A stretch of DNA of 52,634 nt from positions 1 to 52,634 of the forward strand of contig CAMEFI010000022.1 in assembly GCA_945915475.1 (NCBI GenBank), written 5' to 3'. The notes below the pieces were generated by a model. It was not told where the DNA came from. It saw only the letters and a list, made by a program, of their open reading frames with translations, and did not search any database. Positions 1-52,634 of this stretch are shown piece after piece. Both the position numbers and the translations under genes were made by a program. The DNA comes from an uncultured Clostridium sp. Lineage in GTDB: Bacteria > Bacillota > Clostridia > Lachnospirales > Lachnospiraceae. How positions within the stretch are numbered: the stretch's first letter is position 1; each line of letters opens with the position of its first letter.

Positions 1-42
1 GATTCCTTGACTATTTCCCCATTCTTTTACTTGTGCTTGCAT
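1..42 (-). CDS. MazE/AbrB-type antitoxin, N-terminal 14 codons (cut by window edge)
   Basis: The reverse strand opens with ATG at 42 and reads MQAQVKEWGNSQGI to the edge of the window. The K-W-G-N-S-x-G-I pattern is the typical start of SpoVT/AbrB-fold MazE-like antitoxins, which bind their own promoter and neutralise a MazF/PemK-type RNase. A strong ribosome binding site (GCGAGGAGG) lies about 7 nt before the ATG, and a promoter with a double palindrome lies just upstream. The partner toxin would lie outside the window. Family assignment rests on only 14 residues but the motif is distinctive. Confidence 0.7.
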   Translation of the reverse strand, partial: MQAQVKEWGNSQGI

Positions 43-63
43 ATAGAAACCTCCTCGCATTTA

Positions 64-102
64 GTATATACATAGTATATACCAAGTGGCAGAAAATATC
101 AA
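64..102 (-). promoter_or_regulatory. Promoter and double-palindrome operator of the MazE-like gene
   Basis: On the reverse strand, TTGATA (102-97), a 17-nt spacer and TATACT (79-74) form a good sigma-A promoter. Overlapping and following the -10 are two copies of the self-complementary octamer GTATATAC (75-82 and 64-71), centred 11 bp apart, about one helical turn. This is the arrangement expected for an autoregulating AbrB-fold antitoxin dimer. Autoregulation is inferred from the position only. Confidence 0.6.
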
Positions 103-155
103 TTAAATCCTCATTACATGTTCCATATCATCTACCCCCCCCCATTGAAACCTTT

Positions 156-219
156 AAAAAAAGCCTCGCCTAAGGCTACCATCGACAATTCACATCAACG
201 ATAGCCTTTGATTTTACTA
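156..219 (-). terminator. Terminator-like repeat copy 1
   Basis: Reverse-strand stem (TAGCCTT 202-208 pairing with AAGGCTA 172-178), followed by a short AGCCT/AGGCT hairpin (162-177) and seven T residues (162-156). Bases 171-219 are a near copy of 546-594, which ends the GGGtGRT operon, so this looks like a duplicated terminator region. The transcript it would end is the doubtful small ORF at 195-380 or a lost gene. Confidence 0.5.
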
Positions 220-380
220 CATGCCTTTTTATCTTTTGTTTGTTTTGCCTTGCTAATAAATGTTGCTCCATTATAAGCACATAACATACTTACAAGTGGA
301 GCTGGAGAAATCTCTTTAAACGCAGAAATCAACACTAACAAAATAAATATGCCAGCCATTGTAATTACACCCATTTGCAA
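195..380 (-). CDS. Doubtful small hydrophobic protein (about 54-61 aa)
   Basis: An open frame whose first codon is TTG (380); the first ATG is at 359 (MAGIFILLVLISAF...). It begins with one hydrophobic, membrane-type segment and ends in a Lys-rich tail. The last codons (K-I-K-G-Y-R-stop) lie inside the terminator-like repeat shared with 546-594, which suggests either a real small membrane protein or a remnant fused into a duplicated terminator. No convincing ribosome binding site precedes either start. I recognise no family. It may be non-coding. Confidence 0.25.
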   Translation of the reverse strand: MQMGVITMAGIFILLVLISAFKEISPAPLVSMLCAYNGATFISKAKQTKDKKACSKIKGYR

Positions 381-482
381 GTTGTATCAAGACACCCAAA
401 ACCAATATCATCAATCGATTTTAACATCAAATTATAATTATTTACTATCTGTAAGGAAATGAATTTAATATAATATTTAGAT

Positions 483-504
483 GGGTACAAAAATTTTTGT
501 ACCC
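483..504. terminator. 22-bp perfect palindrome followed by a T-rich tract
   Basis: GGGTACAAAAA (483-493) is followed directly by its exact reverse complement (494-504), then TCTTTTTTAT on the + strand. As RNA it would form a strong hairpin with a U-rich tail reading rightwards, yet no + strand gene lies to its left. It could instead be a protein-binding palindrome. The rest of 381-600 holds no gene that I can support. Confidence 0.45.
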
Positions 505-545
505 TCTTTTTTATGTCCATAATTTGTATGCTACGTGGCAAAATT

Positions 546-594
546 TAAGGCTACCGCCGACAATTCACATCAACGATAGCCCTTAATTTCACTA
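546..594 (-). terminator. Terminator of the GGGtGRT operon; repeat copy 2
   Basis: On the reverse strand AAGGGCTATCG pairs imperfectly with CGGTAGCCTT and is followed by AAATTTTG, just downstream of the GGGtGRT stop codon. The segment is about 85-90% identical to 171-219 in the same orientation, so the two are direct repeats. Confidence 0.55.
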
Positions 595-600
595 TATTTC

Positions 601-1611
601 TTAGAACTTACCAGCCTTGGCTGCTTCCTCGATAGAAACGGCAACTGCAACAGTCATACCAACCATTGGGTTGTTACCTGCACCGATAAGACCCATCATT
701 TCTACGTGAGCAGGAACAGATGAAGAACCGGCGAACTGTGCATCTGAGTGCATACGTCCTAATGTATCAGTCATACCATAAGAAGCAGGACCTGCTGCCA
801 TGTTATCTGGGTGAAGTGTACGTCCTGTACCACCACCGGATGCAACTGAGAAGTATTTCTTACCTTTCTCAATACACTCCTTCTTATAAGTACCTGCTAC
901 CGGATGCTGGAATCTGGTAGGGTTAGTTGAGTTACCGGTAATAGAAACGTCAACGCCTTCCTTCCACATGATTGCAACACCTTCTGGTACAGAGTTTGCA
1001 CCATAGCAGTTAACCTTTGCACGAAGTCCCTCGGAATATGACTTACGGAATACTTCCTTAACCTCATTAGTATATGGATTGTACTCTGTCTCCACAAATG
1101 TAAATCCATTAATACGGGAAATAATCTGAGCTGCATCCTTTCCTAAACCGTTCAGGATAACTCTTAATGGTTTCTGACGAACTTTATTTGCCTTCTCTGC
1201 GATACCGATTGCTCCTTCAGCAGCGGCAAATGACTCATGTCCAGCCAAGAAACAGAAACACTCTGTCTCTTCTTCAAGTAACATCTTTCCTAAGTTACCG
1301 TGTCCCAAACCTACCTTACGGGTATCTGCTACAGAACCCGGAATACAGAATGCCTGAAGACCTTCACCGATTGCTGCTGCAGCATCTGCTGCTCTCTTAC
1401 AGCCCTTCTTAATTGCGATTGCAGCACCTACTGTGTAAGCCCAGCATGCATTTTCAAAACAGATTGGCTGAATACCTTTAACCTGATTATATACGTCTAA
1501 TCCAGCATCTTTCGTAATCTTCTCTGCTTCTTCGATAGAGGAGATACCGTAGCTGTTCAATACTTCATTAATCTTATCAATTCTTCTTTCATATGATTCA
1601 AATAATGCCAT
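601..1611 (-). CDS. GGGtGRT family protein (function unknown)
   Basis: 336 aa. It contains the signature G-G-G-T-G-R-T at residues 259-265 that gives the Pfam family GGGtGRT its name. There is no signal peptide or membrane segment, so it should be cytoplasmic. Cysteines lie at 51, 56, 71, 89, 118, 120, 202 and 246; the 118/120 pair (ECFCF) and Gly-rich loops near 307-313 (GLIGAGN) could suit cofactor or metal binding, but that is inference. The gene starts 20 nt after the NifU-like gene with a strong AAGGAGG site, so the two are surely one operon ending at the 546-594 terminator. The pairing with an Fe-S scaffold-like protein is conserved in many anaerobes as I recall, but I know no assigned biochemical role. 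Confidence 0.85.
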   Translation of the reverse strand: MALFESYERRIDKINEVLNSYGISSIEEAEKITKDAGLDVYNQVKGIQPICFENACWAYTVGAAIAIKKGCKRAADAAAAIGEGLQAFCIPGSVADTRKVGLGHGNLGKMLLEEETECFCFLAGHESFAAAEGAIGIAEKANKVRQKPLRVILNGLGKDAAQIISRINGFTFVETEYNPYTNEVKEVFRKSYSEGLRAKVNCYGANSVPEGVAIMWKEGVDVSITGNSTNPTRFQHPVAGTYKKECIEKGKKYFSVASGGGTGRTLHPDNMAAGPASYGMTDTLGRMHSDAQFAGSSSVPAHVEMMGLIGAGNNPMVGMTVAVAVSIEEAAKAGKF

Positions 1612-1631
1612 TATCTCGTTACCTCCTTCTA

Positions 1632-2339
1632 TTACTTATCAATCTCTTTGTCTGTACGTGGGTCGATTAACTTCACTGCATCATCTACTCTACCATACTG
1701 ACCACAAGACTTCTCATATGCTGTATTCGGATCGTCACCTTTTTTGATAAAATCCGTCATCTTACCAAGGTTAACGAACTTATAACCGATAATTAAATCT
1801 TCTGCGTCCAAAGCGATTGCTGTTACATAACCTTCTGCCATTTCTAAGTAACGAGGTCCCTTCTTCAAGGTACCATACATGGTGCCAACCTGTGAACGAA
1901 GACCCTTACCTAAATCTTCAAGACCTGCACCAACCGGAAGACCTTCCTCAGAAAATGCACTCTGTGTACGACCATAAACAATCTGTAAGAATAACTCTCT
2001 CATAGCTGTATTAATAGCATCACATACCAAGTCTGTATTCAATGCTTCCATTACAGTTAAACCTGGTAAAATCTCTGAAGCCATAGCAGCAGAGTGTGTC
2101 ATACCGGAACATCCGATTGTCTCAACTAATGCTTCCTGAATAATACCTTCCTTAACATTCAATGTCAACTTGCAGGCACCCTGCTGTGGTGCACACCAGC
2201 CAATACCGTGTGTCAAACCGGAAATATCCTTTACTTCTTTTGCCTGTACCCACTTAGCTTCCTCTGGAATAGGTGCACAACCATGATGTACGCCCTGAGC
2301 AACTGGACACATGTTTTCTACTTCTTGTGAATAAATCAT
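1632..2339 (-). CDS. NifU/IscU-like iron-sulfur scaffold protein
   Basis: 235 aa, cytoplasmic, first gene of a two-gene operon with the GGGtGRT gene. The central part (residues 75-95, E-T-I-G-C-S-G-M-T-H-S-A) resembles the NifU_N scaffold core in which Cys and Asp residues hold a nascent cluster. Cysteines are at 11, 21, 49, 56, 77 and 106. The N-terminal C11...C21 and C49...C56 additions and the C-terminal half (140-235) are not part of ordinary IscU, which is about 130 aa. No cysteine desulfurase (IscS/NifS) lies nearby, so a housekeeping SUF/ISC role is unlikely. RBS AAAGGAG precedes the ATG. The family is confident and the partner or substrate unknown. Confidence 0.75.
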   Translation of the reverse strand: MIYSQEVENMCPVAQGVHHGCAPIPEEAKWVQAKEVKDISGLTHGIGWCAPQQGACKLTLNVKEGIIQEALVETIGCSGMTHSAAMASEILPGLTVMEALNTDLVCDAINTAMRELFLQIVYGRTQSAFSEEGLPVGAGLEDLGKGLRSQVGTMYGTLKKGPRYLEMAEGYVTAIALDAEDLIIGYKFVNLGKMTDFIKKGDDPNTAYEKSCGQYGRVDDAVKLIDPRTDKEIDK

Positions 2340-2376
2340 GTTGAAACTCCTTTCAATTGTAAAATTATCGGCTTAT

Positions 2377-2416
2377 CTTATGCATAAGAGTTCCAGTCTA
2401 TCTACTTAATAGACTG
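2377..2416 (-). promoter_or_regulatory. Palindromes in the leader of the NifU-like/GGGtGRT operon
   Basis: Two inverted repeats lie 38-78 nt before the start codon: CTTATGCATAAG (2377-2388, 12-bp perfect) and CAGTCTAT / ATAGACTG (2394-2401 and 2409-2416, 7-nt loop). They could be regulator sites or leader hairpins. No regulator gene adjoins, so the factor is unknown. The remainder of the 2340-2658 gap is divergent promoter DNA. Confidence 0.4.
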
Positions 2417-2537
2417 CACGCCGTAACTGATTACATTTTCTCATATATCGGGAAAAAAATCTAGTCCTATTTTCGTTAAAAATAGAAGAATTTGCAGGAT
2501 TCTTTTTCCATGTATTAAAAAACGCAAACCATCTCCA

Positions 2538-2566
2538 TTGTAACCGCTGCCACCCTGATGTATAAT
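2538..2566 (+). promoter_or_regulatory. Promoter of the PHP gene
   Basis: TTGTAA (2538-2543), a 17-nt spacer and TATAAT (2561-2566) lie about 90 nt upstream of the PHP start codon. Consensus match only. Confidence 0.55.
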
Positions 2567-2658
2567 AAAATCATGCCTTCCATGGCAACACAACTTTTTC
2601 AACAAAGTACATTGTTTCACAAATATCTGTAAAACAACAATATAGAAAGGATTTCATT

Positions 2659-3513
2659 ATGAATTATATTGACCTGCACGTTCATTCTAACGCTTCTGAC
2701 GGCTCTTTTTCTCCTGAAGAAGTAGTCGATTTGGCAAAAAATGCCGGTCTTAGCACTTTTGCACTAACGGACCACGACACCATTGACGGTATCGAAAAAG
2801 CGCAAGAATACGCAAAGAAGATTGGCGGTATTGAAGTAATTCCCGGAACAGAACTTTCCTGCTACTATGGCGACCGGGAAATTCATATTGTGGGATTATT
2901 TGTAGATTACCAGAATTCTGCATTTTGCAAAGCATTAGAGGATCTGAAGATTGCCAGAGAACAGAGAAACCAACAGATGGTACAAAAATTTGTCGATGCC
3001 GGTATTCCTCTGACCATTGAAGAATTAAAGCACGGCAATCCCAACAGTGTCATTACAAGAGCACATTTTGCAAGAGTTCTGGTGGAAAAGGGCATATGCA
3101 AAGATAAAAAGGAAGCTTTTGAAAAATATCTGGGAATTGGTTGTCCTTTCTATCTACCAAAACCCAAGGTAACACCAGAGCACGTGCTTAGCCTGATTCT
3201 AAACGCCGGTGGTACCGCTATCCTTGCCCACCCGTACTCCTATAAGCTATCCCGGACCGAAGTGGAACATCTTCTGGATGAAACCTTAGTTCCTCTGGGG
3301 CTTGCCGGTATGGAATGCTATTACTCCACCTATGATAATGGACAGACGCAGGAGCTTCGAAGCATCGCTTACAAAAGGAATCTTCTTGTATCCGGCGGGT
3401 CTGATTTCCACGGCGCCGTCAAACCAGACATCTCCATCGGAACCGGCAGAGGGAATCTGCGTATTCCTGAAAAAATATTGATAACCATCAAGGAATACCG
3501 GAATTTCATATAA
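2659..3513 (+). CDS. PHP-domain phosphoesterase (RNase AM / TrpH-like)
   Basis: 284 aa, cytoplasmic. The N-terminus carries the PHP metal motifs: H-V-H (residues 7-9), D14-G-S, then T-D-H-D-T-I-D-G near 38-45. Further metal-site histidines lie in E-I-H-I-V-G and A-H-P, and near the end S-D-F-H-G. This arrangement matches the YciV/TrpH group, which hydrolyses 3',5'-nucleoside bisphosphates and trims RNA 5' ends. Length fits (about 280 aa). ATG is preceded by AGAAAGGA. It stands alone on the + strand with its own promoter and converges on yajC. The exact substrate cannot be read from sequence. Confidence 0.85.
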   Translation: MNYIDLHVHSNASDGSFSPEEVVDLAKNAGLSTFALTDHDTIDGIEKAQEYAKKIGGIEVIPGTELSCYYGDREIHIVGLFVDYQNSAFCKALEDLKIAREQRNQQMVQKFVDAGIPLTIEELKHGNPNSVITRAHFARVLVEKGICKDKKEAFEKYLGIGCPFYLPKPKVTPEHVLSLILNAGGTAILAHPYSYKLSRTEVEHLLDETLVPLGLAGMECYYSTYDNGQTQELRSIAYKRNLLVSGGSDFHGAVKPDISIGTGRGNLRIPEKILITIKEYRNFI

Positions 3514-3518
3514 AATTC

Positions 3519-3574
3519 AGGGTGTCACAAGCTCATCTCTGAGATTACAAATTAAAATGAGCTTTTGACACCCT
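3519..3574. terminator. Convergent hairpin between PHP gene and yajC
   Basis: An 18-bp stem with one mismatch (AGGGTGTCACAAGCTCAT at 3519-3536 against 3557-3574) and a 20-nt loop. It sits between two convergent stop codons and can serve both strands, although neither side has a long T-run. Confidence 0.6.
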
Positions 3575-3590
3575 AATCCTCTCTCCTGGA

Positions 3591-3956
3591 TTATTTTTTA
3601 CCGGAATTATTCTTACCAGAGCTTTCCTCCTCAGCATCCGGTTTCTCTACTTCAGCGATTGCATTCTTGTGCATTGGAATACGGCAATTCTTATTATTAC
3701 CAAACTCAACAATAACCGTATCATCTACAATATCCAATACTACTCCGTAAAATCCTCCGGTAGTCATAATATTATCACCAGGCTGGATACTGTTTCTCAA
3801 TGCATCCTGCTGTTTCTGTTGCTTTCTCTGTGGACGTATCAATAAAAAGTAGAAAATACCGCCGAATAATGCGATATATACGATCCAGAATAACGCAGAC
3901 TGTCCTCCGGTTGGTTGTGCTGTTGTTGCTGCCTTGTCTAAAAACATTGTTAACAT
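3591..3956 (-). CDS. yajC: Preprotein translocase accessory subunit YajC
   Basis: 121 aa. One N-terminal membrane helix (F-W-I-V-Y-I-A-L-F-G-G-I-F-Y-F-L-L) is followed by the family hallmark R-P-Q-R-K-Q-Q-K and the G-D-N-I-M-T-T-G-G-F-Y-G-V-V core of the soluble domain. YajC joins SecDF on the SecYEG translocon. The tail is Lys/Glu/Asn-rich and variable. It follows tgt directly, the usual bacterial tgt-yajC order. ATG at 3956 has AAAGGAG 8 nt upstream. Confidence 0.93.
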   Translation of the reverse strand: MLTMFLDKAATTAQPTGGQSALFWIVYIALFGGIFYFLLIRPQRKQQKQQDALRNSIQPGDNIMTTGGFYGVVLDIVDDTVIVEFGNNKNCRIPMHKNAIAEVEKPDAEEESSGKNNSGKK

Positions 3957-4010
3957 AGTTCGCTCTCCTTTACTTCTTAGAAAATATATTCGTCAATTGT
4001 GAGACTTTTG

Positions 4011-5141
4011 CTATTCTCCCTGTTCAAAGCCATCCAAGCGCATCTTCTTATATTCCTGATAACGCTCCTGTTCAATTGCTTCACGAATCTCACTCATCAT
4101 ATTATTATAAAAATACAAATTATGCAAGACGCAAAGACGCATTCCCAGCATTTCTTTTGCTTTTAACAAATGTCTGATATAAGCTCTGGAATAATTCCTG
4201 CACGCCGGACAATTACATTCCTCTGAAATCGGACGACTGTCTAACTCATATTTCGCATTAAAAAGATTCAGCTTTCCATGATTTGTGTAAACATGTCCAT
4301 GTCGTCCGTTCCGGCTTGGATACACACAATCAAAGAAATCCACACCTCTGTCTACCGCCTCCAGGATATTGGCTGGTGTTCCCACTCCCATTAAGTATGT
4401 GGGCTTATCTTTTGGCAGATACGGAACCGTCTCTTCTATTATATGATACATTTCTTCATGGGATTCCCCTACCGCAAGTCCACCTATTGCATAACCGTCG
4501 AGATCCATTTCTGAAATGATCTTAGCATGTTCAATCCGAATATCCTCATAAACAGCACCCTGATTGATTCCAAACAGAAGCTGATTCTTATTAATCGTGT
4601 CTTCTAAACCATTTAATCGTTCCATCTCGGTCTTACAGCGCTCTAACCATCTGGTAGTACGGGCCACCGAATTCTGAACATATTCCCTGGTTGCATGACT
4701 TGGGGCACACTCATCAAATGCCATGGCAATGGTAGATGCAAGATTAGACTGAATCTGCATACTCTCTTCCGGTCCCATGAAAATCTTTCTTCCATCCACA
4801 TGAGAATTAAAATACACGCCCTCCTCCTTGATCTTGCGAAGACCAGCCAGGGAAAAAACCTGAAACCCACCGGAATCAGTAAGAATTGGCTTATCCCAAT
4901 TCATAAACTTATGAAGTCCACCTAACTGTTTTACAATATGATCCCCAGGCCGCACATGCAAATGATAAGTATTGGAAAGCTCTATCTGGGTCCCAATCTC
5001 CTGTAAATCTGTTGTCGCAACTGCTCCTTTAATAGCTGCAGCCGTTCCCACATTCATAAACACCGGCGTCTGCACAGTACCATGAACCGTCTCAAAGGTT
5101 GCACGCTTTGCATTGCCATCTGTTTTGATAATCTGATACAT
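4011..5141 (-). CDS. tgt: Queuine/preQ1 tRNA-guanine transglycosylase
   Basis: 376 aa, full length. It exchanges guanine-34 of Asp/Asn/His/Tyr tRNAs for the queuosine precursor preQ1. Visible landmarks are L-T-D-S-G-G-F-Q-V-F (substrate-binding Asp), V-D-F-F-D-C-V-Y-P-S-R-N-G-R (nucleophile Asp region) and the C-terminal zinc site C-N-C-P-A-C ... L-H-N. ATG is preceded by AGAAAGGA. A consensus promoter (TTTACA 5268-5263, 17 nt, TATAAT 5245-5240) lies upstream. No queuosine synthesis genes or preQ1 riboswitch were seen beside it. Confidence 0.95.
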   Translation of the reverse strand: MYQIIKTDGNAKRATFETVHGTVQTPVFMNVGTAAAIKGAVATTDLQEIGTQIELSNTYHLHVRPGDHIVKQLGGLHKFMNWDKPILTDSGGFQVFSLAGLRKIKEEGVYFNSHVDGRKIFMGPEESMQIQSNLASTIAMAFDECAPSHATREYVQNSVARTTRWLERCKTEMERLNGLEDTINKNQLLFGINQGAVYEDIRIEHAKIISEMDLDGYAIGGLAVGESHEEMYHIIEETVPYLPKDKPTYLMGVGTPANILEAVDRGVDFFDCVYPSRNGRHGHVYTNHGKLNLFNAKYELDSRPISEECNCPACRNYSRAYIRHLLKAKEMLGMRLCVLHNLYFYNNMMSEIREAIEQERYQEYKKMRLDGFEQGE

Positions 5142-5239
5142 AATCTGTTCCTTTCTAACCTTTCAAGACTCCTTTGCGAGTCCTGTGTCGGATACGAATC
5201 ATCTTACCGACAAAACGTTTCCTAACAACACTATCGGAT

Positions 5240-5268
5240 ATTATACTTTGCCCTTTCCCAAATGTAAA
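5240..5268 (-). promoter_or_regulatory. Promoter of tgt-yajC
   Basis: Reverse-strand TTTACA (5268-5263), 17-nt spacer, TATAAT (5245-5240). The leader between it and tgt includes a small hairpin, GACTC-GCAAAG-GAGTC. Confidence 0.65.
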
Positions 5269-5331
5269 CCTTTTCTTTCAAGGCTCTGTTTTCCTCTACA
5301 TTTTTCCGCCTATTCTTCCGAAATATTAATT

Positions 5332-5443
5332 GGTTAGATTGGTACTCGAACAAGGATGTTCACCCCTGATGCAGTCAGGATTCGTCAAAGGACAACTGCT
5401 CGAAAATGGTTAGACTGGAATACATTTCGAAAGGGTGAGAAAC
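5332..5443 (+). promoter_or_regulatory. Structured leader before the EF-hand-like gene
   Basis: The 110 nt before the start contain a direct repeat GGTTAGA-T/C-TGG (5332-5342 and 5408-5418), a hairpin CCTGA-TGCAG-TCAGG (5365-5379) and several TCGAA blocks. It looks more structured than an ordinary spacer, but I do not recognise it as a known riboswitch or RNA motif. It could also hold an alternative-sigma promoter. Confidence 0.35.
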
Positions 5444-6571
5444 ATGAAAATTAATTCAGGTACAGTCCAGATGGACACACAACACAACTACTCCAAAGGA
5501 GTAAATGTCACACAGGCAACTAAGATGCAACAGATTGGAACCGGTGCCACTACCTATTCCGAAACCTCTTTTTCCTATCAGTATATGCAATATTCTACTT
5601 TGCATATAGCATCAAATGCCTCAAAACAATATGATTCTTATATTCCAACAGAAGACAATTCTTCCCAAGGAACACTACTAGCATCCAATCTATATAGCAA
5701 TATGCTTAACAAAAGTCGTTCTTTAGAAGAAGTAAAAACGGCGTTGGAACAATTTCACGAAGAATTAATCAAACGGATTGAAGAATTTATGGAACAGATC
5801 CGAAAACAGCTTCTTGGCATTACAACTTCGGACGCAGAGGGGCTTATGGATCTTACATCCAGCACCTCCCAACCGGGAAGTCTGTGGACCAGGACAGACT
5901 ATGAGAAAATGGAAATTACCGAAAGTGAAACAACCTGTTTTCAAACAACAGGAACCGTCCAGACGGCAGATGGTCGTTCCATCGGTTTTCACATGACCAT
6001 GGAAATGAGCCGTGAATTTACATCAAGTATCGAAAGTATAACATCCGGTACACAATACATTCTGACAGACCCTCTAGTCTTTCATTTTGATGACGCACCG
6101 GATACCATTAGTGACCAGACCTGGCTCTTTGATATAAACGGGGATGGTATAAAAGAAGAAATTTCTGAATTAACAGACGGAAACGGATTTCTTGCCTTAG
6201 ACCGGAATGACAACGGTTCTATCGATGATGGCAATGAATTATTTGGTGCTAAAACAGGAAATGGTTTTGCCGAATTAGCTGCATTTGATGAAGACCGCAA
6301 TGGCTGGATTGATGAAAATGATGCTGTATATTCCAAGCTGAAAATATGGACCAGGGATTCCAACGGCAACAGCCACCTAATGTCTTTAGGCCAGGCAGAT
6401 ATCGGTGCCATTTACCTTGGTGCCGCGGACACTCCTTTTACCTGCGCAAACAAAGAAAACAATGATGTACAGGCAGTAATCCGGCAGACCGGATTCTATT
6501 TACATGAATCCACCGGCTCTGCAAGTGCCATACAACAGATTGATTTTGCAAGCAAACAAAATATCTCATAA
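5444..6571 (+). CDS. EF-hand/RTX-like calcium-site protein of unknown function
   Basis: 375 aa. ATG at 5444 is preferred over GTG at 5435 because AAAGGGTGA lies at the right distance before it. There is no signal peptide. Residues 85-115 form a charged helical stretch. Three calcium-loop-like segments follow: D-I-N-G-D-G near 230, D-R-N-D-N-G near 253 and D-E-D-R-N-G near 282. The stretch from there to I-Y-L-G resembles a module found in large RTX-type and other repeat proteins in which Asp/Asn loops bind calcium. It has its own leader and a shared terminator downstream. Function unknown; a secreted or flagellum-associated role is conceivable but not shown. Confidence 0.6.
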   Translation: MKINSGTVQMDTQHNYSKGVNVTQATKMQQIGTGATTYSETSFSYQYMQYSTLHIASNASKQYDSYIPTEDNSSQGTLLASNLYSNMLNKSRSLEEVKTALEQFHEELIKRIEEFMEQIRKQLLGITTSDAEGLMDLTSSTSQPGSLWTRTDYEKMEITESETTCFQTTGTVQTADGRSIGFHMTMEMSREFTSSIESITSGTQYILTDPLVFHFDDAPDTISDQTWLFDINGDGIKEEISELTDGNGFLALDRNDNGSIDDGNELFGAKTGNGFAELAAFDEDRNGWIDENDAVYSKLKIWTRDSNGNSHLMSLGQADIGAIYLGAADTPFTCANKENNDVQAVIRQTGFYLHESTGSASAIQQIDFASKQNIS

Positions 6572-6578
6572 TGCAAAC

Positions 6579-6607
6579 ATGCGCATTTTCCATAAGAAAA
6601 TGCGCAT
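6579..6607. terminator. Bidirectional terminator
   Basis: A 12-bp perfect stem (ATGCGCATTTTC 6579-6590 against 6596-6607) with a CATAA loop, followed on the + side by TGTTTTATT, sits between the convergent EF-hand-like gene and the ABC permease. Confidence 0.8.
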
Positions 6608-6611
6608 TGTT

Positions 6612-8297
6612 TTATTCATTCCGAATTGCTGCAAGAGGACTTAACTTGGTTGCCCTCTGTGCCGGGAAGAAACCGGCAATCATTCCAATCAATGTAGAAA
6701 ATATAACAGCAAGCAAAACGAGCCATAACGGAATGGCAGAAATATTAACTTCTGTTCCACTTCCCATCATATCTGCCATGAAATTCGGTGCAACAAACCG
6801 GTTCAATATGATAGAGAGTACAAAACTTAGAACAACTCCTATCACGCCTCCTAAAAATCCAATAAAAGCGGCTTCAGCCAGAAACATGGATCGAATATTA
6901 CCAAGTCCACATCCTAAAACTTTCATAACTCCGATCTCTTTGGTACGCTCATAAGTGGACATTGTCATCGTATTCGCGATACTGATAGCTGCCACTAACA
7001 TGGCAACCGCTCCAATACCTCCAAGTACCGCCTCAATAATCATAAATTGTTTCTCCGTCTCCTCAATCCATTCTTTGTTTGTTTCACCGTAGTATCCCAT
7101 ATCCTGGATTTCCTGTAAAACATCTTCCACATTGGAGGAGTCATCTACATTTACCACAAATTGCGAATATTTCAAATCTCTGTAAGGCTTACCCCTCTTA
7201 TCTGTTGGTTGCCCCGGAATAATCTGGTTCTCAGAATAATTCTTCTTGAGAAAAGCTTTCAAACTGTCAATATCTGCATAACAGTTATAGGAATACTCTG
7301 TATAATCAGATTCCTCACCTGCCGTAATTCCTGCAACCTTCAACGGAACCTTTTTCACATCTGATGTAAAGGAAGTATAAACACCGGAATCATTCATGTC
7401 CTCTTCATTCATTCCATCATAAGCCAGACCACTGTCACCGGAAGTAATAACACCGGATGCCACATTATCATCCATTGACGAAGAATCCGTTGCTCCATCT
7501 AGCTGTGTTGTACTCATTGAAGAATTATCATCTGTTACAGCATTTCCTTCTGCCTGATCATCCGTTTTCTGCATGTAATCACCGGATGAATCATTCACTG
7601 AAAAGTCGTCATCCACTGAAAAATCTTCATCCACCGAAAAATCTTCATCATCCTCTGTAAAGGCTGAATCAACAATATCAACCAAAGAAGCATCTGCATC
7701 TGTCTCGGCAGCATCTGTATCCTCATAACTTTCATCACAAATAATTCCACCGAACAATGGATCTTTCATCAAATCCACATTCGGAGCTTCATTTGTCTCC
7801 CAATATGGATATTCCCCTGTTGCGGTTTCAAAGAATGAGTCATTCAATACCTGATTACCAAAGATCAAAGACAGATTACCATTCTCTGTATGCGGTACAC
7901 TTCCCTGGGATAATTCCATTTCTTTCAGTTTCTCTTTTGGAATACCAATTACATTCACATAATCAGACTCGTATTTACCAATCTGCATTGGCATACTGTA
8001 CGTCAACTGTGGCTCTACGGAATCCACATGATCCGTGTCCATAAATGTCTGCATGGTTTCATCATCCAATAAACGGTCGGACATTCCACTATCATCTCCA
8101 CCGGTTACCAGAATCTCCGTAAGTCCGCCTGCAGAGCTTACCTGTTCCACCATCGCCTGTTTCAGGCCAATTCCAAGAGATAACATAACCACAATAGATG
8201 CCGTACCAATGATAACCCCCAACACGGTTAACAGTGTCCGCATTTTACGCCGCCACAGATTCGTCATACTCATTCCAAGGATATCAGAAATTCTCAT
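6612..8297 (-). CDS. MacB/FtsX-type ABC transporter permease with a large acidic insert
   Basis: About 561 aa from ATG at 8297 (an in-frame ATG at 8318 is also possible). The start M-R-I-S-D-I-L-G-M-S-M-T-N-L-W-R-R-K-M-R is typical of MacB permeases. One N-terminal helix is followed by a long extracytoplasmic domain, then three C-terminal helices with the FtsX signature (R-T-K-E-I-G-V-M-K-V-L-G). The extracytoplasmic part contains a low-complexity region rich in Asp, Glu and Ser, with short E-D-F-S-V-D-type repeats, absent from ordinary MacB. The gene overlaps the end of the surface-protein gene and is third in an ATPase-surface protein-permease operon. The substrate is unknown; export or envelope stress signalling is usual for this class. 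Confidence 0.85.
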   Translation of the reverse strand: MRISDILGMSMTNLWRRKMRTLLTVLGVIIGTASIVVMLSLGIGLKQAMVEQVSSAGGLTEILVTGGDDSGMSDRLLDDETMQTFMDTDHVDSVEPQLTYSMPMQIGKYESDYVNVIGIPKEKLKEMELSQGSVPHTENGNLSLIFGNQVLNDSFFETATGEYPYWETNEAPNVDLMKDPLFGGIICDESYEDTDAAETDADASLVDIVDSAFTEDDEDFSVDEDFSVDDDFSVNDSSGDYMQKTDDQAEGNAVTDDNSSMSTTQLDGATDSSSMDDNVASGVITSGDSGLAYDGMNEEDMNDSGVYTSFTSDVKKVPLKVAGITAGEESDYTEYSYNCYADIDSLKAFLKKNYSENQIIPGQPTDKRGKPYRDLKYSQFVVNVDDSSNVEDVLQEIQDMGYYGETNKEWIEETEKQFMIIEAVLGGIGAVAMLVAAISIANTMTMSTYERTKEIGVMKVLGCGLGNIRSMFLAEAAFIGFLGGVIGVVLSFVLSIILNRFVAPNFMADMMGSGTEVNISAIPLWLVLLAVIFSTLIGMIAGFFPAQRATKLSPLAAIRNE

Positions 8298-10020
8298 CTT
8301 CCTTATCATCCTCTCCATCTGTAAAATTCATGTTCCGGTCTTCGTTACCCTCCACCTGAATGACAGCCTCCAACTCATCACCGGATTCAGGTTCTTCCTC
8401 AAAAGACTCTTCATCACTTTCATCCGTCTCACTCATTGCAAGCTCATCTTCTAATAGATCATCATCCTCTTCTAATAACGCTGCCATTTTTTTCTTTTTA
8501 TTCTTCCTAACAATAATGACAACCACAACAATAGCTGCAACTATCACAATTCCAATAATCAGGAATACCCACCACGGAATTCCCTCGGAATACTCTTCAT
8601 CATATTCATCATAATAATCATCCGTAAGTTCTTCGTACGCATCTACTCCAACGTTGCAGGCCACATCCTGCTCCATCTCTTGTACATTACCCTCTGCATC
8701 CTCATAAGAAATGACCACTTTAATGGTTCCTTTATCCGAATTATCCTGTACACCGGTTACATTCAAAGTCGCATAAGCGGAGGAATTCCCCGCAATATTG
8801 CCAATATAACACTCATCACTGGTTGCCGCATCATCCTTTGCAACTGCTTTCACATTATAAATGCCGGCACCACTCTGGTTATTAACAGTAAACATCAGAC
8901 TTCCTTCCGATCCGATTCCAATGGATTCCGGTGACATACTGACATCAGAAATTGCTAATTTCACTTCCTGATAAACCGGAACATACACACTTTCACTTGC
9001 ACTAAATGTATTGCCATTTCCATCATCAAAATCGCCTTTTACCACCAGCCGGTAATTCTTCTGTGCAAGCTCTGCCGAAGTCTTCAACTCAATCTCCACG
9101 TCCCCGGTCTCACCTGCCGCAATCTTTTCCACAAACACTGCATTAGAACCAGACGTGGGAAGAAAATTACCTGCTTCATCTCCAACTAAGAACTTACCAT
9201 TGCATACATTGACTGTCTTAGATGAATTCTGAATATGTATTGTAATCTTAAAGCTCTGTCCAGCCATAATCTTCTCCGGATCTGAGTCAAAACCGGTAAT
9301 GATTAACTTAGGTGCTTCTACATCTCCCGAGATATCATCTCCGCCTGTATAAGGACTTGGTGTAAAATCATCACTATCATCACTGTCATCGGAATCATCC
9401 GTTGTATCCTCATCATCTGATGTATCCTTGTCAGTTGTAGAAGTCTTACCGGTTTCTTTTTTGGTTGTTGCGGCCCCCGTCAAAGAAAAATATATATTAA
9501 TGGTCTTAATCACATAATAGTCCGTCGCCGTTCCATCCGCCGCAATCTTCGTATATTCACCAATAAACTTCACACTTTGATATCCTGCATCTAAGTCTGA
9601 ACGTGCTATCATATTATACTCAGCACCAAGAACTGACTGCCGGCCGGCATCACCATCTGCCGTTATAATCTTATACGCATCTCCACTTGTCTCAAAAGGG
9701 AACGCAGAATCAATCACTGGATATACACTCTTCAATTTGATACTGTTGGGATCACTGGATTTCAGATTAAATGATACTTTCACGCTCTTACCAACCACAC
9801 CGGTAATGGATTTTGTGACTTCAATACCCACATCCGAATTCTTGCCAAGCGTTCCATTTGCATCAATATTGGCATTCTCCGTTGCCGCTTGTGTGGTTGC
9901 TTGTGTGGTTGCCTCTGTTGCATATACCGGAATCATCTGTGTAAATGTTGTTCCAATCAAAGAACAGCACATCAAAAATGTAACTATCTTCTTTGTAATT
10001 CGTTTATTCCATCGTTTCAT
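8284..10020 (-). CDS. Membrane-anchored surface protein, CARDB/COG1361-like, partner of the ABC system
   Basis: 578 aa from ATG at 10020, which has AAGGAG 7 nt upstream. It has a signal peptide (KKIVTFLMCCSLIGTTF..., cleavage near V-Y-A), a Thr-rich segment, a linker very rich in Asp/Ser (near 205-220), then several Ig-like domains of the kind found in CARDB/COG1361 proteins (A-P-K-L-I-I-T-G-F...; V-K-L-A-I-S-D-V). A single C-terminal helix (P-W-W-V-F-L-I-I-G-I-V-I-V) and K-N-K-K-K-K stop-transfer lead to an acidic cytoplasmic tail. The gene overlaps both neighbours, so translation is coupled with the ATPase and permease. It probably serves as an extracellular adaptor; that is inference. Confidence 0.75.
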   Translation of the reverse strand: MKRWNKRITKKIVTFLMCCSLIGTTFTQMIPVYATEATTQATTQAATENANIDANGTLGKNSDVGIEVTKSITGVVGKSVKVSFNLKSSDPNSIKLKSVYPVIDSAFPFETSGDAYKIITADGDAGRQSVLGAEYNMIARSDLDAGYQSVKFIGEYTKIAADGTATDYYVIKTINIYFSLTGAATTKKETGKTSTTDKDTSDDEDTTDDSDDSDDSDDFTPSPYTGGDDISGDVEAPKLIITGFDSDPEKIMAGQSFKITIHIQNSSKTVNVCNGKFLVGDEAGNFLPTSGSNAVFVEKIAAGETGDVEIELKTSAELAQKNYRLVVKGDFDDGNGNTFSASESVYVPVYQEVKLAISDVSMSPESIGIGSEGSLMFTVNNQSGAGIYNVKAVAKDDAATSDECYIGNIAGNSSAYATLNVTGVQDNSDKGTIKVVISYEDAEGNVQEMEQDVACNVGVDAYEELTDDYYDEYDEEYSEGIPWWVFLIIGIVIVAAIVVVVIIVRKNKKKKMAALLEEDDDLLEDELAMSETDESDEESFEEEPESGDELEAVIQVEGNEDRNMNFTDGEDDKEDENF

Positions 10021-10777
10021 CTTTCTTCTCCTTCGCATCTGGATTCTTTCTATCCTCTATCTTAACAATCTTGCCGTCCACAATCCGGATCACTTTATCC
10101 GCAATAGCCGCAAGACTATCATCATGTGTTACCATAACCAATGTCTTCTTGTGTTCATTTACAATATGACGCATCAGATTCATCATCTCTTTAGAGGTCT
10201 TAGAATCCAAATTACCCGTCGGCTCATCTGCAAACATAATCTTAGGATTCACAACCAGGGCTCTTGCCATACCTACTCTCTGCTGTTGTCCACCAGACAT
10301 CTGATTCGGCATATGCATCGCATGTGCCTTAAGTCCTACTAATCGAAGCATCTTCATGGCCTTCTTTAAGCGGACCAGCTTAGGAATTCCCCGAAATGCT
10401 AATGGCAAAGCGACATTTTCCAAAGCGTTCAACGTTCCCAACAGATTAAAGGACTGAAAAATAAATCCCACATTCTCACGCCGAAACTTGACAAGCTGTT
10501 TTTCATTCATCTGTTCAATGTGTTGACCATCCAGTACAATTTCTCCCTTTGTCGGCTTCTCCAAACCCGCTAACATGTTAAGCAAGGTTGATTTACCGGA
10601 ACCGGATGTACCGATAATGGCACAAAATTCTCCTTCATGCACATCAAAATCCACGCCATTTAACGCATGTACTTTTGTAGAACCCACTTTATATATCTTG
10701 TATAAATTTTTAACCTGAATTACGACTTTACGGTTATCCATATCTTCCATATGGTGCTTCGTATTGTTCTCTTCCAC
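10004..10777 (-). CDS. MacB/LolD-type ABC transporter ATPase
   Basis: 257 aa starting at GTG (10777), which follows AGGAGG by 7 nt. Walker A is G-T-S-G-S-G-K-S-T, the Q-loop is F-Q-S-F-N-L-L, the signature M-S-G-G-Q-Q-Q-R, Walker B I-M-F-A-D-E-P-T-G-N-L-D and the switch V-T-H-D. The G-N-L-D ending is typical of MacB/LolD/FtsE-type ATPases. An N-terminal extension of about 15 residues and a Lys/Glu-rich C-terminal tail are unusual. First gene of the operon, so it is likely under the palindromic promoter region just upstream. Confidence 0.92.
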   Translation of the reverse strand: MEENNTKHHMEDMDNRKVVIQVKNLYKIYKVGSTKVHALNGVDFDVHEGEFCAIIGTSGSGKSTLLNMLAGLEKPTKGEIVLDGQHIEQMNEKQLVKFRRENVGFIFQSFNLLGTLNALENVALPLAFRGIPKLVRLKKAMKMLRLVGLKAHAMHMPNQMSGGQQQRVGMARALVVNPKIMFADEPTGNLDSKTSKEMMNLMRHIVNEHKKTLVMVTHDDSLAAIADKVIRIVDGKIVKIEDRKNPDAKEKKDETME

Positions 10778-10792
10778 CTGTTATCCTCCTGG

Positions 10793-10888
10793 TTTGAATG
10801 AAAAAACCTTCATTCAAATAACAAAACCCGGGTTACTAAAAAGAAAGCAAACCCGGGTACATTATAGCACATTTTTCGATAATGAAAA
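10793..10888 (-). promoter_or_regulatory. Promoter with two palindromic elements before the MacB-type operon
   Basis: On the reverse strand TTTTCA (10888-10883), 16 nt and TATAAT (10866-10861) form the likely promoter. Just after it come two copies of the self-complementary ACCCGGGT (around 10851-10858 and 10826-10833) that can pair into one stem followed by TTTTGTTATT. Next is TTTGAATGAA (10793-10802) with an exact inverted copy at 10809-10818, directly before the ribosome binding site. The first could be an early terminator or operator, the second an operator of TetR type. Regulation is strongly suggested; the mechanism is not decided. Confidence 0.55.
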
Positions 10889-10948
10889 GATTTTTTAGTA
10901 TTGTTCACAAATTTTTAAGGTTTATGCAATGACTCCTCTAGCTGAATA

Positions 10949-12853
10949 TTATAATTGATCTAATTCGCTCATCCAAAGTGTTACACTGGCATCACTCGGC
11001 ATTCGTAAATCGCCTCTCGGTGACAGGGACACCGTTCCCACCTTCGGTCCATCCGGTACACAGGAACGCTTAAACTGCTGGGAAAAGAATCTTCTGTAAA
11101 ATGTCTTCATCCATTTCAGTATCGTTGCATCATCATACTTCCTGGCAAAGGCATTCTGTGCTAAACGATAGATCTTTGCCGGGCGGTATCCAAACCTCAT
11201 GTAATAATATAAATAGAAATCGTGTAATTCATATGGACCCACAATATCTTCTGTCTTCTGGGCAATCTCACCATTTTCCGGCGGCAACAGCTCCGGACTG
11301 ACCGGTGTTGCAAGCACATCAAACAAGACCTTCGCCGTTCTGCTATCCGTTTCTTCTGCATAATACTGAACAAGATACCGAACCAGCGTCTTCGGAATTG
11401 ACACATTGACCGCGTACATGGACATGTGATCTCCATTGTATGTTGCCCAGCCCAATGCCATCTCGGACATATCCCCGGTTCCAATCACCATACCATTTTC
11501 CTTATTGGCAATGTCCATGAGAATCTGTGTCCGTTCCCTTGCCTGTCCATTTTCATAAGTGATATCATGTATATTCTCATCCTGTTCAATATCCTTAAAA
11601 TGCTGATGCACCGCATCCACAATGGATATCTCTTTCAGGGTTGTACCAAGACATTTTGCAAGCTCCAAGGCATTCTGATAGGTCCGGTCTGTGGTTCCAA
11701 ACCCCGGCATGGTCACCGCAATAATTCCCTTATGATCCATTCCCAACAGATCATATGCCTTTACCGTAACAAGTAATGCCAATGTGGAATCCAGTCCACC
11801 GGAAAGTCCGATGACTGCCGTCTTACAACCGGTATGTTTTAACCGTTTCCGAAGTCCCATGGCCTGCAAGGTCAGAATCTCTTCACAACGCTGTTGTTTT
11901 CTTACCTCATCATCCGGCACAAATGGCGTTGAAGAAAATGTTCTTGTAAGAGCAGTCTCCTCTAACTCCATATGGAAATATACTGCACTATGATTCTCCT
12001 CCCCATTTGCAAAGGTGGTGGTACGTCTGCGCTCTGCAGCCAGCCGCTTTACATCTAACTCTGTTATGGTCAATCCATGCTCAAACAATGCCGACTCTGC
12101 CAACACCGATCCATTCTCAGCAATCAGATTATGCCCACTGTAGACTAAATCCTGGGTTGACTCATCATTTCCTGAGTCTGCATAAATGTAACCTGCAAGC
12201 AATTTAGCTGACTGCATGGCAACCAGGCTCCTACGATACTGTGGTTTCGTCGCAATTTCATCACTTGCAGAGGGATTACAAATTACCGTTGCACCTGCCA
12301 ACGCATGTCTTACAGACGGAGAATCCGGCACCCACAGATCTTCACAGATCTCTCCGGCAATAATCAGTTCCGGTATATTCTCACAAATCATCAAAATGTC
12401 CGTTCCAAACAATACTTCCTGCCCTGCATATTCCACCACAACCGCATCCCGGAATCCTTTTGCAAAATGTCTTGCCTCATAAAACTCCTGGTAATTCGGA
12501 ATATTGGTCTTAGGCACCACCGCCAGAATCTCCCCACTCTTACAAAAGACCGCTGCATTATATAATTTGTTGCGATACATAAAGGGCATTCCCACAACAT
12601 ATAACAAATCCATTCCTGCCGTCACTTCTAATAACCGATGTAACTCTCTCTCACATCCCTTCAAGAGTGTTTCTTGCAAAAAAAGATCTCCGCAGGTGTA
12701 ACCGGATATACAAAGTTCCGGGAACACCAACAGCTTCACGCCCTTCTCCTGTGCATCCTTAATCATATTCTCTATCTGTTTTCCGTTATATCCGCAATCC
12801 GCAACCTTTAATTCCGGGGCAGCCGCTGCTACCTTAATAAATCCATCTCTCAT
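10949..12853 (-). CDS. nadE: Glutamine-dependent NAD+ synthetase
   Basis: 634 aa from ATG at 12853, chosen because AAGGAG lies 6 nt before it and the family usually begins M-x-D/E-G-F-I. The last step of NAD synthesis: nicotinate adenine dinucleotide is amidated with glutamine-derived ammonia. The N-terminal nitrilase-like amidase domain (about 1-300) shows the Glu (F-P-E-L-C-I-S-G-Y), Lys (P-K-T-N-I-P-N-Y) and Cys (E-I-C-E-D-L-W-V-P) triad. The C-terminal synthetase domain carries the PP-loop L-S-G-G-L-D-S-T. Length is normal for the fused form. It follows dapB after 80 nt. Confidence 0.95.
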   Translation of the reverse strand: MRDGFIKVAAAAPELKVADCGYNGKQIENMIKDAQEKGVKLLVFPELCISGYTCGDLFLQETLLKGCERELHRLLEVTAGMDLLYVVGMPFMYRNKLYNAAVFCKSGEILAVVPKTNIPNYQEFYEARHFAKGFRDAVVVEYAGQEVLFGTDILMICENIPELIIAGEICEDLWVPDSPSVRHALAGATVICNPSASDEIATKPQYRRSLVAMQSAKLLAGYIYADSGNDESTQDLVYSGHNLIAENGSVLAESALFEHGLTITELDVKRLAAERRRTTTFANGEENHSAVYFHMELEETALTRTFSSTPFVPDDEVRKQQRCEEILTLQAMGLRKRLKHTGCKTAVIGLSGGLDSTLALLVTVKAYDLLGMDHKGIIAVTMPGFGTTDRTYQNALELAKCLGTTLKEISIVDAVHQHFKDIEQDENIHDITYENGQARERTQILMDIANKENGMVIGTGDMSEMALGWATYNGDHMSMYAVNVSIPKTLVRYLVQYYAEETDSRTAKVLFDVLATPVSPELLPPENGEIAQKTEDIVGPYELHDFYLYYYMRFGYRPAKIYRLAQNAFARKYDDATILKWMKTFYRRFFSQQFKRSCVPDGPKVGTVSLSPRGDLRMPSDASVTLWMSELDQL

Positions 12854-12933
12854 TCCATTCTCCTTTTCCATCAAATCCATCCTTCAGTTTAATAGAAAAT
12901 GTACGGTTCCGGCATGGAGCCAATGGCCCTCTT

Positions 12934-13698
12934 CTATGCCTGTGCTTCAATGACATCCGCCATATCATACATACCTGCCGGTTTGCCTGCCAAGAATTTC
13001 CCCGCTTCAATGGCTCCTTTTGCAAAGACAGACTTTGAATATGCTGTATGATTAAAGGTGATCACCTCGTCTGTTCCTGCAAAGATCACATCATGGACTC
13101 CTACGATGGTACCACCACGGACAGCAGAAATACCAATCTCCTTATCCGGACGCTGTTCGCTTCGTTTACTTCTGTCATATACATATTCATACTCATTTCC
13201 AAGAGCTTCATTCACGGAATCTGCAAGGGCAAGTGCCGTTCCACTTGGTGCATCCTTTTTCAGTCTGTGGTGTTGCTCTACCACTTCAATATCATATCCT
13301 GCCTTACCGAATACTTTGGCGGCATCCTTTAACAGCTTCAATAACGTATTGATTCCCAATGACATATTTGCCGACTTCAGGATTGCAACTTCCTTGCTTG
13401 TCTCAGAAACAGCCTCCAACTGCTCATTGGTAAGACCGGTTGTACAGAGAACCACCGGAAGCTTTCTCTCCTTGCTAAACCGAAGCAGATTATCCACTGC
13501 AACCGCTGCAGCAAAGTCAATGATCACATCCGCTTCCACATTACAATCAAAAATGTTGGTAAATACCGGATATCCATTGTCTCTATTATCTACTACATCA
13601 ATTCCTGCCACAATCTCCATATTCGGATCTTTCGCTACCAGATCCGTAATTACCTGTCCCATGTGTCCATTGCAGCCATGCATTATCATCTTAACCAT
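12934..13698 (-). CDS. dapB: 4-hydroxy-tetrahydrodipicolinate reductase
   Basis: 254 aa from ATG at 13698 (M-V-K-M-I-M-H-G); AAGGAG lies 9 nt upstream. Second committed step of lysine/diaminopimelate synthesis, NAD(P)H-dependent. Visible are the nucleotide-binding G-C-N-G-H-M-G-Q and the catalytic region E-V-V-E-Q-H-H-R-L-K-K-D-A-P-S-G-T-A. The upstream in-frame extension to 13758 lacks a site and is not used. dapA lies 13 kb away under a lysine riboswitch; no riboswitch was seen before dapB. Confidence 0.95.
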   Translation of the reverse strand: MVKMIMHGCNGHMGQVITDLVAKDPNMEIVAGIDVVDNRDNGYPVFTNIFDCNVEADVIIDFAAAVAVDNLLRFSKERKLPVVLCTTGLTNEQLEAVSETSKEVAILKSANMSLGINTLLKLLKDAAKVFGKAGYDIEVVEQHHRLKKDAPSGTALALADSVNEALGNEYEYVYDRSKRSEQRPDKEIGISAVRGGTIVGVHDVIFAGTDEVITFNHTAYSKSVFAKGAIEAGKFLAGKPAGMYDMADVIEAQA

Positions 13699-13829
13699 TG
13701 TACATTTCTCCTTTTTGACATTTTCTTCAGAAGAGACGCAACTCTTATTACTCTCCAAAACTGCCGCCTCTCCCTTTTTATATGCACATCATAACATTTC
13801 TATCTTGATTCCGCAATCTGCGTTTTGTC

Positions 13830-14624
13830 TTATATCCATCCTATCTCCACCAATGCTTTCGAGATACCGTCATGATCGTTATCTGCTGTGTGCAGCCCGA
13901 TTCTCTTTTGCAATTGTTCCGGCGCGTTCCCCATAAGATATCCGTGCCCCACGGTTTCTAGCATTTCCACATCATTGAAATGATCTCCAAAAGCTGCTGC
14001 ATCGGCCAATGGAATCTCCCAAAGGCTGCATAGCTTCTTCACCGCAGTCGCTTTATTCACACCTTCTTCCATAACCTCAACTAGTATATCCGAAGATGAC
14101 ACAATATATGTCTTCGGAAATCTCTGTCTCAAGTTCTCCTCTATCTGCAATGTCTCTGCCGGATCACAAATACATAAGAGCTTGCTGACCAACTCCCCGG
14201 GAAGGATATCCACGTTCCCTTCTAACGGCACCGAATGGATGATCTGCTCCTCCCGCTGAATACGGGCATCCTTCCGGCTCTTTACAACCCATTCATTTAA
14301 CGAATAAATGCACCAGGACAAATCAAAGTGCTGTTCTTCCATATAAGCAAGCATCTCCTTTACCTGTTGTCTTGTCATACCGCCATGGTATAGCACATTT
14401 CCCTCTTCATCTAAGATCAGACCGCCACTATAACAGATCATGGGACATTTCAATCCGTACTCTTCAAGAATCGGTGTAATGCCAAAAGGACTTCTGGCAG
14501 ATGTAATTACAAAGGGAATGCCCTGTTCCTGCAATTTTCTGATGGCATCCACCGTCTTTTTAGAAATCTGATGATCCGAATTTAACAGTGTGCCATCCAC
14601 ATCACAAAATACAATACGTTTCAT
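13830..14624 (-). CDS. Cof-type HAD phosphatase
   Basis: 264 aa, cytoplasmic. HAD motif I is C-D-V-D-G-T-L-L-N near the N-terminus, motif II is I-T-S-A-R-S, motif III is the Lys of N-K-A-T-A-V-K-K-L and motif IV is F-G-D-H-F-N-D-V-E-M-L. The intervening C2 cap places it in the Cof/YbiV/YxeH group, which dephosphorylates sugar phosphates, flavin nucleotides or pyridoxal phosphate. The exact substrate cannot be deduced. It begins 30 nt after the L,D-transpeptidase gene. Confidence 0.9.
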   Translation of the reverse strand: MKRIVFCDVDGTLLNSDHQISKKTVDAIRKLQEQGIPFVITSARSPFGITPILEEYGLKCPMICYSGGLILDEEGNVLYHGGMTRQQVKEMLAYMEEQHFDLSWCIYSLNEWVVKSRKDARIQREEQIIHSVPLEGNVDILPGELVSKLLCICDPAETLQIEENLRQRFPKTYIVSSSDILVEVMEEGVNKATAVKKLCSLWEIPLADAAAFGDHFNDVEMLETVGHGYLMGNAPEQLQKRIGLHTADNDHDGISKALVEIGWI

Positions 14625-14654
14625 TTACAATCTCCTATCCAAGCCTTCATCCCA

Positions 14655-15698
14655 TCAATGACAGCCTTTTTTTGCACAAAGTTTCCGGCTTGCCGGGTCT
14701 GTAGGATCCCATGTATGCCAGGATGGAAGTTTCTCAAGTTCCGGTTTACCAAATGGTCCCGCATTTTCACTCTTATATATGATTACTTTGGTGCCAGCTT
14801 TGCAATTCTCATAAATCCATTTCACGCCGGCACACTGCATACGAACACAGCCATGGGAGGCGCAGGTTCCCATTTTGTTATACTCCTTTACATCTAACGA
14901 CTTCCTGTCCATGGATCTGGTATAGGGTGAAGTATGGAACAGAATGTTACCATGGATCTGTACCGACCACTGACTGTAGGAATTGTAAAACAGCGTACGG
15001 TAACGATGTGACTCACCGGTATGAAATGTTCCGCTTTTGGTATATGCATTCGGGGCACACAGGAAGGATTTCACCGGAATGGTATACCCTTTCTTTCCAT
15101 CCTTTGCATAAGCGGTCACAACACAACGCAGCGTATTCACTTTCAGCACATAAGAATCCTGTTTACCAATAATCCCTTCCACATCCTCGATGAGCTTGCC
15201 ATCAGCATCATAATATAATTTCAAGCCATTCTTATACTTAGAATGAAACTTCAGTTTCTTGGAAGTTCCCTTTCCGGTGGGCAGATCATATTGTTTCTTT
15301 CCCTGCTTTATTCCATAGGGCATCACAGCATAGGTATACGTTTTCCTGTAGGATAACCCCTTATCTGTATAGCAGCTCTTCTGACCACCGCTGCATTGTC
15401 CTGCCTTTATCCATTCACCCTCTTCATTCTTGCGATAAATGATATATCCCTCTGCTTTCTTGTTCTTTTTCCACGTAATCTTCAAGGAATGTTTTGATAC
15501 AATGACAATGGATGTAATCTTAACTGTGGATAAATTACTGGTAACTGTAGCAGTTGTAGTTGTATCTTCTGTTGTTGCCCCTGCCACTGTAGCCTGTGCA
15601 CAAACTGTATTGTCTACCTTAAAAAAAATCACAGCCATCAGAACTGCCATCAGCCAGATCCATTGTTTTCTACTCTGTAGTCTCGTTACTTTCTTCAT
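14655..15698 (-). CDS. L,D-transpeptidase (YkuD) with Fn3-like domain
   Basis: 347 aa, exported. A basic N-terminus and hydrophobic segment (W-I-W-L-M-A-V-L-M-A-V-I-F-F) form a signal peptide or anchor, followed by a Thr-rich linker. An Fn3-like domain covers about 60-135 (L-K-I-T-W-K-K ... G-Y-I-I-Y-R-K). The C-terminal YkuD catalytic domain has I-H-G-N-I-L-F-H and the nucleophile motif S-H-G-C-V-R-M (281-287, Cys284). Such enzymes make 3-3 cross-links in peptidoglycan or attach proteins. It begins 48 nt after the response regulator, so it may belong to that operon. Confidence 0.9.
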   Translation of the reverse strand: MKKVTRLQSRKQWIWLMAVLMAVIFFKVDNTVCAQATVAGATTEDTTTTATVTSNLSTVKITSIVIVSKHSLKITWKKNKKAEGYIIYRKNEEGEWIKAGQCSGGQKSCYTDKGLSYRKTYTYAVMPYGIKQGKKQYDLPTGKGTSKKLKFHSKYKNGLKLYYDADGKLIEDVEGIIGKQDSYVLKVNTLRCVVTAYAKDGKKGYTIPVKSFLCAPNAYTKSGTFHTGESHRYRTLFYNSYSQWSVQIHGNILFHTSPYTRSMDRKSLDVKEYNKMGTCASHGCVRMQCAGVKWIYENCKAGTKVIIYKSENAGPFGKPELEKLPSWHTWDPTDPASRKLCAKKGCH

Positions 15699-15746
15699 CC
15701 TGTTCCCTCACATTTATCTGAATCATTTCCTATATCATTCCTACGT

Positions 15747-16403
15747 CTACTCATCTAACCCGTGCTTTACCGCATATACCGCAAGCTGTGTCCTGTCTTT
15801 GAGGGCAAGCTTTTCCAATAATCTCGACAACTGGTTTCGAACCGTTCCCTCTGCCAAAAACAATTTCGCCGCAATTTCCTTGTTATCATATCCTCCTGCA
15901 ACCAGCCTTAAAATATCCCGTTCCCGCTGCGTAAAATGCTCTCCTGCCTCATCCTCACCATCCTTCCTTGCAACCGTCTGTTTCTCCATCTGGTTCCGCA
16001 TCACCTGATACACACCACTCCCAAAGACACTGATTCCATGATACACACTTTTCACAGAGGCAATCACGCGTTCATCCTCCATCTCTTTGAGGATATATCC
16101 ATCCGCTCCACTATCCACCGCTTTTGCAATGGTTTCTTCATCATCAAAGGTTGTGAGCACCAATACCTTAATATCCGGATGTTGTTCTTTGATTGCACGA
16201 ATGCCATATGCCCCGTCATAATCCGGCATGCGCATATCCATTAACACCACATCCGGTTCATATACCCTGCACTTCTCAAAGGCTTCCTTTCCGTTTTCCG
16301 CCAAAGCAACTACTGTAATCTCTTGATCTGCAGAAAGCACCGCTTTCAACCCCTGGCGCAATATCCGGATATCATCCGCAATCAAAACTTGAATCTCACT
16401 CAT
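15747..16403 (-). CDS. NarL/LuxR-type response regulator
   Basis: 218 aa. An N-terminal receiver domain carries the acidic pair A-D-D (9-11), phosphoacceptor D56 (V-V-L-M-D-M-R-M-P) and conserved T/K positions (V-L-T-T-F; Y-I-L-K-E). A C-terminal LuxR helix-turn-helix follows (F-T-Q-R-E-R-D-I-L-R-L-V-A-G-G-Y-D-N-K-E-I-A). It lies 26 nt after its cognate HisKA_3 kinase. Probable targets are its own operon, including the adjacent membrane protein and possibly the L,D-transpeptidase (inference from position). Confidence 0.93.
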   Translation of the reverse strand: MSEIQVLIADDIRILRQGLKAVLSADQEITVVALAENGKEAFEKCRVYEPDVVLMDMRMPDYDGAYGIRAIKEQHPDIKVLVLTTFDDEETIAKAVDSGADGYILKEMEDERVIASVKSVYHGISVFGSGVYQVMRNQMEKQTVARKDGEDEAGEHFTQRERDILRLVAGGYDNKEIAAKLFLAEGTVRNQLSRLLEKLALKDRTQLAVYAVKHGLDE

Positions 16404-16429
16404 CCAATTCTCCTTCCTCTATTCTATAA

Positions 16430-18040
16430 TCAACGCAGCGGAATTTTAATCACAGTCAAAAATCCCTGTCCATCCTCTGAACTAAAATGCACCGTACCAC
16501 CCTGTCCTTCTACCCGATCCCGAATACCTCGCAATCCGTTATTATCCGTAATGTTGCCGCATCCCTTCCCATCATCTGCAATCATCAATTCCAGATGTTC
16601 TTTGAAAAAACGGAGCACAATATCCATCTTGCCTGCATTGCCATACTTCAAGGTATTGGTAATCGACTCCCGTACACAATCATAACAGACTCTTCCAAGA
16701 TAAGAATACTCCTCCTTATCTTCTCCCCGAACCGTCACCTCCACCGGAATCTCCTTCACCTGATTGGCAAGCTGCAGAATACCCTGGGTAATCATTGGTG
16801 CTTCTCCCTCCTGCCGTAACTGATTAATGGAAATCCGAAGTTCCCGGATTCCCTCAGAAGCCAGGGTTCGTGCTTCCTCTAAATACTCCGCCGCCTCCTG
16901 CCGCTGCTCTTGCTCATTTGCCACAATAGCAAGCTTCATATACGACTGCAGCATCGTTAATGTATGACCTGCCGTATCATGCACCTGCTGTGCAATTCGG
17001 TTCCGTTCCTGCTCCAACGCCAGTTTCTCGTTAGAAACTGCCAATTGCCTCGTCTTATGCACCAATTCATAATATTCCGTCACATCCTTCACCACAAAAG
17101 CCACCGTCTTTGTCTGCTCATAACGCTGGATCTGAAGAATCTTTCCTTCCCCATTCTGATAGAGCACTCGTTCAGCCTGTCCTTCAAAGGATTGCTCCAC
17201 TGATTCCATCCTCTCCATACATTCCACTACATCATCCATGGATATGGTTTGCAAACTTTCCTTTGGGAACTCCAGCAGCACTCCAAAACAGGCATTAACA
17301 AAAGTTGCATTTCCTCCCTTATCAAACACACCTACGCCGTCCTGTAATCCGGATAAAATGTCGCCAAATGCTGTAGCATTTACCTCCATGAAGCGATAAC
17401 GGAAGGTGGCGACCAACACCAGAATACCCGATATTCCAAATCCCAGAGGTGTAATATCAAAAGATGACTGCACCACACCTGTCAGATAAAACAAATTAAA
17501 AATGACCGGAACCACCATCGCACCAATGACCAGCCCTCTGGCAATGGCATTTTGACTATTCTTCCGGTTGACACTTCGATACAGTAATACGGCTCCAACA
17601 ACCACAAACACATATGTTTCCACTACATTTGTATAGAAAAATATCCCGTGTACCACCGCATCCTTCGAAAAACTTGTATAGTACAAATGGTGCAGCGGAT
17701 TCGTCAGCACAATCCCATAATGTACCGCCGACAAGACATAGGGTACTCTTCGCAATAGCACCGGTATCTTTATTTCACTATAGGTTATCGCAAAATGCAG
17801 CCAGAATGCTCCCACAAAACAAATTCCAACATTTCCCACGAGATAGGAACCGACCATCTGTGCCGTTGTATCAGACAACAGAATCAGAATCTGGGACACG
17901 CACCAAAGGACTACCATGGTCTGGCAGCCCACATATTGATAATTTGCTTTCTCTCTTTGCCCTTTCAGGAGCAGTACCGCCATACTGACGGTGACTGCCC
18001 CGATCACAAGAATATATAACACTCCTAATATCAAACTCAT
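16430..18040 (-). CDS. Sensor histidine kinase with 7-TM N-terminus, PAS and HisKA_3
   Basis: 536 aa. About seven hydrophobic helices fill residues 1-215, as in the HisKA_7TM sensor region. A PAS-like domain spans about 220-325 (G-D-I-L-S-G-L-Q-D-G-V-G-V-F-D). The phosphoacceptor box is R-I-A-Q-Q-V-H-D-T-A-G-H-T with His354, followed by an HATPase domain with A-D-D-G-K-G-C-G and N-G-L-R-G-I-R-D-R. It would phosphorylate the neighbouring LuxR-type regulator. The signal is unknown; 7TM sensors usually detect membrane or small-molecule cues. Confidence 0.93.
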   Translation of the reverse strand: MSLILGVLYILVIGAVTVSMAVLLLKGQREKANYQYVGCQTMVVLWCVSQILILLSDTTAQMVGSYLVGNVGICFVGAFWLHFAITYSEIKIPVLLRRVPYVLSAVHYGIVLTNPLHHLYYTSFSKDAVVHGIFFYTNVVETYVFVVVGAVLLYRSVNRKNSQNAIARGLVIGAMVVPVIFNLFYLTGVVQSSFDITPLGFGISGILVLVATFRYRFMEVNATAFGDILSGLQDGVGVFDKGGNATFVNACFGVLLEFPKESLQTISMDDVVECMERMESVEQSFEGQAERVLYQNGEGKILQIQRYEQTKTVAFVVKDVTEYYELVHKTRQLAVSNEKLALEQERNRIAQQVHDTAGHTLTMLQSYMKLAIVANEQEQRQEAAEYLEEARTLASEGIRELRISINQLRQEGEAPMITQGILQLANQVKEIPVEVTVRGEDKEEYSYLGRVCYDCVRESITNTLKYGNAGKMDIVLRFFKEHLELMIADDGKGCGNITDNNGLRGIRDRVEGQGGTVHFSSEDGQGFLTVIKIPLR

Positions 18041-18052
18041 ATTTCTCTCCTG

Positions 18053-19207
18053 TTATTTCCGTTCTTTACGGATTGCTAATGCAATCAGAGCCACCCCTGC
18101 TGCAAACAGGTATACCCACCATTCAATGTTACGCCAGAATTCCCATGTTACATGGAATACCATGAGAACCAATACCACAACCGCCAGTATACCATACCCA
18201 CGGTTCTCTGTTACAACTGCTACACCAAGCATTCCAACTGCAGCGATACACACAAGCAGCGCATGTAACAAACCACCTTCTGTAAGATTATACAATAACA
18301 GCACGGAAAACAAACCAACGGTGAACAGCAACTGTACCCAACGGATTTCTCTTTTCTTATCATACCAAATGCGACCTAAAAGAACAATTCCCAAAGCGAA
18401 AACAATTGCATGGATTTCCAGGGCAAATTCTTCCAACAGATCCGATTCACAGATTGTGTGTACGAGCTGCCATCCAATGTACTGAGTGACCGTCCAGCTT
18501 ACCATTTTTCCCGCTTTTCCTCTGGAGCGATACAGCAGAAATGCCAATATGCACGCCACTGCAAGATTCCCAAAGTAAGCAACTTTGTATTCTGTTTCAT
18601 CTAACCAATATAGAAACTGGTTTGCTAACACCTGCCATACAAACTCTATGATATGTAAGATATAGAATACCAGATTGGCAATCCGTATGCTTCTGTCTCT
18701 TTGGGCAGATACGTAATGATAATCCAGCACACCAAATACCAGAACCAGAAGGGCAAATATCAGATTATATGCATTCCAATCATCCTCTGTAAATGCTATC
18801 ATTCCAAGAACTGCTGTTACATCGGTCATGATTGCAGCCATCACATAATCAAATACTTCCTTTGTCCGGCCAAACCGAAAAGTCACCAGGAACAAGACCA
18901 CCAGCCCTGCACAAAATGCCAGTTCCTTTGCATGCTCTATATAAGCATACATGGAAAGAAGAAACAAACCGCCAAAGCAGGATCCTAAATAATACATAGC
19001 AATCCGCACCTTTGGAAACTTCTGTACCCGTTCCATGTTAGCGTAACCGGCAAAACATCCAATGCCTCCCGCTAATATCATTCCCTGTTTCACCAGAAGG
19101 GGAATACGCTCCCATGCATTGCTGATAAATATAGCACCGGATATCACAATAAATAACACCCCTACCACCAATTGTAACATAATCATATGATCCTTTTTCG
19201 TTTCCAT
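18053..19207 (-). CDS. Multi-spanning membrane protein (DUF2157-like)
   Basis: 384 aa from ATG at 19207; the upstream GTG (19216) sits too close to AAAGGA. About eleven hydrophobic segments are visible, almost without loops, beginning with L-V-V-G-V-L-F-I-V-I-S-G-A-I-F. The pattern resembles DUF2157-type membrane proteins but I cannot make a firm match. It is the first gene of the operon ahead of the histidine kinase, so it is either a target of the two-component system or an accessory to sensing. No catalytic motif seen. Confidence 0.6.
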   Translation of the reverse strand: METKKDHMIMLQLVVGVLFIVISGAIFISNAWERIPLLVKQGMILAGGIGCFAGYANMERVQKFPKVRIAMYYLGSCFGGLFLLSMYAYIEHAKELAFCAGLVVLFLVTFRFGRTKEVFDYVMAAIMTDVTAVLGMIAFTEDDWNAYNLIFALLVLVFGVLDYHYVSAQRDRSIRIANLVFYILHIIEFVWQVLANQFLYWLDETEYKVAYFGNLAVACILAFLLYRSRGKAGKMVSWTVTQYIGWQLVHTICESDLLEEFALEIHAIVFALGIVLLGRIWYDKKREIRWVQLLFTVGLFSVLLLYNLTEGGLLHALLVCIAAVGMLGVAVVTENRGYGILAVVVLVLMVFHVTWEFWRNIEWWVYLFAAGVALIALAIRKERK

Positions 19208-19244
19208 TTTCAACACATCCTTTCTGTTTTTTGTTGATAATGTT

Positions 19245-19250
19245 ATTATA
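19245..19250 (-). promoter_or_regulatory. -10 element of the two-component operon
   Basis: Reverse-strand TATAAT at 19250-19245, about 40 nt upstream of the first gene. The -35 position (TAACCG) is poor, which fits a promoter needing an activator such as the LuxR-type regulator encoded downstream. Inference. Confidence 0.4.
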
Positions 19251-19305
19251 CGAAAAAGGCAGATTGCCGGTTAGATGTCATCTGTCACCAACCCACGCAA
19301 AAAGA

Positions 19306-19323
19306 GAGTGACATTTGTCACTC
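19306..19323 (-). terminator. Terminator after the ATPase remnant
   Basis: GAGTGACA-TT-TGTCACTC perfect hairpin followed on the reverse strand by TCTTTTTG, just after the stop codon of the remnant at 19332. Confidence 0.75.
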
Positions 19324-19331
19324 CCTTATCT

Positions 19332-19551
19332 TCACACAAACAAATCATCCATTGTTACTACTGACTGGATATTTCCCGCATAAGAATTGCTTACAAGACC
19401 ATACGTCGTTATCAATGTAGGATAGATTGCATACTTTGTTCCAGTCACCAGCACTAAATCATTCATTTTGCGCCGGATACTTCTGTCCACCTTCTCTGTT
19501 GCCGTGTACTCTGAGCCAGAGTACTTCATTTCACACAAATTGATTACTTAA
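19332..19551 (-). pseudogene. C-terminal remnant of an AAA ATPase with PD-(D/E)XK/DUF234-type tail
   Basis: The frame V-I-N-L-C-E-M-K-Y-S-G-S-E-Y begins directly after a stop codon, has no start or ribosome binding site, and ends T-M-D-D-L-F-V-stop. The C-E-x-K-Y-S element and the Y-P-T-L-I-T-T-Y-G-L end are familiar from the C-terminus of Bacteroidetes/Clostridia AAA ATPases that carry a nuclease-like tail. Only about 70 residues of an expected 400 or more remain, so the gene is broken. A terminator still follows. Confidence 0.65.
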
Positions 19552-19605
19552 TGTATCGATTTTTGCAAAATTAAGTGGAGTTTAATCCATCAATTACAAC
19601 TTCTG

Positions 19606-19887
19606 CTACTCTTCCTCCAACTTGATCGACAACTTCATTCCCATAGCCGCTGCCACCTTAACCATCATTTCTAATGTTGGATTATACTTTCCGCTTTCAA
19701 AGCGTGTGATATTTGTCCTTGGAACACCCACTTTTCTGGCAAGTTCCTCCTGTGTCATCTTCTTACTCTTACGATATTTTACAAATTGCTCTATTACCTC
19801 TTCCTTGGCACGGTTCTGCTCATACTCAATTAATATCTTCTCTCCATTATTATCATAAATGTAGTCCATTATGATTCTTGAATCCAT
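19606..19887 (-). CDS. XRE-family HTH protein (HigA-like antitoxin or regulator)
   Basis: 93 aa from ATG at 19887 (GAGGGG precedes it by about 8 nt). The C-terminal half is a clear HTH: K-K-M-T-Q-E-E-L-A-R-K-V-G-V-P-R-T-N-I-T-R-F-E. The N-terminal half (E-K-I-L-I-E-Y-E-Q-N-R-A-K-E-E-V) is an extension typical of HigA2-type antitoxins. No intact toxin of HigB type adjoins; the gene lies 54 nt after the broken ToxN-like gene. It may be an orphan antitoxin left from another locus. Confidence 0.75.
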   Translation of the reverse strand: MDSRIIMDYIYDNNGEKILIEYEQNRAKEEVIEQFVKYRKSKKMTQEELARKVGVPRTNITRFESGKYNPTLEMMVKVAAAMGMKLSIKLEEE

Positions 19888-19940
19888 TTTATCTACCCCT
19901 CTGTTTGAATATAATATCATTAAAGCTTTTCCTTAGGAAA

Positions 19941-20478
19941 TTACGCTTTTATTATTGAAGATTCATTATATGTATTGCACGCTGACTCTAATTCTATAAA
20001 ATTAAGACAATCTTTTCTTCTCTTAAAATACTCTCCCGATTTATATTTGTCATACAAAACATTTGCTTTGTTGACTATAACATCTTTATTATCATTGCAC
20101 CAATCAAGTTCTTTCTGTAAAGTTATTTTTCTCTTTTGTGTCTGTTCACTATCGTGTTTTCTAATTCTTGTATCAACTTTTGAAAGTTGTTGTATCCCAA
20201 CCGGTATCATTCTGCTGAAATTGATTGCAGCAATGAGTTCCCCATCTACAATAATTCGAGAAAAGTCTATCTTGTCCGACATATTCTGATGTATATCCTT
20301 GACCGACGAAAGCGGAATGCAGTATTTGCAATTGTCACAGGTTACTATTATTCCAAGATATGGACGACTCTGCTTTCCAACTTGCGGACTGACGCTATAA
20401 ACTCTTTTATCTATAATTTTGCAAATTGCGAATATACTTCATATCTATCCAATATAAATATAATTTCTCATTTGTCAT
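19941..20478 (-). pseudogene. ToxN/CptN/AbiQ-like type III toxin (endoRNase), broken by a one-base insertion
   Basis: ATG at 20478 (GAGGAG upstream) reads M-T-N-E-K-L-Y-L-Y-W-I-D-M-K-Y-I-R-N-L-Q-N-Y and then hits TAA. Omitting one A at 20412 restores N-Y-D-K-R-V-Y-S-V-S-P-Q-V-G-K and joins the frame to the ORF ending at 19941, giving about 178 aa. Y-I-R-x-L near the start, R-P-Y-L-G-I-I-V, K-Y-C-I-P-L-S-S, F-S-R-M-I-P-V and the C-terminal N-K-A-N-x-L-Y are the pattern of ToxN/AbiQ-family RNases, which cut mRNA and process their own repeat RNA antitoxin. A promoter, two RNA repeats and a hairpin lie upstream exactly as in type III loci. The frameshift could be a sequencing error. Confidence 0.8.
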
Positions 20479-20499
20479 AAATCTCTCCTCATAAGTCAA

Positions 20500-20596
20500 A
20501 AAGGCTGTGTACATACACAGCCTTTGTCATAGTCCACCATATAGGCGGCTCTACTCTGTTTAATTGTCCACTTCCATCGGCAGGACTCTCCTCTTG
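20500..20596 (-). ncRNA. Type III antitoxin RNA: two ~37-nt repeats plus terminator
   Basis: Reverse-strand RNA expected from about 20596. Repeat 1 begins AGAGGAGAGTCC at 20594 and repeat 2 begins AGAGTAGAGCC at 20557, a period of 37 nt, sharing GAG-(C)-GCC, GTGGAC-A/T-AT and A-rich ends. A 12-bp perfect stem (20500-20511 against 20514-20525) with TTTTTG follows and lies between antitoxin and toxin, the usual attenuating terminator of type III systems. The hairpin C-C-G-C-C / G-G-T-G-G covaries with the second copy at 21001-21058. Confidence 0.7.
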
Positions 20597-20602
20597 GCTA
20601 TA

Positions 20603-20630
20603 ATTATATCAAATCATATGATGCTGTCAA
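20603..20630 (-). promoter_or_regulatory. Promoter of the type III locus
   Basis: Perfect consensus boxes on the reverse strand: TTGACA (20630-20625), 16 nt, TATAAT (20608-20603). Such a strong promoter fits the high antitoxin RNA level type III systems need. Confidence 0.75.
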
Positions 20631-20675
20631 CACAAATTTTGAAAACAATAATGTAATTATGAGTAAAACATCTGT

Positions 20676-20844
20676 TTAATTATGCCCCGTTCGCTCTGCT
20701 AACTGATTTTTAAATAAACTTTTGAGAAAGTCTTGCCTCAACCATCGCACGTATAACATCCAACTCTGGCTGAATTGCCTCATATTCTTTTTTTATCTCT
20801 TCATCTTGTAATTGTTCCTCTAAAAAATCATCATACTCTATCAT
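20676..20844 (-). pseudogene. HigA-like antitoxin, frameshifted
   Basis: ATG at 20844 after AAAGGA reads M-I-E-Y-D-D-F-L-E-E-Q-L ... V-E-A-R-L-S-Q-K-F-I and stops at 20710 (44 aa). The HTH then continues in another frame as K-N-Q-L-A-E-R-T-G-H-N before a second stop (20676). The D-F-L-E-E-Q-L-x-D-x-E-x-K-K-E-Y-E start and A-E-R-T-G are typical of XRE antitoxins partnered with HigB/RelE toxins. A deletion within the HTH has destroyed it. Confidence 0.65.
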
Positions 20845-20921
20845 TTTTTTAATCCTTTCCCAACATTCCTTCTATACTGCTTTACCTTCGTTATCTCCGC
20901 TTTGGATGTTTTCTGTGTTTT
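20841..20921 (-). pseudogene. HigB/RelE-like toxin, C-terminal remnant
   Basis: The frame K-T-Q-K-T-S-K-A-E-I-T-K-V-K-Q-Y ending K-K-stop, with the TGA overlapping the antitoxin ATG (ATGA), matches the end of HigB/RelE mRNA-interferases (F-x-K-K-T-Q-K-T-P-x-x-E-I). It is cut by TAA at its left end; only 26 residues remain. Together with the antitoxin piece this is a decayed HigBA pair. Confidence 0.55.
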
Positions 20922-20930
20922 TTAATAAGC

Positions 20931-20974
20931 ATAAGTGATACACTTATAGTACCATTTATGATACCATAAGTCAA
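20931..20974 (-). promoter_or_regulatory. Promoter and operator of the decayed HigBA pair
   Basis: Reverse-strand TTGACT (20974-20969), 17 nt, TACTAT (20951-20946), then a 17-bp palindrome ATAAGTG-ATA-CACTTAT (20931-20947) at the expected transcript start. This is a classic autoregulated toxin-antitoxin promoter that has outlived its genes. Confidence 0.6.
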
Positions 20975-21000
20975 CTATTATCTGTTTTTTCTATAACTAC

Positions 21001-21058
21001 AAAAAGGCTGTGCATGCACACAGCCCTTGTCATAGCTCACCATATTGGTGACTCTACT
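21001..21058 (-). ncRNA. Orphan second copy of the type III antitoxin repeat with terminator
   Basis: Reverse strand AGTAGAGTCACC...GGTGAGCTATGACAAGG followed by a GGCTGTGTGCATGCACAGCC-type hairpin and TTTTTG. About 80% identical to repeat 2 plus terminator at 20500-20555, with compensating changes in both stems. Only one repeat unit is present and no toxin gene follows it; instead the HigBA remnant lies downstream. Confidence 0.6.
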
Positions 21059-21170
21059 TTATTTTATAATTTTTTAATAGGAAACTCATGTACACGAAAT
21101 GGCAACTTGCGTTGTGTGCTATTGTTTAAAAGACAATTTGTGATAGACTATTTCAAAGGAGGTGCCTGAC

Positions 21171-21536
21171 TTGAAAATAACAGTAGATATTAATGAAAAA
21201 TTAGATGATACCGAAATTACCATTCATTGTAAACAAATAACACTAAACATCGAAAATATAATTGCAACGTTGCAAATGATGAATCAGCAGATGGTTGCTA
21301 CATCCATCAATGTTCCTGTAATGATGGTACTTTCATTTTTGCCTATGCTTTCCATGTTTAACGATACAATCAAATCTTTTTCAAAATACATATTTTCTGA
21401 GCAGTTATATCTTCTTGTAAACAACTTAGAAAACATAAAAATTTCTGCAGAGACAGGGATAATAATGGCTTGTAATATTCTTGCAATATCATTTTTATTT
21501 TGGTTAGCATACAAAAAAGTATTCTGCAATAAATAA
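21171..21536 (+). CDS. Small membrane protein with a LytTR-like N-terminal segment
   Basis: About 121 aa. TTG at 21171 is preferred because AAAGGAGG lies 8 nt before it; GTG at 21162 overlaps that site. Residues 1-40 (M-K-I-T-V-D-I-N-E-K ... E-I-T-I-H-C-K) resemble the linker at the start of LytTR regulators, but no DNA-binding domain follows. Two hydrophobic helices follow instead (V-M-M-V-L-S-F-L-P-M-L and I-L-A-I-S-F-L-F-W-L-A-Y). Either a small membrane protein or a fusion remnant. Function unknown. Confidence 0.5.
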   Translation: MKITVDINEKLDDTEITIHCKQITLNIENIIATLQMMNQQMVATSINVPVMMVLSFLPMLSMFNDTIKSFSKYIFSEQLYLLVNNLENIKISAETGIIMACNILAISFLFWLAYKKVFCNK

Positions 21537-21545
21537 AATCATATA

Positions 21546-21671
21546 TTAATCAAATTTATACACCATAATAAATTCTTCTCCGCTCTCACATACGATTTCA
21601 AACCCAAGCTGCTTATACATTCTTACTGCATAATTCGCTTTTTGCACTGCCAATGAAATCGTATAATTCAT
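21546..21671 (-). pseudogene. GNAT acetyltransferase, C-terminal remnant
   Basis: 41 codons from ATG at 21671: I-S-L-A-V-Q-K-A-N-Y-A-V-R-M-Y-K-Q-L-G-F-E-I ending V-Y-K-F-D-stop. The N-x-x-A-x-x-M-Y-x-x-L-G-F-E motif is the last part of the GNAT fold. The acetyl-CoA-binding part is missing, so this is a fragment. Confidence 0.65.
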
Positions 21672-21767
21672 TCTCTTTATTCCCTCTTATATATCGTTCA
21701 ACCTATGTATGATATCCTGCTGTATACTCTCTCAGGAAAACCATTCTGCATTTGCTCTTATCGCAAA

Positions 21768-22178
21768 CTATTCATATCTGCTGCTATCTACAAATATTGT
21801 AACAGAACCATTTTTCTCTTTAAAACTACAACTTTCTCCACAATTAATGGTAAAACTGCTGACTGCCTCACCAGTTCTGCTATCTGTAACTTCCTCACTG
21901 CTTGAAATTGTTACAACTCCGTCGTGGGTGATTTCTTCAATCAATAGTGTTACAGAATCCAGAGAAACCGTATCCCCTTTTGAATATTCCTTCGAATCAA
22001 CAAAGACATCACTGGTTTCTGCATTTACCTCTTCCACAATTCTTATTGTTGCCCATGTATGTGCATCGATATATTTCCTTACAGGGCTATAAAATGCAAA
22101 ATAGAAAATCGCAGCCAGAATAATAACAATACCTACGATAATGGCTACTATTTTTTTGATACTTTTCTTCTTTTCCAT
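21768..22178 (-). CDS. Membrane-anchored protein of unknown function
   Basis: 136 aa. A Lys-rich N-terminus precedes one helix (I-V-A-I-I-V-G-I-V-I-I-L-A-A-I-F-Y-F-A-F), then a small extracytoplasmic domain with Ser/Thr/Glu-rich beta-type sequence and two cysteines (C-G-E-S-C). ATG lies one base after the stop of the upstream gene's restored frame (TAA-A-ATG), so the two are translationally coupled. It is the last gene of the LytTR/ABC-2 cluster. No family recognised. Confidence 0.6.
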   Translation of the reverse strand: MEKKKSIKKIVAIIVGIVIILAAIFYFAFYSPVRKYIDAHTWATIRIVEEVNAETSDVFVDSKEYSKGDTVSLDSVTLLIEEITHDGVVTISSSEEVTDSRTGEAVSSFTINCGESCSFKEKNGSVTIFVDSSRYE

Positions 22179-22179
22179 T

Positions 22180-22682
22180 TTACTTCTCCCGTCTTTTACT
22201 TAAAACCACCAGCCAAAATACTACCGTCCATACCAAGCCCCAAAGGAATACATACAATACTGCCGATTTTACATAGGAAATCTCCTGAACCATGACCATA
22301 GAATAATTCTCAGATACTCCCACATTTTTCGCCATAAACTTTCCAAATCTCCATTTTTTGCAGAAAACAAAACTGCCGTATCCACCTTAATATTCGTACA
22401 AACCAAATCTCCTTTGATTCCCCAGTCAAAATCCACAAAGTTATCATCCAGCAGCGTTCTAAGCTTTAACACTGCTGATATCTTCTCCGGCTTATCCATT
22501 GTTTTTACATACTCTTCAGGATAAAGAAGCGACTCTGCCTTCTGGACATAATTGGTAAGAATGCCAATCTGATCATACATCACTTCTTTCACAAACAACG
22601 TAGCAATCCCATTCATTACCAGGGCTATCAATACCATTCCAGCAAACCATATGATAATATTCTTAAAAATCTTCCCCTTCAT
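22180..22682 (-). pseudogene. Two-helix membrane protein of the ABC-2 cluster, frameshifted
   Basis: ATG at 22682 follows GGGAGG. The frame reads a helix (I-I-I-W-F-A-G-M-V-L-I-A-L-V-M-N-G) and an extracytoplasmic domain to S-A-K-N-G-D and then runs into a short false tail ending at 22269. In another frame the expected end continues: G-K-F-M-A-K-N-V-G-V ... a second helix (V-L-Y-V-F-L-W-G-L-V-W-T-V-V-F) and K-R-R-E-K-stop at 22180. One missing T in a T-run near 22335 would explain it. The intact product would be about 167 aa with an N- and a C-terminal helix. Real mutation and sequencing error both fit. Confidence 0.65.
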
Positions 22683-22779
22683 GACTACCTCCCCACTTCA
22701 AAAAACACTTGCTATACCGACAATCAACAATGTCGCATTCCAACGCATTACCCATAGTCCTTCTCATACAACCGCTATC

Positions 22780-23580
22780 CTACAACGACAAATCCCTCTT
22801 GGTAAACCAGATTGCTCCCGCTGCCGAAAGCACAACACTAATTACAAGCAGAATAACGCAGGGCAGTACCGCCTCACTGTTCCCTGCAACGAGCTTATCC
22901 GCCGGCAGCAGAGAATAAATGGTGGCATACTTGAAAAACTCCAAATCCTCTCCCATGTTTCCCATCATGTTAAAGAAAAAAAACAGAATCGGAACACCGG
23001 CACCAAAGAAATAATAATACTTTGCATCACTGAAAATGCAGGCTGCAAGGAAGGTAATGCTTGCCACGGCAAACCACAGCATAAGGGTTCCGGCATTTAA
23101 GCAAAGATATTTGTCTACATCCATCTCCTCCGGGAACATCACATTGGCGGATACAATCCCCACCACCGTTACGCAAACCATCAACAGAAAAAGCCAGACA
23201 TACAAAGACAATAGCTGTGTTACAATAATCTTTCCTCTGGAATTCGGTGTCGCCAGAATTCCTGCCATGGAACCATTATCAATGAATCCCATAACCAGCT
23301 TATTTACGGCAATAATAATAAAAATCAACGGAAAAAGCAGCATAATAAATCCATACAGATATACCTTTATCCACTCTAACAAAGAGGTTGCTATTCCGCC
23401 CATTCCCATCGCTGCCATCATTTCCGGCATCATTTCACGGTACGCATCAAACATTTTTGCAATCTCGGGGTCATACATATAAATGATAACCGTTGTATAC
23501 ATTACCAAAAAGGCAAAGATAATAATAAATGGTACGAGACAGGTCCTAAAATTATGTTTTAACATTGGAATACTAAGCAT
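22780..23580 (-). CDS. ABC-2 type transporter permease
   Basis: 266 aa from ATG at 23580, overlapping the ATPase stop by 8 nt. Six hydrophobic segments start with L-V-P-F-I-I-I-F-A-F-L-V-M-Y-T. A Met-rich amphipathic piece (P-E-M-M-A-A-M-G-M-G) follows the first helix and the sequence ends W-F-T-K-R-D-L-S-L, as in bacitracin/lantibiotic-type ABC-2 permeases. Works with the ATPase just upstream. Cargo unknown. Confidence 0.88.
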   Translation of the reverse strand: MLSIPMLKHNFRTCLVPFIIIFAFLVMYTTVIIYMYDPEIAKMFDAYREMMPEMMAAMGMGGIATSLLEWIKVYLYGFIMLLFPLIFIIIAVNKLVMGFIDNGSMAGILATPNSRGKIIVTQLLSLYVWLFLLMVCVTVVGIVSANVMFPEEMDVDKYLCLNAGTLMLWFAVASITFLAACIFSDAKYYYFFGAGVPILFFFFNMMGNMGEDLEFFKYATIYSLLPADKLVAGNSEAVLPCVILLVISVVLSAAGAIWFTKRDLSL

Positions 23581-24472
23581 CTTTTTCTTCCCCCTTTCCA
23601 TAGTAATGCAGGAATACATCTTCCAAACTCTGGGTAGCAATCTGCAAATCCACCGGCTCGTACTGTGCCAGTATTTTCAGGCTGTCTGAAACATTGTTGT
23701 TTACCAAAATCTTTACAACTGCACCATCCACCGACTGTATCGCAAGCTCCGGCTGCTTAGATAGTTTGTGTGCCTGCTCTTCACCCGAAAGTGTAACCGT
23801 ATAAACCTGGTTCCGTATCTTCGAAAGCTCTGTCATGTCCACCGTATCCACAATTTCTCCCTGGCGGATGATGGCGGTACGGTCACAGGTACGCTCCACC
23901 TCTTCAAAAATGTGGGAGGACATCAATATGGTAGTTCCCTTTTTCTTTTCCTCCAGAATTAAGTCCACAAAGCGGTTCTGCATCAACGGATCCAATCCAC
24001 TGGTAGGCTCGTCTAAAATGATGACCTCCGGCGAATCCATAAATGCCGTTACCAGGGCAATCTTCTGCTTCATACCCTTGGACATTTTACGGATTCTCCC
24101 CGTGGGATTTAACTCAAACATCTCAAGCAGTTCCTTCATTCTGGTATCGTCCCTCATGCCACGTAATTGAGCAATGAACTGAATATACTCCATACCCTTC
24201 ATGTTCTCCACAAAGGCAATCTCTCCTGCCAGATACCCAATGTGCTTGTGAATCTCTTCAGCCTGACGGAAACAGTCCATTCCCAGCATCTGAAGAGAAC
24301 CCTTGTCTGGTTTCACAAATCCCAGAAGCTGACGTATGGTAGTACTTTTTCCTGCTCCATTTGGTCCAAGATAGCCAAACACTTCTCCTTTTTTTACAGA
24401 AAAACTGATGTCAAACACACCCCTTCCCTGCCCAAAATCTTTTGTTACATGGTCAATCTCAATCGGCTGCAT
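23573..24472 (-). CDS. ABC-2 type transporter ATPase
   Basis: 299 aa. Walker A G-P-N-G-A-G-K-S-T, signature M-S-K-G-M-K-Q-K, Walker B V-I-I-L-D-E-P-T-S-G-L-D and S-S-H-I-F-E-E-V are all present. The S-K-G-M-K-Q-K form of the signature and the about 80-residue C-terminal regulatory part are typical of bacitracin/gliding-type exporters. The start codon lies inside the end of the DUF3021 gene, so the operon is LytTR - DUF3021 - ATPase - permease. Confidence 0.93.
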   Translation of the reverse strand: MQPIEIDHVTKDFGQGRGVFDISFSVKKGEVFGYLGPNGAGKSTTIRQLLGFVKPDKGSLQMLGMDCFRQAEEIHKHIGYLAGEIAFVENMKGMEYIQFIAQLRGMRDDTRMKELLEMFELNPTGRIRKMSKGMKQKIALVTAFMDSPEVIILDEPTSGLDPLMQNRFVDLILEEKKKGTTILMSSHIFEEVERTCDRTAIIRQGEIVDTVDMTELSKIRNQVYTVTLSGEEQAHKLSKQPELAIQSVDGAVVKILVNNNVSDSLKILAQYEPVDLQIATQSLEDVFLHYYGKGEEKDA

Positions 24473-24980
24473 AATCCTTCTCCCCTTCCTTAAACTGCTC
24501 TAACATATCATTCAAATTCCTTGTATCAATATTCCTCTTTATCTTATTAATCAGGAATACGCACCAGTATGCAAATACAAAAAATGCGAAAAATAATACC
24601 GTTACCAGTAACTTTTTATCAAACCATCCAAACACATAAGATGCTGCTGTATAAATGCTGCTGCAAAGCATGGTTTTCAAGAATTCTATTATACCAAATG
24701 TCTCTGCCTCATCAAAATTATCCAGACAATAGATTTGCAGATAGCCCATCAGATAGGTAGAGGCTATCATTTCACACATATAAAGTACACTCGCCTGAAA
24801 TACACCCTTGCATGCCAGATAAATACAATAAAATACAAGAATACTGTAAAAATACAGGCACGCCTTATATTCAATGGATATCTCCTTGCTCAGATAGGAA
24901 TTCCAGTTTTTCTTGTAATTTTCAATGAAGCTGCTTTTCTTTTTACTGGTTTTTACGGAATGTTTCGCTTCCCTACTCAT
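24459..24980 (-). CDS. DUF3021-like four-helix membrane protein
   Basis: 173 aa with four hydrophobic segments (e.g. A-C-L-Y-F-Y-S-I-L-V-F-Y-C-I-Y-L and L-L-V-T-V-L-F-F-A-F-F-V-F-A-Y-W). Its place directly after a LytTR regulator, with overlapping codons (ATGAGTAG), is the usual context of DUF3021 proteins, which are thought to restrain the neighbouring LytTR protein. The N-terminal 25 residues are Lys/Ser-rich and unusual. Family by context more than by motif. Confidence 0.65.
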   Translation of the reverse strand: MSREAKHSVKTSKKKSSFIENYKKNWNSYLSKEISIEYKACLYFYSILVFYCIYLACKGVFQASVLYMCEMIASTYLMGYLQIYCLDNFDEAETFGIIEFLKTMLCSSIYTAASYVFGWFDKKLLVTVLFFAFFVFAYWCVFLINKIKRNIDTRNLNDMLEQFKEGEKDYAAD

Positions 24981-25422
24981 CTTCTCTTCCTCCCTTCAAT
25001 ATCTGTCTTAAAATTCTTGCATATCGTCTGGATATCATAACCTGTTCCCCATTTTCCATGGTGGCACAAATACGGTTTCCCGGCTCACTTTTCAAATAGG
25101 ATATTTTGTATATATTAAGCACCATGGACTTGGAGCACCGGAACATCCCCCGGTCTTCATAATGGATTGCCAGCCGTTCCAGGCTGTCATTTACTTTACA
25201 CACCATATCCTTTAGATAAGCATAGGTTGTGCCATCCACACTTTCAAAATAAAAAATCTGTTCCGGCATCAAAAGAAAATGTCTTCCATCTGCATATCCG
25301 TCAATCCGCCTGCCAGCTGTCTGTACCATAGATGCAACAGCCTCTATCTCTTCATTCATCTGCTGGTAACGGATGATTACCTCATCCTCACCCTCTGTAA
25401 TTCTTTTCATGGTAAGTTTCAT
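24973..25422 (-). CDS. LytTR-family DNA-binding regulator
   Basis: 149 aa from ATG at 25422 with GGGGAAG before it. Residues 1-45 are the short N-terminal linker of stand-alone LytTR proteins, and the rest is the LytTR domain (I-F-Y-F-E-S-V-D-G; F-R-C-S-K-S-M-V-L-N-I; I-S-R-R-Y-A). No receiver domain. In this operon type the protein controls the downstream DUF3021/ABC genes. Confidence 0.88.
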   Translation of the reverse strand: MKLTMKRITEGEDEVIIRYQQMNEEIEAVASMVQTAGRRIDGYADGRHFLLMPEQIFYFESVDGTTYAYLKDMVCKVNDSLERLAIHYEDRGMFRCSKSMVLNIYKISYLKSEPGNRICATMENGEQVMISRRYARILRQILKGGREDE

Positions 25423-25519
25423 AACTCTTCCCCTTCGTATCTTTCCGCATTCGCACATTTGCCTGCAAGCAGTCAATGGCTTCACACGAAAGCTGGACTC
25501 GTGCTTATATATTTACTAT

Positions 25520-25556
25520 AAACAAAAATAACGGTTCACGCAATAGCGGAACCGTT
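25520..25556 (-). terminator. Terminator of the dapA-SDR transcript
   Basis: AACGGTTC (25530-25537) pairs with GAACCGTT (25549-25556), with TATTTTTGTT following on the reverse strand. It lies after the SDR gene and before the LytTR operon. Confidence 0.8.
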
Positions 25557-25602
25557 AAGTTGCATTTTTCATGCTTTAAGCTGCAGTATGTATTCTATTG
25601 TT

Positions 25603-26403
25603 TTACCATGTACGGGAATTCATTTCTCTGAACTGTGCAACGGTAGGCGCATGAGAATTCAATCCGCCATCCACATTGACAACCTGACCGGTTACATATG
25701 CGCTCTCATCCGAAGCAAAGTATACGCACATATGTCCGATATCCTCTGGACATCCATAACGGTTCACCATAATATTACTTAAGAAAATATCCTTAAGTGC
25801 CTGAGGTACATGAGCCTCGTTCTGCGGGGTAACAATTAATCCCGGACGGACACAGTTACAACGAATATTCTCTTTGCCATACTGTAAAGCAGTGGACTTC
25901 GTCAACATATCCACTCCGGCTTTTGCGCAGGCATACGCTGTAGAGCCAAGATCTCCTCCACAAGAAGCCATAGAGCCGATATTGATGATGGATCCTCCTC
26001 CATTCTTCTGCATATAAGGAAGAACACATTTGGTGGCATAGAAAGTTCCACGCATATCACTCTGGAAGATGGCATCCCACATTTCCAATGTTAATTCATC
26101 CACACGGCCATCCTTTAATCCTACATTGGCAGCATTATTGACAAGAATATCAATCTTACCAAATTTGTTGACAGTATCTTCAAACAGCTTATCCACGCTT
26201 TCCATCACCGTCATATCCATAAAATGATACCACGCTTCTCCACCTTCTTCGGCAATACTGTCCACAACGGCCTGTCCTTTCTCCTCCCGTCGTCCACAGA
26301 TTACTACCTTTGCTCCCTCTGCAGCAAACAATCTGGCAATACCCACACCAATACCACTGGTAGAACCTGTTACAATCGCAACTTTGTCTTTCAATCTGTC
26401 CAT
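25603..26403 (-). CDS. SDR-family NAD(P)-dependent oxidoreductase
   Basis: 266 aa. Cofactor motif T-G-S-T-S-G-I-G (12-19), N-N-A, the catalytic Ser region (I-N-I-G-S-M-A-S), Y-A-C-A-K-A-G (Tyr/Lys) and R-P-G-L-I. C-terminal V-N-V-D-G-G is typical. Classical short-chain dehydrogenase; R-R at the end of the second strand (C-G-R-R-E-E) favours NADPH. It follows dapA by 37 nt and shares its riboswitch-controlled transcript, so a link to lysine or cell wall precursors is possible but not shown. Not similar enough to BaiA or FabG to name. Confidence 0.9.
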   Translation of the reverse strand: MDRLKDKVAIVTGSTSGIGVGIARLFAAEGAKVVICGRREEKGQAVVDSIAEEGGEAWYHFMDMTVMESVDKLFEDTVNKFGKIDILVNNAANVGLKDGRVDELTLEMWDAIFQSDMRGTFYATKCVLPYMQKNGGGSIINIGSMASCGGDLGSTAYACAKAGVDMLTKSTALQYGKENIRCNCVRPGLIVTPQNEAHVPQALKDIFLSNIMVNRYGCPEDIGHMCVYFASDESAYVTGQVVNVDGGLNSHAPTVAQFREMNSRTW

Positions 26404-26440
26404 GACTCTATTCCTCCTTACATTTATTGTTATAGCAGTT

Positions 26441-27337
26441 CTATTCTGCTACAATCTTCACTCCATATTCCGTCATCGCTTTCTTGATCTTTTCAACACT
26501 TGACGGTTCTGCTTCTGTCATCGGCATTCTCACATATCCATTGCAAAGACCTGCCAAAGCAACTGCTTTCTTCACCGGAATCGGATTCACTTCACAGAAC
26601 ATGGCATCGCAAAGATCAATTGCTTTTAACTGCAATGCAAGAGAACCTGCAACATCCCCATCTAAATACTTCTGTACCATATCATGGGTATCCTCCGGAA
26701 TAATATTGGCAGTAACAGAAATCACACCCTTACCACCTAACGAAAGCAACGGTACCACCTGGTCATCATTACCGGAATAAATGTCGATACATCCATCTGC
26801 AAGCTGTGCTAACTTTACAACCTGTGAAATGTTACCGGAAGCCTCTTTGATGGCCACAATATTCTTGACATTCTTAGCTAATGTAACAGCAGTTGCCGGC
26901 TGGATATTACATCCCGTTCTACCCGGAACATTGTACATAATAATCGGAAGATCTACCGCATTTGCAATCGCAGTATAGTGCTTGATGAGGCCCCCCTGTG
27001 TTGCCTTGTTATAATATGGTGTTACAACCAAAAGAGCATCTGCACCAACCTCCTGTGCTTCCTTTGAAAGCTTAATTGCTGTCTCTGTACAGTTAGAACC
27101 GGTTCCTGCAATCACAGGGATTCTCTTTGCTGTATATTCCACACATTTTGCAATCACTTCCATGTGTTCTTCCTCTGTCATGGTAGAAGCTTCACCGGTT
27201 GTTCCGCAGATTACGATGGCATCTGTCTTGTTTGCTACATGATACTCCACTAACGACTTCAACTGTTCAAAATCAACTGCTCCGTCCTCTTTAAATGGTG
27301 TTACTAATGCTACTGCTGATCCTGTAAAAATTGACAT
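26441..27337 (-). CDS. dapA: 4-hydroxy-tetrahydrodipicolinate synthase
   Basis: 298 aa. Condenses pyruvate with aspartate semialdehyde. The G-T-T-G-E-A motif, Y-Y-N-K, the Tyr of M-Y-N-V-P-G-R-T-G and the Schiff-base lysine (A-I-K-E-A-S-G-N) are all present, and the length is normal. AAGGAG precedes the start. A lysine riboswitch lies 180 nt upstream, giving direct end-product control. Confidence 0.96.
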   Translation of the reverse strand: MSIFTGSAVALVTPFKEDGAVDFEQLKSLVEYHVANKTDAIVICGTTGEASTMTEEEHMEVIAKCVEYTAKRIPVIAGTGSNCTETAIKLSKEAQEVGADALLVVTPYYNKATQGGLIKHYTAIANAVDLPIIMYNVPGRTGCNIQPATAVTLAKNVKNIVAIKEASGNISQVVKLAQLADGCIDIYSGNDDQVVPLLSLGGKGVISVTANIIPEDTHDMVQKYLDGDVAGSLALQLKAIDLCDAMFCEVNPIPVKKAVALAGLCNGYVRMPMTEAEPSSVEKIKKAMTEYGVKIVAE

Positions 27338-27358
27338 ACTCTCTTCTCCTTTTCTTAC

Positions 27359-27434
27359 ATAATAATCACTTAGGCGTTTGCGAAACTCCTGCTTCTTCTA
27401 TAAACGTTGTGCAATTGCCTATATAATAATCACT
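27359..27434. repeat. Miniature inverted-repeat-like insertion in the dapA leader
   Basis: TAGGCGTTTGCGAAAC (27371-27386) and its imperfect inverted copy (27406-27421, 12 of 16 matching) are flanked by a perfect 12-bp direct repeat ATAATAATCACT (27359-27370 and 27423-27434). The arms resemble the 16-bp terminal repeats of the 524-bp element at 48295-48818. It may be a solo or internally deleted copy with a target duplication. Confidence 0.4.
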
Positions 27435-27466
27435 TATGATCGTGTAGGCTGACTCCTACTCGATGC

Positions 27467-27503
27467 ACGAACAAACGCTCCGCCGGCAGTGCCAACGAAG
27501 CGT
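27467..27503 (-). terminator. Riboswitch expression platform (terminator)
   Basis: Reverse-strand stem ACGCTTCGTTGGCA against TGCCGGCGGAGCGT (27475-27503, with three G-U pairs), followed by TTTGTTCG. Its place directly after the lysine aptamer fits an intrinsic terminator favoured when lysine is bound. The T-run is short. Confidence 0.6.
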
Positions 27504-27517
27504 ATCCTTCTTCTATT

Positions 27518-27703
27518 CGTAGCACTCCACCTGATTCCCACTTACCGGAATTCTCTCTCGGTGACAGACATACAGTTCTTAACTGCACATCCAGACAGAA
27601 CACCTATAAGGAGATGTTCCTCTTCGGCACGAGTCCCTTTCACAATTCTTCCTCCATCCTTATCTGTCCAAACTGCTACTGATGACACATGCGCCTCTAC
27701 ACA
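27518..27703 (-). ncRNA. Lysine riboswitch (L box)
   Basis: The reverse strand carries the L-box landmarks in order: GTAGAGGCGC, ATCAGTAG, GTGAAAGGG, GTGCCGAAG, an arm AGGAACA...TGTTCT, then CTGTCA and GGTGGAG...CTACG. P1 pairs GTAG (near 27700) with CTAC (near 27520). Length of about 186 nt is normal. It controls dapA and, on the same transcript, the SDR gene. Confidence 0.85.
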
Positions 27704-27735
27704 TCGACGTAACATCTATTCATATGACTAAAACA

Positions 27736-27764
27736 ATAATAACACTATAAACTTATACTGTCAA
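27736..27764 (-). promoter_or_regulatory. Promoter of the riboswitch-dapA-SDR transcript
   Basis: TTGACA (27764-27759), 17 nt, TATTAT (27741-27736) on the reverse strand, about 30 nt before the aptamer. Confidence 0.7.
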
Positions 27765-28095
27765 CCAGAACTATGTTCCGAAAGCCCCCATTTCATTCAA
27801 GCCTTTTCCACAACCGGTGTCACCTATTCATGCTCGATTAACGCTTCCTCTGGTATATAGAATCTCCACATTATATTTATGACATCCCCATCTATCGGAA
27901 GCCAGTTTTTCGCATACTTTCCTGTAACCGGCTCCTTCTCCCCACCTGCTCACCTTTGTTTTTTCGCGGTAGTCACTTCCCGGGGTTACCAGATCCTTCG
28001 GCATATTTACTGTGTCAGAGAAGACTGTCCTGACCAAATTATTAATTGTAATCTTTTACACGGAAGATATAAATGTATGTTTCTATGGTAAATCA
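27765..28095. other. Stretch with no supportable gene
   Basis: An open reverse frame (27828-28037, with V-T-P-G-S-D-Y-R-E-K-T-K) has no ribosome binding site and no recognisable family. I see no clear hairpin terminator for the GLUG-like gene here. It may be remnant DNA. Confidence 0.4.
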
Positions 28096-28099
28096 ATAG

Positions 28100-30199
28100 C
28101 TACCTTACTTTAATAGTTACAAGCTTGGTCGCCTTTTCATATTTTTCTGTCTTACTTGCCGTGATAATAATCTTATACACACCTTTCCTGCAGCCCTTCT
28201 TGAGTGTCACCTTGCCAGACTTTGATACAGTAATACATTTCTTTGAACCTTTCGTTACTTTGTATGTAAGTTTTCCATCACCAGTCGTTTTCGCTTTCAG
28301 AGAGAATTCAACCTTTTTCTTCTTTAAGTTTTTCGCTTTATACTGCTTACATTTCCGGAATGTGATATTTTGAATATAAGTTTTTTCTTCTGTTGCATCG
28401 AAAGACGGTGCTTTCGTACTTTCCTGTACGACTGGTATAATCCAACTACCTTTCTGAATCTCATTCTGACCGAGTGCATCGCTGAAATACTTGTTACATA
28501 CGGAACATGTATAGTACTCCGTATTACCATTTTCTGTTGTCGTTGCCGGAATAGCAGCTGTTTTCACAAGATTATGTCCAAGTGCAGGGACGTTTTCTGT
28601 TCTCATCACTTCCCCACAATCTTTACATTTATATACTACCTCACCCGGATTTACACAATCTGCCGGAATCGCAACGGTTCCATCATCTGCCGCATGAACA
28701 TGTGGACGTTCTGATACATTTATTTTATAGGTTCCGGTAAATCTATAGTATTGAAGAGTGACCTTTTGAGACTTTGTTGTGGGTTCCGATGTATCAAATC
28801 CACTTACCTCTAATTCATCTGGATCAACAAGCAGTATATAATAATATTTTGTTCCATCTTCATTAACAAAATAAATAGTGTCATCATCCAGATAAACAGG
28901 ATCTGCATCATAATCTAATGTATAATAATCTATTTGACTTTCTATCAGTTCTTCATTCCCCTTTACAATCGCAACAATATTTCTTCCGGTAAACATTGCC
29001 CCTGCTAAATCAATGTCATCCCCTACATAGTAATCCGTTTTCAACCAGGATTCATTAAATAAGCCTTGATAATCCTTGCCTTTATTGTAATCATACATTT
29101 TATCGTGTTCTTTATAATAATCAAAAACAGTATTCTTTAATTCCGGTCCATTTTCTGACATATTCCATATATTATCAAAATCAAATCCGACAAAGGTTTC
29201 CTTTGAAGAAATGGCAGAAATGGCAAAGGATGTCATGCCATCCCATTCCTCTTCTTCTGCCAATCCATTTTGTACGGTATTTAAATAATATGAATTCGTT
29301 GAAACAATTCGGTCCAGGGTTCCCGATGATGTTTTCGCTGCCAGTCCGCCTGCCAAATCTCCGGATATATCACCAGTATTGTAACATTGATCGGCATACG
29401 AACAATCCACTTCAGCAACAATACCTCCAGCATACTTTCCTTTCACCGTTCCTTTGTTATAGCAGGAATATCCCTTAAAATTACATCCCATTGCCGTTAT
29501 TCCTGCCGCAAACACCGGACTCTCTACCGTACCTTCATTCATACAATAATACGTTTCCTGTCCTCCACCGGCAATACCGCCAGCGTACCCATCACTTGTG
29601 TTTACAATTTTAATATCTCCCTGATTCTTACAACATACAATTTCGCCGGGATTTGAAGCTACAATACCACCAGCCATTGTATACCTATCTCTTTCGGTTG
29701 GATATAAAACACTTACGTTTGCAGCATTTGTACATTTTGCGACAAGTCCTTCGTTATAACCAACTACACCACCTGCAAAACCATCCGTGTTGACAACAAT
29801 TTCACCACTGGTATTGCAATCAAAGCGACCGCTTCCCTGAGTAAGATAATCAGAATCCTTTGTTGTAATGTTTTGCTTTAAATTCACAATCTTATGTCCA
29901 TTTCCATCAAAAACTCCTGAATAGCAACTTCCATAATCAACATAGCCGGTAAGTGCATTAAATCGGCCTATGGGTTTCCATCCCTGTCCATTATTATAAA
30001 ATATTCCACCTTCCGCAAAATCAGGATCCTCAAAAACAATATCCTTCGTTAGTATGTAGCACGCACTCATGTTATCACGCACTGCATTCAGTTGTTCCTT
30101 TGTTTCAATCTGATACGGATCCGCTTTTGTTCCACTTCCGCCTGCAAATACACTTTGAACTCTGAAATGACATATTTTGTCATTCAGAAACAAAATCAA
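28100..30199 (-). CDS. GLUG/Ig-like surface protein with damaged 5' end
   Basis: About 699 aa. After S-V-F-A-G-G-S-G-T-K-A-D-P-Y-Q-I (typical of a mature N-terminus after signal cleavage) come repeated G-G-I/V-x-x-x-N beta-helix units as in GLUG repeats (residues about 140-320). Two Cys-pair modules follow (Y-K-C-K-D-C-G; Y-T-C-S-V-C-N-K-Y), then a C-terminal Ig-like domain (V-T-K-G-S-K-K-C-I-T-V-S-K-S-G-K-V-T). The first codon is TTG (30199) with no ribosome binding site, and the stretch before S-V-F-A is a poor signal peptide. Adding one base near 30210 would join an upstream ATG (M-E-L-N-R-N-I-F-M-T-L-A-N) to L-K-N-L-L-I-L-F-L. Secretion as written is doubtful. Confidence 0.7.
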   Translation of the reverse strand: MILFLNDKICHFRVQSVFAGGSGTKADPYQIETKEQLNAVRDNMSACYILTKDIVFEDPDFAEGGIFYNNGQGWKPIGRFNALTGYVDYGSCYSGVFDGNGHKIVNLKQNITTKDSDYLTQGSGRFDCNTSGEIVVNTDGFAGGVVGYNEGLVAKCTNAANVSVLYPTERDRYTMAGGIVASNPGEIVCCKNQGDIKIVNTSDGYAGGIAGGGQETYYCMNEGTVESPVFAAGITAMGCNFKGYSCYNKGTVKGKYAGGIVAEVDCSYADQCYNTGDISGDLAGGLAAKTSSGTLDRIVSTNSYYLNTVQNGLAEEEEWDGMTSFAISAISSKETFVGFDFDNIWNMSENGPELKNTVFDYYKEHDKMYDYNKGKDYQGLFNESWLKTDYYVGDDIDLAGAMFTGRNIVAIVKGNEELIESQIDYYTLDYDADPVYLDDDTIYFVNEDGTKYYYILLVDPDELEVSGFDTSEPTTKSQKVTLQYYRFTGTYKINVSERPHVHAADDGTVAIPADCVNPGEVVYKCKDCGEVMRTENVPALGHNLVKTAAIPATTTENGNTEYYTCSVCNKYFSDALGQNEIQKGSWIIPVVQESTKAPSFDATEEKTYIQNITFRKCKQYKAKNLKKKKVEFSLKAKTTGDGKLTYKVTKGSKKCITVSKSGKVTLKKGCRKGVYKIIITASKTEKYEKATKLVTIKVR

Positions 30200-30340
30200 A
30201 AGATTTTTTAATTAGCTAATGTCATAAATATATTTCGATTTAATTCCATCCTCTTATATTTTCTCCTCTCATATTTTTATTTTAAAACGAACATAATAAT
30301 CAAATCTTGGGATATTGTATTTATCATTCCATTATTATTT

Positions 30341-30383
30341 TAGTACAAATATTTACTAAAATCAATAGTAAACATTTGTACTA
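30341..30383 (+). promoter_or_regulatory. Inverted-repeat operator upstream of the XRE gene
   Basis: TAGTACAAATATTTACTA (30341-30358) and its inverted copy (30366-30383, 17 of 18 matching) with a 7-nt spacer, followed by a TATAAT-like box at about 30386. It lies 40 nt before the XRE gene and probably binds that protein. Confidence 0.6.
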
Positions 30384-30423
30384 GCTATAATATACATATC
30401 ATATTATAATGGATGGGATTTGA

Positions 30424-30636
30424 ATGAATTATATCAGACAGATAAAAAATTTAAGACAAGATTCTGATTATACCCAAGACTATGTTGCACACTATCTAGG
30501 TACCTCTCAAACTATGTACGCACGTTATGAACGCGGTGCAAACGAACTACCAATTCGACACTTAATTGCTCTATGCAAATTATATAATGTAAGTGCTGAT
30601 TATATTTTAGGACTTGATCCAAATAAAAGAAAATAG
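30424..30636 (+). CDS. XRE-family HTH regulator
   Basis: 70 aa, essentially one HTH domain: I-R-Q-I-K-N-L-R-Q-D-S-D-Y-T-Q-D-Y-V-A-H-Y-L, then Y-A-R-Y-E-R-G and V-S-A-D-Y-I-L-G-L-D. SinR/phage-repressor-like in size. ATG follows GGATGGGA weakly. One of few + strand genes here, with an 18-bp inverted repeat over its promoter, so autoregulation is likely. Targets unknown. Confidence 0.85.
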   Translation: MNYIRQIKNLRQDSDYTQDYVAHYLGTSQTMYARYERGANELPIRHLIALCKLYNVSADYILGLDPNKRK

Positions 30637-30707
30637 CCGTGTGCACTTCCCATTCTTTCTCTTCATTAAAATATCAAGATTATTTGTATTCTTATCATTC
30701 ACGCAAA

Positions 30708-30742
30708 ATACCCGGAACGACTTTTCAATTCATTCCGGGTAT
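30708..30742. terminator. Bidirectional terminator
   Basis: ATACCCGGAA (30708-30717) pairs with TTCCGGGTAT (30733-30742); TTTTATT follows on the + strand and TTTTGCG on the reverse. It serves the XRE gene and the adenosyltransferase gene. Confidence 0.8.
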
Positions 30743-30770
30743 TTTATTACTATTCTCTATTGTTCTATCC

Positions 30771-31238
30771 CTAATTTGCCTCAATGTGTGACAACATAGA
30801 GGCCTTTTTCTTAATTGCATCAGGACAACAACGCCCTGTTAATATCAACTTCACTTTGCTGTCAGATGACAACAATTCCTCAAAATCCTCCGTAAAGAGA
30901 ATATTGTAATCCATCAAACCTAACACTTCATCCAGAATTACCACATCGGCACTTCCTGTATCTATTACTTTCTTTGCATAATGAAAACTATTCTTCACCT
31001 TTGCCCGCTGTTCTTCCCTCTCTTCAACAGTCAACTGGCCAAATGGCTTCTCACTATTCTCAAATGTAAAAAACTTAATCTCATCAATCCGGTCTAAGAT
31101 GCTATAATCTGCATCGCTTCCCTTTAAAAACTGCACAATTGTCACGGTCTCCCCAGCTCCCGCTGCCTTTACCGCAAGCCCCATGGCTGCAGCAGTCTTA
31201 CCATAACCGGCACCGTAAATAATATGTACATTTTCCAT
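30771..31238 (-). CDS. CobO/BtuR-type corrinoid adenosyltransferase-like protein
   Basis: 155 aa from ATG at 31238 (AGGTGG upstream). P-loop G-A-G-Y-G-K-T-A-A-A-M-G, then I-V-Q-F-L-K-G and the Walker B-like V-V-I-L-D-E-V-L match CobO/BtuR, which adenosylates cobalt in corrinoids with ATP. It is slightly shorter than usual (170-200 aa). The C-terminal R-P-x-D-x-x-D-x-A-D-L-V-T-E-M element normal in the family is replaced by G-R-C-C-P-D-A-I-K-K-K-A-S. It stands alone without other cobalamin genes, so it may be a divergent or repurposed member. Confidence 0.75.
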   Translation of the reverse strand: MENVHIIYGAGYGKTAAAMGLAVKAAGAGETVTIVQFLKGSDADYSILDRIDEIKFFTFENSEKPFGQLTVEEREEQRAKVKNSFHYAKKVIDTGSADVVILDEVLGLMDYNILFTEDFEELLSSDSKVKLILTGRCCPDAIKKKASMLSHIEAN

Positions 31239-31412
31239 ATTGTCCACCTCATAAAATCTGTATACTCCATACACGAGCTACAATAATATTTCCTTATGGC
31301 TTTCTCTTGTTATGTAATATCTGTTTCACAAGATTTCCCAGAAGTACGACTATCCTAGCATATTCTTCCAGAAAATGCAATCTTTTCTAATAAAATGTTG
31401 TCAATGATTTTA

Positions 31413-32039
31413 TTATTCTAAGCATTCCATCTTACTGACGGACACTTCATAAGCAATCCGGTTAATCACTTCATCATTTTCCAACTTCTTCTGATATTCT
31501 CGGCTCTGAATTCTTCCCCAGATGGCAACATGTTCCCCTACCTCTAATTTACCGGCAAATCTTGCATTTCTTCCCCAGCAGATGCAAGGAATATAATCTG
31601 ACTTGCCATAGGCGCGGTTCACAGCCAACAACACATCTGCAATCTCCCTGCCTAATGGCGTCATACGATAAATTGGCGCCTTACAAATATATCCATCTAA
31701 ATAGATTTGATTGGGATGCTGCATTTCCTCCCCATCTTCTAATACATTCAATTCCCTGACAAACAAAGAAAGTATCAACCGGTTCTTTGTCTCCTCGTGT
31801 TTGTTATAGGACCGGAACTGTCCTTTTGCTTCAATATGCTCACCAATATGGGACTGGTGCACATCAATCAAACGGTCTGAGACCATTAATGGAATCACAT
31901 CCGTTGCATCACTTAAGCGGTTCACCAAAAGATCTACCATATAAAATCCTTCTCCAAATATCTCATGGCTAAAGGAAAATTCGGAAATAATCTCTCCTGC
32001 TACCACTGCCTGATTGTTACTTAATGCTTTTTCTGTCAT
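31413..32039 (-). CDS. Single-stranded DNA-binding-like protein with two tandem OB folds
   Basis: 208 aa from ATG at 32039 (AAGGAG, 7 nt). The C-terminal half (about 105-205: Y-L-D-G-Y-I-C-K-A-P-I-Y-R; D-Y-I-P-C-I-C-W-G-R-N-A-R-F; I-W-G-R-I-Q-S-R-E-Y) is a clear SSB OB fold. The N-terminal half (V-V-A-G-E-I-I-S-E-F; E-A-K-G-Q-F-R-S-Y-N) is a second, more diverged OB fold. The acidic C-terminal tip D-D-x-P-F of replication SSBs is absent, so this is probably not the main SSB. It follows the TrmH gene after a spacer with a palindrome. Confidence 0.8.
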   Translation of the reverse strand: MTEKALSNNQAVVAGEIISEFSFSHEIFGEGFYMVDLLVNRLSDATDVIPLMVSDRLIDVHQSHIGEHIEAKGQFRSYNKHEETKNRLILSLFVRELNVLEDGEEMQHPNQIYLDGYICKAPIYRMTPLGREIADVLLAVNRAYGKSDYIPCICWGRNARFAGKLEVGEHVAIWGRIQSREYQKKLENDEVINRIAYEVSVSKMECLE

Positions 32040-32133
32040 GTTCTTTCTCCTTCCATGTACCTCATAATTCTTGTTGCACAATAAATGCCAAACACCACAT
32101 ATTGTGTTCAAACGTCTGAAAAACATTTATCAT

Positions 32134-32150
32134 GTACTATATATTAGTAC
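32134..32150. promoter_or_regulatory. 17-bp palindrome upstream of the SSB-like gene
   Basis: GTACTA-TATAT-TAGTAC perfect inverted repeat about 95 nt before the start codon. Likely a repressor site over a promoter; binding factor unknown. Confidence 0.4.
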
Positions 32151-32193
32151 AGAAAGTCGATTTATAGAACGGGTATTTTTCTTCTAAAAAGGA

Positions 32194-32985
32194 CTAGTTT
32201 TGTCGGTATTTTGTATTTCTTTGTCGCATTGCTTCGTACATCAATACAGTTGCCGCAGTTGCGGCATTTAAAGACTCCACTTTTCCCATCATAGGAATCT
32301 GAATCTTGTATTTTGTCGTCGTCGAAAGGGCATCTGTTAATCCATTTCCTTCGTTACCAATGCAGAAAATTGTCGGTTTTACATAATCATAGTCGTAAAA
32401 GCTTGTTCCTTGTAAATGGGCACTGTAAGTACCAATATTTTCTTCTTTCATCCTTCCGACCCATTCTGTCATATTTTCGACATAACAAAACGGTACACGG
32501 AATATAGAACCCATGGTTGCACGCACCACCTTGGGATTATAGATATCCACCGTATCTTTGCTCATCACGATTCCGGTCACACCGGCCCCCTCCGCTGTCC
32601 TCACAATGGTTCCCAGATTGCCCGGATCCTGAAGATTCTCCAGGGCAAGGATGAGGGGTGGATTGCCTCCCCTGCCGGTACATACTTCCTCTAATGTATA
32701 CTGTTGTTGTTTGACTAAGCTGATGACACCCTGAGGTGTCTTTGTGTCCGAAACAGATTCCATGACATGCTCCGCCACCAACTCATAAGATATGTCTGTA
32801 AACAATTCCTCATTCTTCTGAAAGAAATTCTTAGTCACAAAGGTTTCCACATGAAGTTTCTTCGGTATTTCAGAAAACATTCGGATACCTTCTACCAGAA
32901 ATACACCCTGTTTTTTACGTTCTTTTGCACTCTTCATGCATTTTGTCAGTTTTTTAATTTTGCTGTTTGATGTACTGGTGATCAT
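32194..32985 (-). CDS. TrmH/SpoU-family RNA 2'-O-methyltransferase
   Basis: 263 aa from ATG at 32985 (M-I-T-S-T-S-N-S-K-I-K); the longer in-frame extension into dnaE is not used. An N-terminal substrate-binding domain (V-F-L-V-E-G-I-R) precedes the SPOUT knot: motif 1 D-P-G-N-L-G-T-I-V-R-T, motif 2 C-I-G-N-E-G-N-G-L, motif 3 I-P-M-M-G-K-V-E-S-L-N-A-A-T-A. It methylates ribose in rRNA or tRNA; the exact site is unknown. It begins 23 nt after dnaE. Confidence 0.93.
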   Translation of the reverse strand: MITSTSNSKIKKLTKCMKSAKERKKQGVFLVEGIRMFSEIPKKLHVETFVTKNFFQKNEELFTDISYELVAEHVMESVSDTKTPQGVISLVKQQQYTLEEVCTGRGGNPPLILALENLQDPGNLGTIVRTAEGAGVTGIVMSKDTVDIYNPKVVRATMGSIFRVPFCYVENMTEWVGRMKEENIGTYSAHLQGTSFYDYDYVKPTIFCIGNEGNGLTDALSTTTKYKIQIPMMGKVESLNAATAATVLMYEAMRQRNTKYRQN

Positions 32986-33008
32986 ACCATTACCAACCTT
33001 CTTTTTCT

Positions 33009-36000
33009 TTATCGTCCCGGCTCCCATTTTTCCTGATAGCATAATACCTTGCCATCCCCTAGCAACCGTTTTAATTCTTCTATCGCACCATCCTGCGCAT
33101 TCAGGAAAAATTGTCTGCCCAAATCTTTGCTCTGGTGCTCTTCTTTTAGGCACACAGTCACCGGACTATTGCCCGGATATTCATCAATAATGGCATAAAT
33201 GGCACTTTCTTTCTCCCTGAAATCAGCCTTATTCAGACACTGTACATAGACATGCTTCGGCACCTCGTCAAATGGTACCGCCCTCTCTAATAACAGTTTG
33301 CCCTCATCCTCACTGATGGATGCTCTTCCGTATACAAATATTTTGGAATCCATCTCTAATATCTGCCGATACTGCTCATATTTCTTTGGAAATACCACCA
33401 CTTCAATGGAACCTAACAGATCCTCTAAGGTTATAAATGCCATATTCTGATTGGTCTTTGTCATTTTCACCGTCTTTGCCGCAATCATGCCTCCAACGGT
33501 GTACAGAATCTGATCTTTTGCCACAGTTTCCCCTGTATCCGGATCCGGCAAAAAGTCATGGGTGGTGGCACTGATATTACAATCCATCAGTTCCCGGTAA
33601 TCTTCTAACGGATGTCCACTGACATACACCCCTAACACTTCCTTCTCGTAAGCTAACATTTCTTCTTTTTCATACTCTGGTACATCGGGATATCTGACAT
33701 CAAAATCCTTTCTCTCTTCCTCTCCAAGGAAGTCCATTAGAGACATCTGTCCCGTCATAGCGCTCTTCTTCTCCTGATTCACCTGGTCAATCAGTTGTAC
33801 ATAGATCATCATCATCTGTCGACGGTTTGCCGGGAAACAGTCAAGAGCACCGGATTTGATAAAACTTTCAATGGTTCTCTTATTCACTTCTTTGTTCGAT
33901 AGCCGGCTGATAAAATCTTTCAGATCTCTGTATTTTCCATGAGTTTCTCTCTCATCCACAATGGCATCAATCACAGGTCGTCCCACACTTTTAAGTGCAG
34001 AAAGTCCGTATCGGATTGCATGCTCTGATACCGAAAACTCACTGTATCCTTCGTTGATATCCGGTGGAAGAATCTGAATTCCTAACTTTCTACAATGTGC
34101 AATATATTCCGAAACTTTGTCCGTCCGGTCCAGCACAGATGTGATCAGGGCCGCCATGAATTCTTCCGGATAATGACATTTCAAGTATGCTGTCTGGTAC
34201 GCCACCACTGCATAGGCAGCAGCATGGGACTTATTAAAGGCATACTTTGCAAAATCTATCATTTCGTCAAATATCTTATTGGCAGTCTTCTCGTCAATGC
34301 CACGGCTGATACATCCGGGAACATGTTCTTCCTCATTCCCGTATACAAAGTTCTGACGTTCCCGCTGCATCACATCGCCCTTTTTCTTGGACATGGCACG
34401 TCGAACGAGATCACTTCGTCCCAGGGTATATCCTGCAAGCTCCATTACAATCTGCATAACCTGCTCCTGGTATACAATACAACCATAGGTAGGCGATAAA
34501 ATCTTTTCCAATTGAGGACAATCATAAGTAATACTTTCCGGATGCTCTTTTCCTTTAATATAAAGCGGAATAAAATCCATGGGACCCGGTCGGTATAAGG
34601 AGATACCTGCTATGATATCTTCAATATTCCGCGGCTTCAGTTCCTTCATAAAACTCTTCATGCCATTACTTTCTAACTGAAAAATGCCATCGGTCTGCCC
34701 GGTACACAACAGATCATATACCTCTGGGTCCTCCATATTCAGATGGTCGATATCAATGTCGATTCCTCTGCTTTTTCTTACATTTCTCACCGCATCCTGA
34801 ATAACAGTAAGCGTTCTAAGACCAAGGAAGTCCATCTTTAACAGGCCCAACTCTTCAATTGTCGTCATGGTGAACTGCGTCGTTATGGCATCCTCGGAAC
34901 CTCTGGAAAGCGGTACAAATTCATCGATGGCTCTCTGACCGATTACCACACCTGCCGCATGCATGGAGGCATGTCTTGGAAGTCCTTCTAACTTCTGTGA
35001 CATATCCAGCAGATAGCGCACATCCGACTCTTCCTCATAGGCTTTTTTCAAGTCTGCAGAGATACCTAATGACTCCTTAATCGTAGGATTATGCCCATTC
35101 TGCCCCATCGGGATCATTTTTGCAATCCGATCCACTGCAGCATACGGCATATCCAATGCACGTCCCACATCCCGGATTACCATACGGGCTGCCATTGTTC
35201 CAAAGGTTACGATCTGAACTACCTTTTCTTTCCCGTATTTCTGTACTACATAATCAATGACTTCCTGCCGTCTCTCATAACAGAAATCCACGTCAATATC
35301 CGGCATAGTGACACGTTCCGGATTCAAAAAACGTTCAAAGAGCAGATTAAAACGGATTGGATCAATATTCGTGATTTCTAAACAGTAGCTGACAATGGAG
35401 CCGGCTGCAGAACCACGTCCCGGTCCCACTGCAATTCCATGATCTTTTGCATATTTAATAAAATCCCATACAATCAGAAAATAATCCACATAGCCCATCT
35501 TTTCAATGGTAGATAATTCATAATCCAGGCGTTCCTGCAACTCATCTGTCACGGGATTATATCGTCTATGCAGTCCCTCTTCACACAAAGCCTGCAAATA
35601 GCTATAAGAAGTAAATCCCTCCGGCACCTCGTATTTTGGCACCTTCTGTTCCCCGAATACAATCTCTACATTACAGCGCTCCGCAATCTTTGCTGTATTC
35701 TCCAAAGCCTGCTTTGCATAGGGAAATAACAATTCCATTTCTTCCGGAGATTTGAGATAATACTGCCCCCCATCATAACGCATGCGATCGGTATCCGAAA
35801 CTTTCTTTCCCGTCTGGATACAAAGCAGAATATCATGAGCCTCTGCATCCTCTTTTCTGACATAATGGATATCATTTGTTGCCACAAGAGGGATTCCGGT
35901 TTCCTGAGATAATCTCATAAGGCCCTGGTTCACCATCTGCTGGTCATCAATCCCATGATCCTGTAACTCCAAATAATAATTATTCTCTCCAAATATAGCA

Positions 36001-36488
36001 AGATGTTCCAAAGCCGCCTTCTTCGCTTCCTCATAAAATCCCTGTCGCAGACAAGTTGCCACCTCGCCTGCCAGACACGCAGAAAGCGCAATGATTCCTT
36101 CATGAAATTCTTCCAGCACTTCCCGGTCTACACGAGGTTTATAATAATACCCTTCTGTAAATCCACGGGATACAATCTTCATTAGATTGTGATATCCGGT
36201 ATCATTCTCAGCTAATAACACCAGATGATAATAACGGTTCTCATTTTTACCGGCTTCCTTGTCAAATCTAGAACCCGGAGCCACATAGACCTCACAGCCG
36301 ATAATCGGCTTAATTCCTTCTTTTTTTGCGGCCTTATAGAAATCAATCACACCATACATCACACCATGATCCGTGATTGCAATACTATCCATTCCTAATT
36401 CCTTCGTCTGGTGAATCAGATCCGGAATCTTAGACGCCCCATCTAACAAACTATATTCTGTATGCACATGTAAATGTGTAAAACTCAT
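33009..36488 (-). CDS. dnaE: DNA polymerase III alpha subunit
   Basis: 1159 aa, the DnaE1-type length. N-terminal PHP domain (L-H-V-H-T-E-Y-S-L-L-D-G; I-T-D-H-G-V-M-Y-G), polymerase core with P-D-I-D-V-D-F-C-Y-E and G-P-G-R-G-S-A-A-G-S, H-A-S-M-H-A-A-G, then helix-hairpin-helix and C-terminal OB fold (I-L-Y-T-V-G-G-M-I-A-A-K). The stop of the DUF5662 gene overlaps its start (ATGA), so the two are cotranslated. Confidence 0.97.
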   Translation of the reverse strand: MSFTHLHVHTEYSLLDGASKIPDLIHQTKELGMDSIAITDHGVMYGVIDFYKAAKKEGIKPIIGCEVYVAPGSRFDKEAGKNENRYYHLVLLAENDTGYHNLMKIVSRGFTEGYYYKPRVDREVLEEFHEGIIALSACLAGEVATCLRQGFYEEAKKAALEHLAIFGENNYYLELQDHGIDDQQMVNQGLMRLSQETGIPLVATNDIHYVRKEDAEAHDILLCIQTGKKVSDTDRMRYDGGQYYLKSPEEMELLFPYAKQALENTAKIAERCNVEIVFGEQKVPKYEVPEGFTSYSYLQALCEEGLHRRYNPVTDELQERLDYELSTIEKMGYVDYFLIVWDFIKYAKDHGIAVGPGRGSAAGSIVSYCLEITNIDPIRFNLLFERFLNPERVTMPDIDVDFCYERRQEVIDYVVQKYGKEKVVQIVTFGTMAARMVIRDVGRALDMPYAAVDRIAKMIPMGQNGHNPTIKESLGISADLKKAYEEESDVRYLLDMSQKLEGLPRHASMHAAGVVIGQRAIDEFVPLSRGSEDAITTQFTMTTIEELGLLKMDFLGLRTLTVIQDAVRNVRKSRGIDIDIDHLNMEDPEVYDLLCTGQTDGIFQLESNGMKSFMKELKPRNIEDIIAGISLYRPGPMDFIPLYIKGKEHPESITYDCPQLEKILSPTYGCIVYQEQVMQIVMELAGYTLGRSDLVRRAMSKKKGDVMQRERQNFVYGNEEEHVPGCISRGIDEKTANKIFDEMIDFAKYAFNKSHAAAYAVVAYQTAYLKCHYPEEFMAALITSVLDRTDKVSEYIAHCRKLGIQILPPDINEGYSEFSVSEHAIRYGLSALKSVGRPVIDAIVDERETHGKYRDLKDFISRLSNKEVNKRTIESFIKSGALDCFPANRRQMMMIYVQLIDQVNQEKKSAMTGQMSLMDFLGEEERKDFDVRYPDVPEYEKEEMLAYEKEVLGVYVSGHPLEDYRELMDCNISATTHDFLPDPDTGETVAKDQILYTVGGMIAAKTVKMTKTNQNMAFITLEDLLGSIEVVVFPKKYEQYRQILEMDSKIFVYGRASISEDEGKLLLERAVPFDEVPKHVYVQCLNKADFREKESAIYAIIDEYPGNSPVTVCLKEEHQSKDLGRQFFLNAQDGAIEELKRLLGDGKVLCYQEKWEPGR

Positions 36489-37039
36489 ATCTTCTCTCTC
36501 CTGACTTCTTTCGTCAATATCTCCCGTCTTATATAGTCAAAGGTCGTCTCTTCCCCTTGTTCCGCTAACATGGTAAGAAGCTTCTCTAACAGTGCCGCTG
36601 ATTCCGGGTGCAACAATGTCTTAGACTTCCCCTTATTATAATAATCGAGAGGCATCCGATCCGTATAGGTGCCCGGGTTATAATTCTTGCTTGCAGCAAT
36701 CCGGTCACAAAACATCTCCACTACATATTTCACCGGCATCTTCATCCCTGTAATTCCACCATTTACCAGATCATAATCCAGCCAGTACTCCAGATGATGC
36801 CTGTTGCGACCCTTATGATGCAGCCATGCCGAGGTATATCCCTTATCCTCCCTCTCTGCATTGTTGGGACTGCGATTACCCTGATAATATTTCACCCCTA
36901 CCATGAATTCCGTGGGACTATACTTAGACAAGTCGTGCAATAATCCCTGTTTGTACATTCCGAGACGGAAACAGTTACACATGACAAGCCATTTATGATG
37001 ATTGATTGTTTTTAAATGCTTCCACCAGTTGGTATTCAT
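36485..37039 (-). CDS. DUF5662 family protein
   Basis: 184 aa from ATG at 37039, after AAGGAGG. Histidine-rich: W-W-K-H-L-K-T-I-N-H-H-K-W, L-H-D-L-S-K-Y, W-L-H-H-K-G-R-N-R-H-H-L-E-Y-W. The pattern H...H-D...H-H suggests an HD-like metal hydrolase fold, but that is inference; the family has no assigned function. The longer in-frame start (37126) lies inside a DNA repeat and is not used. Four bases of overlap join it to dnaE. Confidence 0.8.
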   Translation of the reverse strand: MNTNWWKHLKTINHHKWLVMCNCFRLGMYKQGLLHDLSKYSPTEFMVGVKYYQGNRSPNNAEREDKGYTSAWLHHKGRNRHHLEYWLDYDLVNGGITGMKMPVKYVVEMFCDRIAASKNYNPGTYTDRMPLDYYNKGKSKTLLHPESAALLEKLLTMLAEQGEETTFDYIRREILTKEVRREKI

Positions 37040-37063
37040 GCGGTTTGCTCCTCCTTTTTTTCC

Positions 37064-37136
37064 TTTCCCGAAGCCGGACACGCTCGATAACTCCTTGCCC
37101 GGCTTTCTTTTCCCGAAGCCGGACACGCTCGATAAC
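37064..37136. repeat. Two identical 28-bp direct repeats, 45-bp period
   Basis: TTTCCCGAAGCC... at 37064-37091 recurs exactly at 37109-37136, just before the ribosome binding site of the DUF5662 gene. The repeats are GC-rich compared with the surroundings and contain CCGAAGCCGG, able to form small hairpins. Confidence 0.85.
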
Positions 37137-37155
37137 CTCCGGTTCTCTCGCTTCT

Positions 37156-37231
37156 GGGCTCTCGCCCAATAGAAACAGGTTCAGATAGTCCTCTGCAAGC
37201 TAGCTTACTCGGACTATCTGTACCTGTTTCT
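37156..37231. repeat. Long nested hairpin element with GNRA-type stem
   Basis: Arms of 21 nt (37171-37191 and 37211-37231, one mismatch) enclose a 19-nt loop that itself contains the palindrome AAGCTAGCTT. Next to it the reverse strand can fold GGGC-GAGA-GCCC (37156-37167), a GNRA tetraloop hairpin. No T-run follows, so it is not a simple terminator of the upstream ATPase gene. Confidence 0.7.
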
Positions 37232-37247
37232 GCCCGGCTTCGTGCTT

Positions 37248-38540
37248 TCAAAAGTTCCAAAGTCCATAGAGTGGTATATTGAGTATTCCTTTGGAGAATC
37301 CCAGTTCGTCCAAAGAAATCCGGATTGCCATATGATTCTTATACTTAGCATTGAATACCTTCATACTTTGTGCTTTCCGATGAATACGTGACTGTACATC
37401 CACAGGCACCACCTCACCATCATCTTCAAATACAAAATCAACTCTTGCCGTTGCTCCGGAAATCCAGAAATATAAATTATCCACTGTATGATTCATCGTT
37501 AACTCGGATAACACCATCTGTTCTAACAGGGCTCCATTTACATCCTCCATAGGTTCCTTTGCAGACATCACCTGCTGATATCCCACTCCACACATCACAC
37601 GGAGCAGGCCATGATCCAAATGGTACAACTCAAAGGATTTCTCATCGATCTGCAATGCAAGGGGAGCAATTCCATCTTTAATCCGGTTCACTTTACGGAC
37701 AAGACCGGTATCCACAAGCCAGTTCACAGATTTCTCGTACTCCCTTGCTCTTGCCTTCTCATCCACATACTGATACATAAACTTACGATTATCTTTTTCC
37801 ATCTGTGCCGGAATACTATTCCATATGCGCTCAACTTTCAAAGCATAAGCTTTTGGTACTTCCCGGTCAATATATTCTTTTGTCCGGATCAAAAGTGCTT
37901 TCAGTATGGCATCCACCCGGTTCAAATCCTTATTCTTCACATAATCCTGTACCACAATCGGCATTCCACCTACAATATAGAACAATTTTAGATATTCTGT
38001 AATCTCTTCGATCACATCCAAAGCCACAGGCTCAAGTTTCTGATTCTCAATATGCCTGCACAGATCCTGTGCCTTATTGGCATTTAGAAACTCTTCAAAT
38101 GTCATCGGATATAACGTTAACTGATGCCATTCATCCTGAAACTCTGCTTCATGAACAATTTTTCCAACATTAGAACAAATGATACAAACAGGAAGCTCCG
38201 GTCTCTGTCGTTTCATACTCATAATAGCCTCAATGGCTTTGGGATACTGCTGTGCCTCATCAAACACAAACATTGTATTCTCTTCCTCGTAATGTTGGCT
38301 GCAAAACATGGATAATGCACCGATTAATTTGTCCGCTTTTACCTTATTTCCCTGTTTGAACAGAAACTGTGCTTCCTCATCCTTTTCCAGATTCACATAA
38401 ACTAAATGTTTGAAAAAGCCCTGTCCAAAATCAATCATAGTCCAGGTCTTACCTACACCCTTTGCTCCTTTTAACACAAGCACCTTGTCCTGCGCCTTCT
38501 CATACCACTCTACCAAGTCATTCATAATAATCCGGTACAT
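37248..38540 (-). CDS. AAA ATPase with DUF4143
   Basis: 430 aa. Walker A G-A-K-G-V-G-K-T near residue 24, Walker B-like M-F-V-F-D-E-A-Q-Q, and the F-E-E-F-L-N-A lid typical of the AAA_14/DUF4143 group. The C-terminal half (from about 200) has the DUF4143 pattern ending with V-D-F-V-F-E-D-D-G-E-V-V-P-V-D-V-Q, a nuclease-like E-x-x. Such genes are very common and often multi-copy in gut Clostridia and Bacteroides, with no settled function. Confidence 0.9.
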   Translation of the reverse strand: MYRIIMNDLVEWYEKAQDKVLVLKGAKGVGKTWTMIDFGQGFFKHLVYVNLEKDEEAQFLFKQGNKVKADKLIGALSMFCSQHYEEENTMFVFDEAQQYPKAIEAIMSMKRQRPELPVCIICSNVGKIVHEAEFQDEWHQLTLYPMTFEEFLNANKAQDLCRHIENQKLEPVALDVIEEITEYLKLFYIVGGMPIVVQDYVKNKDLNRVDAILKALLIRTKEYIDREVPKAYALKVERIWNSIPAQMEKDNRKFMYQYVDEKARAREYEKSVNWLVDTGLVRKVNRIKDGIAPLALQIDEKSFELYHLDHGLLRVMCGVGYQQVMSAKEPMEDVNGALLEQMVLSELTMNHTVDNLYFWISGATARVDFVFEDDGEVVPVDVQSRIHRKAQSMKVFNAKYKNHMAIRISLDELGFSKGILNIPLYGLWNF

Positions 38541-38571
38541 ACCAAGCCCTCCTGTTATTCTTATTGCCTGC

Positions 38572-40023
38572 TTACAACCACGCCTTTTTCAGCCGCTCTA
38601 CTCCATCCACAATCTCTTCATCCTTCAATCTTGCAAAACCGATTAATATTGTTGGAATCCGTTCCTTTTCCTCAATATAATAATCTGCTAACGCATAAAC
38701 CTTCACCTGTTTTGCTGCCGCTTTTTTCACAAGTTTTCTTTCTATCTCAGCCGCCCGGTCTGTCTTATCTCCAAACGCTAGTAACAAATGCAATCCTGCA
38801 CTTTCCCCTTCGATTCTGGCAGAAAAACCTGCACTTTTCAATTCCTGTAAGAGTTTTTCGTGTTTTAACCGGTAAATCTTACGCATCCGGTTCAAATGCC
38901 GCTCAAAATATCCCTGCAGGAAGAACTGACTGATTACACGCTGATCAATTCGGGAGACAGTTGAGAAATAGAAACCTGCCCGTTTTGAATATATCTCCAT
39001 ACACTCTTCCGGTAGTACCATATAGCTTAACCGAATCGCCGGTGCTATCACTTTCGATAAAGTCCCCACATAAATCACCTTACCAAAAGGATCCTGGCTT
39101 TGTAATGCCGGTATAGGCTTACCCGAATAACGGAATTCACTATCATAATCGTCCTCTATAATATATCGGTCTTTTTCTGCTGCTGCCCAAGCTAATAATT
39201 GCCGTTTCCGGTTTGCCGACATAACCGTTCCAAGTGGAAACTGATGAGATGGTGTCACGTACGCAATATTCGCGTTGGTATCCTTTAAGGCATCCATGCT
39301 CATTCCCTGGTCATCTACCGCAACCGGCACTATTTCATATCCAACACTGTCAAAGATAGTATAAGCCTGTGTATACGTGGGATTCTCCATAGCAATCACT
39401 TTGCCTTCTCCCATAATCCGGCTTAACAGAAGTAACATATAATCACTTCCTGCGCCAATCACAATCTGAGACACATCACACTGTACCCCTCTTGCCTGGT
39501 GAAGATATGTCTGAACAGCCTGCCGAAGTTCCAAATCCCCCTGATGATCTCCTGCTAAAAACAATTCCTTGTTATCGTCTATCAGACATTCTTTCATAAG
39601 TTTGCGCCATTTACTGTAGGGAAAATAATCCATATCCACTCCACTTAAGGAAAAATCCACCGCATAAGTCTGTTTTTTTTCTCCGAAACTGTCCAAAGCA
39701 CTCTGCTTACTCTGTCTAGACACTGTATTATGATAATCATACCTTCCATCTGTCATATGCCAGCCATCATCATACAGATTCTCCAATGCACATACATAAT
39801 ATCCTTTTTTCGGGACCGATTCGATATATCCCTCCGAAAGAAGCTGTCCATATGCCATATCAATCGTATTCCGGCTAACCTCCAGGTAATTAGCCAGTCC
39901 TCTCCCTGATGGCAGCTTCGTTCCACAGGCGATATTCCCGTTACGGATCTCCTCTCGTAAGTATATATATATTTGCTCATATATTGGCACTTTACTCGCC
40001 GTATCTATCAATACCGTAATCAT
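38572..40023 (-). CDS. MocR/PdxR-family regulator (GntR HTH plus aminotransferase-like domain)
   Basis: 483 aa. N-terminal GntR-type winged helix (L-A-N-Y-L-E-V-S-R-N-T-I-D-M-A-Y-G-Q-L), then a fold-I aminotransferase domain with the PLP lysine in Y-V-G-T-L-S-K-V-I-A-P and E-D-D-Y-D-S-E-F-R-Y. Such proteins sense PLP or an amine and control vitamin B6 or related genes. No pdxST or transporter lies next to it, so the target is not evident. Confidence 0.93.
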   Translation of the reverse strand: MITVLIDTASKVPIYEQIYIYLREEIRNGNIACGTKLPSGRGLANYLEVSRNTIDMAYGQLLSEGYIESVPKKGYYVCALENLYDDGWHMTDGRYDYHNTVSRQSKQSALDSFGEKKQTYAVDFSLSGVDMDYFPYSKWRKLMKECLIDDNKELFLAGDHQGDLELRQAVQTYLHQARGVQCDVSQIVIGAGSDYMLLLLSRIMGEGKVIAMENPTYTQAYTIFDSVGYEIVPVAVDDQGMSMDALKDTNANIAYVTPSHQFPLGTVMSANRKRQLLAWAAAEKDRYIIEDDYDSEFRYSGKPIPALQSQDPFGKVIYVGTLSKVIAPAIRLSYMVLPEECMEIYSKRAGFYFSTVSRIDQRVISQFFLQGYFERHLNRMRKIYRLKHEKLLQELKSAGFSARIEGESAGLHLLLAFGDKTDRAAEIERKLVKKAAAKQVKVYALADYYIEEKERIPTILIGFARLKDEEIVDGVERLKKAWL

Positions 40024-40040
40024 CCTTCACCCTGCCAAAG

Positions 40041-40070
40041 AAAGAGGGGCACACAATCATACCCCTCTTT
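40041..40070 (-). terminator. Hairpin after the Sel1/TPR gene
   Basis: AAAGAGGGG (40041-40049) against CCCCTCTTT (40062-40070), 12-nt loop; the reverse-strand tail CTTTGG is short on T. Confidence 0.55.
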
Positions 40071-40090
40071 CACTCCTCACCATATCTATC

Positions 40091-42847
40091 TTATACAAAT
40101 ATCAGACCGTCATCCTCATCATCTTTACTAATAGACAACATACTGTTATCACTTGTACCAGACATAAGCAATGTAAGACCAATATGTTTATTCGCCTTAT
40201 CACCGGTTGCCACGTAAATCTCTCCTGATTCAACCAGAGTAAGAGCAATCTCAAGTGCCTGCTCCTTGAACCGCATCAACTCCCGACGATCAATGGAACT
40301 TAGCTTAAATAAATATTGATTCTTAGAACTGATCAACAGAATGCTATACCTATTATTACCCGCTTTCCTTGTGAGCATACCGGAACCGACCATTCTGGAA
40401 TTCGCCACTAAGATCTCTGCATTCTCCTCACCCGCATATTCTTTGTAAATAAGATTAAATACCTTATTATATTCTTCCTCACTGTCTACACGTACCGGCA
40501 TCTCTGCCACAGCAAACTCCACTGCAGAATCTGCAAAACGAATGGTTCCACCTTCATCATTGATCACTGCCGTACAACTTCTTGGTACCTGCAACCGGAA
40601 GAACTTATTCTGAATCACTTTTGAAGAACTATTCTCTACCGGATTCAAAAGTTCCTTGAACTTTTCTTCGATCAAATGCATGGAACTTAACGCATCCACA
40701 TCGCCAGCCTTTACCACCTCTTTGAGACCTTCATATAAACTTCTGATCGAATCATCTAATACATCTACACTTTCCAGTACTTTCTTCACAGCCGGAATCG
40801 AACCCTTGCTTGCCACATCATAATACAACTTCAAACGCTCTGCATCCGTGACACCCTGTGAAATCTTGTGATCAATAACCTGATACAAATACTCCTTGCT
40901 GAAATCCTGATATCCTGCTTCGTATGCTTTGTAGAAATAATCAAGACTCTTAATCGGACCGTTGTAATCTTCTTCTTTCTCTTTTGCCTGACAATATGCG
41001 CCATATTCATATGCTGCCTGCACACTGCCTAACTCAATGGCCTTTAAGAAAGCCTGCTCAATCTCTTCATTGCTTGCAAAATAGAATACCTGCTCTTTCT
41101 TATTCATTGCCACCTTAAATGCCGTCTCTGAAATTCCTTCCTGTACTGCACGTTCCCATTTATCAATGGTGGACTGTAATTCCCCTGGCTCTCCTAAGCT
41201 CTCAATATCCCGGATATATGGTTCAGCCTCTACAATACCATTCTCCAATGCCCGTTTCAAATATTCTAATGCTTTCTCACCATCTCTCTTGCCGTTGTCC
41301 ACCAACCCATAATAGTAGAATCGGCCTAAGTAAAATGGAACTCTCTTATGTTTCAGGCGATCCGCACTTTCATACCATTTCTTGGCTTCATTATAATTCT
41401 TTAATTGCTGGTCATAAATTGTACCAATTAAAAAGGCAAGATCCGGATCTTTATTGGATTCAAACAATTCCTTCGCATAACTGATTGTCTTCGAAATATC
41501 TCTGTATGGACTGTCCTCATCAAAATATAATTCAATCAAAAGATAGCTGGCCTTGGTACTTCCATTCTGCAAGGCGATCAATGCATTATCCATTGCCTTA
41601 TCATAATCTTCCATATTGTAATAGTAAAGTGCCTCATTGTAATATTGAATCTCTGTACGATTCGCACTCTTATTACTCAATAATGTCGGTATCACAAAGG
41701 CAAAAGAATTGGCAACCTCAAAAATAATCTCATTATACTGCTCCATAATATCCATAGTGGAACATACGAAACGCAGGCATGCCCAACGGTTCTTCTGCTT
41801 AAATACAAATGTTACAATACCTTTATCCAGATCCTTATGATAGAATCTTGCAGAAATACCATTCGCATACTCCGTTATATATGGTGTGATATTCACATCA
41901 CAATCATATGCCTCATTCTGATAATATAAATAATCATCAATCTTACGTTCAGATTCCTTTGGAACCGTTGTATATGTTACATAAATTGCAAAATCCGTAT
42001 AAGTATGGCTCGGTGCATAATATTCCTCATCCGTATCTACATCAATACTCTTCACCCAGTCCTTTGGCAACTTATGAATATATCCTTCTACCTGATCATG
42101 AACATATGTATACTGATATTGAAGCTTCGTTGCATCATTGGGCTTATAGTGGAATTCCACACCCTTAGCCTTCCGACGCTCTGAAATCTGAGAATATATC
42201 TTATCCTTTTCCTCAAATTCAATACTGTCTGCATGCGTCGCATTATACTCAATCCGCTCTACCGCGGCTTTTGCCTTATCATCACCCTTATCCGCTAATT
42301 TCTGATACCATGACTTTGCCTTTTCAATATCTGCCGGAATCACAAAATCACTCTTTTGCCCATTCTCATCAATCCGGTTAAGACCCTTCTCATAAATATC
42401 ACCCAGACGCATATATGCCTGATTCACATCATATGTTGCGGCTTTCTCCAAATAGCTGATGGCCTTTGAAAAATTCTGTACATCTAACATCAAAAGACCT
42501 AACTTATATAACAGGTTACCATCTTCCACCAACTTAATATATCTCTCATAATACTTCGCAGCTAATTCCCGATCTACCTTTGCCTTAATATTCTGATACT
42601 TACCAGTCTCATACACCTCGCCCAAAATCTTAAGTGCTTCACATCCATATTGCTGGTACTGTGGCTCCATCATACCTATGTCTGCAATCTGATTGAGAGC
42701 CTTAATAGCTTCCTCCGAAATACCATGCTCAATTAATTCTTTCGCTTTATTGTACTGCTTCTCAACATTATTAGTCTGCTCCACTTCCGGTGTAGCAGTC
42801 TTCCTCATAAATGGAATCTTGTTCAGAAAATTCGAAAAACGCCCCAT
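40091..42847 (-). CDS. Large Sel1/TPR-repeat protein with two DcrB-like modules
   Basis: 918 aa from ATG at 42847, which has AGGTG at correct spacing; the GTG at 42856 does not. No signal peptide. Sel1/TPR helical pairs fill about 25-220 and 390-690 (e.g. A-Y-M-R-L-G-D-I-Y-E-K-G; V-P-F-Y-L-G-R-F-Y-Y-Y-G). Between and after them are two beta-rich segments (about 225-385 and 735-880, e.g. F-R-L-Q-V-P-R-S-C) that resemble DcrB/PsbP-like domains. Probably a cytoplasmic scaffold; partners unknown. It stands alone between two terminators. Confidence 0.75.
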   Translation of the reverse strand: MGRFSNFLNKIPFMRKTATPEVEQTNNVEKQYNKAKELIEHGISEEAIKALNQIADIGMMEPQYQQYGCEALKILGEVYETGKYQNIKAKVDRELAAKYYERYIKLVEDGNLLYKLGLLMLDVQNFSKAISYLEKAATYDVNQAYMRLGDIYEKGLNRIDENGQKSDFVIPADIEKAKSWYQKLADKGDDKAKAAVERIEYNATHADSIEFEEKDKIYSQISERRKAKGVEFHYKPNDATKLQYQYTYVHDQVEGYIHKLPKDWVKSIDVDTDEEYYAPSHTYTDFAIYVTYTTVPKESERKIDDYLYYQNEAYDCDVNITPYITEYANGISARFYHKDLDKGIVTFVFKQKNRWACLRFVCSTMDIMEQYNEIIFEVANSFAFVIPTLLSNKSANRTEIQYYNEALYYYNMEDYDKAMDNALIALQNGSTKASYLLIELYFDEDSPYRDISKTISYAKELFESNKDPDLAFLIGTIYDQQLKNYNEAKKWYESADRLKHKRVPFYLGRFYYYGLVDNGKRDGEKALEYLKRALENGIVEAEPYIRDIESLGEPGELQSTIDKWERAVQEGISETAFKVAMNKKEQVFYFASNEEIEQAFLKAIELGSVQAAYEYGAYCQAKEKEEDYNGPIKSLDYFYKAYEAGYQDFSKEYLYQVIDHKISQGVTDAERLKLYYDVASKGSIPAVKKVLESVDVLDDSIRSLYEGLKEVVKAGDVDALSSMHLIEEKFKELLNPVENSSSKVIQNKFFRLQVPRSCTAVINDEGGTIRFADSAVEFAVAEMPVRVDSEEEYNKVFNLIYKEYAGEENAEILVANSRMVGSGMLTRKAGNNRYSILLISSKNQYLFKLSSIDRRELMRFKEQALEIALTLVESGEIYVATGDKANKHIGLTLLMSGTSDNSMLSISKDDEDDGLIFV

Positions 42848-43022
42848 TCTTTTCACCTACTTCTTCTATAATCTATAAAATGGATACCCCATCAACACAC
42901 GATCCAAACGGCAAATGAAACCGCAGTCACCCCTCTGACCTGGACCTAAATATAATTAGTTTTATTTTATCATACTGTATATTAAAGGGCAAGCAAAGAA
43001 AACCCACAATCTTTACAAAAAT

Positions 43023-43056
43023 AAGAACGTCAAAGACAAGCTTCTTTGACGTTCTT
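43023..43056 (-). terminator. Terminator of the murB-rapZ-whiA-HPr operon
   Basis: 14-bp perfect stem (AAGAACGTCAAAGA 43023-43036 against 43043-43056), 6-nt loop, reverse-strand tail TATTTTTGT. Confidence 0.88.
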
Positions 43057-43108
43057 AACAAAATGTTTCTTCACTTACAAAAGATGGTACGCAGCAGACC
43101 CAACTATA

Positions 43109-43366
43109 TCAGCCTGCATTTCTTAAATAATCTACAAGATCCTCCACAGCAGCCTCTTCATCCGTCCCTTCTGCGGAAACAATCACTTCCTCATTCTGTG
43201 CCAGTCCGAGGCTCATCATTCCCATAATGCTCTTGGCATTGATGCGGCGGTCTCCCGACTGAATATACACTTTACTTTCAAACTGACTAGCCTTTTGCAC
43301 AAGCACTGCTACCGGTCTAGCCTCAGCATCTGCTACCAAATTAACCTTGATCGTCTTACTAACCAT
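43109..43366 (-). CDS. HPr paralogue with Glu15 in place of His15 (Crh-like)
   Basis: 85 aa. The HPr fold is clear: A-R-P-V-A-V-L-V-Q-K-A-S and the Ser46 site K-S-I-M-G-M-M-S-L-G. In PTS HPr the phosphoacceptor is His15 (usually G-x-H-A-R-P). Here residue 15 is Glu (D-A-E-A-R-P, codon GAG), so it cannot carry the PTS phosphoryl group. Ser46, the HPr kinase site, is kept. This is the pattern of Bacillus Crh (which has Gln15), and the position after rapZ and whiA is the same as for crh. HprK is encoded 4 kb away. Likely a catabolite-control corepressor, not a transporter part (inference). Confidence 0.85.
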   Translation of the reverse strand: MVSKTIKVNLVADAEARPVAVLVQKASQFESKVYIQSGDRRINAKSIMGMMSLGLAQNEEVIVSAEGTDEEAAVEDLVDYLRNAG

Positions 43367-43379
43367 TTTTTATTCCTCC

Positions 43380-44384
43380 TTAAATCTGGTTATCCTCTCG
43401 CAAAGCATTTGCTATGCTGCTTATTTTTCTAAGTCTATGATTCACACCGGATTTTGATACCGGTGGATTCAACATTTGCCCTAATTCGGTAAGGTTGGCA
43501 TCCGGTTCCTCCAACCGAACCTCTGCCAGTGTCCGCAGGGAATCATTCAGATATCGAAGTCCCTTTGTCCTCTCAATATATTCAATATCCTCAATCTGTC
43601 GTCTTGCAGCATTGACGGTCTTCTTAATATTGGCCGTCTCGCAATTCACCCGGCGATTGATATCATTACGCATATCCTTCAGTATTCTCACATTCTCCAT
43701 ATCCATCAGGCTGACATATGCCTCCATCACATTGAGAATATCCACGATCATAGATCCCTCTTTGAGATATACTACATAATATTTCTTGCGCTTCACAATC
43801 TTAGCATCCAGGGAGAAGCTTCGAATCACTTCCTGTACTGCCTGTGCCATGTCTTTGTTATGCACCACTATTTCAAAATGATAAGCCTTTTGCGGATCAT
43901 TTACAGAACCCGTTGCAAGAAACATTCCCCTTACAAACGCTTTCTTACAACAATCCTTTTGCACCACCTGTCTTGGAAAATGGCAATTCTGCAAAGATAC
44001 CCCTCTAGATGATACATATACAATCTCATCCTCATCAATACCGGAAAGTTCCTCTTCGTCCAGCCAGTCTTCCTCCATATAATCTACATAATCAGAAAGC
44101 TTTACCATCTGAAGAACCCGTTCCACCATCTTATCATCCTGAATGTCTATATATTTGGAATGTCTGTCATATTGTATCTGATGGTCAAACAATTCATCCA
44201 TCAACAGACATATCTTATCACCAATCAATGTATTCTCCGGCCGCATAATAAGTCGTACGCCTCCTGAATCAAATAGGACCTCACCTGTTGCAAGCAACAG
44301 GGCCAAAAGTTCTGCAATCTGACAATGCCGGCTGTGAATGTCATGCTTTGCAATCTCCTTTTTCACCTTTGTTGAAAATGACAT
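43380..44384 (-). CDS. whiA: DNA-binding protein WhiA
   Basis: 334 aa. The N-terminal LAGLIDADG-like endonuclease fold without catalytic acids (F-V-R-G-M-F-L-A-T-G-S-V-N-D-P) and the C-terminal HTH with L-G-Q-M-L-N-P-P-V-S-K-S-G-V-N-H-R are standard WhiA. In Firmicutes it influences cell division and chromosome segregation. It starts 5 nt after rapZ and is followed by the HPr paralogue after 13 nt. Confidence 0.95.
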   Translation of the reverse strand: MSFSTKVKKEIAKHDIHSRHCQIAELLALLLATGEVLFDSGGVRLIMRPENTLIGDKICLLMDELFDHQIQYDRHSKYIDIQDDKMVERVLQMVKLSDYVDYMEEDWLDEEELSGIDEDEIVYVSSRGVSLQNCHFPRQVVQKDCCKKAFVRGMFLATGSVNDPQKAYHFEIVVHNKDMAQAVQEVIRSFSLDAKIVKRKKYYVVYLKEGSMIVDILNVMEAYVSLMDMENVRILKDMRNDINRRVNCETANIKKTVNAARRQIEDIEYIERTKGLRYLNDSLRTLAEVRLEEPDANLTELGQMLNPPVSKSGVNHRLRKISSIANALREDNQI

Positions 44385-44389
44385 ATCTC

Positions 44390-45262
44390 CTAACCCTTCC
44401 GAACTGCATCTTTCTCAATATCTCTATGTACAATCCGTACACTATACGGCAAATCCTCCAATTCCTTGTATATCCCGTTTGCCAACGTAACGGAACGATG
44501 TTTTCCTCCGGTACACCCGATTGCAACAACAAGACCATTCTTGCCCTCTTTGATATAGTTAGGAATTAAAAACTCCAACAAATCTACAATCTTATTCATA
44601 AATTCCTTGGCCTCATCAAACTGCATGACAAAATTCTGTATTGCCTCATCATTACCGGTAAGGGGGCGTAATCCCAGATCGTAATACGGATTCGGCAGGA
44701 ATCTGACATCAAACACCAGATCAGCATCTCTTGGAATTCCGTACTTAAAGCCAAAGGATACTACGTTAATAATGAAATTATTATATTCTGCATTCTCGAT
44801 GAATATCTTATCCAGTTCCGCCTTCAATTCTCTTGTAAGCAGACTTGTTGTATCAATGATATAATCCGCTTCTTTGCGCAAAAATGCAATACGGTTTCTC
44901 TCTATCTTGATTCCATCTTCCACACGTCCATTTCGTGCAAGGGGATGGTTTCTTCTCGTCTCCTTATATCGCTTGATCAGGACATCATCATTGGAATCCA
45001 AAAATAGGATTTCATAGTTGTACTGGGAATCTTTCAGTTGCTGCAGGCATTCGGAAAGCTGTTCTAAATAGACACCGCTTCGGATATCTACTCCTATTGC
45101 CACATTATTGATATCATTATCTTTTGCATAGGCAATCTCTGCAAAACGCATAATCAACTGAATCGGAAGATTATCTACGCAAAAATATCCGATATCTTCT
45201 AACGTCTTTAATGTTGTACTCTTACCGGCTCCGCTCATACCGGTCACAATTACAAATCTCAT
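44390..45262 (-). CDS. rapZ: RNase adapter / nucleotide-binding protein RapZ (YvcJ)
   Basis: 290 aa. Walker A G-M-S-G-A-G-K-S-T near residue 8, N-L-P, and the C-terminal I-G-C-T-G-G-K-H-R-S-V motif. In E. coli the family binds glucosamine-6-P and guides small RNA decay; in Bacillus YvcJ has GTPase activity and affects competence. Between murB (14 nt gap) and whiA (5 nt gap). The usual YvcK gene that often sits between rapZ and whiA is missing here. Confidence 0.95.
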   Translation of the reverse strand: MRFVIVTGMSGAGKSTTLKTLEDIGYFCVDNLPIQLIMRFAEIAYAKDNDINNVAIGVDIRSGVYLEQLSECLQQLKDSQYNYEILFLDSNDDVLIKRYKETRRNHPLARNGRVEDGIKIERNRIAFLRKEADYIIDTTSLLTRELKAELDKIFIENAEYNNFIINVVSFGFKYGIPRDADLVFDVRFLPNPYYDLGLRPLTGNDEAIQNFVMQFDEAKEFMNKIVDLLEFLIPNYIKEGKNGLVVAIGCTGGKHRSVTLANGIYKELEDLPYSVRIVHRDIEKDAVRKG

Positions 45263-45276
45263 GTGTATAACCTTCC

Positions 45277-46188
45277 CTACCTGTCACCTGTCAATCGGAC
45301 TTCCGGTTCTAATTCCACTTGGAATTTCTCATACACCTTCTGTCTCACATCTTCTATTAATTGCATAACATCCCGGGCAGTTGCTCCACCCCTGTTAATG
45401 ACAAAGCCACAATGTTTCTCCGATATCTGGGCTCCACCCACCTGATATCCTGCAAGCCCTGCATCCATAATGAGTTTCCCTGCAAAATAGCCTTCCGGAC
45501 GCTTAAAAGTGGATCCCGCACTGGGATATTCCAAGGGTTGCTTCGTTCTCCGAGCCTGTGCCAACTCCTCCATTCGCTCTGTAATGGTGTCAACATTTCC
45601 TTTTTCTAACATGAGCGTTGCCCCGATTACTACATAATCCGTACCCTCAATAGCACTGTGTCGATATGAGAAATCCATATCTTTTCCACTGCGTTCAAAC
45701 AGATTGCCATCTGCATCCATCAATTGCACACGGGTCACGATATCCTTCATCTCTCCACCGTAGGCACCTGCATTCATCATGATTGCGCCCCCCAGCGTTC
45801 CCGGAATTCCTGCCGCAAACTCGAAACCGGTAAGACCTGCATCCCTTATGGCCAAACCAAGTCTCCCAAGCATAACTCCTGCCATTGCTCTCACAGATGT
45901 CCCATCTATTGAAAAATGACTTAAATTCTGATCTAACTGAATCACCACACCGGATATCCCGGAATCACTCACTAACAGATTACTTCCATGTCCTACTATA
46001 AAATAAGATGTCTGTTCTGCCCGGCACAACTGAATGACCTGCCCCAGTTCTTCCACACTCTGTGGCATAACAAAGTACTGCGCCGGTCCTCCAATCCGAA
46101 ATGTCGTGTGTTTTGTCATTGGCTCATCTAATTTCAAATTCTGTTTTCCCACTATTCTATATAATTCGTTAATCAAATTCTGACTCAT
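45277..46188 (-). CDS. murB: UDP-N-acetylenolpyruvoylglucosamine reductase
   Basis: 303 aa from ATG at 46188 (TTGGAGATTT before it); the longer in-frame extension crosses the upstream terminator and is not used. FAD-dependent second step of muropeptide synthesis. R-I-G-G-P-A-Q-Y, G-H-G-S-N-L-L-V, A-G-I-P-G-T-L-G-G-A, and the catalytic Ser in S-A-G-S-T-F-K-R-P are present. Type II MurB. First gene of the operon. Confidence 0.95.
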   Translation of the reverse strand: MSQNLINELYRIVGKQNLKLDEPMTKHTTFRIGGPAQYFVMPQSVEELGQVIQLCRAEQTSYFIVGHGSNLLVSDSGISGVVIQLDQNLSHFSIDGTSVRAMAGVMLGRLGLAIRDAGLTGFEFAAGIPGTLGGAIMMNAGAYGGEMKDIVTRVQLMDADGNLFERSGKDMDFSYRHSAIEGTDYVVIGATLMLEKGNVDTITERMEELAQARRTKQPLEYPSAGSTFKRPEGYFAGKLIMDAGLAGYQVGGAQISEKHCGFVINRGGATARDVMQLIEDVRQKVYEKFQVELEPEVRLTGDR

Positions 46189-46323
46189 AAATCTCCAACC
46201 ATTCAAATACTCATAAGAAGACTTCTCTGTTTTCTTTGCAATATAATAGAAAAACAGAAAACTACATTCTTGTTTATTATATGATATCCATTCATGTAAA
46301 ATCAATGTAAGAAGTAACGAAAA

Positions 46324-46347
46324 AAAGGGAGAGTTCCCTCTCCCTTT
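46324..46347 (-). terminator. Terminator after the ROK kinase gene
   Basis: AAAGGGAGAG-TTCC-CTCTCCCTTT perfect hairpin with reverse-strand tail TTTTTCG. Confidence 0.88.
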
Positions 46348-46381
46348 CGGCTTTTTCACCAATTTACCTCAAATTTCTTAT

Positions 46382-47323
46382 CTATTTTGTAAGGATTGCC
46401 TTTGCGCTTCCGTATATTCCCGCATCATTTCCAAGGGTTGCAAGTACAAATTGTGTACCTTTGCAGGCATGGAATACGTATTGCTGATAGTACTTGGCCG
46501 TTGTCTTTAACAAAATGTCACCGGCACGGGATACGCCGCCACCGATTACAAAAGCCTCCGGATCACAGACACAGGCAACCGTTGCCAGTGCTTTACCAAG
46601 AATTCTTCCATGATCTTCCACTAACTCTAATGCCAGGTCATCCCCCTCTTTTGCAGCATCAAAAATCTCTTTTGCAGATATGTACTGTACATTGCGAAGC
46701 TTTGATGGACGATCCGTATTGTTAAGTGCTCTTTCCGCCATTCTGGTAATACCGGTTGCCGAAGTATACTGCTCCAAACAGCCTTTCTTACCACATCCGC
46801 AAACCTCTGTCTCATCATCATTGACACAGATATGTCCAATCTCTCCGCCGGCGCCATTGGTTCCATATAACATTTTGCCATTAATGATGATACCACCACC
46901 AACACCGGTTCCCAGAGTTACCATGACAATAGATGAAAATCCTTTACCGCCTCCCTGCCACATTTCACCAAGGGATGCCATATTGGCGTCATTACCAACC
47001 TTTGCAGGAAGTCCTAATAATTTCTCCACTTCCTCTTCTACATTGAATACACCCCAGCCAAGGTTTACGCAACGCAATACTGTTCCATCGTCTTTCACCG
47101 GTCCCGGAACACCAATTCCCACACCGGCAACCTCTGCCTTATCTACGCTCTTTTCTGCCATTTTTGCTTCCACAGATGCAGCCACATCCGGTAAAATGAA
47201 ACGTCCGCCTTCATCCTTACGGGTTGGAATCTCCCATTTGTCTAAAAGTTCTCCTTCCACGGTAAAGAAACCAAGTTTCACCGTTGTTCCTCCGATATCC
47301 ACACCAAATACATACTTACTCAT
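46382..47323 (-). CDS. ROK-family glucokinase
   Basis: 313 aa from ATG at 47323, preceded by AGGAGG. ATP site G-V-D-I-G-G-T-T-V-K-L-G, G-T-G-V-G-G-G-I, catalytic E-I-G-H, and the ROK zinc motif C-G-C-G-K-K-G-C-L-E. It phosphorylates glucose or a similar hexose. It begins 10 nt after hprK, so it is cotranscribed with the HPr kinase. Confidence 0.92.
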   Translation of the reverse strand: MSKYVFGVDIGGTTVKLGFFTVEGELLDKWEIPTRKDEGGRFILPDVAASVEAKMAEKSVDKAEVAGVGIGVPGPVKDDGTVLRCVNLGWGVFNVEEEVEKLLGLPAKVGNDANMASLGEMWQGGGKGFSSIVMVTLGTGVGGGIIINGKMLYGTNGAGGEIGHICVNDDETEVCGCGKKGCLEQYTSATGITRMAERALNNTDRPSKLRNVQYISAKEIFDAAKEGDDLALELVEDHGRILGKALATVACVCDPEAFVIGGGVSRAGDILLKTTAKYYQQYVFHACKGTQFVLATLGNDAGIYGSAKAILTK

Positions 47324-47333
47324 AACATCCTCC

Positions 47334-48269
47334 TTATGCATCTTTATTCTTATTCATATTTTTTGTTACGCGGTTATAAAGCTCCTGCGCAGCATTATAT
47401 CCCATCTCTTTCTGACGGTGGTTCACCGCCGCTGACTCCACGATAATCGCAAGATTCCGTCCCGGACGGATTGGAATATTATAAGAAACCACTTTATTAC
47501 CTAAAAATTCTGTATACTGGTCTTCTAACCCCAACCGGTCGTAATTATTATCTTTATCCCATTCTTCTAAGTTAATAACAAGATCAATGGACTGACTCAT
47601 CTTGACACATTCAAATCCAAACAACGCCTTCACATCAATAATTCCGATACCACGAAGCTCAATAAAATGTCTTGTGATATCCGGCGAAGTACCAACCAAT
47701 GTCTCCTCAGAAACCTTTTTAATCTCCACCACATCATCTGATACAAGACGATGTCCACGCTTGATCAATTCAAGAGCGGCTTCCGACTTACCAATTCCGC
47801 TCTCACCCATAATTAGAACACCAACACCATACACATCCACTAATACCGCATGAATGGAGATGCGAGGTGCCAGTTCTACATGAAGCCACCGCACTGTTTC
47901 ATGTACAAATGCTGATGTTGTTGCATCGGATGTCAAAACAGAAACCCCATATTTTCTGCCTGCTTCTAACACAAAATCCTGCGGTTGCAATCCCCGGCAA
48001 AACACCAGACAAGGAAACTTATACTGAAAAAGTTTGTCAAAAATCATCGCTGTTTCATCTCTGTCGTGAATGCTTGTAATATAGGCATGCTCTACATTGC
48101 CACAAATCTGAATCCGGTTTGCATCAAAATGTTCAAAGAACCCGGAAAGCTGAACCGCCGGACGGTTAATGTCCGGATCCGTAATTAAAATCTTGTCAGT
48201 ATCAATCTCTGGTATATGATTAACAAGATTCAGTTTTTCAATGAATTTCGTCAGGGTAGTTGAATACAT
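47334..48269 (-). CDS. hprK: HPr kinase/phosphorylase
   Basis: 311 aa. Walker A G-E-S-G-I-G-K-S-E, the HprK signature L-R-G-I-G-I-I-D-V, and the N-terminal substrate domain. It phosphorylates Ser46 of HPr/Crh when glycolytic intermediates are high, and removes it otherwise; the main switch of carbon catabolite repression in Firmicutes. Its candidate substrate with Ser46 but no His15 lies 4 kb downstream. Confidence 0.96.
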   Translation of the reverse strand: MYSTTLTKFIEKLNLVNHIPEIDTDKILITDPDINRPAVQLSGFFEHFDANRIQICGNVEHAYITSIHDRDETAMIFDKLFQYKFPCLVFCRGLQPQDFVLEAGRKYGVSVLTSDATTSAFVHETVRWLHVELAPRISIHAVLVDVYGVGVLIMGESGIGKSEAALELIKRGHRLVSDDVVEIKKVSEETLVGTSPDITRHFIELRGIGIIDVKALFGFECVKMSQSIDLVINLEEWDKDNNYDRLGLEDQYTEFLGNKVVSYNIPIRPGRNLAIIVESAAVNHRQKEMGYNAAQELYNRVTKNMNKNKDA

Positions 48270-48283
48270 GTCTCCTCCTTATA

Positions 48284-48828
48284 TTATGGTTATCTAGGCA
48301 ATTGCAAAACACCTGGTATGTGATTGTATGCTTTTTTAATCACATTTACTCTTCCTTAGAGATGCTACATGGAACGTGTTTCTAATATTTTTTCTTGACG
48401 CGCGGCCTTTTAGAAATTCACTGCTTTGTTCGGCTGGCTGCAAAACGCATGCCGGATATATGTCTGAAAGCACGGTTTAGAAAGGTATCTTGTTGACGCA
48501 GGCACGCTTGCGCTACGTCTCGTACGCAGCGGTACTAAGAATGTGCATCTAATTCTTTGTATATTGTAAATAATGAGCGCACATTCTAAGGACCGGCGTA
48601 CTCAAAGTGCCTGCCGTCATACAAGACAACCTTTCTTGCCGCGCTTGAGTTTATAGGAGGCATGCGTAATCAAAGCCGCCAGCCGCAAAGCAGTAGAATT
48701 TCTTAGAGGGCGAAAACAGCGCAGAAAAAATATAGAAACATCGTCCTGTAGCATTTTAAGAAATCCAATATGTTTTAAAAAGCATACTCACTACGATAAA
48801 GAGTTTTGCAATTGCCTATTGTGGTTAT
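48284..48828. mobile_element. 524-bp MITE-like long-inverted-repeat element with near-perfect target duplication
   Basis: Ends are the 16-bp perfect inverted repeat TAGGCAATTGCAAAAC (48295-48310 and 48803-48818), flanked by TTATGGTTAT (48284-48293) and TTGTGGTTAT (48819-48828), 9 of 10 matching, probably a target duplication. Inward the two halves keep matching in order: GTATGCTTTTT, ATGCTACA, CGGCTGGC (48431-48438) against GCCAGCCG (48678-48685), ACGCATGCC (48445-48453) against GGCATGCGT (48659-48667), and an apex AGAATGTGC (48538-48546) / GCACATTCT (48579-48587). The whole unit can fold into one imperfect hairpin. It holds no convincing ORF, so it would need a transposase in trans. A structured RNA is an alternative reading. 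Confidence 0.7.
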
Positions 48829-48869
48829 GTGTTTCATAATAACATTGTAGCATAATCCATAAAAAAACT

Positions 48870-49928
48870 CTATAATAACTGTTGCAAGAATTGCATTCCA
48901 TGTATATATATTCCTGCCGGTGTCACATACTCTAATACCTGCAATCCCGGAATATACTGACTCATATGAACAAATACCGGTGCAGTCAACATATTAAATA
49001 GCAAAAGCGTCACCATCCATACGGAATAAGTACGTCTCTTCGCTAATACTTTGTCTGCTAAAAACGCCCACAATACGCTCATGAATATCATAAACGGCAG
49101 TGCAATCACCTGTATGGTTGCCCGGCTTCCTGAGGTTAATAACAGCAATGTCACCATTCCTGTCACGGTCACAGCACAAACAGAAACTATATATTGAATC
49201 AAACGAAAATGCAACCGGTTCTTTGTATCCAAAAGCTGTAATATGCTTTTTTGTGCCCGTCTTTGATTTTCACTGTTTACAAGCAACATTTCCAATAAAA
49301 TGAACATAGCATATATCCCTTCTAACGGATAAGTATCTTCCTGCTCCACCGGTTCCCCTTGTATCGTCCCTTCCTTTTCTCCTCGTATAAGAGATATCTG
49401 AAAAAGTTCATCACTCTCTAAATATTTGCGATTATCTTCCATCGCTTCTTTTTGAACCTGCTTACCATATTGCTCCGTCTCCTGCATAATCAACTGTTCC
49501 GATAAAAACTCTAAAAATATCGCATATACCGTTTCTTTTGCAGCTCTTCCCTTTGCCGTTTCCTGCAGGCACAGATAGCCCAGGCAATCCTTTTGCCTGC
49601 CTTCTTTTAGTGTATCCGTAAACGATTTTTTTATTACAAATCCGCAAAACGCCTGACCGCCACGAATCTCTCTTTCCACATTCTTTGCATCTTTTACCTG
49701 ATAGAATTCAAAGTGACTGTCTTCCTGTAATACCCTTTCAAGCATCTTCTCTGACAAATCATCCTTGTGTTCTAAACTAATGGCAATCTTCATATTTTCT
49801 GCATCCGGTTTCTGTATTCCGTTAACAAAGACCATGCAAATAATCATGAGTACACAGATCATCCAATTTTCCCACTGTGCACATGCATTCTTTAATAAAA
49901 TACCAAACCAGGTTATATTCTTTTGCAT
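48870..49928 (-). CDS. ABC-2 type permease (second of a pair)
   Basis: 352 aa from ATG at 49928 (GGAG 10 nt before it; TTG at 49934 is less likely). One N-terminal helix (W-M-I-C-V-L-M-I-I-C-M-V-F-V), a long extracytoplasmic domain, then helices at about 210-345 ending near the C-terminus. The organisation is that of YhgE/DrrB-type ABC-2 permeases. It overlaps the upstream permease gene. No ATPase gene is within the window. Confidence 0.75.
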   Translation of the reverse strand: MQKNITWFGILLKNACAQWENWMICVLMIICMVFVNGIQKPDAENMKIAISLEHKDDLSEKMLERVLQEDSHFEFYQVKDAKNVEREIRGGQAFCGFVIKKSFTDTLKEGRQKDCLGYLCLQETAKGRAAKETVYAIFLEFLSEQLIMQETEQYGKQVQKEAMEDNRKYLESDELFQISLIRGEKEGTIQGEPVEQEDTYPLEGIYAMFILLEMLLVNSENQRRAQKSILQLLDTKNRLHFRLIQYIVSVCAVTVTGMVTLLLLTSGSRATIQVIALPFMIFMSVLWAFLADKVLAKRRTYSVWMVTLLLFNMLTAPVFVHMSQYIPGLQVLEYVTPAGIYIHGMQFLQQLL

Positions 49929-51118
49929 AAACAAGCTGCTCCCATTCCCTCAAATACAATAATCAGCACAACAATGCCAACCAGATTCATCCCAGAACCA
50001 TCCGCAAAGAGTGCACTTTGCAAATATTGACGCCATATGGTAATTGGTATGTATTTCTGCATATGTGCCACCATATCCATATTGCCAAATCCCGGAATCA
50101 GGATACCCGACAAAATGCACATAAGTATGTTGCCTGCGAAAATCACAAGTCCACCTTTCCCGTTTCTTCCAAAGCAGCTATAGATCATGTGGAAATATGA
50201 ACTGATACAATAAGCATCCAAAAACAGTCGGAATGGAATAATGATATCACCATATAAAAAATGATCGCCTCTCCAGGAAGAAATGATAAGCATACCACTG
50301 TAAGCAATCATCATAAAAAACCATAACGGAATCGCCATTGCCATCGTCTTCGCAAATGTCACTTTCCAGACATGCAGCCCTCTATTTTGTAATAAATGAA
50401 TAATCTGTATTTCTTCCTTCTGATATAGAAATTCATAGCAGATTCCTAACATAATAAGCAAAATTACAATCCCTGCCGTCGTATAATACTCCGGCAGGGA
50501 TTCTTTTCCAATGGCTGACAACACACTCTGATCAAAAGTACCTGCCCGCAACAATACGCTGCCAACATAGGCATTTGTCATTCTTGTCTGCATCTCGTCA
50601 ATGGAGGTTTCCATCTCATGACGGTTCATTGCATACGTTGTACCATATATTGCAGCCTCTGTCACCTGTACAAGCCGAACCCCATCCACTAACAATTCAG
50701 CAAATACGGTATCCTCAAATGTGCCATTTTCTTTCATGGAGACAACAACCGGACTATTCTTCCCATCATTGACATCATTATAAAAATCCGGTGATACCTT
50801 GATGACCGCATCCACCATCTCCGCTTCCAATTGCTTATATGCTTCCTGCTCTGACAAATAGTTAAAATCACAAATAGCAGCCGTGCTGTCCATTCCTGCA
50901 ATCAGATTCATGAGCATTTCCGTTGTCTGACTGTGATCCGGGATTACAACTGCTACCTGCACTTTCTGAAAGCCAAACTTTTCGCCTGTTGTTTTCCCTG
51001 CAATCAGAATACCAATCACCGAAATACTTCCAATGGCAAGAACACTTATCAAAAAAGCAGGTAGCACAGCCATGCATCTTTTTATCTGTATTCGAAAATA
51101 ATATAATAACAATCTCAT
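49913..51118 (-). CDS. ABC-2 type permease (first of a pair)
   Basis: 401 aa. N-terminal helix (A-V-L-P-A-F-L-I-S-V-L-A-I-G-S-I-S-V-I), a large extracytoplasmic loop (residues 45-225), then five helices (A-G-I-V-I-L-L-I-M-L-G-I-C-Y-E-F-L-Y ...). Same architecture as its neighbour, with which it probably forms a heterodimer. The start codon lies just after the stop of the preceding repeat protein gene; the ribosome binding site is weak, so translation may be coupled. Confidence 0.8.
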   Translation of the reverse strand: MRLLLYYFRIQIKRCMAVLPAFLISVLAIGSISVIGILIAGKTTGEKFGFQKVQVAVVIPDHSQTTEMLMNLIAGMDSTAAICDFNYLSEQEAYKQLEAEMVDAVIKVSPDFYNDVNDGKNSPVVVSMKENGTFEDTVFAELLVDGVRLVQVTEAAIYGTTYAMNRHEMETSIDEMQTRMTNAYVGSVLLRAGTFDQSVLSAIGKESLPEYYTTAGIVILLIMLGICYEFLYQKEEIQIIHLLQNRGLHVWKVTFAKTMAMAIPLWFFMMIAYSGMLIISSWRGDHFLYGDIIIPFRLFLDAYCISSYFHMIYSCFGRNGKGGLVIFAGNILMCILSGILIPGFGNMDMVAHMQKYIPITIWRQYLQSALFADGSGMNLVGIVVLIIVFEGMGAACLCKRI

Positions 51119-51121
51119 CTT

Positions 51122-52634
51122 TTAAAAGGAAAGTCCGTCCTCTATCTCTTCGCCAATCTCTTCTAACTCATCTTCTGAAAGATTGCCAATATCTACTACA
51201 TCTCCATCCATATCCAGCTTCTCAGTTTTCTTAGAAACAGTTAACGCCATCCGGACATTGTCTCCATCTATATCGCCGTCTACTTCATAGCATACACCAC
51301 CGGAGACTTTCTGAATTCCAATGTCTACAGACACAGAACCCGGAACCTTAAATTCCACATTTCCTTCTTTTTTATTATAATCGATGGACAGAACTCTCTC
51401 TCCTGCCACACGGAGGGTGTACTGTTCCCTGTCTCTTTCCATTTCACCCTTCCACTTAATTTCTATGTCACCGGATCTGCCATATTCAGCCGTAATGGTA
51501 ACCTCTTCTAATGGACTCTTTGGATTATGGATTACCATTTCTACCTCTACACCATCTATTTCAAAAACAAAGGCTGCTACATAACCCTTATATAAATAAA
51601 TAGTAACGTCAAAATCGTCTAATTCATCTAACGCTTCTTCCAGATCATCATATGCATCATTGATATCATCCTGCATATCTTCCGTAAAATCTTCTCCCGT
51701 AACATCTTCTGTAAAGGAACGCATACGGTTCTTATAGTACTCCCAGACAACGTCAAGAAATGCCTCTGCCTCATCCGCTCCGATTGTTGTTGTATATCCC
51801 TTACAATTCTTATCTTTTCCATTGATATCAAAGCTTTTCTTGGATGCTTTTGTAAATTTCAGATCCCGGAAAACTCCAAGCACATCTTTTGATAATTTCT
51901 TTGCATCTTTTTCTGCATCATTATCATAAACATACTCAATCATATTATCCATAATCTCAAGATTGTCTTCTCCAATCTCATCCGCGAGATATCCGGTTTT
52001 CTCTTCTTTGTAGTTATAAGAAAAAATCTTATTGGAATAATCCGGAAGCTGTACCTTTACATCATTCTTTGACAACATTCCCTGCAGTTCAAAGGAAACA
52101 TCATCATTGGAATAATCCACAACCAGCCCTTTATCTTTTCCATAGTTCCTATAGCTGGCAGATAACTTGTCATCATCCTGTGACATTTGACCTTCAATAG
52201 TATACTTGTCATTGCCCAAGACAGAAATAACATCTTCTAATTCTAAGAATTCCACCTTTGAAGATGTCTTCACGCAAGCTAGTAAAATCTTATCTGCTTT
52301 CCCTAAGAATGCACCTGACGAGATTCCGCAGGCCACAACAATCACAACAACAGCAACTGCAGCAATGATACCCATAACAATACCATTGACTTTAAATCCC
52401 TTTTTCACACCTGCAGGTTCTGGTTCCACGGGCCTGCCTGTCATAGGATCAAAGCCTGCACCTGACGGTGCTGCCTTCTTCTCAATCCGCTCTCCTGTCA
52501 TAGGGTCAAAGCTTACTTCCGGCTCTGCCTTCTTCTCGATCCGTTCTCCTGTCATGGGATCAAAGCTTACTTCCGGCTCTGCCTTCTTCTCAATCCGCTC
52601 TCCTGTCATAGGATCAAAGCTTACTTCCGGCTCT
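51122..52634 (-). CDS. Repeat-containing membrane protein (cut by window edge)
   Basis: At least 503 aa; the true start lies beyond the window. The N-terminal part has tandem 18-residue repeats of the type M-T-G-E-R-I-E-K-K-A-E-P-E-V-S-F-D-P (54 bp each, about three nearly identical units and one diverged), then one helix (I-V-M-G-I-I-A-A-V-A-V-V-V-I-V-V-A) and an extracytoplasmic domain of about 330 residues rich in acidic and aromatic residues. F-D-P-M-T-G resembles the short zinc-ribbon-like linkers of DUF4352-type lipoproteins, but I recognise no family. It precedes the two permeases by 3 nt, so it may be part of the same system. Confidence 0.7.
   Translation of the reverse strand, partial: EPEVSFDPMTGERIEKKAEPEVSFDPMTGERIEKKAEPEVSFDPMTGERIEKKAAPSGAGFDPMTGRPVEPEPAGVKKGFKVNGIVMGIIAAVAVVVIVVACGISSGAFLGKADKILLACVKTSSKVEFLELEDVISVLGNDKYTIEGQMSQDDDKLSASYRNYGKDKGLVVDYSNDDVSFELQGMLSKNDVKVQLPDYSNKIFSYNYKEEKTGYLADEIGEDNLEIMDNMIEYVYDNDAEKDAKKLSKDVLGVFRDLKFTKASKKSFDINGKDKNCKGYTTTIGADEAEAFLDVVWEYYKNRMRSFTEDVTGEDFTEDMQDDINDAYDDLEEALDELDDFDVTIYLYKGYVAAFVFEIDGVEVEMVIHNPKSPLEEVTITAEYGRSGDIEIKWKGEMERDREQYTLRVAGERVLSIDYNKKEGNVEFKVPGSVSVDIGIQKVSGGVCYEVDGDIDGDNVRMALTVSKKTEKLDMDGDVVDIGNLSEDELEEIGEEIEDGLSF
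52425..52634 (-). repeat. 54-bp tandem coding repeats
   Basis: The DNA encoding the M-T-G-E-R-I-E-K-K-A units recurs every 54 bp with only a few substitutions and runs off the window end. Such high identity favours slippage and length variation between strains. Confidence 0.85.

What the first reader, a model, noticed from the sequence alone, without database searches (positions are those of the whole stretch)
19941..20630. Type III toxin-antitoxin locus with a one-base break in the toxin
Promoter with perfect consensus boxes, two 37-nt antitoxin repeats, an attenuating terminator and a ToxN/CptN-like RNase gene are all in the right order. The toxin frame is broken by a single extra A near 20412. 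If real, the locus is an antitoxin-only relic; if an error, it is a complete, functional phage-defence type RNase system.
Basis: partly seen in the sequence, partly recalled or inferred. Interest (0 to 1): 0.8.

Follow-up and report, generated by a model that had tools for sequence, protein, structure and literature searches.

The report
Broken ToxN gene, single-unit RNA antitoxin
A bacterial toxin gene is broken by a one-base frame shift while the promoter and the small RNA that would neutralise the toxin look whole, and this RNA belongs to a group that has one antitoxin unit plus a hairpin instead of the usual row of repeats.

Summary
The locus is real and lies on the minus strand. The long toxin piece matches ToxN_toxin (PF13958, 1.8e-33); a short N-terminal piece matches an intact relative (78% over residues 3-20). 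The frame shifts by one base between residues 20 and 22, so as sequenced the toxin is dead. The promoter (12 of 12) and a terminator stem are there. The two 37-nt repeats are not: there is one ToxI-like unit, then a covarying hairpin, then the terminator. The same architecture was aligned in 26 loci. On a toxin tree the single-unit label needs one change against multi-repeat loci, with moderate support (77/74). A model of the leader gave 46 strong leaders in sampled genomes, the window's own included: 18 with an intact toxin within 1.4 kb, 17 broken, 11 without. A second, decayed leader lies at 20986-21093. Best reading: a single-unit ToxIN variant whose toxin is broken here. Real break or sequencing error cannot be decided without reads; the many broken relatives favour real. 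The break is ordinary; the single-unit architecture and frequent toxin-less leaders are the interesting part.

The parts
20603..20630 (-). sigma-70 promoter, TTGACA-16 nt-TATAAT with TG before the -10 box
   Evidence: 12 of 12 consensus matches
20556..20594 (-). single ToxI-like antitoxin unit, predicted H-type pseudoknot
   Evidence: model R1, 64.6 bits over 20483-20594 (the window is one of the 26 rows the model was built from); unit shared by the 26 rows of A1; core pattern occurs once in the window, 0 in 100 shuffles
20530..20553 (-). conserved hairpin between antitoxin unit and terminator
   Evidence: 6 of 9 pairs change on both sides in 26 leaders and in 47; folded
20496..20525 (-). terminator-like stem and T run between antitoxin and toxin
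   Evidence: 11-pair stem; helix 4, 8 of 10 pairs change on both sides; not listed by the pattern scan
20407..20478 (-). toxin gene, N-terminal piece (23 codons, then a stop)
   Evidence: 78% identical to L002 residues 3-20
19941..20438 (-). toxin gene, C-terminal piece (165 residues stop to stop; first ATG/GTG/TTG at 20282)
   Evidence: PF13958 1.8e-33; PADLOC AbiQ 1.4e-22; 71% to L002 residues 22-170; start
20986..21093 (-). second, decayed copy of the leader: hairpin and terminator kept, antitoxin unit degenerate, no toxin after it
   Evidence: 81% over 68 nt to the first copy (blast E 8e-12); model R1 24.9 bits, which in the whole genome is only a little above background (next match 23.0 bits); fold z -4.4
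20713..20871 (-). short relic ORF between the two leaders, HTH-antitoxin-like by eye only
   Evidence: no Pfam match and no NCBIfam match
19609..19920 (-). XRE/HTH_3 gene just downstream of the toxin
   Evidence: PF01381 6.9e-16

Best explanation
This is a ToxIN-like type III toxin-antitoxin locus of a single-unit subtype, in the antitoxin-only state. A strong promoter drives a short RNA holding one ToxI-type pseudoknot, a hairpin and a terminator. In intact relatives a little read-through would make the ToxN RNase, which would be held inactive by the single processed unit. Here the toxin frame is shifted near codon 21, so only a 23-residue peptide can be made, and the catalytic part has no start codon of its own. 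The antitoxin RNA is probably still made but has no ToxN to bind in this genome. Shown: anatomy, homology, frame break, conservation and covariation of the leader, and that no other ToxN was found in the genome (97.9% complete). Inferred: transcription, pseudoknot fold, processing, loss of toxicity.
For: PF13958 1.8e-33 over profile 17-159; both toxin pieces align to the intact relative L002; perfect promoter; leader match 64.6 bits; hairpin and terminator covary; one ToxN match in the genome; 28 of 46 strong leaders, the window included, lack an intact toxin, 12 of 14 in the genus; antitoxin-like debris nearby.
Against: The C-terminal piece is otherwise clean: 149 aligned codons without a stop, differences from L002 biased to third positions (38/28/82), as expected of a very recent break or of a sequencing error. 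The pseudoknot helices hardly covary: one compensatory cell, and about half of the cells of pair 9-31 do not pair. One covariation measure, further pair types, is not above shuffles (27 against 30.7; 39 against 39.5). Some 'broken' relatives are mild or unsure (L072, L080). No expression data.
Confidence: 0.76

Rival explanations
1. The frame break is a sequencing or assembly error and the locus is a complete single-unit ToxIN system.
For: Only one break; the rest of the gene is clean and looks selected; promoter and leader look intact; intact relatives exist (18 of 46 leaders, and L002).
Against: No long homopolymer at the site. Of ten other window ORFs searched, seven matched Pfam families and none of these was split between neighbouring frames; the rest of the window was not tested so. 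Broken or missing toxins are the rule in this genus (12 of 14 leaders, window included), but those genomes are drafts too, so part of that count could be error.
Confidence: 0.19
2. The shift is bypassed by programmed frameshifting, so the toxin is made at a low level.
For: A low toxin dose is desirable in a toxin-antitoxin pair (inference only).
Against: The 19 intact toxins (18 leaders and L002) have no such shift, and no broken relative that aligns over residues 20-22 breaks there; I saw no recognised slippery site on reading the sequence (not a computed test).
Confidence: 0.03
3. One reading: two tandem 37-nt antitoxin repeats.
For: Gapped similarity of the unit and the following element in this one locus, p about 0.014, z 4.0.
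Against: Ungapped identity at chance level; weak in the nearest intact relative L002 (z 0.9) and over 47 leaders (mean z 0.6, 5 of 47 above 2), while unit against unit gives 9.5; the second element forms a covarying hairpin.
Confidence: 0.02

Closest known systems
ToxIN of Pectobacterium atrosepticum, Bacillus thuringiensis and E. coli; AbiQ/antiQ of Lactococcus lactis
   Same: toxin family PF13958/AbiQ; solved-structure hits 4ato, 2xd0, 7d8o; order promoter, antitoxin RNA, terminator, toxin; the unit resembles the start of the P. atrosepticum ToxI repeat (by eye, against a string recalled and counted once in PMC5772629)
   Different: one unit instead of 2.8-5.5 repeats (PMC5086642, passages); an extra conserved hairpin; toxin broken here
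CptIN (Eubacterium rectale)
   Same: type III logic; found in gut Clostridia
   Different: no CptN among the solved-structure hits up to E 1; CptI is a 45-nt unit derived from two repeats (PMC4627078, passages)
TenpIN
   Same: weak hit to NF047358 (22.9 bits)
   Different: far under that family's cut-off of 90 bits
Orphan antitoxins of protein-based TA systems and anti-addiction
   Same: antitoxin without its toxin; the terms occur in six papers (listing and abstract starts only)
   Different: here the antitoxin is an RNA of type III

Membership tests
ToxIN (type III TA) | ToxN/AbiQ-family toxin gene | tested here: met
   PF13958 116.4 bits, cut-off 25, on the C-terminal piece
ToxIN (type III TA) | toxin reading frame intact | tested here: not met
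   one-base shift between residues 20 and 22
ToxIN (type III TA) | antitoxin as a tandem array of repeats | tested here: not met
   one unit; the window locus is therefore filed as a variant, not as a standard member
ToxIN (type III TA) | antitoxin unit folds as an H-type pseudoknot | tested here: inconclusive
   the two helices pair in 87% and 84% of cells, but with one compensatory change only
ToxIN (type III TA) | intrinsic terminator between antitoxin and toxin | tested here: met
   stem and T run, conserved and covarying; not listed by the simple scan
ToxIN (type III TA) | toxin cleaves the antitoxin RNA and is held inactive by it | not testable with these tools
   needs biochemistry
CptIN | toxin closest to CptN | tested here: not met
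   three solved-structure hits up to E 1, all ToxN
TenpIN | toxin over the NCBIfam cut-off of NF047358 | tested here: not met
   22.9 of 90 bits

The most novel reading that the evidence does not exclude
A distinct branch of type III systems works with a single ToxI unit followed by a dedicated hairpin instead of a repeat array. Its antitoxin RNAs often stay on the chromosome after the toxin is lost, where they could disarm ToxN toxins brought in by plasmids, prophages or rival strains: an RNA anti-addiction device.
Probability: 0.2. Interest if true: 0.7.

Novelty: new variant of a known kind. Interest (0 to 1): 0.45.

Why it matters
The established criteria require a tandem array before calling a type III locus (PMC5086642, section on new bioinformatic analysis, read). 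All 45 gut loci tabulated in PMC6315513 have 1.9 to 3.4 repeats (table seen in passages). A single-unit branch would be missed by that rule. It would also make testable whether repeats are needed to control ToxN: antiQ with 0.8 repeat was inviable and at least 1.8 were needed, ToxI of P. atrosepticum needed 2.5, while a single CptI repeat neutralised CptN (PMC5086642 and PMC4627078, passages). The toxin-less leaders make RNA anti-addiction testable.

Tried and rejected
Rfam gave no match to a type III antitoxin family in the window (gathering scores; region 19300-21700 up to E 5) or in ten relatives (up to E 1). The toxin piece found no relative in IMG/VR, ten distant plasmid records (below 60% identity) and two distant phage records; the leader DNA found no phage record. 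An IMG/VR scan for the unit core gave 32 stretches, not more than I would roughly expect by chance (own estimate, collection size assumed), and none was convincing with the leader model (best 14.7 bits, E 0.12).

Idea that toxin-less leaders are kept by selection: the core differs from the consensus of the intact loci by 0.42 positions (19 intact), 0.65 (17 broken) and 1.18 (11 absent) on average, p 0.14; promoter score 10.6 against 10.1 and 10.0, p 0.08. This neither shows retention nor excludes slow decay, and the consensus came from the intact loci themselves. The hairpin and terminator columns printed were mis-registered and are not used; one search replaces them. In one search four genomes' strong hits were overwritten by weaker ones; one search replaces it. 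One search stopped on an error after printing part of its rows; one search replaces it.

Another toxin behind the toxin-less leaders: on reading the ORFs of 18 such loci (output cut, one locus seen in part) I saw no common replacement gene. The paper search was not specific, because 'ToxIN' is read as 'toxin'. A search at order level (11 of 392 genomes at E up to 1e-6) gave four further leaders (G478, G443, G718, G709; one, G443, in another family); they were not classified and are not in any count. The organism was not identified. No structure was predicted.

Full report
Anatomy. The locus reads on the minus strand: promoter 20630-20603 (12 of 12), leader 20594-20483, toxin start at 20478, toxin end at 19941. 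The toxin lies in two frames. The N-terminal piece has 23 codons. The C-terminal piece has 165 residues stop to stop and matches PF13958 at 1.8e-33, PADLOC AbiQ at 1.4e-22 and the solved ToxN structures 4ato, 2xd0 and 7d8o (E 1.3e-6, 3.8e-4 and 4.3e-4). Against an intact relative (L002, an Eubacteriales MAG) the pieces align as residues 3-20 (78%) and 22-170 (71%), so the break lies between residues 20 and 22. The ToxN active site of P. atrosepticum is Tyr29, Lys33, Thr52, Ser53, Lys55 (PMC5086642, passage). Read off the 2xd0 alignment these fall on Gly, Arg, Ser, Ser and Lys of the C-terminal piece: Tyr29 is not kept; Arg for Lys33 also occurs in two E. coli clusters (PMC8860590, passage). 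All five lie before the piece's first start codon (20282), so a restart would give no active enzyme. A search of the window's own genome (97.9% complete) found no other ToxN.

The antitoxin. They agree at 17 of 37 positions, which the best of 25 offsets reaches in 21% of shuffles; a gapped alignment does better (p about 0.014), and the window is the highest of 47 leaders in that respect (z 4.0; mean 0.6; unit against unit 9.5). In 43 leaders tested for self-similarity (L025 was too short and left out), none of the 26 single-unit loci exceeded the best of 40 shuffles, while 11 of the other 17 did by at least two matches. What follows the single unit is a hairpin. In 26 aligned leaders it changes on both sides in 6 of 9 pairs; the whole structure scores 0.305 for covariation against 0.164 in shuffles and at most 0.098 when slid. 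With 47 leaders fitted to the model it is 0.334 against 0.176 and at most 0.112 (this alignment leans to the structure). Against it: the number of further pair types is not above shuffles in either count. The pseudoknot helices pair in 84-87% of cells but hardly vary, so they are plausible rather than proven.

A branch, not a one-off. On a tree of 46 toxin rows, the label single unit (28 rows) against multi-repeat (12 rows) needs one change, support 77/74, in 75% of bootstrap trees; 6 rows were unlabelled, and the program warned of long branches among the multi-repeat and unlabelled rows. Labels rest and on reading the leaders: two of the 28 (L063, L064) rest on their model matches, and two multi-repeat rows (L015, L017) were labelled by eye because they did not pass the self-match threshold. 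One published table of 45 gut type III loci has 1.9-3.4 repeats (PMC6315513, passages), and the standard criteria demand a tandem array (PMC5086642). My searches for a single-repeat description listed none, but one search listed 12 of 18 papers, I saw passages only, and the 2012 classification paper is not held.

Toxin loss is common. The leader model R1, built from 26 loci that had been found through their toxins (a bias against orphans), matched 16 of 26 genomes of the genus and 59 of 397 of the family, at E up to 0.001 and with stricter filters in the second. I classified the 46 leaders of 57 bits or more: 14 from the genus search and 32 more from the family search; L002 was left out. The window's own is among them. 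Within 1.4 kb, 18 have an intact toxin, 17 a broken one and 11 none. Among 22 leaders from genomes at least 95% complete and at most 3% contaminated the counts are 10, 7 and 5; in the genus 2, 9 and 3. Caveats: one 'broken' case (L072) stops only a few residues early, another (L080) rests on a weak match, one 'absent' case (L095) has only 563 bases downstream, weaker leaders were not classified, and drafts contain errors. Toxin-less leaders keep nearly the same core and promoter as intact ones, with a non-significant trend to decay.

The neighbourhood. A second leader copy at 20986-21093 keeps hairpin and terminator but not the antitoxin unit. Its model score is little above background in the whole genome (24.9 bits, next match 23.0); the 81% repeat is the stronger evidence. 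Between the copies the hairpin core differs by compensated changes (CCGCC/GGTGG against TCACC/GGTGA, folds), which fits RNA-structure constraint after the two parted, or two separate arrivals. Next to it is a short relic ORF. Downstream of the toxin is an XRE gene whose two best genus relatives (83%, in G005 and G004) lie on the same contigs as, and within about 2.5 kb of, toxin-less ToxI leaders. In G005 it follows a PBECR4 nuclease gene (PF18813), which was not found in the G004 stretch or at three other relatives. The left flank, up to about 19270, is shared with another genome of the genus, G001; a gene on the right (22272-22682) has no match in the 25 other genus genomes searched. This looks like a variable spot with antitoxin debris.

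Judgement. The finding itself, a toxin gene broken by one base, is ordinary for this group. What deserves a second look is the single-unit architecture and how often the antitoxin stands alone.

Noticed in passing
window 19609-19920 (-): XRE gene whose closest genus relatives lie near toxin-less ToxI leaders in two other genomes; in one of them it follows a PBECR4 nuclease gene, so the window gene may be an orphan antitoxin of another toxin-antitoxin pair.
   Followed up: partly
window 20924-20960: 37-nt stretch with a palindrome-like core, 89% identical to a stretch just upstream of the toxin-less ToxI leader in G005; perhaps an operator.
   Followed up: no
window 19332-19538 (-): Short ORF that looks by eye like the C-terminal end of an AAA-ATPase-type protein; no Pfam or NCBIfam match.
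   Followed up: partly
window 27512-27707 (-): Lysine riboswitch, 96.9 bits.
   Followed up: no
L110 1501-1599: Leader with promoter, unit and hairpin but, by reading, no terminator stem, and no toxin within 1.4 kb.
   Followed up: no
L011, the stretch upstream of about position 1450: ToxN locus in the same genus with what looks like one unit followed directly by a terminator, without the hairpin.
   Followed up: no
G443 (L163): A leader match of 53.8 bits in a genome of another family of the same order: the single-unit leader is not confined to the window's family.
   Followed up: no
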